A stretch of DNA of 30,370 bases from a virus. Every line of letters starts with the position of its first letter. Within the stretch, counting starts at the first letter, position 1. The stretch lies in the IMG/VR virus record IMGVR_UViG_3300047358_000111, positions 1 through 30,370 of that record. One strand, written 5' to 3'. Positions 1 through 30,370 of the stretch are shown one piece after another. The notes under the pieces are model-generated. The model was given only the letters and a program-made list of their open reading frames with translations, searched no databases and was not told the DNA's origin. The position numbers and the translations under genes are program-made.

Positions 1-18
1 AAGAGTGCGTTTGGCAGG

Positions 19-396
19 ATGCTTGGGGTGAAGGCGAGTACTGCGAGGATGGCGTTCAGTCTGAAGAGGTTCAGCAAGAAGATGGTGGCTAAATTGGAGG
101 AGTTGGAGGAGGAGTTGAATATTCAGCGTGATTTAGCGGAAGTGGATGAGATGATAGATGAGGCCCAGGAGAAGAGGGTAAGTATTATTGAGGGGATGGT
201 GAGGCAGAGTACGGGGAATGCTTTAGTGCAGGATGCGAAGGTATACGGGGTGCCTAAGAATAGATTTATTAGATTGATAGAATTTGCGGATGGTAGTCAT
301 GGGAAGTTTAGGAGCAAACCGGGTAAGTATTTGAAGTTGGGGGAGAGTGTGAAGGTGAAGCATTTGGACAGGGATATGTGGGAAGTGGTTAGATAG
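19..396 (+). CDS. Hypothetical protein, coiled-coil N-terminal half
   Basis: Unknown 125-residue protein. The frame is open to the left edge of the window, so the ATG at 19 may be internal and the gene may begin upstream. Residues about 20-60 are rich in Lys, Glu and Leu (KLEELEEELNI, then EMIDEAQEKR) and look like an amphipathic coiled coil. The last 45 residues are predicted beta-type (RFIRLIEFADGSHGKF, then KYLKLGESVKV) and end in DMWEVVR. Its TAG stop at 394-396 directly abuts the ATG at 397 and lies two bases before the methyltransferase GTG, so it is probably co-transcribed with that locus. No family recognised. Confidence 0.6.
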   Translation: MLGVKASTARMAFSLKRFSKKMVAKLEELEEELNIQRDLAEVDEMIDEAQEKRVSIIEGMVRQSTGNALVQDAKVYGVPKNRFIRLIEFADGSHGKFRSKPGKYLKLGESVKVKHLDRDMWEVVR

Positions 397-1506
397 ATGT
401 GGATAATACCCAAAACATTATCAGCTTTTGTACAGGATACGGAGGGATTGAACTTGGACTTAGACGAGCGGGCGTGGATGTTCGAACAGTCTGCAATGTG
501 GAGATCGAAGCCTTCGTCCAAGCCAACATTCTTGCGAAGATTGAAGAAGGGAGGATGGATAACGCCCCTATCTACTCGGATCTTAAAACCTTCCCTGCAC
601 GAATCTTTCGAGGAAAAATTTGTGGGGTCATTGGAGGATATCCCTGTCAGCCGTTCAGTAGCGCGGGGAAGCGAAAAGGAGAAAAAGACCCAAGACACTT
701 GTGGCCCTATATCCGAGAGCATGTCCGGGCAATTAGACCTGTTTGGTGCTTTTTCGAAAATGTCCGAGGCCACACCACGATGGGGCTATGGCGAGTCCTG
801 TCCGATTTGGAAGAAGATGGTTACCGAACGGAGTGGGGATTGTACTCAGCGGAGGAAACAGGCGCGCCTCACCAACGCATCCGATGCTTCATCTTGGCCT
901 ACTCCCCTGGAGGACGATTCGAGCAATGTGAATCCGAATGCGAAAAGAAGAACATCTTTAGTCAAGGAAGTGAGAAGCAATTGGGTGACACCAAATTCAC
1001 GGGATTGGAAGGATTCGGTGACAAAGCTCGCAAAAGATCGCAAGGACGGGAAAAAGAGGAACGATCAGTTACCTCGACAGATAGCGGAGCAGAATTGGCC
1101 CACACCGCGAGCCGGGAACCCCGGCAGTCGCAAGCCCGGAACGGGGGGCAAGATATTGGCGGAGGAAGCGAAGAACCACGCTGGCCCGCCCGCCCCGGAG
1201 AAGAGCAGTACGAGTGGGAAGAACCACGGGTCGTGGCCGACCGCTCGGTCAAGCGATGCGGAGGGCGGAAGAATAAAGACGGAGAAAACGGAGAAGGGCT
1301 TTCGGAGCAAGAGGGAGAAGAGCGATCAATACTTCGGAGCGAAACTGAGGGATGCTGCGGAGATGGAGAAACCACCCTCAATGAAGCTCAATCCGAATTG
1401 GGTGGAGCAGTTGATGGGTCTGCCTGTGGGGTGGACGCAACTGCCAACCGCGTGGACCGACTGCGCCTCCTCGGAAACGGCGTTGTCCCCCAAACCGCAG
1501 AAATAG
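397..1506 (+). CDS. WPTP-repeat protein overprinted on the methyltransferase gene
   Basis: A 369-codon ORF in a different frame that covers almost the whole cytosine methyltransferase gene. It starts at an ATG directly after the upstream stop, with a GGAAGTGG Shine-Dalgarno-like stretch at 381-388. Its protein has an ordered architecture: a basic N-terminal region, then QLDLFGAFSK and PIWKKMVTE around residues 110-140, then four tryptophan-proline units (SWPTPLED, NWVTPNSRD, NWPTPRAG, SWPTARSSD; Trp codons at 895, 982, 1096 and 1234), and a C-terminal LNPNWVEQLMGLPVGWT. I recall phage proteins with WPTP units followed by LNPxWVExLMGxPxGWT, often labelled methyltransferase-associated, so this frame looks selected and not accidental. 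Function unknown. The alternative is a by-product of conserved methyltransferase sequence. The long open frame is seen; translation is inferred. Confidence 0.5.
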   Translation: MWIIPKTLSAFVQDTEGLNLDLDERAWMFEQSAMWRSKPSSKPTFLRRLKKGGWITPLSTRILKPSLHESFEEKFVGSLEDIPVSRSVARGSEKEKKTQDTCGPISESMSGQLDLFGAFSKMSEATPRWGYGESCPIWKKMVTERSGDCTQRRKQARLTNASDASSWPTPLEDDSSNVNPNAKRRTSLVKEVRSNWVTPNSRDWKDSVTKLAKDRKDGKKRNDQLPRQIAEQNWPTPRAGNPGSRKPGTGGKILAEEAKNHAGPPAPEKSSTSGKNHGSWPTARSSDAEGGRIKTEKTEKGFRSKREKSDQYFGAKLRDAAEMEKPPSMKLNPNWVEQLMGLPVGWTQLPTAWTDCASSETALSPKPQK

Positions 1507-1547
1507 CGTGGAAAACTTTATGGGAAAAACTTTCAGAGCAATCCTAG
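399..1547 (+). CDS. DNA cytosine-C5 methyltransferase
   Basis: Transfers a methyl group from S-adenosylmethionine to carbon 5 of cytosine in a specific DNA target, probably protecting phage DNA from host restriction. Conserved motifs appear in order: motif I FCTGYGGIELGLRRAG (residues 10-25), motif IV GGYPCQPFS with catalytic Cys83, motif VI ENV (120-122), motif VIII QRIR (159-162), and a C-terminal motif X-like LRLLGNGVVPQTAEIAW. The variable target-recognition region (about 170-340) is rich in Glu, Lys, Arg and Gly. Its LAYS, LGDT, LAHT and VADR segments coincide with the WPTP units of the overlapping frame. The start must be GTG at 399, because an in-frame TAG lies at 390-392 and the next ATG is residue 53, past motif I. 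Length (382) is normal for the family. No cognate restriction enzyme is visible, so it looks like an orphan enzyme. The recognition sequence cannot be read from the protein. Confidence 0.93.
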   Translation: MDNTQNIISFCTGYGGIELGLRRAGVDVRTVCNVEIEAFVQANILAKIEEGRMDNAPIYSDLKTFPARIFRGKICGVIGGYPCQPFSSAGKRKGEKDPRHLWPYIREHVRAIRPVWCFFENVRGHTTMGLWRVLSDLEEDGYRTEWGLYSAEETGAPHQRIRCFILAYSPGGRFEQCESECEKKNIFSQGSEKQLGDTKFTGLEGFGDKARKRSQGREKEERSVTSTDSGAELAHTASREPRQSQARNGGQDIGGGSEEPRWPARPGEEQYEWEEPRVVADRSVKRCGGRKNKDGENGEGLSEQEGEERSILRSETEGCCGDGETTLNEAQSELGGAVDGSACGVDATANRVDRLRLLGNGVVPQTAEIAWKTLWEKLSEQS

Positions 1548-1625
1548 TTTTGGGCCGCAAGGCATTAGGAAAACAAGGATACCTCCACGACACTCGGTGG
1601 GCTAGGGTTGCTCTATTTTTATGTG

Positions 1626-1847
1626 ATGGATGATATGGATTATATGTTTGGTACTCTTCTTAGTTCTGAGGAGATCAATCGTGGATGGCGGTATTTTTGG
1701 TCGAATTGCGAGTTACGCTACCGCGAGGGGGAACGAGATCCTGATTGTCCGGCAAATACCTGGAGGACGGATATTCCACGCAGGATGCCCAAGGCGCGAG
1801 CCGAATTGAATTTTAGAAATGAACGCAAAAAGAAAACTAATTCATGA
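1626..1847 (+). CDS. Small hypothetical protein
   Basis: An unknown protein of about 73 residues. The frame can be read from a TTG at 1608, but the ATG at 1626 (MDDMDYMFG) is the more natural start. It contains aromatic residues (RGWRYFWSNCELRYREGE) and a Lys/Arg-rich tail (RNERKKKTNS). The 3' end overlaps the next ORF by 29 bases. No clear Shine-Dalgarno sequence precedes it. No family recognised. Confidence 0.55.
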   Translation: MDDMDYMFGTLLSSEEINRGWRYFWSNCELRYREGERDPDCPANTWRTDIPRRMPKARAELNFRNERKKKTNS

Positions 1848-2010
1848 GTTAAAAAATACTTTCCATCGATGGGAAGAGGAGAGTGATCTGTTTGATGATA
1901 GTATTATCGATGCCTGCAAGAAGGCATTGCGCGAGTACTATGATGAACAGGTGATCGTATTCGATAGTGATATCGAGTTGGTGGATGACGAGGAGGAAGA
2001 GGAGGAGTGA
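1819..2010 (+). CDS. Small acidic hypothetical protein with poly-Glu tail
   Basis: A 63-residue protein with a basic start (MNAKRKLIHELK), an amphipathic middle, and a strongly acidic end (DSDIELVDDEEEEEE). The purine-rich codons of the acidic tail (AGGAGG at 1991-1996, GGAGG at 2001-2005) also form a Shine-Dalgarno sequence for the next gene, whose GTG overlaps this stop as GTGA. No known function; small acidic proteins of this type are common in phage accessory regions. Confidence 0.65.
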   Translation: MNAKRKLIHELKNTFHRWEEESDLFDDSIIDACKKALREYYDEQVIVFDSDIELVDDEEEEEE

Positions 2011-2195
2011 ATGTGTATAAGCCAACAGGGGAGAAGCTTGAGAATTGGCCCCAATGGGTGGGTCGTTTATCCGAGGAGAACCTGGAACTGAAGAAGAGGG
2101 TGGATCAGTTGGAGAGGGAGAATGCGGAGTTAAAGAGAAGATGCTGTGATTTATTCAGCGAGGTGATTGAGGCAAAAGCGAGTCATGCGAAGTGA
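2007..2195 (+). CDS. Small coiled-coil (leucine-zipper-like) protein
   Basis: A 62-residue protein starting at the GTG of a GTGA overlap. Residues about 20-55 show a regular heptad pattern (LSEENLELKKRVDQLEREN, then AELKRR) typical of a parallel coiled coil, so it probably forms a dimer or trimer. Two adjacent cysteines follow (RRCC). The AGGAGG 10 bases upstream lies within the poly-Glu codons of the preceding gene. Function unknown; a small structural or regulatory partner is possible. Confidence 0.65.
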   Translation: MNVYKPTGEKLENWPQWVGRLSEENLELKKRVDQLERENAELKRRCCDLFSEVIEAKASHAK

Positions 2196-2430
2196 AAGTA
2201 CCACCGGGATGGAATCCGATCTTTTGGAAAAAATATGGGCGAGCAATACCACTATCCGTTCAAAGCTTACCACGGTGCGACTTGAAAAAGTTGGGTCCCC
2301 CACCATCGAAATTAGACCAAGAGACATTGGAACGGATACGCAGGGATTCAGCGTTGGAGAAGCGCAAATCCCGGTCCAAACGCTCAAAGAAGGGATAGTG
2401 GTGGGCATGGAGATACAGGCGAGAGGATGA
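2185..2430 (+). CDS. Small hypothetical protein, frame A of an overlapping pair
   Basis: An 81-residue ORF from ATG 2185, with GAGG upstream at 2169-2172. Its end looks like a small beta domain (TIEIRPRDIGTDTQGFSV, then IVVGMEIQARG). Its TGA overlaps the ATG of the next gene as ATGA at 2427-2430, the usual junction in this genome. It shares almost 200 bases with the ORF at 2192-2398 in another frame. The downstream junction favours this frame and the upstream junction favours the other, so both may be used. Confidence 0.42.
   Translation: MRSESTTGMESDLLEKIWASNTTIRSKLTTVRLEKVGSPTIEIRPRDIGTDTQGFSVGEAQIPVQTLKEGIVVGMEIQARG
2192..2398 (+). CDS. Small basic hypothetical protein, frame B of an overlapping pair
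   Basis: A 68-residue ORF starting at a GTG that overlaps the preceding TGA as GTGA, exactly like the 2007 junction. The N-terminus is Trp/Pro-rich (VPPGWNPIFWKKYGR). The C-terminal third is a predicted helix ending in a very basic tail (LEKRKSRSKRSKKG) that could bind nucleic acid. It lies inside the 2185-2430 ORF in another frame. No family recognised. Confidence 0.45.
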   Translation: MKVPPGWNPIFWKKYGRAIPLSVQSLPRCDLKKLGPPPSKLDQETLERIRRDSALEKRKSRSKRSKKG

Positions 2431-2858
2431 GAAAGAGGTACGTGACACAGCAGGACCTCGATAATGAGAAGGAGGTATGCGGATTCCTGAGTAAGGTATG
2501 GGATTGCGTATTTCATAAGCTCAATCCTATTAAGTATAAGGTGGACTTCCTCATTGAGAAGGGTGACCACTACGGATGGGCGGAGTTAAAGTGTTTAAAT
2601 ATTAACTATGGGCAGTATCCGTTCATGATTTCGTACAAGAAGATCGAGGCGGCCAAGCAGTTATTCGAGACGAGCGGTAAGAAGTTTACTCTGATTTTCA
2701 GATGCAAGGATGCATTATGTTTTCATACATGGGATTTTAACAGGGACTATAAGTTTGAGTTGGGAGGCAGGACGCGAGCAACCCGCGACTCGGAGGATAT
2801 AGAACCAATCTTCCGCATAGATCCAAAGGATTGCACGATAGTGGAGGGTTATGCCTAA
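2427..2858 (+). CDS. PD-(D/E)XK nuclease-like hypothetical protein
   Basis: A 143-residue protein. The central segment KVDFLIEKGDHYGWAELK has the spacing of a PD-(D/E)XK nuclease core: Asp on one strand, then E-x-K on the next, followed by helix KKIEAAKQLFETSGKKF and strand TLIFRCKDAL. This fold occurs in phage nucleases, resolvases and some packaging accessory proteins. It starts with an ATGA overlap and overlaps the terminase start by 8 bases, so a role in DNA processing near packaging is plausible. The nuclease assignment rests on motif spacing only; an inactive or unrelated protein cannot be excluded. Confidence 0.7.
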   Translation: MRKRYVTQQDLDNEKEVCGFLSKVWDCVFHKLNPIKYKVDFLIEKGDHYGWAELKCLNINYGQYPFMISYKKIEAAKQLFETSGKKFTLIFRCKDALCFHTWDFNRDYKFELGGRTRATRDSEDIEPIFRIDPKDCTIVEGYA

Positions 2859-4530
2859 GATAACCTACGCAGATGAGGTAGATGCCCACTTTGGTATTCC
2901 GTGGATACCTGACCTGAAGTATGAGAAGGGCGAGCTTGCCTGTGCATTATCAGGCGAGGAGATAGATGCCCTACCGCAGGAGCGCGCGGAGACTTTGTCC
3001 CGTTTGATATTGGACCAACCGGAGTCGGAGAAGGAAGATCCAATCCAATGGGGTTGGACTCTTCCTGGTTGGAGGCGGGTGATGGATAATTGGAAGGATA
3101 ACAAGATCCATGTGGTGCTTGGTGGAAACCGGAGTTCCAAAACAACTTTCGCGTCCCGTCTGCTTGTGCATATGGCACAGACTATTCCTGAAGCGGAGAT
3201 TCGTTCTTTGCATGTATCGGAGGAGCGCAGTATTTCGGATGCCCAACGGTACATTTGGGAAGCACTTCCCATGAGGTACAAGCGGGCAAAGAAGAAGAGC
3301 GAGAACCATTCCTTGCAGTACACACAGAAGAATGGATTCAATTCCGCCAAGGCGATCCTACCACCAACCACACCAGGTGCGGAACGGGGGAGTACAATAT
3401 CTTTTAATAATTACAGGCAGTATCAGGCAGACCCGCAGATATTCGAGGGATGGTCAGCGCATTGCATTCATATGGATGAGGAGGCACCTGAGAGTATCTT
3501 CGAGACATTGGTGGGCGGTAGAACCGTGGACTATCATGGACGGGTACTGTTGACCTTCACGACCTTGCAGGGATGGACCCCATTGATTAATAGTCTATTG
3601 AAGGGTGCGGAGACCGTGGAGTCGAGATATAGCGAATTGATGGGGCGAGAGTTACCTGTTGAGCAGATATCCACCAATTGGCCTGATTGTCGGATTTATT
3701 ACTTTTGGTCTGAGATGTCCCCTTTTGTTGACTACAACGAACTGATCCGAACCTACTCCAAACAACCGCAGGAAGTGAAGCTTGCCCGTCTTTACGGGAT
3801 TCCAAGCAAGGCGATGGAGGGGAGATTCCCTAAGTTTAATAGAGACACTAATGTTGTCCCCCATGAACGAATCCCCTTCATCGCTGATCCTACGGTTCGA
3901 ACCACCCGGTACTTTGTCTGCGATCCCGGTGGATCAAAACCTTGGGTCGCGATATGGGCGGCAGTCCTGGAGGATGGCACGATCTATGTGTACCGGGAGT
4001 TCCCTGATTCATCAATGGGTCAATGGGCATTGCCACATGTGAATGGTTTGGGCAAGAGCGTGGGTAAACCAGGCCCTGCACAGCGTCCGCTTGGATGGGG
4101 GTATGCCGCATACAAGGAGCATTTCGAGGCTTTGGAACAGGGCGAGGATATCTTTGAGCGAATCGTTGACCCCCGTATGGGAGCCGCCACGGTGCGCGAG
4201 AAGGAGGGGGAGAGTAATATTATTAACACTATGGCGAATCTTGACTTTGTTATGCGACCCGCACCGGGCGTGGAAGTGGAGGCGGGCATTGCAAAAATCA
4301 ATGATGCACTAGCATGGGATGATACGGAACCAATGACGGAGAAGAACAGACCCAAACTCTTTGTATCTGACAGGTGCGATAATTTTATTAGCTCGATGCT
4401 TGAGTATACGGGCAGTTCCCGCCAGGAGCATTTTAAGGATTTTGTGGATACTATCAGATATTTAATGGTCAGCGGACCTGACTATATTGGTGGTGGAAGC
4501 CTGATGTGTACAGGTGGCGGTGGATATTGA
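2851..4530 (+). CDS. terL: Terminase large subunit
   Basis: The ATP-driven packaging motor and nuclease that cuts concatemeric phage DNA and pumps it through the portal. The N-terminal ATPase has a Walker A motif GGNRSSKT (residues 91-98) and a Walker B motif IHMDEE (206-211). The C-terminal RNase H-like nuclease begins at RYFVCDPGG with acidic Asp358, continues with RIVDPRMG, and ends with a characteristic FKDFVDTIRYL helix. Length (559) is normal for phage terminases. I see no recognisable small terminase subunit beside it; one of the small upstream ORFs or a gene outside the window could fill that role. The ATG overlaps the preceding gene by 8 bases. Confidence 0.97.
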   Translation: MPKITYADEVDAHFGIPWIPDLKYEKGELACALSGEEIDALPQERAETLSRLILDQPESEKEDPIQWGWTLPGWRRVMDNWKDNKIHVVLGGNRSSKTTFASRLLVHMAQTIPEAEIRSLHVSEERSISDAQRYIWEALPMRYKRAKKKSENHSLQYTQKNGFNSAKAILPPTTPGAERGSTISFNNYRQYQADPQIFEGWSAHCIHMDEEAPESIFETLVGGRTVDYHGRVLLTFTTLQGWTPLINSLLKGAETVESRYSELMGRELPVEQISTNWPDCRIYYFWSEMSPFVDYNELIRTYSKQPQEVKLARLYGIPSKAMEGRFPKFNRDTNVVPHERIPFIADPTVRTTRYFVCDPGGSKPWVAIWAAVLEDGTIYVYREFPDSSMGQWALPHVNGLGKSVGKPGPAQRPLGWGYAAYKEHFEALEQGEDIFERIVDPRMGAATVREKEGESNIINTMANLDFVMRPAPGVEVEAGIAKINDALAWDDTEPMTEKNRPKLFVSDRCDNFISSMLEYTGSSRQEHFKDFVDTIRYLMVSGPDYIGGGSLMCTGGGGY

Positions 4531-4571
4531 CTTGCCATGTCAACTACAAAAGGGTACATTATGCTACGCAT

Positions 4572-6650
4572 ATGCAGTCTGCCGCCGATGACGAATTACT
4601 TTATGTCAGTAAAGAGCCTGATGTTGACTATCTTGCGGAAACCTACCGCAGGACACAGTCGGAGTTGGGCGAATGGTTAGACCGTAGACAGCGCGATTAC
4701 GATGTAAGAAATTGTTTATGGGCAGGAAAGTCCGATGATTTCAAGAAGCATTCCCATCTGAGCCAAACCGGAGAGGTATTCCCCTGGGATGGTGCGAGTG
4801 ATCAAGAGATCCGCATGGTGGATAATCAGATAAACAAGTGCGTGGCTATGACTACAAATGCGGTAAGATCCGCACATATCGTGGCTACCCCTGTGGAATC
4901 AGGTGATGTTGAGCGTGCTAATGTAATATCTATGTTCCTTCGTTGGTTAATGAACTCCAAGATGGAGGAGTTTTACGATCAATTGGAATTAGGATTAAAC
5001 CACTTTTTCGAAAAGGGCCTGATGGTCCACTATGTATATTGGGACTCCAAGGAACTTAAACAGCAACAAACCATCCGCCTGGATGAGATCGCACAGGTAC
5101 TTCCACAGATCGCACAAGCGATCCAGGATGGAAGTATGGATGAGGAGTTGTCCGCCGCGTTAAAAGACCAATTTAAAGTATCCAAGTCCAAAGCAAAAGC
5201 GATGCTCCGCGAGCTACGCAAGGATGGCACAACCACAGTCCCCGTTACCCGCCAGGTCGTAAATCGACCCCGCATCAAAGCATTGGCACCGGACGAGGAT
5301 GTTATCTTTCCTAATTATACAATAGATCCACAGGAGGCACCTTATTGCTTTCATGTATTGCACATGACACCTGAGCAGTTGGAATCCAAGGTTAACTCTG
5401 AAGGATGGGATGCGGAGTTTGTGGAAAGGGCGAAGGATCAAGCCAAGCATACACAGGCAGACAATAGTCTTTACAATGTGCGTCAGGAAGATGCGATCAT
5501 TCGTGATGACGATGAGACTATTAGAATAGTGTACTGTTATCAAAGACTGCTTGATGAGGATGGAGTTCCCGGTATCTACTGCACAATCTTTCATCCCGAT
5601 ATTCCTGAGTTGTATGCCAAGCATGAACTTATGGATTATGCTCATGGTAAGTATCCGTTCGTGGTTACGAAATATGAGAATGTAAGCAAGAGACTTTACT
5701 CATCCCGATCAATCCCTGAAGTGGGAGAACCTCTTCAGCAGGTAGCCAAGATTGAAAGTGATGCACTAGTTGACCGTCAATCATTAGCAACTTTACCACC
5801 TTTAGAACACCCTCTCGGAAGACCCCCCACGAAGTATGGTCCGGGGGTTCGTATCCCGTATCGTACACCTGGCGAGATCCGTTGGGCAAGCACACCCCCA
5901 TTTGATGGCGGAAATGTTGAAGTCCGTAGATACATACAGGAATTATTCGACCGCTATATGGGAAATAACGCTCCAGGCGTTGACCCCGTGGAAGCGCAGA
6001 ACAAACAGCAAGCCACGATCAATAAGGTATTTAACCACCTCAAGTATGTGATCGACCAAGTATGGACGCTGTATCAGCAGTATGGACCCGATGCAGAGTT
6101 TTTCCGAGTTACCGGAATGCAGGATGTACAGAAGTTTAGTAAGGGAAGACCAGGCGAAAGATTCGACTTTTACTTGCAGTTCGATGTGGCAACTCAAGAC
6201 CCTGAGCAAATGTTAGAAAGAGTTAGAGCGATAGCAGAACTCGCACCTGCATTAGACAGGTCAGGCACTTTAGATACAGAGAGACTTCTGCAACTTGCAG
6301 TTGGACAGATTATGCCGGGTGCGTCTGAGAAGATTATTATTCCCAAGGAGACAGCATCACAGAAAGCGGTGGATGAGGAGAGACAGACAATTGCCGAGCT
6401 TATGGCAGGAGTACCGCCTAATGTTCGTCCGCAGGATGCCCATGAATTAAAGATGCAAGTATTTCAAGAATGGTTATCACAACCTGATATCCAACAGAAA
6501 GCACAACAAGATCCGGCAATGCAGGAGCGTATTCAGAATTACATGCAACAGCGTCAAATGCAGATCACGCAGAAACAAAACGCTGTGATTGGCAGACTCG
6601 GTGCGGCTCCCACGCAATTCGGACAAACCGCTCAGTCAGAAGCGGCATAG
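4572..6650 (+). CDS. Portal protein
   Basis: Forms the dodecameric ring at the head vertex through which DNA enters and leaves. Assigned from its place right after terL, its size (about 692 residues), and a portal-like core: PWDGASDQEIRMVDNQI near the N-terminus, KYPFVVTKYENVSKRLYS, and RSIPEVGEPLQQVAKIESDA in the middle. It ends with a Gln-rich helical tail (QQKAQQDPAMQERIQ, then YMQQRQMQI), resembling the long C-terminal barrel helix of podovirus portals. The frame is open from a GTG at 4506 inside terL, but that N-terminus (MYRWRWILTCH) is unlike a protein start; I prefer ATG 4572. Its Shine-Dalgarno sequence is weak. Confidence 0.92.
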   Translation: MQSAADDELLYVSKEPDVDYLAETYRRTQSELGEWLDRRQRDYDVRNCLWAGKSDDFKKHSHLSQTGEVFPWDGASDQEIRMVDNQINKCVAMTTNAVRSAHIVATPVESGDVERANVISMFLRWLMNSKMEEFYDQLELGLNHFFEKGLMVHYVYWDSKELKQQQTIRLDEIAQVLPQIAQAIQDGSMDEELSAALKDQFKVSKSKAKAMLRELRKDGTTTVPVTRQVVNRPRIKALAPDEDVIFPNYTIDPQEAPYCFHVLHMTPEQLESKVNSEGWDAEFVERAKDQAKHTQADNSLYNVRQEDAIIRDDDETIRIVYCYQRLLDEDGVPGIYCTIFHPDIPELYAKHELMDYAHGKYPFVVTKYENVSKRLYSSRSIPEVGEPLQQVAKIESDALVDRQSLATLPPLEHPLGRPPTKYGPGVRIPYRTPGEIRWASTPPFDGGNVEVRRYIQELFDRYMGNNAPGVDPVEAQNKQQATINKVFNHLKYVIDQVWTLYQQYGPDAEFFRVTGMQDVQKFSKGRPGERFDFYLQFDVATQDPEQMLERVRAIAELAPALDRSGTLDTERLLQLAVGQIMPGASEKIIIPKETASQKAVDEERQTIAELMAGVPPNVRPQDAHELKMQVFQEWLSQPDIQQKAQQDPAMQERIQNYMQQRQMQITQKQNAVIGRLGAAPTQFGQTAQSEAA

Positions 6651-6665
6651 AAAGGGACATATATT

Positions 6666-6779
6666 ATGCCAATGGTAGGTAAGAAAAAATTCGGTTACGG
6701 CACAAAGGGTAAAGCGGCGGCTAAGGCTTATGCGAAGAAGACCGGGAAGAAGATGGTCAAAAAGCGTGGCAAGCGGTAA
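6666..6779 (+). CDS. Very small basic protein (37 aa)
   Basis: A short ORF just after the portal, preceded by AAAGGGA at 6651-6657. The protein is almost all Lys, Gly, Ala and Arg (MPMVGKKKFGYGTKGKAA, then KKTGKKMVKKRGKR). I recall similar tiny Lys-rich peptides next to portal or capsid genes in marine phages. The charge suggests DNA or capsid-interior binding, for example charge neutralisation of packaged DNA, but no function is established. The next ORF begins before its stop. Confidence 0.72.
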   Translation: MPMVGKKKFGYGTKGKAAAKAYAKKTGKKMVKKRGKR

Positions 6780-7026
6780 ACCAACTAAAGTTAATTCGCC
6801 AAGACGAATCCGCAAAGGCGAGCCAGGCTACGGCAAGAAGAAGTTTGTAGTCTTAGCATCTGAGGGCGGTAAGAAAAAAACCATCCGTTTTGGGGATGCT
6901 AATCTTAGTATTAAGAAAAACAATCCTGCTCGCAAAAAAAGCTATTGCGCAAGGAGTGGTGGCATTAAAGGCAAAAGTACTAAATTAAGTGCTAATTATT
7001 GGTCACGAAAAATGTGGAACTGCTAG
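6766..7026 (+). CDS. Basic phage protein with C-terminal ARxxx-YWSRKMW motif
   Basis: About 86 residues from GTG 6766 (M-ASGKPTKVNSPRR); an upstream ATG at 6730 would add 12 Arg/Lys/Ser-rich residues within the previous gene. Distinctive features are KKFVVLASEGGKKKTIRFGD, SIKKNNPARKKSYCARSGG and the terminal ANYWSRKMWNC. I recall this combination (IRFGDxN, then PxRRxxFxARH, then ARYWSCxxW) as a conserved domain of unknown function in many phages, often beside head-assembly genes or fused to prohead proteases. Here it stands alone. A capsid assembly or DNA-binding role is inferred from position and charge. Confidence 0.74.
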   Translation: MASGKPTKVNSPRRIRKGEPGYGKKKFVVLASEGGKKKTIRFGDANLSIKKNNPARKKSYCARSGGIKGKSTKLSANYWSRKMWNC

Positions 7027-7377
7027 ATGCCAAAGGACGCATGCTATAAGAAAGTAAAGGCACGGGTAAAAGTATTCCCGTCTGCCCGTGCGTCCCAACA
7101 AATTGCGAAGTGTCGCAAATCAAAAGGTCAGGTAAAGAAGTCCGCCAAAGGTGCATCCCTCAAAAGATGGAAGGACGAAAAATGGAAAGATACCCGCACA
7201 GGTAAACCATGCGGACAGGGCGGTAAGAACGAATATTGCCGTCCAACCAAAAGAGTTTCTAAGAAAACCCCAAAAACAAAAAGCGAAATGTCCAAGAGTC
7301 AGCTTGCCCGCAAGAAAGCGGAAAAGCGAAAAGTAGGAATGGGCAGGCGCGTAAAACCCGTGAGAAGAAGAGCATGA
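7027..7377 (+). CDS. DUF5872-like basic protein
   Basis: A 116-residue, strongly basic protein with two recognisable segments: an N-terminal CYKKVKARVKVFPSARAS, then KCRK (residues 6-31), and SLKRWKDEKWKDT followed by a Cys/Pro-containing KPCGQ and YCRPTKRV. The order of these segments matches what I recall of DUF5872 proteins found in phages and some large viruses. Four conserved cysteines could bind a metal. The function is unknown. It begins directly after the previous stop and is followed by an ATGA overlap with a micro-ORF. Confidence 0.74.
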   Translation: MPKDACYKKVKARVKVFPSARASQQIAKCRKSKGQVKKSAKGASLKRWKDEKWKDTRTGKPCGQGGKNEYCRPTKRVSKKTPKTKSEMSKSQLARKKAEKRKVGMGRRVKPVRRRA

Positions 7378-7451
7378 GAAGATGTCTCATTTGCAGAAGG
7401 AAATCTATTGGATTGTACTGCTCGCGATGTTCTTCATCGAACGAGATGTGA
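7374..7451 (+). CDS. Micro-ORF, zinc-knuckle-like peptide (25 aa)
   Basis: A 25-codon ORF starting in an ATGA overlap with the preceding gene. Its peptide has two CxxC pairs, CLIC and CSRC, separated by 8 residues (Cys 4, 7, 16, 19), a spacing that could hold one zinc ion. Two thirds of it overlaps the 7382-7504 ORF in another frame. The junction and the paired cysteines support it; the small size keeps confidence modest. Function unknown. Confidence 0.42.
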   Translation: MRRCLICRRKSIGLYCSRCSSSNEM

Positions 7452-7504
7452 TCCTAGACACCATGTTTGCGATCCTAAATATTATTTACGACAATTTTAA
7501 ATGA
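7382..7504 (+). CDS. Micro-ORF, single-pass membrane peptide (40 aa)
   Basis: A 40-codon ORF overlapping the zinc-knuckle-like ORF in a second frame. Residues about 9-18 (YWIVLLAMFF) and 24-35 (ILDTMFAILNII) are hydrophobic and suggest one broken or two short membrane helices. Its TGA overlaps the next ATG as ATGA at 7501-7504. The junction supports translation; no family is recognised. Confidence 0.42.
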   Translation: MSHLQKEIYWIVLLAMFFIERDVILDTMFAILNIIYDNFK

Positions 7505-7731
7505 GCAAAACGAATCACGAAATTAATCATGAAGATGCAATTAGAGCGCTGTCCGCTCTCAAAAACGACCCCCACTTCAAGCGATATATTGAGATGCGTG
7601 AAAGTATGCGTGAAGAAACTATCCGGGCGTTGCAGGCTCCTGAGAGCATTGCGGACACAAACAGACACTTTTACATCACAGGGAAGCTCGAAGCGATAGA
7701 CGAGGAATTGGACATTTTCTACAAGCTTTAG
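7501..7731 (+). CDS. Small helical hypothetical protein
   Basis: A 76-residue, largely helical protein (DAIRALSALKNDPHFKRYIE, then MREETIRALQAPE), ending IDEELDIFYKL. It is the last gene before a strong terminator and so closes the packaging/portal transcription unit. The size and charged-helix character resemble small unannotated proteins near portal genes in other phages. Function unknown. Confidence 0.74.
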   Translation: MSKTNHEINHEDAIRALSALKNDPHFKRYIEMRESMREETIRALQAPESIADTNRHFYITGKLEAIDEELDIFYKL

Positions 7732-7752
7732 CTCGTTCCCAATCGTGAGTTA

Positions 7753-7786
7753 CCCTCTGCGCTAGGGGTGGCGCAGGGGGTTTTTT
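7753..7786 (+). terminator. Rho-independent terminator after the packaging/portal unit
   Basis: A 10-bp stem, CCCTCTGCGC (7753-7762) pairing with GCGCAGGGGG (7771-7780) with a single G-U pair, closes an 8-base loop and is followed by six T's (7781-7786). It lies 22 bases after the preceding stop codon. It separates the packaging/portal genes from the scaffold/capsid genes. Confidence 0.92.
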
Positions 7787-7787
7787 A

Positions 7788-7816
7788 TTGCCATTGTCAA
7801 GACAATATACTACATT
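7788..7816 (+). promoter_or_regulatory. Possible sigma70-type promoter for the scaffold/capsid unit
   Basis: TTGCCA at 7788-7793 (5 of 6 to the -35 consensus), then 17 bases, then TACATT at 7811-7816 (4 of 6 to the -10). It lies just after the terminator and 30 bases before the scaffold ATG, where a promoter is expected. A short inverted repeat (TTGTC-AA-GACAA, 7794-7805) sits in the spacer and could be an operator. The -10 box is weak, so this is tentative. Confidence 0.35.
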
Positions 7817-7846
7817 TTGCTACACTAGGCTACTGCCTTGATTATT

Positions 7847-8941
7847 ATGGAAACATTAACCGAAGAGGTTGTCTCGGAGTCCTCTGAAAATTCCGTGGAA
7901 ACAGAAACGAAAGCAGACGGGAATGTCTCGATGGCAGAATTTGCGGAGCAATTGCTTCAAAGAAAACAAGCTAACGATGCGGAACCTGAAGCTCCAACCG
8001 AGGAAGCAGAGGCACCCGCTGAAGAAACTGCGGAAGTTGCGGAAGCTACCGAGGAACCTACCGCCGAAGAAACGGATGAAACAGAAAATGTGCCGTCCCC
8101 ACAATCTTCGGAAAGTGTTCTTTCACAGTACGGAATAGACTTGGACAACTTGTCAGAGGAGGAAAGTCGCGACCTAGCCAAGGCCCTGAATGCATCTGCG
8201 GTCAAACGGTTTGGAAGACTTACCGCTCAGAAGAAAGCATTACTTGCAGAAAATGAAGCATTGCAGGCGAAGGCCGAGCAAGCCCAGCAGGAACAAGTAA
8301 GTGATAAACCTGAGTTCCTTAAAGATAATGCATTACATAATGTCAGTGATGAGAATGCACTTACGAAAGAAGTCGAGAACCTAAACACTTTAATTGAGTG
8401 GGCAGAGGATGGACTTGATAATGAGGTGCAGTACGATGACGATGGAAATGAGTATATCTTAAAGGATGGCGATAAGACTTACTCTAAGAATGACTTAAAA
8501 AGGATAAGATCCAATGCGAAGAAAATAATTCGCAAGGATGCGCCGGCCCGTCAGAAGTGGATTGAAGAGCGTAATCACGCTGACGAACAGGCAATCAAAA
8601 CCTTTGACTTTTTAGGAGATCCTGAGAGTGCAGACTACAAGTTGTTTATGGATGTAAAGCAGTCACCGCTTTACAAACCATTGGTCGAACATTTACCAAA
8701 CTCTAACTTTGCTCTTGCCGCTATGGTAGTGGGCATGAATGCGGTAAACGAACGGGCCACACAAAAGTCTAAACCCGCCCCCAAGCCAAAAGCACCCGTG
8801 GCATCCACGGAGGCAGGAGCGGCAAGGGCAAAGACTCCACAAGCGCAAAAACTGAAGGCTGTGGAGGCGGCATACAAAAAGTACGAAGAATCCGGATCTA
8901 TGGCGGACTATCAATCTTATCTAAAACTTAAAAGGAATTAA
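7847..8941 (+). CDS. Scaffolding-type capsid assembly protein
   Basis: Probably the internal scaffold that guides procapsid assembly. Placed between portal and major capsid, as expected for a scaffold. About 364 residues from ATG 7847 (a TTG at 7838 would add three). The first 100 residues are very acidic with Glu/Ala/Pro/Thr repeats (EAPTEEAEAPAEETAEVAE). A helical coiled coil follows (TAQKKALLAENEALQAKAEQ), then a mixed region and a basic Ala/Lys/Pro-rich C-terminus (KSKPAPKPKAPVA), which in scaffolds often contacts the capsid protein. No protease is seen nearby. The assignment rests on position and composition, because scaffolds share little sequence. Confidence 0.83.
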   Translation: METLTEEVVSESSENSVETETKADGNVSMAEFAEQLLQRKQANDAEPEAPTEEAEAPAEETAEVAEATEEPTAEETDETENVPSPQSSESVLSQYGIDLDNLSEEESRDLAKALNASAVKRFGRLTAQKKALLAENEALQAKAEQAQQEQVSDKPEFLKDNALHNVSDENALTKEVENLNTLIEWAEDGLDNEVQYDDDGNEYILKDGDKTYSKNDLKRIRSNAKKIIRKDAPARQKWIEERNHADEQAIKTFDFLGDPESADYKLFMDVKQSPLYKPLVEHLPNSNFALAAMVVGMNAVNERATQKSKPAPKPKAPVASTEAGAARAKTPQAQKLKAVEAAYKKYEESGSMADYQSYLKLKRN

Positions 8942-8947
8942 TAAAAA

Positions 8948-9913
8948 ATGGCATCTACAAAAACATATTCAGTAGCCGGAAACAGGGAAGACCTCTCTGA
9001 AATTATCACATTGCTGACCCCCGAGTCTACACCGTTGGTATCAATGGCTAAGAAAGCAAACGCAACAGGAACATTCTTTGAATGGCAGGCAGACGACCTT
9101 AGCACTCCTTCATTTGCCGGAGTACTTGAGGGCGAGGACGCATCATCTTTTGATGACAAAGCCGCTAACCGTGCAAAGCTTGGTAACTATGTACAAAAGC
9201 TTCGTAGAACTTACGCAGTTTCCGACCTTCAGGAAATCGTTGATACAGCGGGTGTCGCATCTGAGTACGCTAACGCCGAAAGCCATGCGGTACGGGAATT
9301 AAAAAGAGATCTTGAATCTGCTGTTTGTTCCGCACAAGACCGTGATGCTGACGATGGAACCAATCCATACAAAACTCGCGGTATGCTCAAATGGTTAGGA
9401 GTTGGTGGTCAGCCTGCTGATGTACCAAGTGCTTTCCAAAATGTCGCTAACGACACAACCGGAACTCAGACCGAGTCTACTTTCAATAGCGTACTCCAAG
9501 AGCTTTACGAAGCCAACGGAATGCCTGGTGGACAACTCACCTTGATTGCGGGTCCTGGACTGAAACGCGAAATCTCAAACTTCGCTCGTCAGGAAGGTTC
9601 CACAACTGCATTAAATTACCAAATCACTCAACCTGCTGAGAGTAAGAAAATAACCTTATCGGTCAATTTTTACGAAGGAGACTTCGGAAATGTAGCGATA
9701 GTGCCTTCGACCTTTATTAACAGGACGAGTGGTTCAGCAACTGTTGATGCAGACGCAGGACTTCTTATCGATCCTGAGTATGTAGGTATCCACATGCTTA
9801 AAGCTGAGTCTACATCTGAGCTTGAGAATCGTGGCGGAGGTCGCAGAGGTTTCGCAGATCTCGTAGCTGGCCTTGCCTGCTATAGCCCAAAAGCACACGG
9901 ATATTTTAATTAA
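8948..9913 (+). CDS. Major capsid protein (SU10/DUF5309-like)
   Basis: Forms the icosahedral head, expected HK97 fold. The 321-residue protein follows the scaffold and begins with TYSVAGNREDLSEIITLL. It has the long-helix pattern of the DUF5309 group as I recall it (SHAVRELKRDLESAVCSA, then YKTRGMLKWLG), a central ELYEANGMPGGQLTLIAGPG segment, and a C-terminal HMLKAESTSELENRGGG. An AGGA lies 13 bases upstream of the ATG in an otherwise AT-rich leader (TTAATAAAAA). The large-scale hairpin right after the gene fits a highly expressed capsid transcript. Confidence 0.91.
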   Translation: MASTKTYSVAGNREDLSEIITLLTPESTPLVSMAKKANATGTFFEWQADDLSTPSFAGVLEGEDASSFDDKAANRAKLGNYVQKLRRTYAVSDLQEIVDTAGVASEYANAESHAVRELKRDLESAVCSAQDRDADDGTNPYKTRGMLKWLGVGGQPADVPSAFQNVANDTTGTQTESTFNSVLQELYEANGMPGGQLTLIAGPGLKREISNFARQEGSTTALNYQITQPAESKKITLSVNFYEGDFGNVAIVPSTFINRTSGSATVDADAGLLIDPEYVGIHMLKAESTSELENRGGGRRGFADLVAGLACYSPKAHGYFN

Positions 9914-9927
9914 TCGGGTTTTTAACG

Positions 9928-9956
9928 GAGGGGGGTTCGCGATGCGGACCTCCCTC
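9928..9956 (+). other. Stable hairpin after the major capsid gene
   Basis: GAGGGGGGT at 9928-9936 pairs with ACCTCCCTC at 9948-9956 with one G-U pair, and the stem can extend through T-G, C-G and G-C to a 5-base loop around 9940-9944. No T-run follows, so it is not a standard terminator. It may stabilise the capsid mRNA or partly attenuate downstream transcription. Structure is seen; role is inferred. Confidence 0.55.
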
Positions 9957-9971
9957 TAACCTTTACTAAAA

Positions 9972-10319
9972 ATGGCGGAAATATTCTTACCAAGTTGGAA
10001 AAGCGGAAACGGATCGCAGTTTATGAAGAACCTCGACCGTTATCTTCGTTACGAGGTAGACCTGGAAAAATCACAGTTAGCTATGCGTGAAGCACAATGT
10101 CGCAAGGAGAACCGCGAGATGGGTTCCGCCAAAGCAGATGGGCTTGGACAATTAAAAGCATCCATCCCTGCCCGCGATTATTTTCGTTGGCATCAATTTA
10201 AGCCAGGATGTTGGGGCGATAAGAGCTTTATCAAAGAGTACCTTCGCGACAACCCATCCTTCAAGGCTGAGTCCTTAACCAAGAAATCCTTTAGCGGACC
10301 AAGTTTTAAAACCGCATGA
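9972..10319 (+). CDS. Hypothetical protein in the head-neck module
   Basis: A 115-residue protein of unknown function between capsid and neck genes. It is charged and helical in the first half (FMKNLDRYLRYEVDLEKSQ), and aromatic and basic in the second (ARDYFRWHQFKPGCWGDKSF). The Phe/Lys-rich end (SLTKKSFSGPSFKTA) is likely flexible. No Shine-Dalgarno sequence is visible (ACTAAAA before the ATG). A virion accessory role is inferred from position only. Confidence 0.72.
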   Translation: MAEIFLPSWKSGNGSQFMKNLDRYLRYEVDLEKSQLAMREAQCRKENREMGSAKADGLGQLKASIPARDYFRWHQFKPGCWGDKSFIKEYLRDNPSFKAESLTKKSFSGPSFKTA

Positions 10320-10348
10320 GGTAAGTAGAACTTAGACAATTTCATATT

Positions 10349-11089
10349 ATGCCAAACTACGCCACCGCACTCTATTCAGAATTGAAATCTAGATTTCGTG
10401 CATTAGCGGGACTCGATGCATTACAGGCAACAGATGCTAGTTTCCTTAGAGATCTCGTAAATCGTGCGGCTCGTATAGCCCATGAGAGATACCCTTGGCC
10501 ACAGTTTACTGTAGTTGGTGAAAGTGTGGCAGTGGTAACAAGTGATGCAAATACCTTACGAGTATATGGTGCTAGTAATAAATTAGCGAATGATGCGAAT
10601 GTTGTTTTTCGTATACATAAGGAAGATCCTACTACTAATCGTTATCCTGACGAATACACTTTTTTAACTGAGATGGACTCAGGAGGATATCCATCTGTAA
10701 AGATTATCGAGCCTACGACTCTCAATGGAGTAAATGTTTTTGTTACTTATCGTAAGGATTTACGAGGAGAGATAAACTCAGGTTCAGCGACAAGTGGTTA
10801 CTATGGTGACGATGTAGGAGATGAACAGAATATCCCGAACTTCTTTTTCGACTACCTAGCTCACTCCGCATATGCGGGATTTTTGCGTGGCGATGGACAG
10901 ACAGAGAAAGCATTTGCAGAGGAACAAAACGCTGAAGCAATGCTAAGACAAGAGATCGATTTAGTGCGAGAACAGTCACGCCAATATCGCAATGACATTT
11001 TACAATACCGCACACCTTCGCAATTTAACAGGCATAATATCCAGGCGGGAGGTCAACCGATTACGCCTACTATAGCCAATGTCCAATAA
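10349..11089 (+). CDS. Putative head-tail adaptor/neck protein, copy 1
   Basis: A 246-residue protein after the capsid genes, where head-tail connectors are encoded. N-terminal helices (LYSELKSRFRALAGL, then SFLRDLVNRAARIAHERYPWP) precede a beta-rich middle and a helical end with the signature DEQNIPNFFFDYLA and FLRGDGQTEKAFAEEQNAEA. The same signature occurs in the next gene, so the two arose by duplication. The helix-beta-helix layout fits a neck/adaptor protein under the portal, but the exact family is not certain. The stop codon and the next ATG share one base. Confidence 0.72.
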   Translation: MPNYATALYSELKSRFRALAGLDALQATDASFLRDLVNRAARIAHERYPWPQFTVVGESVAVVTSDANTLRVYGASNKLANDANVVFRIHKEDPTTNRYPDEYTFLTEMDSGGYPSVKIIEPTTLNGVNVFVTYRKDLRGEINSGSATSGYYGDDVGDEQNIPNFFFDYLAHSAYAGFLRGDGQTEKAFAEEQNAEAMLRQEIDLVREQSRQYRNDILQYRTPSQFNRHNIQAGGQPITPTIANVQ

Positions 11090-11697
11090 TGGCACGGACT
11101 ACAACATATGACTCAATAAAAAAACGCTTTCAGATGGCGGCGGGTCTGCCATCCCTCACAAGTGTAGACGAGTTTTTTCTAAAAGAATCTATTAACAGTA
11201 GAGCGCAATCTGCCTGGACTAGATGCGAATGGCCTGAACTGCTTAAAGTGGTGGAGAGGAGTGTTGGAGTAACAACAAGTCCTCCTGCAAACAAAGCTGT
11301 ACAAATTGATAACGACCTGGATCTTATTGATATAAGACAAGTATGGAATAAAAACCCATACACAAATCAAATGGCAGTTTCTTTAGGTTTTGAGTTGGTT
11401 GACGGATACCTGATACTTCCTGTCAATAGTGCAGTAGATTCTGTATTTATCATTGGAACAGTAGTTCGCCCAACCTATGGACCTGATAGTCCTGACGAGC
11501 AAAACATTCCTGAGTTCCTTGCGAATTACTTATCAGCCGGATGTCTAAGCGATTTTCTACGAGGTGACGGGCAAACAGAAGCAGCGATCAGAGAAGAGAG
11601 TAGGGCTGAAGAGTATCTACTTTTACAGATAGATCGAGCGCAACGCCAGCAAGGGCAAAACAATTTCATGCAATTCACAACATACGCAACACACTAA
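11089..11697 (+). CDS. Putative head-tail adaptor/neck protein, copy 2
   Basis: A 202-residue paralogue of the preceding gene. It shares the N-terminal pattern (YDSIKKRFQMAAGLPSLTS, then RAQSAWTRCEWPELLKV) and the C-terminal DEQNIPEFLANYLS followed by DFLRGDGQTEAAIREESRAE. The beta middle is shorter than in copy 1. Two related adaptors in tandem may form successive rings of the neck or one heteromeric ring. Position supports a virion role; biochemical function is not shown by sequence. Confidence 0.7.
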   Translation: MARTTTYDSIKKRFQMAAGLPSLTSVDEFFLKESINSRAQSAWTRCEWPELLKVVERSVGVTTSPPANKAVQIDNDLDLIDIRQVWNKNPYTNQMAVSLGFELVDGYLILPVNSAVDSVFIIGTVVRPTYGPDSPDEQNIPEFLANYLSAGCLSDFLRGDGQTEAAIREESRAEEYLLLQIDRAQRQQGQNNFMQFTTYATH

Positions 11698-11710
11698 AAA
11701 ATATTTAATC

Positions 11711-11965
11711 ATGGCATCAGAATACAGAGGATTAGGACTAAACGGAGGGAAGTACATCAATGACACCTCCGCAAACACAGGCAATTGGTTCGCTATCGTG
11801 GCGACTGAGGATACGGTTATCGACAGCATTACGAGTAATGTGGAGAACCTAAGTGATATTACCGCGTCCCAGGACAATACCACACTATCCGCAAACACCG
11901 CGATCTACGGAGGCATAACCGGAATCACTCTGAGTAGCGGTGCGGTAATCGCCTATAATGTATAA
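11711..11965 (+). CDS. Small virion-type protein (beta-rich)
   Basis: An 84-residue protein, almost all beta-type, with the ending TAIYGGITGITLSSGAVIAYN, a motif I recall from small structural proteins of many phages. The middle is WFAIVATEDTVIDSITSNVE. It probably decorates the virion or belongs to the neck/fibre base. Its stop shares a base with the next ATG. The leader lacks a Shine-Dalgarno sequence. Confidence 0.68.
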   Translation: MASEYRGLGLNGGKYINDTSANTGNWFAIVATEDTVIDSITSNVENLSDITASQDNTTLSANTAIYGGITGITLSSGAVIAYNV

Positions 11966-12177
11966 TGGCACTTTCGCTCGATCTTAATGTTGGCACGCCT
12001 CGTCCATTTACGACAAGTGGCGTACCCGCGCCTGATGGCGTATTAAGAACCGAGAATGGTAGATTCATTATTACTGAAAACGGAAATTACATAGAGTTTG
12101 AACTACCACCTTTTCTAACAACTGAGGCCGATGAGGTCTTACGAACCGAATTAAACGAAGCAATCTTAACCGAATAA
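11965..12177 (+). CDS. Small TEN-repeat virion-type protein
   Basis: A 70-residue protein with short internal repeats: VLRTENGRFIITENGNYIEFE, then VLRTELNEAILTE. Similar TExG-NY repeats occur in small tail proteins of marine phages as I recall. Probably a small fibre or decoration component; the role is inferred from neighbours. Confidence 0.62.
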   Translation: MALSLDLNVGTPRPFTTSGVPAPDGVLRTENGRFIITENGNYIEFELPPFLTTEADEVLRTELNEAILTE

Positions 12178-12181
12178 TATC

Positions 12182-12781
12182 ATGGCTAATCTTAAAATCA
12201 CTCAACTCTCTGATCTAAGCACCCCGGCGGGTGCCGATATCTTGCCCATCGTGGATGATGTTGCAGGCACCGCAACCACCAAAAAGGTAACCGTCACTAA
12301 CCTAATGGCACTTGCCCCCCAGGGTGACCTAGTCGCAAGCAACAACTTGAGCGATGTATCTAGTGCCGCAACATCCCGCACCAATCTTGGTTTAGGTGAT
12401 GCGGCTACCAAGACTGTAGGTACAGCCGACACAAATGTAATCGCGGTATCAAGCGGTACGGTTGACCTGGGCGGTAACAAGCTCGAAGACTTTGACGCAT
12501 CGATCAACGAGCAGACAGGAACCACCTACACGCTAGTAGCGGGAGACAATGGGAAGGTGATTAAGTTCACCAACGGATCTGCAATTACGCTTACCCTGCC
12601 AAGCGGATTAGGCGAAGGCTTTAACTGTACTGTCATACAATACGGAGCAGGGCAAATTACCTTCTCAGGAACTTTCTATAATCAGTCATCGCACACAAAG
12701 ACCGCAGGGCAGTACGCAGTAACAGGCTTGATCAGTTGCGTGGCAGATTCATTCGTTCTAGCGGGCGATACAGCTTCCTAA
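12182..12781 (+). CDS. Fibre-like protein with NLSDV-NLGLG motif
   Basis: A 199-residue protein with LKITQLSDLSTPAGADILPI near the start and NLSDVSSAATSRTNLGLGDA (residues about 55-75), a repeat unit common in phage tail fibres. The C-terminal half is a compact beta domain (GKVIKFTNGSAITLTLPS, then GQITFSGTF). It belongs to a group of short fibre proteins here and probably attaches to the tail or capsid surface. Confidence 0.75.
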   Translation: MANLKITQLSDLSTPAGADILPIVDDVAGTATTKKVTVTNLMALAPQGDLVASNNLSDVSSAATSRTNLGLGDAATKTVGTADTNVIAVSSGTVDLGGNKLEDFDASINEQTGTTYTLVAGDNGKVIKFTNGSAITLTLPSGLGEGFNCTVIQYGAGQITFSGTFYNQSSHTKTAGQYAVTGLISCVADSFVLAGDTAS

Positions 12782-12786
12782 GTCCG

Positions 12787-13506
12787 ATGACTTTCATACT
12801 TCCAAGTTTTGGAGCATCGGCTATATCCGCAGTGCCTGGTGGCGGTGGTGGTGGTGGTGCATTTAGTAACACCTACAGCGTAGAAACAGACGGAACTAAC
12901 GATAATATTGCAATAGGCGTTGATCCTTTTGGTAATCTACAAGGTAGTGGCAACATATTAGGTATCACAGGAACTTCGCATACCATTTGTTTTTGGATGA
13001 AGATCACAGGTTCAATTCCTCATAGAGTAAACTTCTTCTACAATTCTAAGATACAAATACGCACAAGAACAGATGGATTCCGCTTTTACTCATCAGGCAC
13101 GAACAAGCATCACATACACACTATTACTGCTGGTACTTGGTATTTCCTAGCTTTATCTTGTGATGGAACTAGCCACACCTCGTATGTTAAATCTGCATCA
13201 GACGATCTGTCAGCTACAGTCACGGGTAATAGTTTCACGCCAACAGGCTACTCAACTTGGGGGCCATCATGTAATGCGAACTACGATGAAATTGCTACCT
13301 TCAATAGTGCCTTGTCGGCATCTGATATAAGCAACATCTACAATAACGGAGTGCCAGGTAATTTATCAGGGTACGCTACTTTGGCGGGTCACTGGAGAAT
13401 GGGTGATTCTGACGGAGGTACAGGAACAACAATTAGCGATGAGCTAGGTGGTGAAGATGCTCATTTAAGGAACGGACCAACCTTTTCAACCTCAGTGCCA
13501 TCTTAA
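12787..13506 (+). CDS. LamG/concanavalin-A-like lectin domain protein
   Basis: A 239-residue protein from ATG 12787 (the frame is open from 12736, within the previous gene, but the Arg-rich N-terminus there is unlikely). A Gly-rich linker (residues about 19-25) precedes a laminin-G-like jelly-roll domain: YSVETDGTNDNIAIG, ICFWMKI, WYFLALSCDGTSHTSYV, and YDEIATFNSALSASDISNIY, with a final HWRMGDSDGGTGTTISDEL. LamG-type domains bind glycans, so host-surface recognition is likely. The SASDISNIYNNG and HWRMGD elements match phage LamG proteins as I recall them. Confidence 0.82.
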   Translation: MTFILPSFGASAISAVPGGGGGGGAFSNTYSVETDGTNDNIAIGVDPFGNLQGSGNILGITGTSHTICFWMKITGSIPHRVNFFYNSKIQIRTRTDGFRFYSSGTNKHHIHTITAGTWYFLALSCDGTSHTSYVKSASDDLSATVTGNSFTPTGYSTWGPSCNANYDEIATFNSALSASDISNIYNNGVPGNLSGYATLAGHWRMGDSDGGTGTTISDELGGEDAHLRNGPTFSTSVPS

Positions 13507-13511
13507 TAACT

Positions 13512-13748
13512 ATGAGAAACTATGTAATAATTGACGCATCGGAAGTAAGTTCCGTTGATTTTAACCAAGTCCTAGAAACCTCGGCAGATACGCTTAGATA
13601 TAATGTGAGTCCTGCGGGTACTAAGACTTTCGTAAAGTTCGAGGGTGACACGCCATCGTTCCTAGAAGGCAAAACCGCATACACGCATTCCGAGATGCTT
13701 GAGATTCTAGCAGGCGAGGAGTGGACAGACCCTAACGCGAATCCTTAA
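13512..13748 (+). CDS. Small protein following the LamG gene
   Basis: A 78-residue protein: NYVIIDASEVSSVDFNQVLE at the start, TFVKFEGDTPSFLEGK in the middle, and YTHSEMLEIL near the end. I recall small proteins of this type beside fibre genes in marine phages. It may assist fibre assembly or be a fibre component. The leader TTAATAACT lacks a Shine-Dalgarno sequence. Confidence 0.66.
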   Translation: MRNYVIIDASEVSSVDFNQVLETSADTLRYNVSPAGTKTFVKFEGDTPSFLEGKTAYTHSEMLEILAGEEWTDPNANP

Positions 13749-13753
13749 TAATT

Positions 13754-14584
13754 ATGAGCGACTTACAAAACCAAACACCCGCAGATACCTACAAGGGCTT
13801 GCTCCAAGTAGGCGATTACACAAACGGAGTAGATAGCAATGCGAAGTATATATCGGATGGGGAAGGCACACCTTCAGCCCTATCCATATCTGAATCAAAG
13901 ATAGGGGTGGGGACAGCGAGTCCCCAAGCTTCATTGCATATTTCAGATGGTACTCCTGCGATAAGGCTGACAGATACTACACCTACGACAGATACAGTAT
14001 CTCAAGTTTGGGCAGATACGGACAATGTAGGGGGTCTGCTGTTAGCGGCAGATATTACAGATGTCGGAACTGATCCATTTATAAGTGCTAGAATTGGAGG
14101 AACGGGTGTTGCTTCTGAAAAAATGCGCATCGACTCCGATGGGAATTGCGGTATTGGTACAGCGATTCCTGCTGAAAAACTCTCTGTAATCGGTGACATC
14201 TTAATAGATAACGGCACTGACTCAACCTTATATTTAGGCAAGGGTGCTGAAGGAGTAGACGGAGTAACAAAAATAAAGTCTGTACAAACAGGAACTGATT
14301 CAGACGAGCTTGGTATGGCGTTTTTTATTCACGGTTCTGCATCGGGTTCCACGCCACCGTCTGAAGCAATGCGCATTGACTTTAAAGGCCGAGTCGGAAT
14401 TAATACAACCTCCCCATCAGCCCCCCTCGAAGTAGCATCCACCACAGGTGGGGTAATTATACCGAGGATGACTACTACGGATAGAATTGCAATATCCTCA
14501 CCGACCGATGGTGAAATGATTTACAACACGACCACTAATAAGTTCCAAGGTAGAGCAAACGGAGCATGGGTAGATTTTCATTAA
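13754..14584 (+). CDS. Fibre-like protein with GIGT repeats
   Basis: A 276-residue protein with three copies of a G-[IV]-[GN]-T-x-x-P motif: GVGTASPQASLHI, GIGTAIPAEKLSV and GINTTSPSAPLEV. The first and third are about 160 residues apart. It ends in PRMTTTDRIAISSPTDGEM and FQGRANGAWVDF. These repeats form beta-prism shafts in trimeric tail fibres; no intramolecular-chaperone peptidase domain follows. Probably a short fibre. The TAA stop overlaps the lipoprotein ATG as TAATG. Confidence 0.75.
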   Translation: MSDLQNQTPADTYKGLLQVGDYTNGVDSNAKYISDGEGTPSALSISESKIGVGTASPQASLHISDGTPAIRLTDTTPTTDTVSQVWADTDNVGGLLLAADITDVGTDPFISARIGGTGVASEKMRIDSDGNCGIGTAIPAEKLSVIGDILIDNGTDSTLYLGKGAEGVDGVTKIKSVQTGTDSDELGMAFFIHGSASGSTPPSEAMRIDFKGRVGINTTSPSAPLEVASTTGGVIIPRMTTTDRIAISSPTDGEMIYNTTTNKFQGRANGAWVDFH

Positions 14585-15015
14585 TGATCTATGCACTCTT
14601 GGCACTTACTCTACTAGTTGGATGTTCGCTTCGTTCGACATATCCGACATTAGGGGCAATTGCAGGCGGTGGTGCAGGAAGTCTTGCGGGACCAGGCGGT
14701 GCGGCACTCGGTGCTGGCATCGGTGCTGTAAGCGGGGAAGCCTTAAAAAATGCAGATGCACTCGTAGAGGCCGAGGAAACGATTGAGGCTTTGACTCATG
14801 GCGATGTATCTGCCCTGGTAGCTCAAGGCATGGCCGAGCATCAGAGCGGATTCGCTGAATTTACTTCCTACATAAAAAGAATCCTAATCGGAGCGGCAGT
14901 CATTCTAGGATGTTACCTGGCAATTCCTATTTTTGTGGCGAAAAGATGTGCCAAAACAGAAGTCACTCGATCCACCACTCGACCTCCCTTCCCTCGACCT
15001 TCTGATCAGAAATGA
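14584..15015 (+). CDS. Lipoprotein with glycine zipper and C-terminal membrane helix (spanin-like candidate)
   Basis: A 143-residue protein from the ATG of a TAATG junction (a longer reading starts at 14566). The start is a lipoprotein signal MIYALLALTLLVGC with lipobox LVGC and lipidation Cys14. A glycine zipper follows (AIAGGGAGSLAG, then GGAALGAGIGAVSG, residues 25-51), a charged helical stretch (55-98), a membrane helix ILIGAAVILGCYLAIPIF (100-117), and a Pro/Arg-rich tail. N-terminal lipid plus C-terminal membrane helix is the topology of a unimolecular spanin, which fuses inner and outer membranes at lysis. Two tiny membrane proteins follow directly. Other lipoprotein roles, such as superinfection exclusion, are possible. 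Confidence 0.68.
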   Translation: MIYALLALTLLVGCSLRSTYPTLGAIAGGGAGSLAGPGGAALGAGIGAVSGEALKNADALVEAEETIEALTHGDVSALVAQGMAEHQSGFAEFTSYIKRILIGAAVILGCYLAIPIFVAKRCAKTEVTRSTTRPPFPRPSDQK

Positions 15016-15131
15016 AAAACTTAATCTTACTAAAAAAGAAATTCGAAACACTCTCTAAGAGGGGAAAGATGGTTACTGTATTTGTATGCTTGATAATAGG
15101 TATCATAGTTTTGGACTGCCTATTTAAATGA
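15012..15131 (+). CDS. Small single-pass membrane protein (39 aa), possible holin/antiholin
   Basis: A 39-codon ORF starting in an ATGA overlap. A basic N-terminus (MKNLILLKKKFETLSKRGK) precedes one membrane helix (VTVFVCLIIGIIVLDCLF). Its stop overlaps the next start as ATGA. Its position between a spanin-like lipoprotein and a holin-like protein suggests a lysis role, such as a holin partner. Too short for family assignment. Confidence 0.6.
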   Translation: MKNLILLKKKFETLSKRGKMVTVFVCLIIGIIVLDCLFK

Positions 15132-15277
15132 TGATTGATCGAGTGTCAGTCTTAGGAATGTCAGGCACAGCGGCCACCTTCGGTCTGTCTGCATTTGACT
15201 CGGTAATTGGAATCGCGGTTGGACTAGTGACCTTGGTTTATATGTCCCTAAAACTTTGGCAGGAGATAAAGAAGTGA
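15128..15277 (+). CDS. Holin-like small membrane protein (49 aa)
   Basis: A 49-codon ORF starting in an ATGA overlap. A weakly polar N-terminus (MMIDRVSVLGMSGTAATFGL) precedes one membrane helix (VIGIAVGLVTLVYMSLKLW) and a charged tail QEIKK. Small size, one helix and a charged C-terminus are typical of phage holins, which open the inner membrane at lysis. No endolysin gene is seen in the window. Its stop overlaps the next GTG as GTGA. Confidence 0.66.
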   Translation: MMIDRVSVLGMSGTAATFGLSAFDSVIGIAVGLVTLVYMSLKLWQEIKK

Positions 15278-16806
15278 AGACTGTTGCGTTAAAAGATATT
15301 AAGACAGGCGGTTTCACCATGTGCCGGTTAACCGGCTTTGGCACAATCTCATCAGATAATAGAGAAGATTATGGAACTCGCGTATCATTGGGAAATGTCA
15401 AAACATCCTTGGATCTCAAGGAAACTAGGATAGTAACCCTAGAAGATGACAAGGCAGTAAAGGATACCAAGATTGCTAACTTAGAGTCTGATAAAAACGA
15501 TAAAGATAACAGGGTAGCCACACTAGAAACCGACAAGAATCAGAAGGACACGAAGATTTCCACGATGGAGTCGGATATGGCGTTGCTTGCGAGTCAGGTA
15601 AGCCTAGGTAATGTTCGAGTTAGTCTTGGTAATCTAGCGACCCGTGTAACATCACTAGAGACTTTAGGCATCCAAGGAATTAGTAATCCCGTCAGTTGGA
15701 CGAATCTTACGGAGATAAACCTAAGTGGTGAGAAGATTACCAACGGCGATTTTAGTAGCGTTACAGGCGGCGTTCCCACGAATTGGGTATTACAAAACGG
15801 AACCTTGGACGCCGATCAATTAGCGCTTGGGCGTGTTGACGGTGTAAACGGCGCTGTAGCAATACAACAGATGTTCAGTAGCCCGTTAGCTATCGGCACA
15901 AAGATTATTGTTAAGGTAGAACGCTACGATACGAACACAGGTAATGCGGGTTTCAGGCTCGTTAAAGCAGACGGTAATATACACGGTAATGTTGTGCAGA
16001 TACCCCCTTCAACCGGCTTTGTTGAATATACTGTTGCTGATCACGCAATGGCAGGAATACGCTTAGATACGCTACACGGAACGCGTTCAATATCAAGCAT
16101 TTCTGTGTTTCAAGGCGCAATCTCAGGCGGTTCTGTACAAGCATATGCCGGAGGTGGTTTAGAAAAGATAAGCGGTACAAACGGATTCAATGCAGGAGCT
16201 TCTTCAGTACAAAAGATAGATGGTAACTCAGACGGATATGTACAGTTTCAATGGAGTTCTGACAGCGTCAGGGTAGGACTAAAGTACAGCGATATAGATT
16301 TTAATGTAGATTCGCCTTACTTAGAAATTGATAGCACAACCAATACTATAGGCACTAAAAGCGTGACACCCGGTGATTGGTTCAGAATACGACATTACGC
16401 ATCTACCAACGAAATAAAGTATCAACGCAAAGAAACTGTTTATGGTCAGAATCCAAACTTTGTTTTTGAAACAGCTTCAGGTAGTAATTACAACTATCTC
16501 TCAGCATCTAGACCTCTTGTAATTTCATTAGACGGATCAGGGACTCTTACTATAGGTGAGTTGTACGAGGTTTATACTGTTAGAGCATCCGACCAAGCAC
16601 TTTATTTAAAAGACTTAGATGGCAATGCTAAAGGGTATCATAGTCAAGGGCTTCGTGGTGTAAGATTCGAGGCAGTAGAAGAAGTAGGGCAAGACTATGT
16701 AACCTTTTACACCGAACCAACGCTAACCAACGGAAACGATCTGTATGTCGATGTGTCCCTTTACCATGTTGGTGCAAGAATTAACGATGTAACTATTGTC
16801 ACATGA
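15274..16806 (+). CDS. Tail fibre/receptor-binding-type protein with coiled-coil repeats
   Basis: A 510-residue protein from the GTG of a GTGA overlap (the TTG at 15256 would add six residues). It starts with a short anchor region containing MCRLTGFGTISSDN. Residues 50-105 are four 14-residue repeats (ETRIVTLEDDKAVK, DTKIANLESDKNDK, DNRVATLETDKNQK, DTKISTMESDMALL), a trimeric-type coiled coil flanked by VSLGN segments. A jelly-roll-like domain ITNGDFSSVTGGVPTNWVL begins near residue 155. A second beta domain with VQFQWSSDSVRVGLKYSD lies near residue 320. Probably a host-binding fibre. Confidence 0.8.
   Translation: MKTVALKDIKTGGFTMCRLTGFGTISSDNREDYGTRVSLGNVKTSLDLKETRIVTLEDDKAVKDTKIANLESDKNDKDNRVATLETDKNQKDTKISTMESDMALLASQVSLGNVRVSLGNLATRVTSLETLGIQGISNPVSWTNLTEINLSGEKITNGDFSSVTGGVPTNWVLQNGTLDADQLALGRVDGVNGAVAIQQMFSSPLAIGTKIIVKVERYDTNTGNAGFRLVKADGNIHGNVVQIPPSTGFVEYTVADHAMAGIRLDTLHGTRSISSISVFQGAISGGSVQAYAGGGLEKISGTNGFNAGASSVQKIDGNSDGYVQFQWSSDSVRVGLKYSDIDFNVDSPYLEIDSTTNTIGTKSVTPGDWFRIRHYASTNEIKYQRKETVYGQNPNFVFETASGSNYNYLSASRPLVISLDGSGTLTIGELYEVYTVRASDQALYLKDLDGNAKGYHSQGLRGVRFEAVEEVGQDYVTFYTEPTLTNGNDLYVDVSLYHVGARINDVTIVT
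15421..15588 (+). repeat. Four 42-bp in-frame repeats (coiled-coil units)
   Basis: Four consecutive 42-base units encode 14-residue double heptads in the fibre gene. Shared positions are D/E-T/N-[KR]-[IV]-x-[TN]-[LM]-E-x-D-[KM]. The repetition could shorten or lengthen the fibre shaft by recombination. Confidence 0.85.
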
Positions 16807-19577
16807 GCAGATACAGGTCATACGGCAAACTAGACGATCCATTCGTGACAGAAGGAGACACCTTCTTTCTGCGGATGAATGCGCGTCTGCGACCTAATCA
16901 ATTGAAACCTGGTGAGGTAGCTCTATCGAAGAATGGTCGCATGAATGATGACGGCACATGGCAACCACGCAAGGGATTATCGACTCTGTTTGGATCGATT
17001 ACCACAGGCGAGGATGCAATCCGCTTACCCTATATAATTTTGTCCGCATCTCGGTCATCCAATGTAGTCACCGCAGTCTTGGACGAAACCCCTAGCCTGT
17101 CTTTCATCGTTGGTGATAACATCACGATTGATGGGTTAAACTTCACAGGAAATGATCCAAATGGCACATTTGCTTTAGCCTCGGTTAACTTCAATACACG
17201 CACAATCACCTATGCATCGTCAGGTACTAATGAGGTATTTACAACAGTAGGCTCATCACAGAGATGGGGCGATATAGATATTAATTGGTCTGGCATGACT
17301 GAGACTTGGATCTCGTATAATCCCCTCGGTAGAACATCAGTCGCCTCGATGGGAAATTCCATCACAACGACTATTAACTATGTGGTTACTGCGGCATCTA
17401 GGGCTACGGATGTGGTAACTCTTACGCTACAGGACACACCTGCTTCAGAGTTTGTGGTCGGAGGCACTGTTCATGTGGATGACATTGATGCATCAATCAA
17501 TGGTAGTCATACAATCACAGCAATTAACACATCTGCCAAAACAATAACTTTTGACGACACAGGGGCAGATACTACTTTCACTGTTAAGAGTCCAAATGTC
17601 GGAGATACATCAGTCGCATCCACCACAGAAAACTTTAGCCTCAACGATGATGCGGTAAATGCAGTTTATGGATCAGCAGTATTTAGTGATGCTACCTCAG
17701 AGAATGATGACTTTATTTTCTCAGCATCGAATAATCTATGCATAATTGTAAGGCTTAAAGATTCAAAGCTATATAAGTGTAGATACGAGCAAGGTGGGGA
17801 GACAGTGGATGCACCATGTGGAATAACTCAGGGCTTTGATAAGATGTTTATCTTTAGAACTCGTAAGACCACCCTATCTGCGAGTCCTGTTCTAAACAGA
17901 GTGCAGATTTCGGAAGCAACTCAGTCGGGGCAGACAATTACAGTTACCACTGAGTCCAATCATAATCGATTAGTCGGTGACTTTGTCACGCTTACACGAT
18001 TGGGTAATTGGGAGTATAATCCAAACGACTGTTATCAAGTGGCAACTGTTCCATCCTCCACGCAGTTGACGGTCACCATGACTCAGTCACAGACGAAAGA
18101 ATTTAATGTCAGTGGCGCACAGGTGGAATACTTTGAGGACTTCGCCAAGGTGGCGAATGGTGCATATACTACCAATCAATACCTCACAGATACTTCTGCT
18201 GTTTCGTCTGACGGAGTGGTAACGATGGATGTGGCAAATCATGGTTTATCGGTAGGTGATTCATTGGTTATCCAGGACGGACAGTCACCATTTGATTTAT
18301 ATATAGGTCGAGAGGTTCGGGTAACTACAGTGCCAACAGTTAATCAATTTACATTTAATTTACCCGTAGAAGATAATACCTCCCACTCTGTCACGCTTAC
18401 AAGGCCACTCGCTATAGGCAAAGGATTTATCCATCAGCCTGCGGCTCCCTTTGGCGAATTTCATCAGCGTAGGCTATGGGTTCCGTATCAATATACATCA
18501 GCAACCGCCCCAACGGATAGAGGAATCAGGGACGAGCTAGTGGCCTCGGATATCTTAGACTCTGATACATTTGACGAGATCGGAAACCAATTTCGTATAT
18601 CATCAGGTAAGAGCGATTTTATAGTAGGGATTAAAGGTTTCACACAGGATTCGGTAGTCGTTTTCAATCGTAAATCTATTCATCTGATGACAGGTGTGAG
18701 TGGATCTCTTGCCGATGTAAAAACCACAATGGTCACGGACGAGGTCGGAGCATCTGCCCGTAAATCTATTGTTCAGGTGGCTAATCAGATTTTATTTCTA
18801 TCTGACCAAGGGGTATACAGTGTGGACTTTATAGATGAGTATAACTTGCGAGGTACAGGTACTCCGATCTCAGAAACGATTCAGCCTTTCATCGACCGCA
18901 TCAATCAGGACTTTGCCCACCTGTCAGTTGGCGTTTATTTTAATAACCGCTATTGGTTGGCACTTCCATTAGATTCAAGCGTAGGCATAGGTGATGGTAA
19001 TAAGCTGAATACTATTTTGGTTTATAACTTCATTAACCAAGGCTTTGAAAGCATTGACACTGTTGATTCTGAAGATTTCGCAATACGCGATTTGTTAGTA
19101 GCACGGGAAGGTTCACAGAATGCTCTTTACTTAACTACTGAGGAAGGTGGAGTCCATAAAGTGGATGCACTAGAGGGCAATGATTTTGTCTTAGAACAAG
19201 TCGGTCAGGAACTTTCCAACGAACCGGGTCATAGAGTGATTAGCCAACTGACTACTCGTCAATACGATGCCGACTCCCTAGATCGTAAGACATTTAGTCG
19301 GGCAGAATTACAGTTAAAATCAAGCGATGAAAATCCATCGGATGGAAACATACAGTTTATCGCAGAAGACCCTGACTCAGTAAGCGAGACAAACACTTTA
19401 TCATCACTACTCGGTAATGAACTAGATGCCGCAGAAGATACATCTGTTCGACTTCGAGTTAATAAAAGAGGCTTTGGTATACAGGCAGACTTTCAGCCAA
19501 CCAATGGCAGACCCTATGTTCGTGCAACACGGGTAGATGCTAGGATTTCAGATCGATCAACCACTTCAGTTCAATAG
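16803..19577 (+). CDS. Tail nozzle/stabilisation-type structural protein with four beta repeats
   Basis: A 924-residue virion protein starting in an ATGA overlap. Residues 1-65 and 535-860 contain motifs I recall in the P22-gp10-like or T7-gp12-like nozzle group of podoviruses: FGEFHQRRLWVPYQY, VVVFNRKSIHLMTGVSG, ARKSIVQVANQILFLSDQGV, and SVGVYFNNRYWLALPL. Four copies of a beta unit with the pattern VVTxTL, then VGDxVxVxG, then FTF, are inserted at about residues 77-150, 193-263, 367-444 and 462-534. It is probably the tail tube/nozzle closing the short tail. Fold assignment is by motif memory and position, so moderate to high confidence. Confidence 0.85.
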   Translation: MSRYRSYGKLDDPFVTEGDTFFLRMNARLRPNQLKPGEVALSKNGRMNDDGTWQPRKGLSTLFGSITTGEDAIRLPYIILSASRSSNVVTAVLDETPSLSFIVGDNITIDGLNFTGNDPNGTFALASVNFNTRTITYASSGTNEVFTTVGSSQRWGDIDINWSGMTETWISYNPLGRTSVASMGNSITTTINYVVTAASRATDVVTLTLQDTPASEFVVGGTVHVDDIDASINGSHTITAINTSAKTITFDDTGADTTFTVKSPNVGDTSVASTTENFSLNDDAVNAVYGSAVFSDATSENDDFIFSASNNLCIIVRLKDSKLYKCRYEQGGETVDAPCGITQGFDKMFIFRTRKTTLSASPVLNRVQISEATQSGQTITVTTESNHNRLVGDFVTLTRLGNWEYNPNDCYQVATVPSSTQLTVTMTQSQTKEFNVSGAQVEYFEDFAKVANGAYTTNQYLTDTSAVSSDGVVTMDVANHGLSVGDSLVIQDGQSPFDLYIGREVRVTTVPTVNQFTFNLPVEDNTSHSVTLTRPLAIGKGFIHQPAAPFGEFHQRRLWVPYQYTSATAPTDRGIRDELVASDILDSDTFDEIGNQFRISSGKSDFIVGIKGFTQDSVVVFNRKSIHLMTGVSGSLADVKTTMVTDEVGASARKSIVQVANQILFLSDQGVYSVDFIDEYNLRGTGTPISETIQPFIDRINQDFAHLSVGVYFNNRYWLALPLDSSVGIGDGNKLNTILVYNFINQGFESIDTVDSEDFAIRDLLVAREGSQNALYLTTEEGGVHKVDALEGNDFVLEQVGQELSNEPGHRVISQLTTRQYDADSLDRKTFSRAELQLKSSDENPSDGNIQFIAEDPDSVSETNTLSSLLGNELDAAEDTSVRLRVNKRGFGIQADFQPTNGRPYVRATRVDARISDRSTTSVQ

Positions 19578-19588
19578 AGGAAATAACA

Positions 19589-20383
19589 ATGGCAATCTTA
19601 ACGACAGGACAAACTTTTTCATCAGGTGATCAGGTCACCGCTCAAAAGCTGATGGATATCGCTGATTTGGCGACATTCAGTGACCCGGCTGATGGTGCAA
19701 CTATTATCGTAAATAACGCCACCTATGGTGTAAGTGAAGGGGATGGTAAGCTAAAGGTTAAACCCAATGGTATCGGTAGTAACGAACTACTTAGTCACGC
19801 ATCTGTTGATGCCAATCGTGCAGTCACGACTAATCATATTAAGGATCAGGCAGTGACATCTTCGAAGCTTGCTCCCTCAGCGATTTCGTCACTCATGCCT
19901 ACAGGTACAGTCATGCCATTTGCAGGTACTGCTCTACCTAATGATGATTGGTTATTCTGTGATAATACTCCAATCTCTCGCACAGAGTATGCAGACTTAT
20001 TTGAAGTCATAGGGACTACTTATGGTTCAGGAGATGGTTCAACTACATTCAATAAGCCTGACCTAAGAGGCCGAGTAATTGCAGGTCAGGATGACATGGG
20101 AGGATCTTCCGCAGATCGATTAACAGGTCTATCAGGAGGCTTAGATGGTGATACGCTTGGAGCTACAGGTGGTTCTCAAACACATACCCTCACAACATCC
20201 GAAATACCTAGTCATACACATGGACTTATTATTGACTCAGCATCAGAAGATGATTTCGGAACTTCAGGAGGTAACACAAATAATGTTAGTTCAGGTTCAG
20301 GCTCGACTTCTTCAACAGGTGGGGGATCAGCCCACAACAATGTGCAACCAACAATCATTTTAAATTATATTATTAAGACTTAA
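19589..20383 (+). CDS. Tail Collar domain fibre protein
   Basis: A 264-residue protein with a clear Tail Collar domain: PTGTVMPFAGTALPNDDWLF, then YADLFEVIGTTYGSGDGSTT, then FNKPDLRGRVIAGQDDMGG (residues about 105-175). The C-terminal SEIPSHTHG and GGGSAHNNVQPTIILNYIIK form the receptor-binding tip typical of short tail fibres. The N-terminal part has DANRAVTTNHIKDQAVTSSK, a common shaft motif. It is preceded by AGAGGA 8 bases from the ATG. Probably a receptor-binding fibre tip. Confidence 0.9.
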   Translation: MAILTTGQTFSSGDQVTAQKLMDIADLATFSDPADGATIIVNNATYGVSEGDGKLKVKPNGIGSNELLSHASVDANRAVTTNHIKDQAVTSSKLAPSAISSLMPTGTVMPFAGTALPNDDWLFCDNTPISRTEYADLFEVIGTTYGSGDGSTTFNKPDLRGRVIAGQDDMGGSSADRLTGLSGGLDGDTLGATGGSQTHTLTTSEIPSHTHGLIIDSASEDDFGTSGGNTNNVSSGSGSTSSTGGGSAHNNVQPTIILNYIIKT

Positions 20384-20388
20384 TCGCC

Positions 20389-21447
20389 ATGATGAAAAAT
20401 AAAACAAAAGATCCATTGGCACAGGCCGCTCGGCTTTTAAATGAGAATGCTCCCGAAGGTGAGTCACTCGCCTACATCAATTCAGCAGAAGCAAAGATGC
20501 TGAAGGATGTGGGTGGGGCAGGTGAGCCTGTGAACAGTTCGGGCGTTCCATCTTATTTCTTACAGAAGCTCTTTGGTGGAGGTAAAGAACCACCCAAGTT
20601 ACCAAAACTTGATGTCGGAAAATCTGCTCGCGATTATGTATCCGCAATGGCAGACCCCGCTTTACAGGGTAAACTCTTAGAGACTCGTCAGACCTACGAT
20701 CCTCAGTATCAGGATTTACAGTTAAGCCTCGCCCAGCGAGCCGCTGATCCGATGGCACAGCTTGCAGAACAGCAGGCCATGCGCGCACAGGAGTTTGGCG
20801 GTCAGATGGCCGAGCGTCAGGCAGGTACTGATATATCTTTAATAGATAGATTCGGTCCTGGCATGACACAGGCAGTTCGTTCATCCGATCCGCTTATGCA
20901 GGCTCGCGTGGAGCAGGCAAATCAGTTGGCCGACCAGGCATTTCAGGAAGCACAGATGCAGGACTTATCTCCTGAGATGAGACGCAGGGCGACTCAATCC
21001 GCCAGGGAGTCATTGGTGGCTCGCGGTAGGGACATGGACAATGCGGCGATTGCGGCTGAAGCGATGAGTCGGGAAGACTATCTGCGTGACATCCTTCGCG
21101 AAAATCGAGACGATGCGATGAAGTTTGGCGGGTATGCAATGCGAGGTAACCAGGCCACTTCAGCAGACCCATTGATGATGCTCCGTGGTGGTGGTGATTA
21201 CACCCAACAAGGATATGGAGCAAGGGCGGCTTTATTCGGAATACCACAGGAGCAGTCAACCAGGATCAATCCTGATGCGGGTGTGAATATCGGAATGCAG
21301 GATGCGGCTAATCGTGCGAACTACATGGCGAACACTTATGCGGCTCGCGAACAAGCGGCAGGCGGAATGGCAGGTGGATTATTGGGAGCCGCAGGATCGA
21401 TACTAGGCGGCATGGCCACAGGTGGTACAGGATTTTTTGCACCGTAA
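20389..21447 (+). CDS. Internal virion/DNA ejection-type protein
   Basis: A 352-residue protein, mostly helical with Ala/Gln/Met-rich segments (LAEQQAMRAQEFGGQMAERQ, then EQANQLADQAFQEAQMQ) and a hydrophobic Gly/Ala end (GGMAGGLLGAAGSILGGMAT) that could cross or insert in a membrane. The segment NPDAGVNIGMQDAANRANY is a motif I recall from podovirus internal proteins. Probably stored in the head and ejected with DNA. Precedes two more such proteins. Confidence 0.73.
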   Translation: MMKNKTKDPLAQAARLLNENAPEGESLAYINSAEAKMLKDVGGAGEPVNSSGVPSYFLQKLFGGGKEPPKLPKLDVGKSARDYVSAMADPALQGKLLETRQTYDPQYQDLQLSLAQRAADPMAQLAEQQAMRAQEFGGQMAERQAGTDISLIDRFGPGMTQAVRSSDPLMQARVEQANQLADQAFQEAQMQDLSPEMRRRATQSARESLVARGRDMDNAAIAAEAMSREDYLRDILRENRDDAMKFGGYAMRGNQATSADPLMMLRGGGDYTQQGYGARAALFGIPQEQSTRINPDAGVNIGMQDAANRANYMANTYAAREQAAGGMAGGLLGAAGSILGGMATGGTGFFAP

Positions 21448-21459
21448 GGAGAAAACAAA

Positions 21460-22482
21460 ATGGCGATAGGAGATACAGTACAAGCGGGCTTGGGACGGAT
21501 GGACTTCTCAGCCTTTCAGAGAGCAGGCGAAGCACAGGCGAGAGTCGGTGAAAGAATGGGGCAGACTGTCGGTGGAATAATCGATCAGTATCAGCTTAAT
21601 AGGGAGAAGCGTAATCAGCTTGAGTCAAATCTACAAGGGCAGTTATCCGCAGATCCAAGTATAGTTCAGCAACTCACAATGTCCGGAGACGAAACAAGTG
21701 ATAAGAAAAACATGGCACTTTTTCAGAAGGTTCAAAGCGGAGACGCGAGTATAGCTGACCTGGAGCGTGCAAACGGATTGCTTGCGGGTAGGACAATGCA
21801 GGAGAACGCGATGCTCAAAAGAAGAGTAGACGAGTTGAATTTCAGTATGCAGAAAGCTCTAAAAGATCCGACTATAAGCAAAGCTGTATCAGACGCACAA
21901 GTATCAAAAGCTAGAGCAAATTATGCAGATAGTATCGCAAGTGCTGAGTATGCGGACAAAATCGCAGATGCTGAATTAACAAGAGCGCAAACAGAATACT
22001 ATGACGCTAAATCAAAAGCTGAACAGAATAGTGAAACTTATACGCCAGGACAGAGAGTTGATGTTGAGGGTATATCAGGCAATAAGGTAAGCTTTGTTTG
22101 GACAGGTAGCAGTTTGCAACCTCTGAATGACTCTATAAGTAAGAAGTCTATTGAAGAAGCAATTATTCGCGGTGTAGACCCTGCGGCTATGAAGGTTTAT
22201 TTAGAGGATAATTATGACTACGATGAGGACTCTAAGTCATATACCTTTAAGGGCAAAAGCAATATGGTCGGTTATGGTGGCGGACAAAAAGATCCAATGA
22301 TGGAGCAAGCAATAACCATTCTAGGTATGCGTCCAAAAGTTAAGGATGACATATCTACCACAGTTCCAAATCAAAAAGAAAGTGTTGAGGCAAAACCTAC
22401 AATAACAACACAGGAAGAATTTGATGCCTTACCAAGTGGTGCGATATTTATAGAAAACGGGGTTGAGTACAAGAAACCATGA
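21460..22482 (+). CDS. Internal virion/DNA ejection-type protein
   Basis: A 340-residue protein starting MAIGDTVQAGLGRMDFSAFQ, preceded by AAGGAG at 21446-21451. The first 60 residues are a helical Arg/Glu-rich segment (RVGERMGQTVGGIIDQYQLN), followed by long helical stretches (SKARANYADSIASAEYADK) and a C-terminal beta motif FDALPSGAIFIENGVEYKKP, which I recall from phage ejection or tape-like proteins. The stop overlaps the next ATG as ATGA. Probably an inner head component. Confidence 0.73.
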   Translation: MAIGDTVQAGLGRMDFSAFQRAGEAQARVGERMGQTVGGIIDQYQLNREKRNQLESNLQGQLSADPSIVQQLTMSGDETSDKKNMALFQKVQSGDASIADLERANGLLAGRTMQENAMLKRRVDELNFSMQKALKDPTISKAVSDAQVSKARANYADSIASAEYADKIADAELTRAQTEYYDAKSKAEQNSETYTPGQRVDVEGISGNKVSFVWTGSSLQPLNDSISKKSIEEAIIRGVDPAAMKVYLEDNYDYDEDSKSYTFKGKSNMVGYGGGQKDPMMEQAITILGMRPKVKDDISTTVPNQKESVEAKPTITTQEEFDALPSGAIFIENGVEYKKP

Positions 22483-25109
22483 CGAGTAAGTTTGGAGGGA
22501 TTAAAGAGAATACCTCTAAGTTTGGGGGCGTACCCGTTAAATCAGAGTTGCCGCAGAGAATTGGTGGACAGGCAAGTAGATTTGGTGGTGTACCTTTGTC
22601 TTCTGCCCCACAAATAGAACAAACCGTATCCCCGGACCTCAAAGAAAAGATAGACGAGGCACCGTGGTACGAGTCTATGCTGTACGAGTTTAACAAGTTT
22701 AAATTCAATGCATTATTTGGCGGAGCGGAAGGGACCGGAGAACTTGTGTCATCAGTAGGTGAGTTATTTGGAGCAGATATTGATAACCCATTAGCCTCAG
22801 AGAAACCTAATCTCTTTCGTGATGCGATGGGCGCAATGCACGGGGTATCACAAAAGGAGTTCCAGGAGTCTACAGTTAGAGATGTCGCCAGGGTAGGGGC
22901 GCAGTTAGCTCCTGTAGGCGCCGCCTTAAATGTTGCATCAAAAGCACCAAAGGTCGCACAGGCGCTTAGTAGTGTACCCAAGGCAGTAAAGCTACCCGTG
23001 GGTGCGGCACTCACAGAATTTATCGCATTATCCGCAGACGAGAAAGGTTTGTCTGACGCAATTGGTATGGGTCCTCTCCAAAAGAAAGAGGGTGAAAGCG
23101 TATTTATGGGTAAGATGAAGAATTTGGGCGAAGGACTTGCAGGATTTGGAGGTGGAAAAGCATTATTGAAGGTTGCAGATAAGACGCTAGTACCCGCAGT
23201 AAATAAAACCTTTAGCGTGATTGAGAAAGGATTGGAGAAGGCTGACCCGATTATCCGTCCAATCAAATCAAAGATAAAAGAATTAGATCCATTTGTTGCA
23301 AGTCGCATGGATAAGTTCGAGTTGGACAACCTCATGCTCAAGCAGAACTTTGTGGATCAAATGCAACCATTCGCAGATCAATTTAAAAAGCTTTCCAAGG
23401 ATGAGCAGAAGAAATTTCAGCGCCTAACAAGTAATCCTGACTCTATGGAAAAGGCGTTTGATATGCTTAGTAAGGTTCAGAAGCGTAAGGGTATGGACGG
23501 GATAAAGGCGAACTTCCTCGCTGTGAGGAAGGGCTTGGATGATCTTCATAAATTGGCGAATGATAATGGCATAGAGATTGAGTATCGCGAGGACTACATA
23601 CCCCGCGTCATGAAAGATCATGATGGTTTTATGAAGTCACTTGGGCAAGAACCGAGATCACAACTTGAGCAAATGTTTCGAGCCGCTGAGAAGAAAAAGT
23701 TGGATGAACTTCCTGAAGGCATGAAGAGGTCTTTAAGTGACGCAGACATGAAGGATACATTGTCCTCTGCTGATAGAATAAAAATAATACAAGACTACTT
23801 TGGAGGAAACAATCTGCGTGGTAGCGGTAAAATGGGACTACAGAAAGAGCGAGTGCTTGCGTCTATTACTGATGATACACAAAAGTATTACGATGACTTT
23901 CTTGGCGGGCTACAGAAGTATGTCGATAATGTTACCTACAATGTAAATAAGAATAGATTCCTTGGTAAATCTCAAGACCCCACTGCGAAAAGTATTTTTA
24001 CGGACATTGAAAGAATCGAAGATGGAAAAGTGCAGGATGAGATTACCAAACTTGTAAGCACAAGGTTTAAGGGTGGTGAGGCCAGGATCGGTAAGGGTAC
24101 AAACATTGCACGAAATGTTATATATGCTTCAACTATAGCAAATCCATATTCGACTATTACGCAGTTGGGCGACCTGGCGTTAAACTCGTATCGTAATGGT
24201 TTAATAAATACGCTCTCTCCGTTTGGTCCCAAGATAAAACTAAAGGAGTTTGGTCTGAATGATATTGCAAGTGAGTTTACGGATGCAGGTGCTGTAAAGG
24301 GTGCGATGGATAAACTGTTCAAAGTAACAGGATTTAAAAACTTAGACATAGCCCTCAAGGAAAACAATCTGCGTGGTGCATTTCGTCAGGCACAGGGACA
24401 ACTGCGTAACAAGAACTCCAAGGCATACAAGAAATTCATCGAAGAAAATAAACCATTCTTCGAGAATGAAACCGATGATTTAATTGATGCGATCCGTAGA
24501 GGTGACTCACAAAATGAGAATGTAAGGCACTTTCTTTTCAGTAGACTTACAAAGACGCAACCAATCACGCTATCCGAGATGCCTGCGAAGTATCTAAATA
24601 TGAAAGGCGGTAGATTATTCTACTCCTTAAAGACATTTTTTGTGAAGCAACTCGATGTCATGCGTGAGGATATTGTGCAAAAGCTCGCCAAGCGTGAGAC
24701 ATCAAAAGAGGGAATACAGAATGCCGCCAGGTTCGCTATGCTATTTGGTGGAGGTACAGCCGCAGTCAACGCCACAAAGGATTTAATATTAGGCAGACCT
24801 GTAGAAATATCTGATGAATTGATGGATGTGGCAATGCAGATGATCGGTATCTCAAGGTACGCAATTTATAAGGCAAAGAGTGATGGGTTGACCGGAGGTG
24901 CTACCGCAGTAATAGCACCACCAATGCCTATAGTTAATGAAGCATTTAAGGTTCTTGCCGCAGATGACAAAGAAGAAGCATTAAAGAAGCAGAGTAAAGA
25001 GCTTGTGCGGTATATCCCTGTGGTTGGTAAGGATATTTATTGGCGGTTTGGAGCGGGAGAAGAGAAGATCAAGCAACAGCGACTTGACAAACTACGAGGT
25101 AAGGAATAG
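22479..25109 (+). CDS. Large internal virion protein with KFGG repeats
   Basis: An 876-residue protein, the last gene of the structural unit, in the slot of large ejection proteins of podoviruses. Three short N-terminal repeats occur: SKFGGI, SKFGGV and SRFGGV. An Ala/Val-rich region around residues 125-180 (LAPVGAALNVASKAPKVAQA) may be membrane-active. The long central part is helical and charged (FKKLSKDEQKKFQRL, YREDYIPRVMKD), and a later segment reads NVIYASTIANPYSTITQLGD. No lytic transglycosylase motif is recognised. The ATGA overlap couples it to the preceding gene. Function as an ejection protein is inferred from size, position and composition. Confidence 0.8.
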   Translation: MTSKFGGIKENTSKFGGVPVKSELPQRIGGQASRFGGVPLSSAPQIEQTVSPDLKEKIDEAPWYESMLYEFNKFKFNALFGGAEGTGELVSSVGELFGADIDNPLASEKPNLFRDAMGAMHGVSQKEFQESTVRDVARVGAQLAPVGAALNVASKAPKVAQALSSVPKAVKLPVGAALTEFIALSADEKGLSDAIGMGPLQKKEGESVFMGKMKNLGEGLAGFGGGKALLKVADKTLVPAVNKTFSVIEKGLEKADPIIRPIKSKIKELDPFVASRMDKFELDNLMLKQNFVDQMQPFADQFKKLSKDEQKKFQRLTSNPDSMEKAFDMLSKVQKRKGMDGIKANFLAVRKGLDDLHKLANDNGIEIEYREDYIPRVMKDHDGFMKSLGQEPRSQLEQMFRAAEKKKLDELPEGMKRSLSDADMKDTLSSADRIKIIQDYFGGNNLRGSGKMGLQKERVLASITDDTQKYYDDFLGGLQKYVDNVTYNVNKNRFLGKSQDPTAKSIFTDIERIEDGKVQDEITKLVSTRFKGGEARIGKGTNIARNVIYASTIANPYSTITQLGDLALNSYRNGLINTLSPFGPKIKLKEFGLNDIASEFTDAGAVKGAMDKLFKVTGFKNLDIALKENNLRGAFRQAQGQLRNKNSKAYKKFIEENKPFFENETDDLIDAIRRGDSQNENVRHFLFSRLTKTQPITLSEMPAKYLNMKGGRLFYSLKTFFVKQLDVMREDIVQKLAKRETSKEGIQNAARFAMLFGGGTAAVNATKDLILGRPVEISDELMDVAMQMIGISRYAIYKAKSDGLTGGATAVIAPPMPIVNEAFKVLAADDKEEALKKQSKELVRYIPVVGKDIYWRFGAGEEKIKQQRLDKLRGKE

Positions 25110-25152
25110 CATCTAATCACAAGGTATATCATAGTACCTTTTCTTTCTACAA

Positions 25153-25188
25153 GGACCGTCTTTTAACCGAGGCGGTTCTTTTTTTTAG
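25153..25188 (+). terminator. Rho-independent terminator ending the structural operon
   Basis: AAGGACCGTCT (25153-25163) pairs with AGGCGGTTCTT (25172-25182) with two G-U pairs, closes an 8-base loop, and runs into eight T's (25181-25188). It lies 44 bases after the last structural gene and insulates it from the attachment/integrase region. Confidence 0.88.
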
Positions 25189-25205
25189 AAAAATCAGAAA
25201 AGTGC

Positions 25206-25235
25206 TTGACGACAAATAAATCGTCTGATTGTAAT
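25206..25235 (+). promoter_or_regulatory. Sigma70-like promoter upstream of attP and int
   Basis: TTGACG at 25206-25211 (5 of 6 to -35), 18-base spacer, TGTAAT at 25230-25235 (5 of 6 to -10). The spacer and -35 hold an inverted repeat GACGA (25208-25212) and TCGTC (25221-25225) that could bind a regulator. It points towards int and lies just after the structural terminator. The predicted start near 25242 gives a long leader through the tRNA fragment. Confidence 0.55.
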
Positions 25236-25268
25236 CTCAACATGCTTTGCGCTTGATTGGAAGCAATT

Positions 25269-25286
25269 GACATAAATTTTTATGTC
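25269..25286. repeat. 8-bp perfect inverted repeat beside attP
   Basis: GACATAAA (25269-25276), TT, TTTATGTC (25279-25286). A further copy of GGACATAAATTT is at 26381-26392, after the integrase gene. It ends one base before the tRNA-derived segment. Candidate binding site for integrase arm domains, an excisionase, or the nearby ribbon-helix-helix protein. Confidence 0.6.
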
Positions 25287-25287
25287 C

Positions 25288-25337
<50 letters not shown>

Positions 25338-25357
25338 AGTGATCTTGGAGGCGTGGA

Positions 25358-25373
25358 GCGTAAATAATTACGC
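25358..25373. repeat. 6-bp inverted repeat between attP and int
   Basis: GCGTAA (25358-25363), ATAA, TTACGC (25368-25373), 41 bases before the int ATG. It could be an operator or a small hairpin near the int ribosome binding site. Confidence 0.45.
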
Positions 25374-25414
25374 AAAAACCATATAGAAAGAAAAAAAAGA
25401 AGGGAAACCACGCC

Positions 25415-26371
25415 ATGTACACTTTACAAGAATCCGAAGATTTTACACAATCCGCCACCCCTATGTTATCTGACAACGGATTTATTCGCTTCGAAGGTGT
25501 ACGGAAACATTTGCCCATTTCTAACTTCTTTGAAATATACAGAACGCAAACGCTTGTCGCAAAGCGACAGGCGAACGAGCGCACAAAAGGAAATAATATC
25601 CTGCGCATGGAGCAGATCCTAAGACATTACGGAATCGATCCCGCTAAGGCAGACATATCCGCATTTTCTAGTAAAACGGGAGCGGGCATTCCGATCTGCG
25701 ATGATTGGGTAGCACATCGTGGTTCCAATGAGATGCGTCAGGCACGATCTTTATTCAGTAAGGCGTGGATAAAGCGTTATAAGCAGTTAGGAATCGACTG
25801 CTCATGGTTTAGTAATTGGATCGCATTGAGTTTGGAGGGCGTGCAAGTCACGCCATTTGATGCGAATCGTAAGGAGTTGGATAAAATCCGCGAGGCATGT
25901 GAAGCGCTCAAGGAGTCCGACCCCGCAATGTATTTGATGTACGCTTTGGCGTACGGATTAGGTCTTCGTAGTAGTGAAATCCAACGGGCAAGGTTTGATG
26001 ATCTACACGAAGATTTCGATGGAAATAAACTGATAAGGATACACAGTCCCAAAAGCGGTGGTGAATACCAGGATCGTCCCTGCGATCCATCGTGGTGGGA
26101 ACTTATCAACTCCTTTAAAACATCGAACGATGATTTAATCGTTCCTGTTCAGGAGGACCGCATTACGCGCGAGTTTCCATCTTTTCTACGGCGGAAGTGC
26201 GGGGTGGTGGATGATCGCCCCGTACACCGCCTGCGAAAGTACTGCGGACACCGGGTGATGAGGAAGAATGGGAATAATGCTTTTGTGGCGAGTAAAGCTC
26301 TCGGTCACTCAAGCGTGGAGGTTACCTCCCGTGTGTATGTTGGAATGCCTACGATCCAACGGAGTTTCTAG
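25415..26371 (+). CDS. int: Tyrosine-recombinase integrase
   Basis: Site-specific recombinase that integrates the phage genome at the host tRNA-Lys gene, acting on the attP just upstream. The 318-residue protein has all catalytic residues: Arg185 in GLRSSEI, Lys213 in SPKSGGEY, His271 and Arg274 in HRLRK, His298 in GHSS, and nucleophile Tyr308 in TSRVYVG. The N-terminal half (residues about 25-145) is the core-binding helical domain; residues 1-25 may be the arm-binding part. GAAGGGA lies 14 bases before the ATG. No separate excisionase is evident; the minus-strand ribbon-helix-helix protein downstream is a candidate directionality or lysogeny factor. Confidence 0.95.
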   Translation: MYTLQESEDFTQSATPMLSDNGFIRFEGVRKHLPISNFFEIYRTQTLVAKRQANERTKGNNILRMEQILRHYGIDPAKADISAFSSKTGAGIPICDDWVAHRGSNEMRQARSLFSKAWIKRYKQLGIDCSWFSNWIALSLEGVQVTPFDANRKELDKIREACEALKESDPAMYLMYALAYGLGLRSSEIQRARFDDLHEDFDGNKLIRIHSPKSGGEYQDRPCDPSWWELINSFKTSNDDLIVPVQEDRITREFPSFLRRKCGVVDDRPVHRLRKYCGHRVMRKNGNNAFVASKALGHSSVEVTSRVYVGMPTIQRSF

Positions 26372-26380
26372 CACTCAGTA

Positions 26381-26405
26381 GGACATAAATTTCTTGCCCA
26401 AGAAA
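26381..26405. promoter_or_regulatory. Repeat and palindrome after int
   Basis: GGACATAAATTT (26381-26392) repeats the element next to attP. It overlaps a perfect 7-bp inverted repeat, TTTCTTG (26390-26396), CC, CAAGAAA (26399-26405). TATAAA follows at 26414-26419. Probably an operator or arm-type site between int and the next gene; no T-run, so not a terminator. Confidence 0.45.
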
Positions 26406-26441
26406 CAATGCGTTATAAAACCACAGAAAAAATAACTACAG

Positions 26442-26684
26442 ATGACTACAATACATACCACATCGGTAATGGATGGTCTTCGCTTGGAGCATGAAGGCGG
26501 GAACGAAATTACGATAACAGCAGAAACTCCCACGAAGGTGGGCATAGAGGTTCTAATTAAAGAACTACTTACTTTTTTACCATCTTCAGATGGAGAGGGA
26601 GCGGAAGAGAATCATCTTCTGTCCCCTCATCAAGCGCCTTACAAGCGGCCTGAAGTAAGAGATCATATACCTGAGCCTGCATAA
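26442..26684 (+). CDS. Small hypothetical protein overlapping an antisense gene
   Basis: An 80-residue ORF starting at ATG 26442. Residues 10-50 look like a compact small domain (GLRLEHEGGNEITITAETPT, then VGIEVLIKELLTFLP). The Pro/His-rich last 30 residues, opposite the minus-strand gene, look less protein-like. Its 3' part overlaps the minus-strand ribbon-helix-helix gene by 116 bases tail-to-tail. No Shine-Dalgarno sequence. Either a real small lysogeny-region gene or a chance frame. Confidence 0.45.
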   Translation: MTTIHTTSVMDGLRLEHEGGNEITITAETPTKVGIEVLIKELLTFLPSSDGEGAEENHLLSPHQAPYKRPEVRDHIPEPA

Positions 26685-26775
26685 GGCTCGTATTATCCGC
26701 AACGGCTTTAACTTTGTCTCTGACTGAAGGTGAAAGCCTCAGAGATACAGGCTTTGTGAGTATTTGTCGTCCCAT
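26569..26775 (-). CDS. Ribbon-helix-helix DNA-binding regulator
   Basis: The only convincing minus-strand gene here. The 68-residue protein has a beta strand KPVSLRLS followed by helix PSVRDKVKAVADN and helix MQAQVYDLLLQAACKALDE, the Arc/MetJ ribbon-helix-helix pattern; the acidic and Pro/Leu-rich tail is likely flexible. Such proteins bind operators as dimers of dimers. It is divergent from the SSB/replication genes and convergent with the 26442 ORF. Position between int and the replication genes, on the opposite strand, suggests a lysogeny repressor or excisionase-type factor. Which one cannot be told from sequence. Confidence 0.7.
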   Translation of the reverse strand: MGRQILTKPVSLRLSPSVRDKVKAVADNTSLMQAQVYDLLLQAACKALDEGTEDDSLPLPLHLKMVKK

Positions 26776-26847
26776 GTGGACAATAAAAACACATAACTAC
26801 ATGCAAATACAACAAAAAAATAACAACTAAAAATATACAAAATTATA
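26776..26847. promoter_or_regulatory. AT-rich divergent intergenic region
   Basis: 72 bases between the minus-strand regulator and the plus-strand SSB gene, very A-rich (AACAAAAAAATAACAAC, 26811-26827). GGACAATAAAAA at 26778-26789 resembles, with one extra base, the GGACATAAA element found beside attP. No convincing -35/-10 pair is seen in either direction; TATAAT at 26844-26849 overlaps the SSB start codon and is too late to serve it. Confidence 0.35.
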
Positions 26848-27414
26848 ATGGGATTCTTAGATAACATAAAAGATGTTCCGCAAAGCTCTTCGAGCGGTGG
26901 CGGTAATTACATGAAATTAACGCAAGGTACGAATCATTTTCGTATAGTCGGATCTTCCGATGATGGTGGAGTAATCCAGGGTATGCTAGGTTGGGCGGGT
27001 TCCGCTGATGGTGGAAGAAGACCGCATCGTTGGAAGATCGGAGAGGATGCGCCAATGAGTTTTGATGAGAAGCCAAAGCAGTTCCTGGCGATGCTCGTAT
27101 ACAACTATGAGGAGGAGCGTATACAGATACTTGAATTGACTCAGGCAAAGTTACGCCAGGAGTTAATCACGCTTGCGAAGGATGAGGATTGGGGGGATCC
27201 ACGCAAGTATGACCTGAAGATTGTACGCAATGGCGAAGGTTTGGAAACATCTTATGCCATGACTCCATCTCCGCACAAGAAGCGTAGTGATGAGATCAAT
27301 GCGGCGGTGAAGGAGATGAAGATAAACCTCGAAGCATTATTCACCGGGGATGATCCATTTGCGGAGCCAACTCCTGAGCCTGAAGATAACGCAAAAGAGG
27401 AGGACCCATTCTGA
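26848..27414 (+). CDS. Single-stranded DNA-binding-type protein
   Basis: A 188-residue protein, probably coating single-stranded DNA in phage replication and recombination. The N-terminal half has phage SSB-like features: YMKLTQGTNHFRIVGSS, GWAGSADGGRRPHRW, and LDNIKDVP at the start. The middle reads KYDLKIVRNGEGLETSYAM, expected OB-fold strands. The end is acidic with a terminal EEDPF, like the SSB tip that recruits other replication proteins. The codons of this tail supply AGGAGG at 27398-27403 before the next ATG. The precise family (gp32-like versus other) is uncertain. Confidence 0.76.
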   Translation: MGFLDNIKDVPQSSSSGGGNYMKLTQGTNHFRIVGSSDDGGVIQGMLGWAGSADGGRRPHRWKIGEDAPMSFDEKPKQFLAMLVYNYEEERIQILELTQAKLRQELITLAKDEDWGDPRKYDLKIVRNGEGLETSYAMTPSPHKKRSDEINAAVKEMKINLEALFTGDDPFAEPTPEPEDNAKEEDPF

Positions 27415-27710
27415 TGGCGATTAGCGACATAAAAAAGATAGTGGCGGATTACATGGGAACCACGGTTGATGAGATCAATTCCCGTAATCGTTTCAAAAAT
27501 GTGGCACTAGCTCGTCAGATCGCGATGTTCTATTCGCATCTGATGGGTAACACACAGGAGGAAGTGGCTGAGAAGTTTGATCGAGTCCATACGAATGTGA
27601 CCCATGCGGTGAAGAAGGTAAAGCAATGGCGGGAATGTGATCATGAGATCCGTGCAATGCTTGAAGGCATCGAGGGCGAGTATCCTCAACTGAAAGGCTT
27701 ATCATGCTAA
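27414..27710 (+). CDS. Stand-alone DnaA domain IV-like DNA-binding protein
   Basis: A 98-residue protein matching only the C-terminal helix-turn-helix domain of the replication initiator DnaA: IKKIVADYMGTTVDEINSR, then the DnaA signature region VALARQIAMFYSHLMG, TQEEVAEKFDRVHTNVTHAV, and KKVKQW. In bacterial DnaA the segment after the second helix reads like GRDHTTVxHA; here it is DRVHTNVTHA. The AAA+ ATPase and the N-terminal domains are absent and the gene is not truncated by a frameshift. It probably binds DnaA-box-like sites, either to help phage origin use or to compete with host DnaA. The start shares a base with the preceding TGA. Confidence 0.85.
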   Translation: MAISDIKKIVADYMGTTVDEINSRNRFKNVALARQIAMFYSHLMGNTQEEVAEKFDRVHTNVTHAVKKVKQWRECDHEIRAMLEGIEGEYPQLKGLSC

Positions 27711-28681
27711 AGGATGGTATATCTAACGCAGAGTACCACGGGTCGGGCGAGTTATCTCGCTCGACTGCGTGGAGTCTAATCAACACATGCCCCGCCAAAG
27801 TGAGGCACGATATGAATAATCGTAAGCCGAGCAGTCCTGCCCTGGTCATAGGGAGTGGATTTCATACCGCTACATTGGAACCGGAAAAATTGGATGACGA
27901 GTTTGCGGTAAAGCCCAATGAGATAGACGGGCAGGGTCCACGCACCAAGCACTACAAGGAATCGTTTGAACTTATGCAGAAGAGTGAACCGGATAAGCAA
28001 TGGCTCGCTCCTGCGGATTACGATCTGATTCTAGAGATGGCGGGAAGTGCATTGGAAAATCCTGTTCTTCGGCACTACATGGCGGATATTGATAAGGTAG
28101 TGGAAGGCACGGGATACTTCGAGATGGAAGGTGCCAAGTGTAAGGTAAGACCTGACTTGTATATCCCCGGCGCGGGTGTGGTGATTGATTTAAAAAGCAC
28201 GCAGGATGCATCCAATCGTGGATTCACCAAGAGTGTGCGTCAGTTTGGGTACTTATTTCAGGCCTGTTGGTACATGCACGCATTACGATTACTCGGAGAG
28301 AAACCCAAGCAGTTCGTATTCATAGCGGTGGAGAAGACAGCACCCTATGCTACAGCGGCCTACACTATTAAGGAGAGCGATATAAACAAGCAATTTTCCA
28401 ACATGGAAAGAGCGTGCCAATTATGGGCCTCCTGCCAATCAAGTGGCATATGGCCTGGGTATAGCGACATGGTGGAAACCTTGGATCTTGGTTCGCAGAT
28501 TACGAATAACCGTCTAAACATTTCGCAATTGGCGGACAAGTTTGGGGTCAGTCGTACCTATGTTTACCGGATCATCGAGGAGCATGAGCTACACAGCGTC
28601 ACGGTGGGCAATAGGCGGACGATTGACATTACCGATTTTGCCAATGCGGTGAGACGCGACTCGGAGGGAAAGGCGGCATGA
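27704..28681 (+). CDS. RecE-like exonuclease with C-terminal helix-turn-helix
   Basis: A 325-residue protein. Residues 1-258 form a PD-(D/E)XK exonuclease of the RecE/exodeoxyribonuclease VIII type: LSRSTAWSLINTCPAK, LVIGSGFHTATLEPE (His54), RPD (Asp151), IDLKST (Asp162, Lys164), GYLFQACWY (Gln186) and the terminal WPGYSD. Such enzymes resect double-stranded ends for annealing. Residues about 270-320 are an added helix-turn-helix, LNISQLADKFGVSRTYVYRI followed by HSVTVGNRRTIDITDF, with an excisionase-like wing. The fusion may target the nuclease to DNA sites or regulate expression. I see no RecT/Beta-type annealing protein in the window. Overlaps the preceding gene by 7 bases. Confidence 0.86.
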   Translation: MLKDGISNAEYHGSGELSRSTAWSLINTCPAKVRHDMNNRKPSSPALVIGSGFHTATLEPEKLDDEFAVKPNEIDGQGPRTKHYKESFELMQKSEPDKQWLAPADYDLILEMAGSALENPVLRHYMADIDKVVEGTGYFEMEGAKCKVRPDLYIPGAGVVIDLKSTQDASNRGFTKSVRQFGYLFQACWYMHALRLLGEKPKQFVFIAVEKTAPYATAAYTIKESDINKQFSNMERACQLWASCQSSGIWPGYSDMVETLDLGSQITNNRLNISQLADKFGVSRTYVYRIIEEHELHSVTVGNRRTIDITDFANAVRRDSEGKAA

Positions 28682-28887
28682 ATTACCTGGACAACACAAA
28701 ACAGGCACTAGCCATGGCGAGTGATAAATTAGCCAAGGCTGATCTATTCGGTGCGGTAACGGTCATGCAAGCGGCTCTTGAGCAAGTGGTCGCCCATTTG
28801 CGAAAAGAGGATCTTAATAATGTGAGCGATCCTGATCTCATCCTGCACTTCGAGGAAGATTGCGGAGACGAGGAGGAAGAAGCATGA
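28678..28887 (+). CDS. Small acidic hypothetical protein
   Basis: A 69-residue protein in an ATGA overlap. A helical start (YLDNTKQALAMASDKLAKA, then LFGAVTVMQAALEQVVAHLR) and a strongly acidic tail (FEEDCGDEEEEA). The tail codons give AGGAGG at 28871-28876, seven bases before the next ATG. It sits between the exonuclease and the resolvase genes, so it may assist DNA metabolism; no family recognised. Confidence 0.66.
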   Translation: MNYLDNTKQALAMASDKLAKADLFGAVTVMQAALEQVVAHLRKEDLNNVSDPDLILHFEEDCGDEEEEA

Positions 28888-29348
28888 AGATTACGATTGG
28901 CATAGATCCCGGCAAGAGTGGCGGATACGCCATTGCATGGGGAGGACAGCATAAGATTGCTCTGCATACCCTCGATGAAGACTTCGAGTTTGTTGAGCAT
29001 ATGCAGGACCTGAAAGATCATCCTGATGTGACAAGCATTGAGGCTGTGGTTGAGCATGTTCCTCCCTTTGCCGGGAAGATGATTCCATCGAGTACTAGTT
29101 TTAAGCTTGGTAAATCATGCGGATTCTTGGAAGGCGTACTCAGGATGGCGGAGATCCCGTTCGTCCTGGTGCGTCCACAGGAGTGGCAGAAGGGACTAAG
29201 TGGGCTAAGTGGACTAACCTCTAACAAGCGTAAGAAAGCGCTCATGAATCACGCCAAGCAGTTCTTTCCCTCAACCAAGGGACTCACATTGAAAACAGCA
29301 GATGCCATTCTAATTCTGAGGCATCATTTAATTAATAATGCATCATGA
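28884..29348 (+). CDS. RuvC-like Holliday junction resolvase
   Basis: A 154-residue protein from the ATG in an ATGA overlap (an upstream ATG at 28860 would add 8 Arg/Gly-rich residues). RNase H-fold resolvase motifs are visible: strand ITIGIDPGKSGGYAIAW with Asp8, AVVEHVPP with Glu57, and a C-terminal KTADAILIL with Asp140. It would cut branched DNA arising from recombination/replication before packaging. Its length is close to bacterial RuvC (about 170). A microrepeat encodes LSGLSGL in its middle. Related RNase H-fold nucleases with the same motifs are the alternative. Confidence 0.83.
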   Translation: MKITIGIDPGKSGGYAIAWGGQHKIALHTLDEDFEFVEHMQDLKDHPDVTSIEAVVEHVPPFAGKMIPSSTSFKLGKSCGFLEGVLRMAEIPFVLVRPQEWQKGLSGLSGLTSNKRKKALMNHAKQFFPSTKGLTLKTADAILILRHHLINNAS

Positions 29349-29923
29349 AGATAAATCGCAAATCTAAGATCAAATCAGAGTTCTTGAATTACAAGTGGGG
29401 TGGTTTTGACCTCTGCCAACACGGTAAACTTGTTCAGGAAGAATGGGAGCGTTTAATTAGAGATTACGGAGAACAGGATGAGAGTAAATGGGTTACAAGT
29501 TTTGGTGAACTATGGAATGCTCTATGTGATTATCTAGAAGGTAAAAATAAAAGAGAGAGGGACATAGCTGAAAAGGATATTAGAAGGATAATACAGATAA
29601 AGAATGATTCAGAACCTTTTGCTTGTACAAAATTCTGTAATACTGTTCCTGATGAAGTGGCCCGCCTGTTTGATGTTTTTTATTTCCTGTATCGCAAAGC
29701 AAGATCGAGCAAAAAGGAGTCATATATGCAGGCATATATTTTTCTTTCGAAGCCTGTAAAGACATACGCATTAAGCACAGAGACTGTTTACATAACAGCA
29801 CACTCGGAAAGGGATGCCTTAAAGAGGCTTAAAAAGATACTTCGAACCGAAAAGACTGAATATTCCGTGGACTGTGAAGAAAGATACATGGGTATTCAAT
29901 TTGGCACATTGTACGACACATGA
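29345..29923 (+). CDS. Hypothetical protein in the replication module
   Basis: A 192-residue protein in an ATGA overlap. The N-terminal half has a motif-rich stretch (NYKWGGFDLCQHGKLVQEEW), a charged helical segment (KNKRERDIAEKDIRRIIQIK) and cysteines at CTKFCN. The C-terminal half is beta-like (YMQAYIFLSKPVKTYAL, then ERYMGIQFGTLYDT). No family recognised and no catalytic motif found. Confidence 0.68.
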   Translation: MKINRKSKIKSEFLNYKWGGFDLCQHGKLVQEEWERLIRDYGEQDESKWVTSFGELWNALCDYLEGKNKRERDIAEKDIRRIIQIKNDSEPFACTKFCNTVPDEVARLFDVFYFLYRKARSSKKESYMQAYIFLSKPVKTYALSTETVYITAHSERDALKRLKKILRTEKTEYSVDCEERYMGIQFGTLYDT

Positions 29924-30036
29924 ACTACATAAAAAGCATGTTCAAATTATTCGCCCAAGGCATGTTATTTGCCATATGTGGGGTCGTATTTTTCACAATT
30001 ATCATAGGACTTGTTTGCACAATTTTAGGATTATAA
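29920..30036 (+). CDS. Small single-pass membrane protein (38 aa)
   Basis: A 38-codon ORF beginning with an ATGA overlap and ending where its TAA shares a base with the next ATG. It contains a short basic start (MNYIKSMFKLFAQG) and one membrane helix (FFTIIIGLVCTILGL). Both junctions match the style of this genome, which supports it. Function unknown; a membrane-anchored exclusion or regulatory peptide is possible. Confidence 0.55.
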   Translation: MNYIKSMFKLFAQGMLFAICGVVFFTIIIGLVCTILGL

Positions 30037-30370
30037 TGACAGACGAAATACAGAAAAAGACAGAACTGCGCATCAAGGTTCCTCAATGGATAAGTGATCT
30101 TTTGAAGGAGCATTGTGATCTTTATGGAGTGACCGCAGTTTCCACCATTACTCCACTCCTGGTGGAGTATTTGCGGCATTCTTCGCGCGTGCGCGACAAT
30201 TGTTCCAATTGTTTTAATATTAATAATAGCGAAAAATCCGCGATTAGTGGAAAGAAGAAAACAAAAACGAGGGCATCCAAGATACCCTCTAATTTTGATC
30301 CTCCCAAAGAGATTGCATTGAAGGAAGGACTCAATCACTCGGAAGCGGTTTCCATCTTCGTGGATTGGGC
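30036..30370 (+). CDS. Replication-type protein with RHH-like start, incomplete
   Basis: The frame from ATG 30036 is open to the right edge, at least 111 residues. The N-terminus has a ribbon-helix-helix-like segment (TELRIKVPQWISDLLKEHCD, then VEYLRH). After a basic linker (SGKKKTKTRASK) comes SNFDPPKEIALKEGLNHSEA and VSIFVDWA, which resembles the DnaT/primosomal DNA-binding domain of phage replication proteins (pattern P-x-x-F-x-P, then EGL, then F-x-D-[WYH]). It is likely a replication initiator or helicase-loading protein next to the recombination genes. The assignment rests on short motifs; the rest lies outside the window. Confidence 0.66.
   Translation, partial: MTDEIQKKTELRIKVPQWISDLLKEHCDLYGVTAVSTITPLLVEYLRHSSRVRDNCSNCFNINNSEKSAISGKKKTKTRASKIPSNFDPPKEIALKEGLNHSEAVSIFVDW

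Follow-up and report, generated by a model that had tools for sequence, protein, structure and literature searches.

The window (the whole stretch of DNA analysed, a virus record of 30,370 bases) opens with an ORF that is followed on the plus strand by two almost fully overlapping ORFs, here called beta and alpha, of 369 and 382 codons. The sequence-only reading had described two frames open together over about 1.1 kb, and both were present as described. The features of the locus and the neighbouring nuclease gene are listed below.

1-396, plus strand: upstream ORF, entering from before the window, with its TAG stop at 394-396
397-401, plus strand: ATGTG paired start, with ATG at 397 (beta) and GTG at 399 (alpha)
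397-1506, plus strand: beta ORF, the overprinted chain, ATG start, 369 aa, in the +1 frame of alpha
397-624, plus strand: beta N-terminal extension, residues 1-76, before the PHROG_1008 match; conserved in three clades
399-1547, plus strand: alpha ORF, C5 methyltransferase chain, GTG start, 382 aa
633-659, plus strand: alpha motif IV (GGYPCQPFS), recognised from the sequence and near-invariant in the alpha alignment
895-981, plus strand: beta WPTP cassette 1, residues 167-195 (cassette analysis)
982-1095, plus strand: beta WVTP cassette 2, residues 196-233 (cassette analysis)
1096-1233, plus strand: beta WPTP cassette 3, residues 234-279; the alpha frame at 1185-1232 reads the conserved PARPGEEQYEWEEPRV
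1234-1386, plus strand: beta WPTA cassette 4, residues 280-330 (cassette analysis)
1387-1437, plus strand: beta motif-IX-like segment LNPNWVEQLMGLPVGWT, residues 331-347; never in frame with motif IV, and placed by the alignment of the L250 tail
1449-1499, plus strand: alpha motif X (RVDRLRLLGNGVVPQTA), conserved in alpha and matching the end of PHROG_1008
2427-2858: PDDEXK_14 gene, of a phage protein family; the terminase-like gene lies just downstream

The other genes of the window included, besides the PDDEXK_14 nuclease, a distant terminase-like match, a major head protein, a tail-fibre-like protein and an exonuclease. From the head, tail-fibre-like and terminase-like genes, the record is therefore a tailed-phage genome. 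No partner restriction enzyme was recognised beside the alpha/beta locus. The TAG of the upstream ORF directly abuts the beta ATG, homologues of this ORF adjoin many related loci, and translational coupling of the TAG to the ATG is possible in the window. Far from the locus, a minus-strand ORF of 297 codons (22448-23341) lies opposite an 876-aa gene (22479-25109) and may be due to chance.

Alpha possessed motifs I, IV (PCQ), VI (ENV), VIII and X. It matched PHROG_363 and, over residues 6-189, PF00145 (E=1e-29), the latter match ending at residue 189, and its core matched the solved C5 enzymes M.HaeIII and M.HhaI up to about residue 178. The catalytic-domain motifs were near-invariant in the alignment of alpha chains (A2). 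The core was followed by a long linker, mostly of low confidence in the structural model, and then by motif X at the end of the chain. Neither motif IX nor a target-recognition domain was found in alpha, by the PF00145 match and across about 370 loci. This frame had been read from the sequence as a complete C5 methyltransferase; that was mistaken, as motif IX lies in the other frame. The PARPGEEQYEWEEPRV block (alpha residues 263-278) was strongly conserved outside the canonical motifs, with related blocks in the alphas of other clades, and is possibly a contact to beta. The AF2 models of alpha (pLDDT 56.4) and beta (pLDDT 50.6) were both poor and not fit for a fold search.

Beta matched PHROG_1008, annotated as a DNA methyltransferase, over residues 77-350 (E=4e-24), while sequence searches with it against Pfam, NCBIfam and PDB gave no match. 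The N-terminal extension contains a conserved WRSKPS segment at 499-516, and it is absent from the nested gene of phage Sitara. The four WPTP-type units claimed for the 369-residue protein were recovered as WPTP at 895, WVTP at 982, WPTP at 1096 and WPTA at 1234. Their placement opposite L-A-[YH]-[ST] or a similar group in alpha held approximately, the alpha frame reading LAYS, LGDT, LAHT and VADR at the same four positions. The chain ends with the motif-IX-like segment and a short tail. In the relatives, cassettes beginning with W-x-T-P had a median length of 39 residues, numbered 1-7 per beta and lay between the motif VIII overlap and motif IX. We distinguished 43 cassette types in 42 diverse betas, and the same type recurred at different array positions; the type of window cassette 3 was the commonest and was found at positions 1, 2, 3 and 4. 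The WPTP cassettes are modules shuffled between phages and, by analogy, each of them may read a DNA sequence.

The opening of the second frame was compared with chance by permuting synonymous codons in alpha, with the protein and its codon usage kept. For the window alone, 4.3 stops were expected and the beta frame was open in 0.25% of shuffles. A set of 63 relatives with a full-length alpha was then assembled by searching with beta and with alpha; these loci are related, so that their stop counts are not independent, and 42 of them were less than 85% identical to one another in beta. The shuffles predicted 6.7 internal beta-frame stops per locus. A single locus (L122, codon 129) had one, and 62 of the 63 had no stop before the C-terminal end. 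Over beta codons 1-108, where 2.8 stops were expected per locus, none of the 63 loci had any. The third frame of the same genes contained 11-28 stops. The earlier judgement that chance opening over 369 codons is improbable was thus borne out, and the frequent second-frame stops among homologues that would have spoken against overprinting were not seen.

The sequence-only reading had also proposed that substitution rates be compared in both frames of related loci. Substitutions were classed by their effect in the two frames as silent in both (SS), silent in alpha only (SN) or silent in beta only (NS), and the control was a sham frame of the terminase gene in the same 26 genomes. The SN/SS ratio was 0.19-0.49 along the overlap, against 0.77-1.46 in the terminase sham frame; SS sites are few, which makes single ratios noisy, and the pattern was consistent across segments. 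Over the first 168 codons the ratio was 0.33-0.34. In the same stretch, third-position divergence of alpha was 0.23-0.25, about half the 0.46-0.53 of the terminase, whereas divergence at first and second codon positions was similar in the two genes. NS changes were about 3-14 times commoner than changes affecting both frames. The codon signature was of the beta-frame type around motif IX and of the alpha type around motif X. Both alpha and beta are under purifying selection along their length.

The two starts had been placed in one ATGTG, and they do lie there, two bases apart. GTG 399 is the sole canonical alpha start before motif I, since a TAG at 390-392 closes this frame upstream. In the close clade the sequence RTGTG was present at 67 of 67 loci. 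Conservation of the start was examined there in 53 non-identical sequences, which fell into 25 clusters of unrelated upstream context. Information content did not exceed 0.45 bit over positions -1 to -7; it rose to 1.26 bits at position 0, where only A or G occurred, and to 2.0 bits at positions 1-7, so that across the 25 clusters conservation sets in exactly at position 0, the RTG. The claim of a full-length overprinted gene entered at ATGTG is well backed by the conserved open frame, by the substitution patterns in both frames and by this invariant paired start.

Searches with the betas of phage C75C1 (34% identical to the window beta) and Synechococcus phage Ssp-JY39 (32%) brought up two further, more distant clades, which had the same start pattern. 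In all 194 distinct viral loci of the three clades, a beta start codon was present at the slot or one codon earlier, and an alpha start was at most 10 nt away. The alpha start was at +2 in 176 loci, at +5 in 7, at -4 in 3, at -7 in 6 and at -10 in 2, and in 70 of the 194 the GTG at +2 was the only canonical alpha start. Loci that had lost the +2 start (ATGAT) possessed an alpha start at -7 or -10, and those in which beta starts one codon earlier (ATGACATGG) kept an alpha ATG or GTG at +5. In 80 loci from bacterial and archaeal genomes, beta always overlapped alpha in the +1 frame. The beta N-terminus could be aligned in 51 of them, and 50 of these had a start codon for beta and, close by, one for alpha. 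These genomes came from Rhizobium, Sinorhizobium, Mesorhizobium, Sphingomonas, Myxococcus, Chloroflexi, Planctomycetota and a Poseidoniaceae MAG. The overlapping pairs in L340 and L353, contigs binned as Poseidoniaceae archaea, could belong to archaeal viruses or to mis-binned phage contigs.

Kohl et al. 2022 (PMC9841429) demonstrated that, both in vitro and in E. coli, initiation at AUGUG and GUGUG can open either frame. In that study the choice of frame depended on the distance to the Shine-Dalgarno sequence, with 12/14 giving both starts and a spacing of 15 favouring the ATG in E. coli reporters; rnpA-rpmH of Thermus was named as the only earlier bacterial case, and among the E. coli sites the alternative frames of pqiA and tamA were 15 and 10 aa long, narQ also being described (PMC9841429). 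In our loci, the RTG was at a spacing of 12 in six of the nine listed loci with a 7-nt Shine-Dalgarno sequence, and in 8 of 11 close-clade GTGTG loci. In close-clade ATGTG loci the spacing peaked at 15, and many of the loci as a whole had no Shine-Dalgarno sequence of at least 4 nt. We had expected the 12/14 spacing throughout, and it held in part of the loci only. No clear Shine-Dalgarno sequence was found upstream of ATGTG in the window. The sequence allows dual initiation at the paired start. The locus resembles the E. coli AUGUG/GUGUG sites (pqiA, tamA, narQ) and Thermus rnpA-rpmH in having adjacent start codons for two frames. Unlike the second products of pqiA and tamA, which have no known role, both of its products are long, selected, seemingly parts of one enzyme and conserved across phages and prophages, use of the two starts being predicted. 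We found no earlier description of a shared start in methyltransferases in the open-access papers searched.

Across about 370 loci, motif IX occurred alone in 299 ORFs, motifs IV and X together in 238, and motifs IV and IX together in none. The motif X of alpha matches the end of PHROG_1008, a profile that also covers the beta region. In L250 (2501-4039), the beta frame carries motif X directly behind motif IX, and alpha lacks motif X. In a profile alignment, the two motifs of this IX+X tail fell in register with those of single-chain phage enzymes, though the match was modest (E=0.0024); PF00145 did not match the L250 beta, and a phmmer search of the tail against PDB returned a chance match only. 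The identity of the beta motif IX rests on this one profile alignment together with the rule that IV and IX never share a frame. Since motifs IV and IX never occur in one ORF and the L250 tail aligns in this way, the two frames would carry complementary enzyme parts. Alpha and beta are most likely one two-chain C5 methyltransferase, judged by their motifs, divided like M.EcoHK31I and with beta extended back to the start of alpha. The second gene proposed from the sequence is well supported as a genuine overprinted gene. It is not, as had been supposed, a separate gene lying over a complete enzyme, as beta carries motif IX and the presumed target-recognition region.

Natural variants of the pair were found, some of which could be explained by assembly errors in metagenome contigs. 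In L269, L273 and L279-L282 the alpha frame is interrupted between motifs VIII and X; a second ORF further along that frame holds motif X, and an enzyme from such a locus would consist of three pieces. Beta was intact in L269 and L279. In L274 and L290-L292 beta was instead broken after residue 107, and the core ORF, with the WPTP units and motif IX, had a new ATG (MQYELFSQ). The annotated nested gene of Paenibacillus phage Sitara, gp60, starts 184 nt inside alpha and comprises the core only. Because the broken-beta loci and the Sitara gene all keep it, the beta core looks like the minimal partner. The N-terminal part reaching the start of alpha is the distinguishing feature of the variant in the window.

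The variants bear on where translation of beta begins. Its core might arise solely by initiation inside the gene, at ATG 721 (residue 109) for instance, with ATG 397 and the open N-terminal stretch unused, as gp60 of Sitara and the new ATG behind the 107-residue part in L274 and L290-292 would suggest. We consider this unlikely: all 63 loci are open over codons 1-108 against the 2.8 stops per locus expected, this stretch is selected in the beta frame (SN/SS 0.33), the N-terminal protein is conserved in three clades and the RTG is invariant. Programmed frameshifting from alpha would yield one fused chain and no separate subunit, and its order of motifs I-VIII, a beta region with IX, and then X is that of a canonical single-chain enzyme. 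Two shifts would however be required, into beta and back for motif X; the open and selected beta frame from the start of alpha and the conserved RTG would be left unexplained; motif X has moved to beta in L250, and alpha is broken with beta intact in L269 and L279. We rejected frameshifting, which has very little probability left, because openness and selection in the beta frame extend back to its own start.

It is also improbable, though a little less so than frameshifting, that beta is an unrelated protein with a function of its own, such as an inhibitor or a DNA-binding factor, overlapping alpha by happenstance. Its N-terminal part has no known relative, the poor AF2 model gives no fold for beta, and the statistics tying beta to motif IX are modest. 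Against such a protein, alpha lacks motif IX in every locus while nearly all betas have an IX-like motif, motif X adjoins that motif in the L250 beta frame, a single profile, PHROG_1008, spans the beta region and motif X, and M.EcoHK31I provides a precedent. Least credible is an untranslated second frame that is open merely as a by-product of composition or strong codon constraint. The linker of alpha is rich in charged residues, which lowers the stop frequency in other frames, but shuffles that keep protein and codon usage still give 6.7 stops per locus, the terminase control is without such constraint, and the beta codon signature dominates at motif IX. The codon shuffles and the terminase control led us to reject an origin of the open beta frame by composition or chance, and we assign it a negligible probability.

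The reading of alpha and beta as two overprinted chains of one enzyme can be set against several known systems. The small chain of M.EcoHK31I is also read from another frame inside the gene of the large chain. M.EcoHK31I is described as a two-chain C5 methyltransferase acting at YGGCCR for which both chains are needed (PMC3404938, its reference 18), the large chain having motifs I-VIII and X and the small chain motif IX (PMC3404938). The likeness to our locus, with I-VIII and X in alpha and IX in beta, lies in the described division of motifs. Beta here differs in running from alpha's own start over nearly the whole gene (369 of 382 codons), in its extra N-terminal part and in its WPTP array. 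The Paenibacillus phages with Sitara gp59/gp60 (“g59 internal gene”, PHROG_1008) have the same +1 overlap: the inner frame encodes WPTP-type units and motif IX, the outer one motif X. Unlike in the window, the inner gene has neither the N-terminal extension nor a shared start. M.AquI is likewise a C5 enzyme in two chains. Its small chain has both IX and X, as does the beta of L250, whereas in the window X stays in alpha.

Multispecific C5 methyltransferases, such as M.H2I and those of the SPR/phi3T type, have their recognition domains between motifs VIII and IX. To our knowledge, no WPTP units are present in these enzymes of Bacillus phages. Exchangeable units between VIII and IX are a shared trait, as given in literature cited in PMC8936443, but the Bacillus-phage enzymes are single chains in a single frame, whereas the window has two chains in two frames and recognition by its cassettes is putative. 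The ShiLan domain (PMC11855218), an HNH gene, is likewise concealed within a phage methylase gene and read in another frame; it differs in being an inserted homing element of unrelated function that has a start of its own 18 bp inside the insertion.

We suggest, with a probability of about 0.78, that the locus encodes two overprinted chains of one C5 methyltransferase, which are both started at the shared site, assemble and act as an anti-restriction orphan methylase. Alpha would supply the SAM-binding and catalytic motifs I-VIII and motif X, and beta would supply motif IX and probably also the target-recognition region, made of the WPTP cassettes. The location of this region in beta is at odds with M.EcoHK31I, for which PMC3404938 puts the predicted target-recognition domain in the large chain. 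Ribosomes would be recruited to a single site, by a Shine-Dalgarno sequence in many relatives and perhaps by coupling to the upstream stop in the window. There they would pick either ATG 397 for beta or GTG 399 for alpha, so that one position on the mRNA could give both subunits. The two chains would then assemble into an active methyltransferase, whose specificity would be set by the beta cassettes. The phage probably uses it as an orphan methylase that protects its DNA from host restriction, a use we infer from the established roles of orphan phage methylases. With somewhat less confidence than in this mechanism, we think it likely that RTGTG and its near variants are a deeply conserved standard start for both subunits in a large class of phage and prophage C5 methyltransferases, whose cassettes are shuffled while remaining readable in two frames.

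The layout recurs in hundreds of phage and prophage relatives and is therefore no accident. It has left a gap in annotation: the Synechococcus phage records L132 (PP438429) and L381 (OM868082) have an identical beta sequence, yet one annotates only beta, as a “hypothetical protein”, and the other only alpha. The loci offer candidate methyltransferases of many specificities, and their cassette arrays, under constraint from both frames, are well suited to a study of how overprinted genes recombine. Reporter experiments established dual initiation at AUGUG in 2022; the second products of pqiA and tamA are tiny peptides (PMC9841429). Hundreds of natural phage and prophage loci with such a start and two long selected ORFs make the dual-start idea directly testable. 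If it is true, these loci would be natural examples of an AUGUG-type start serving two frames, with two full-length products that function as partners.
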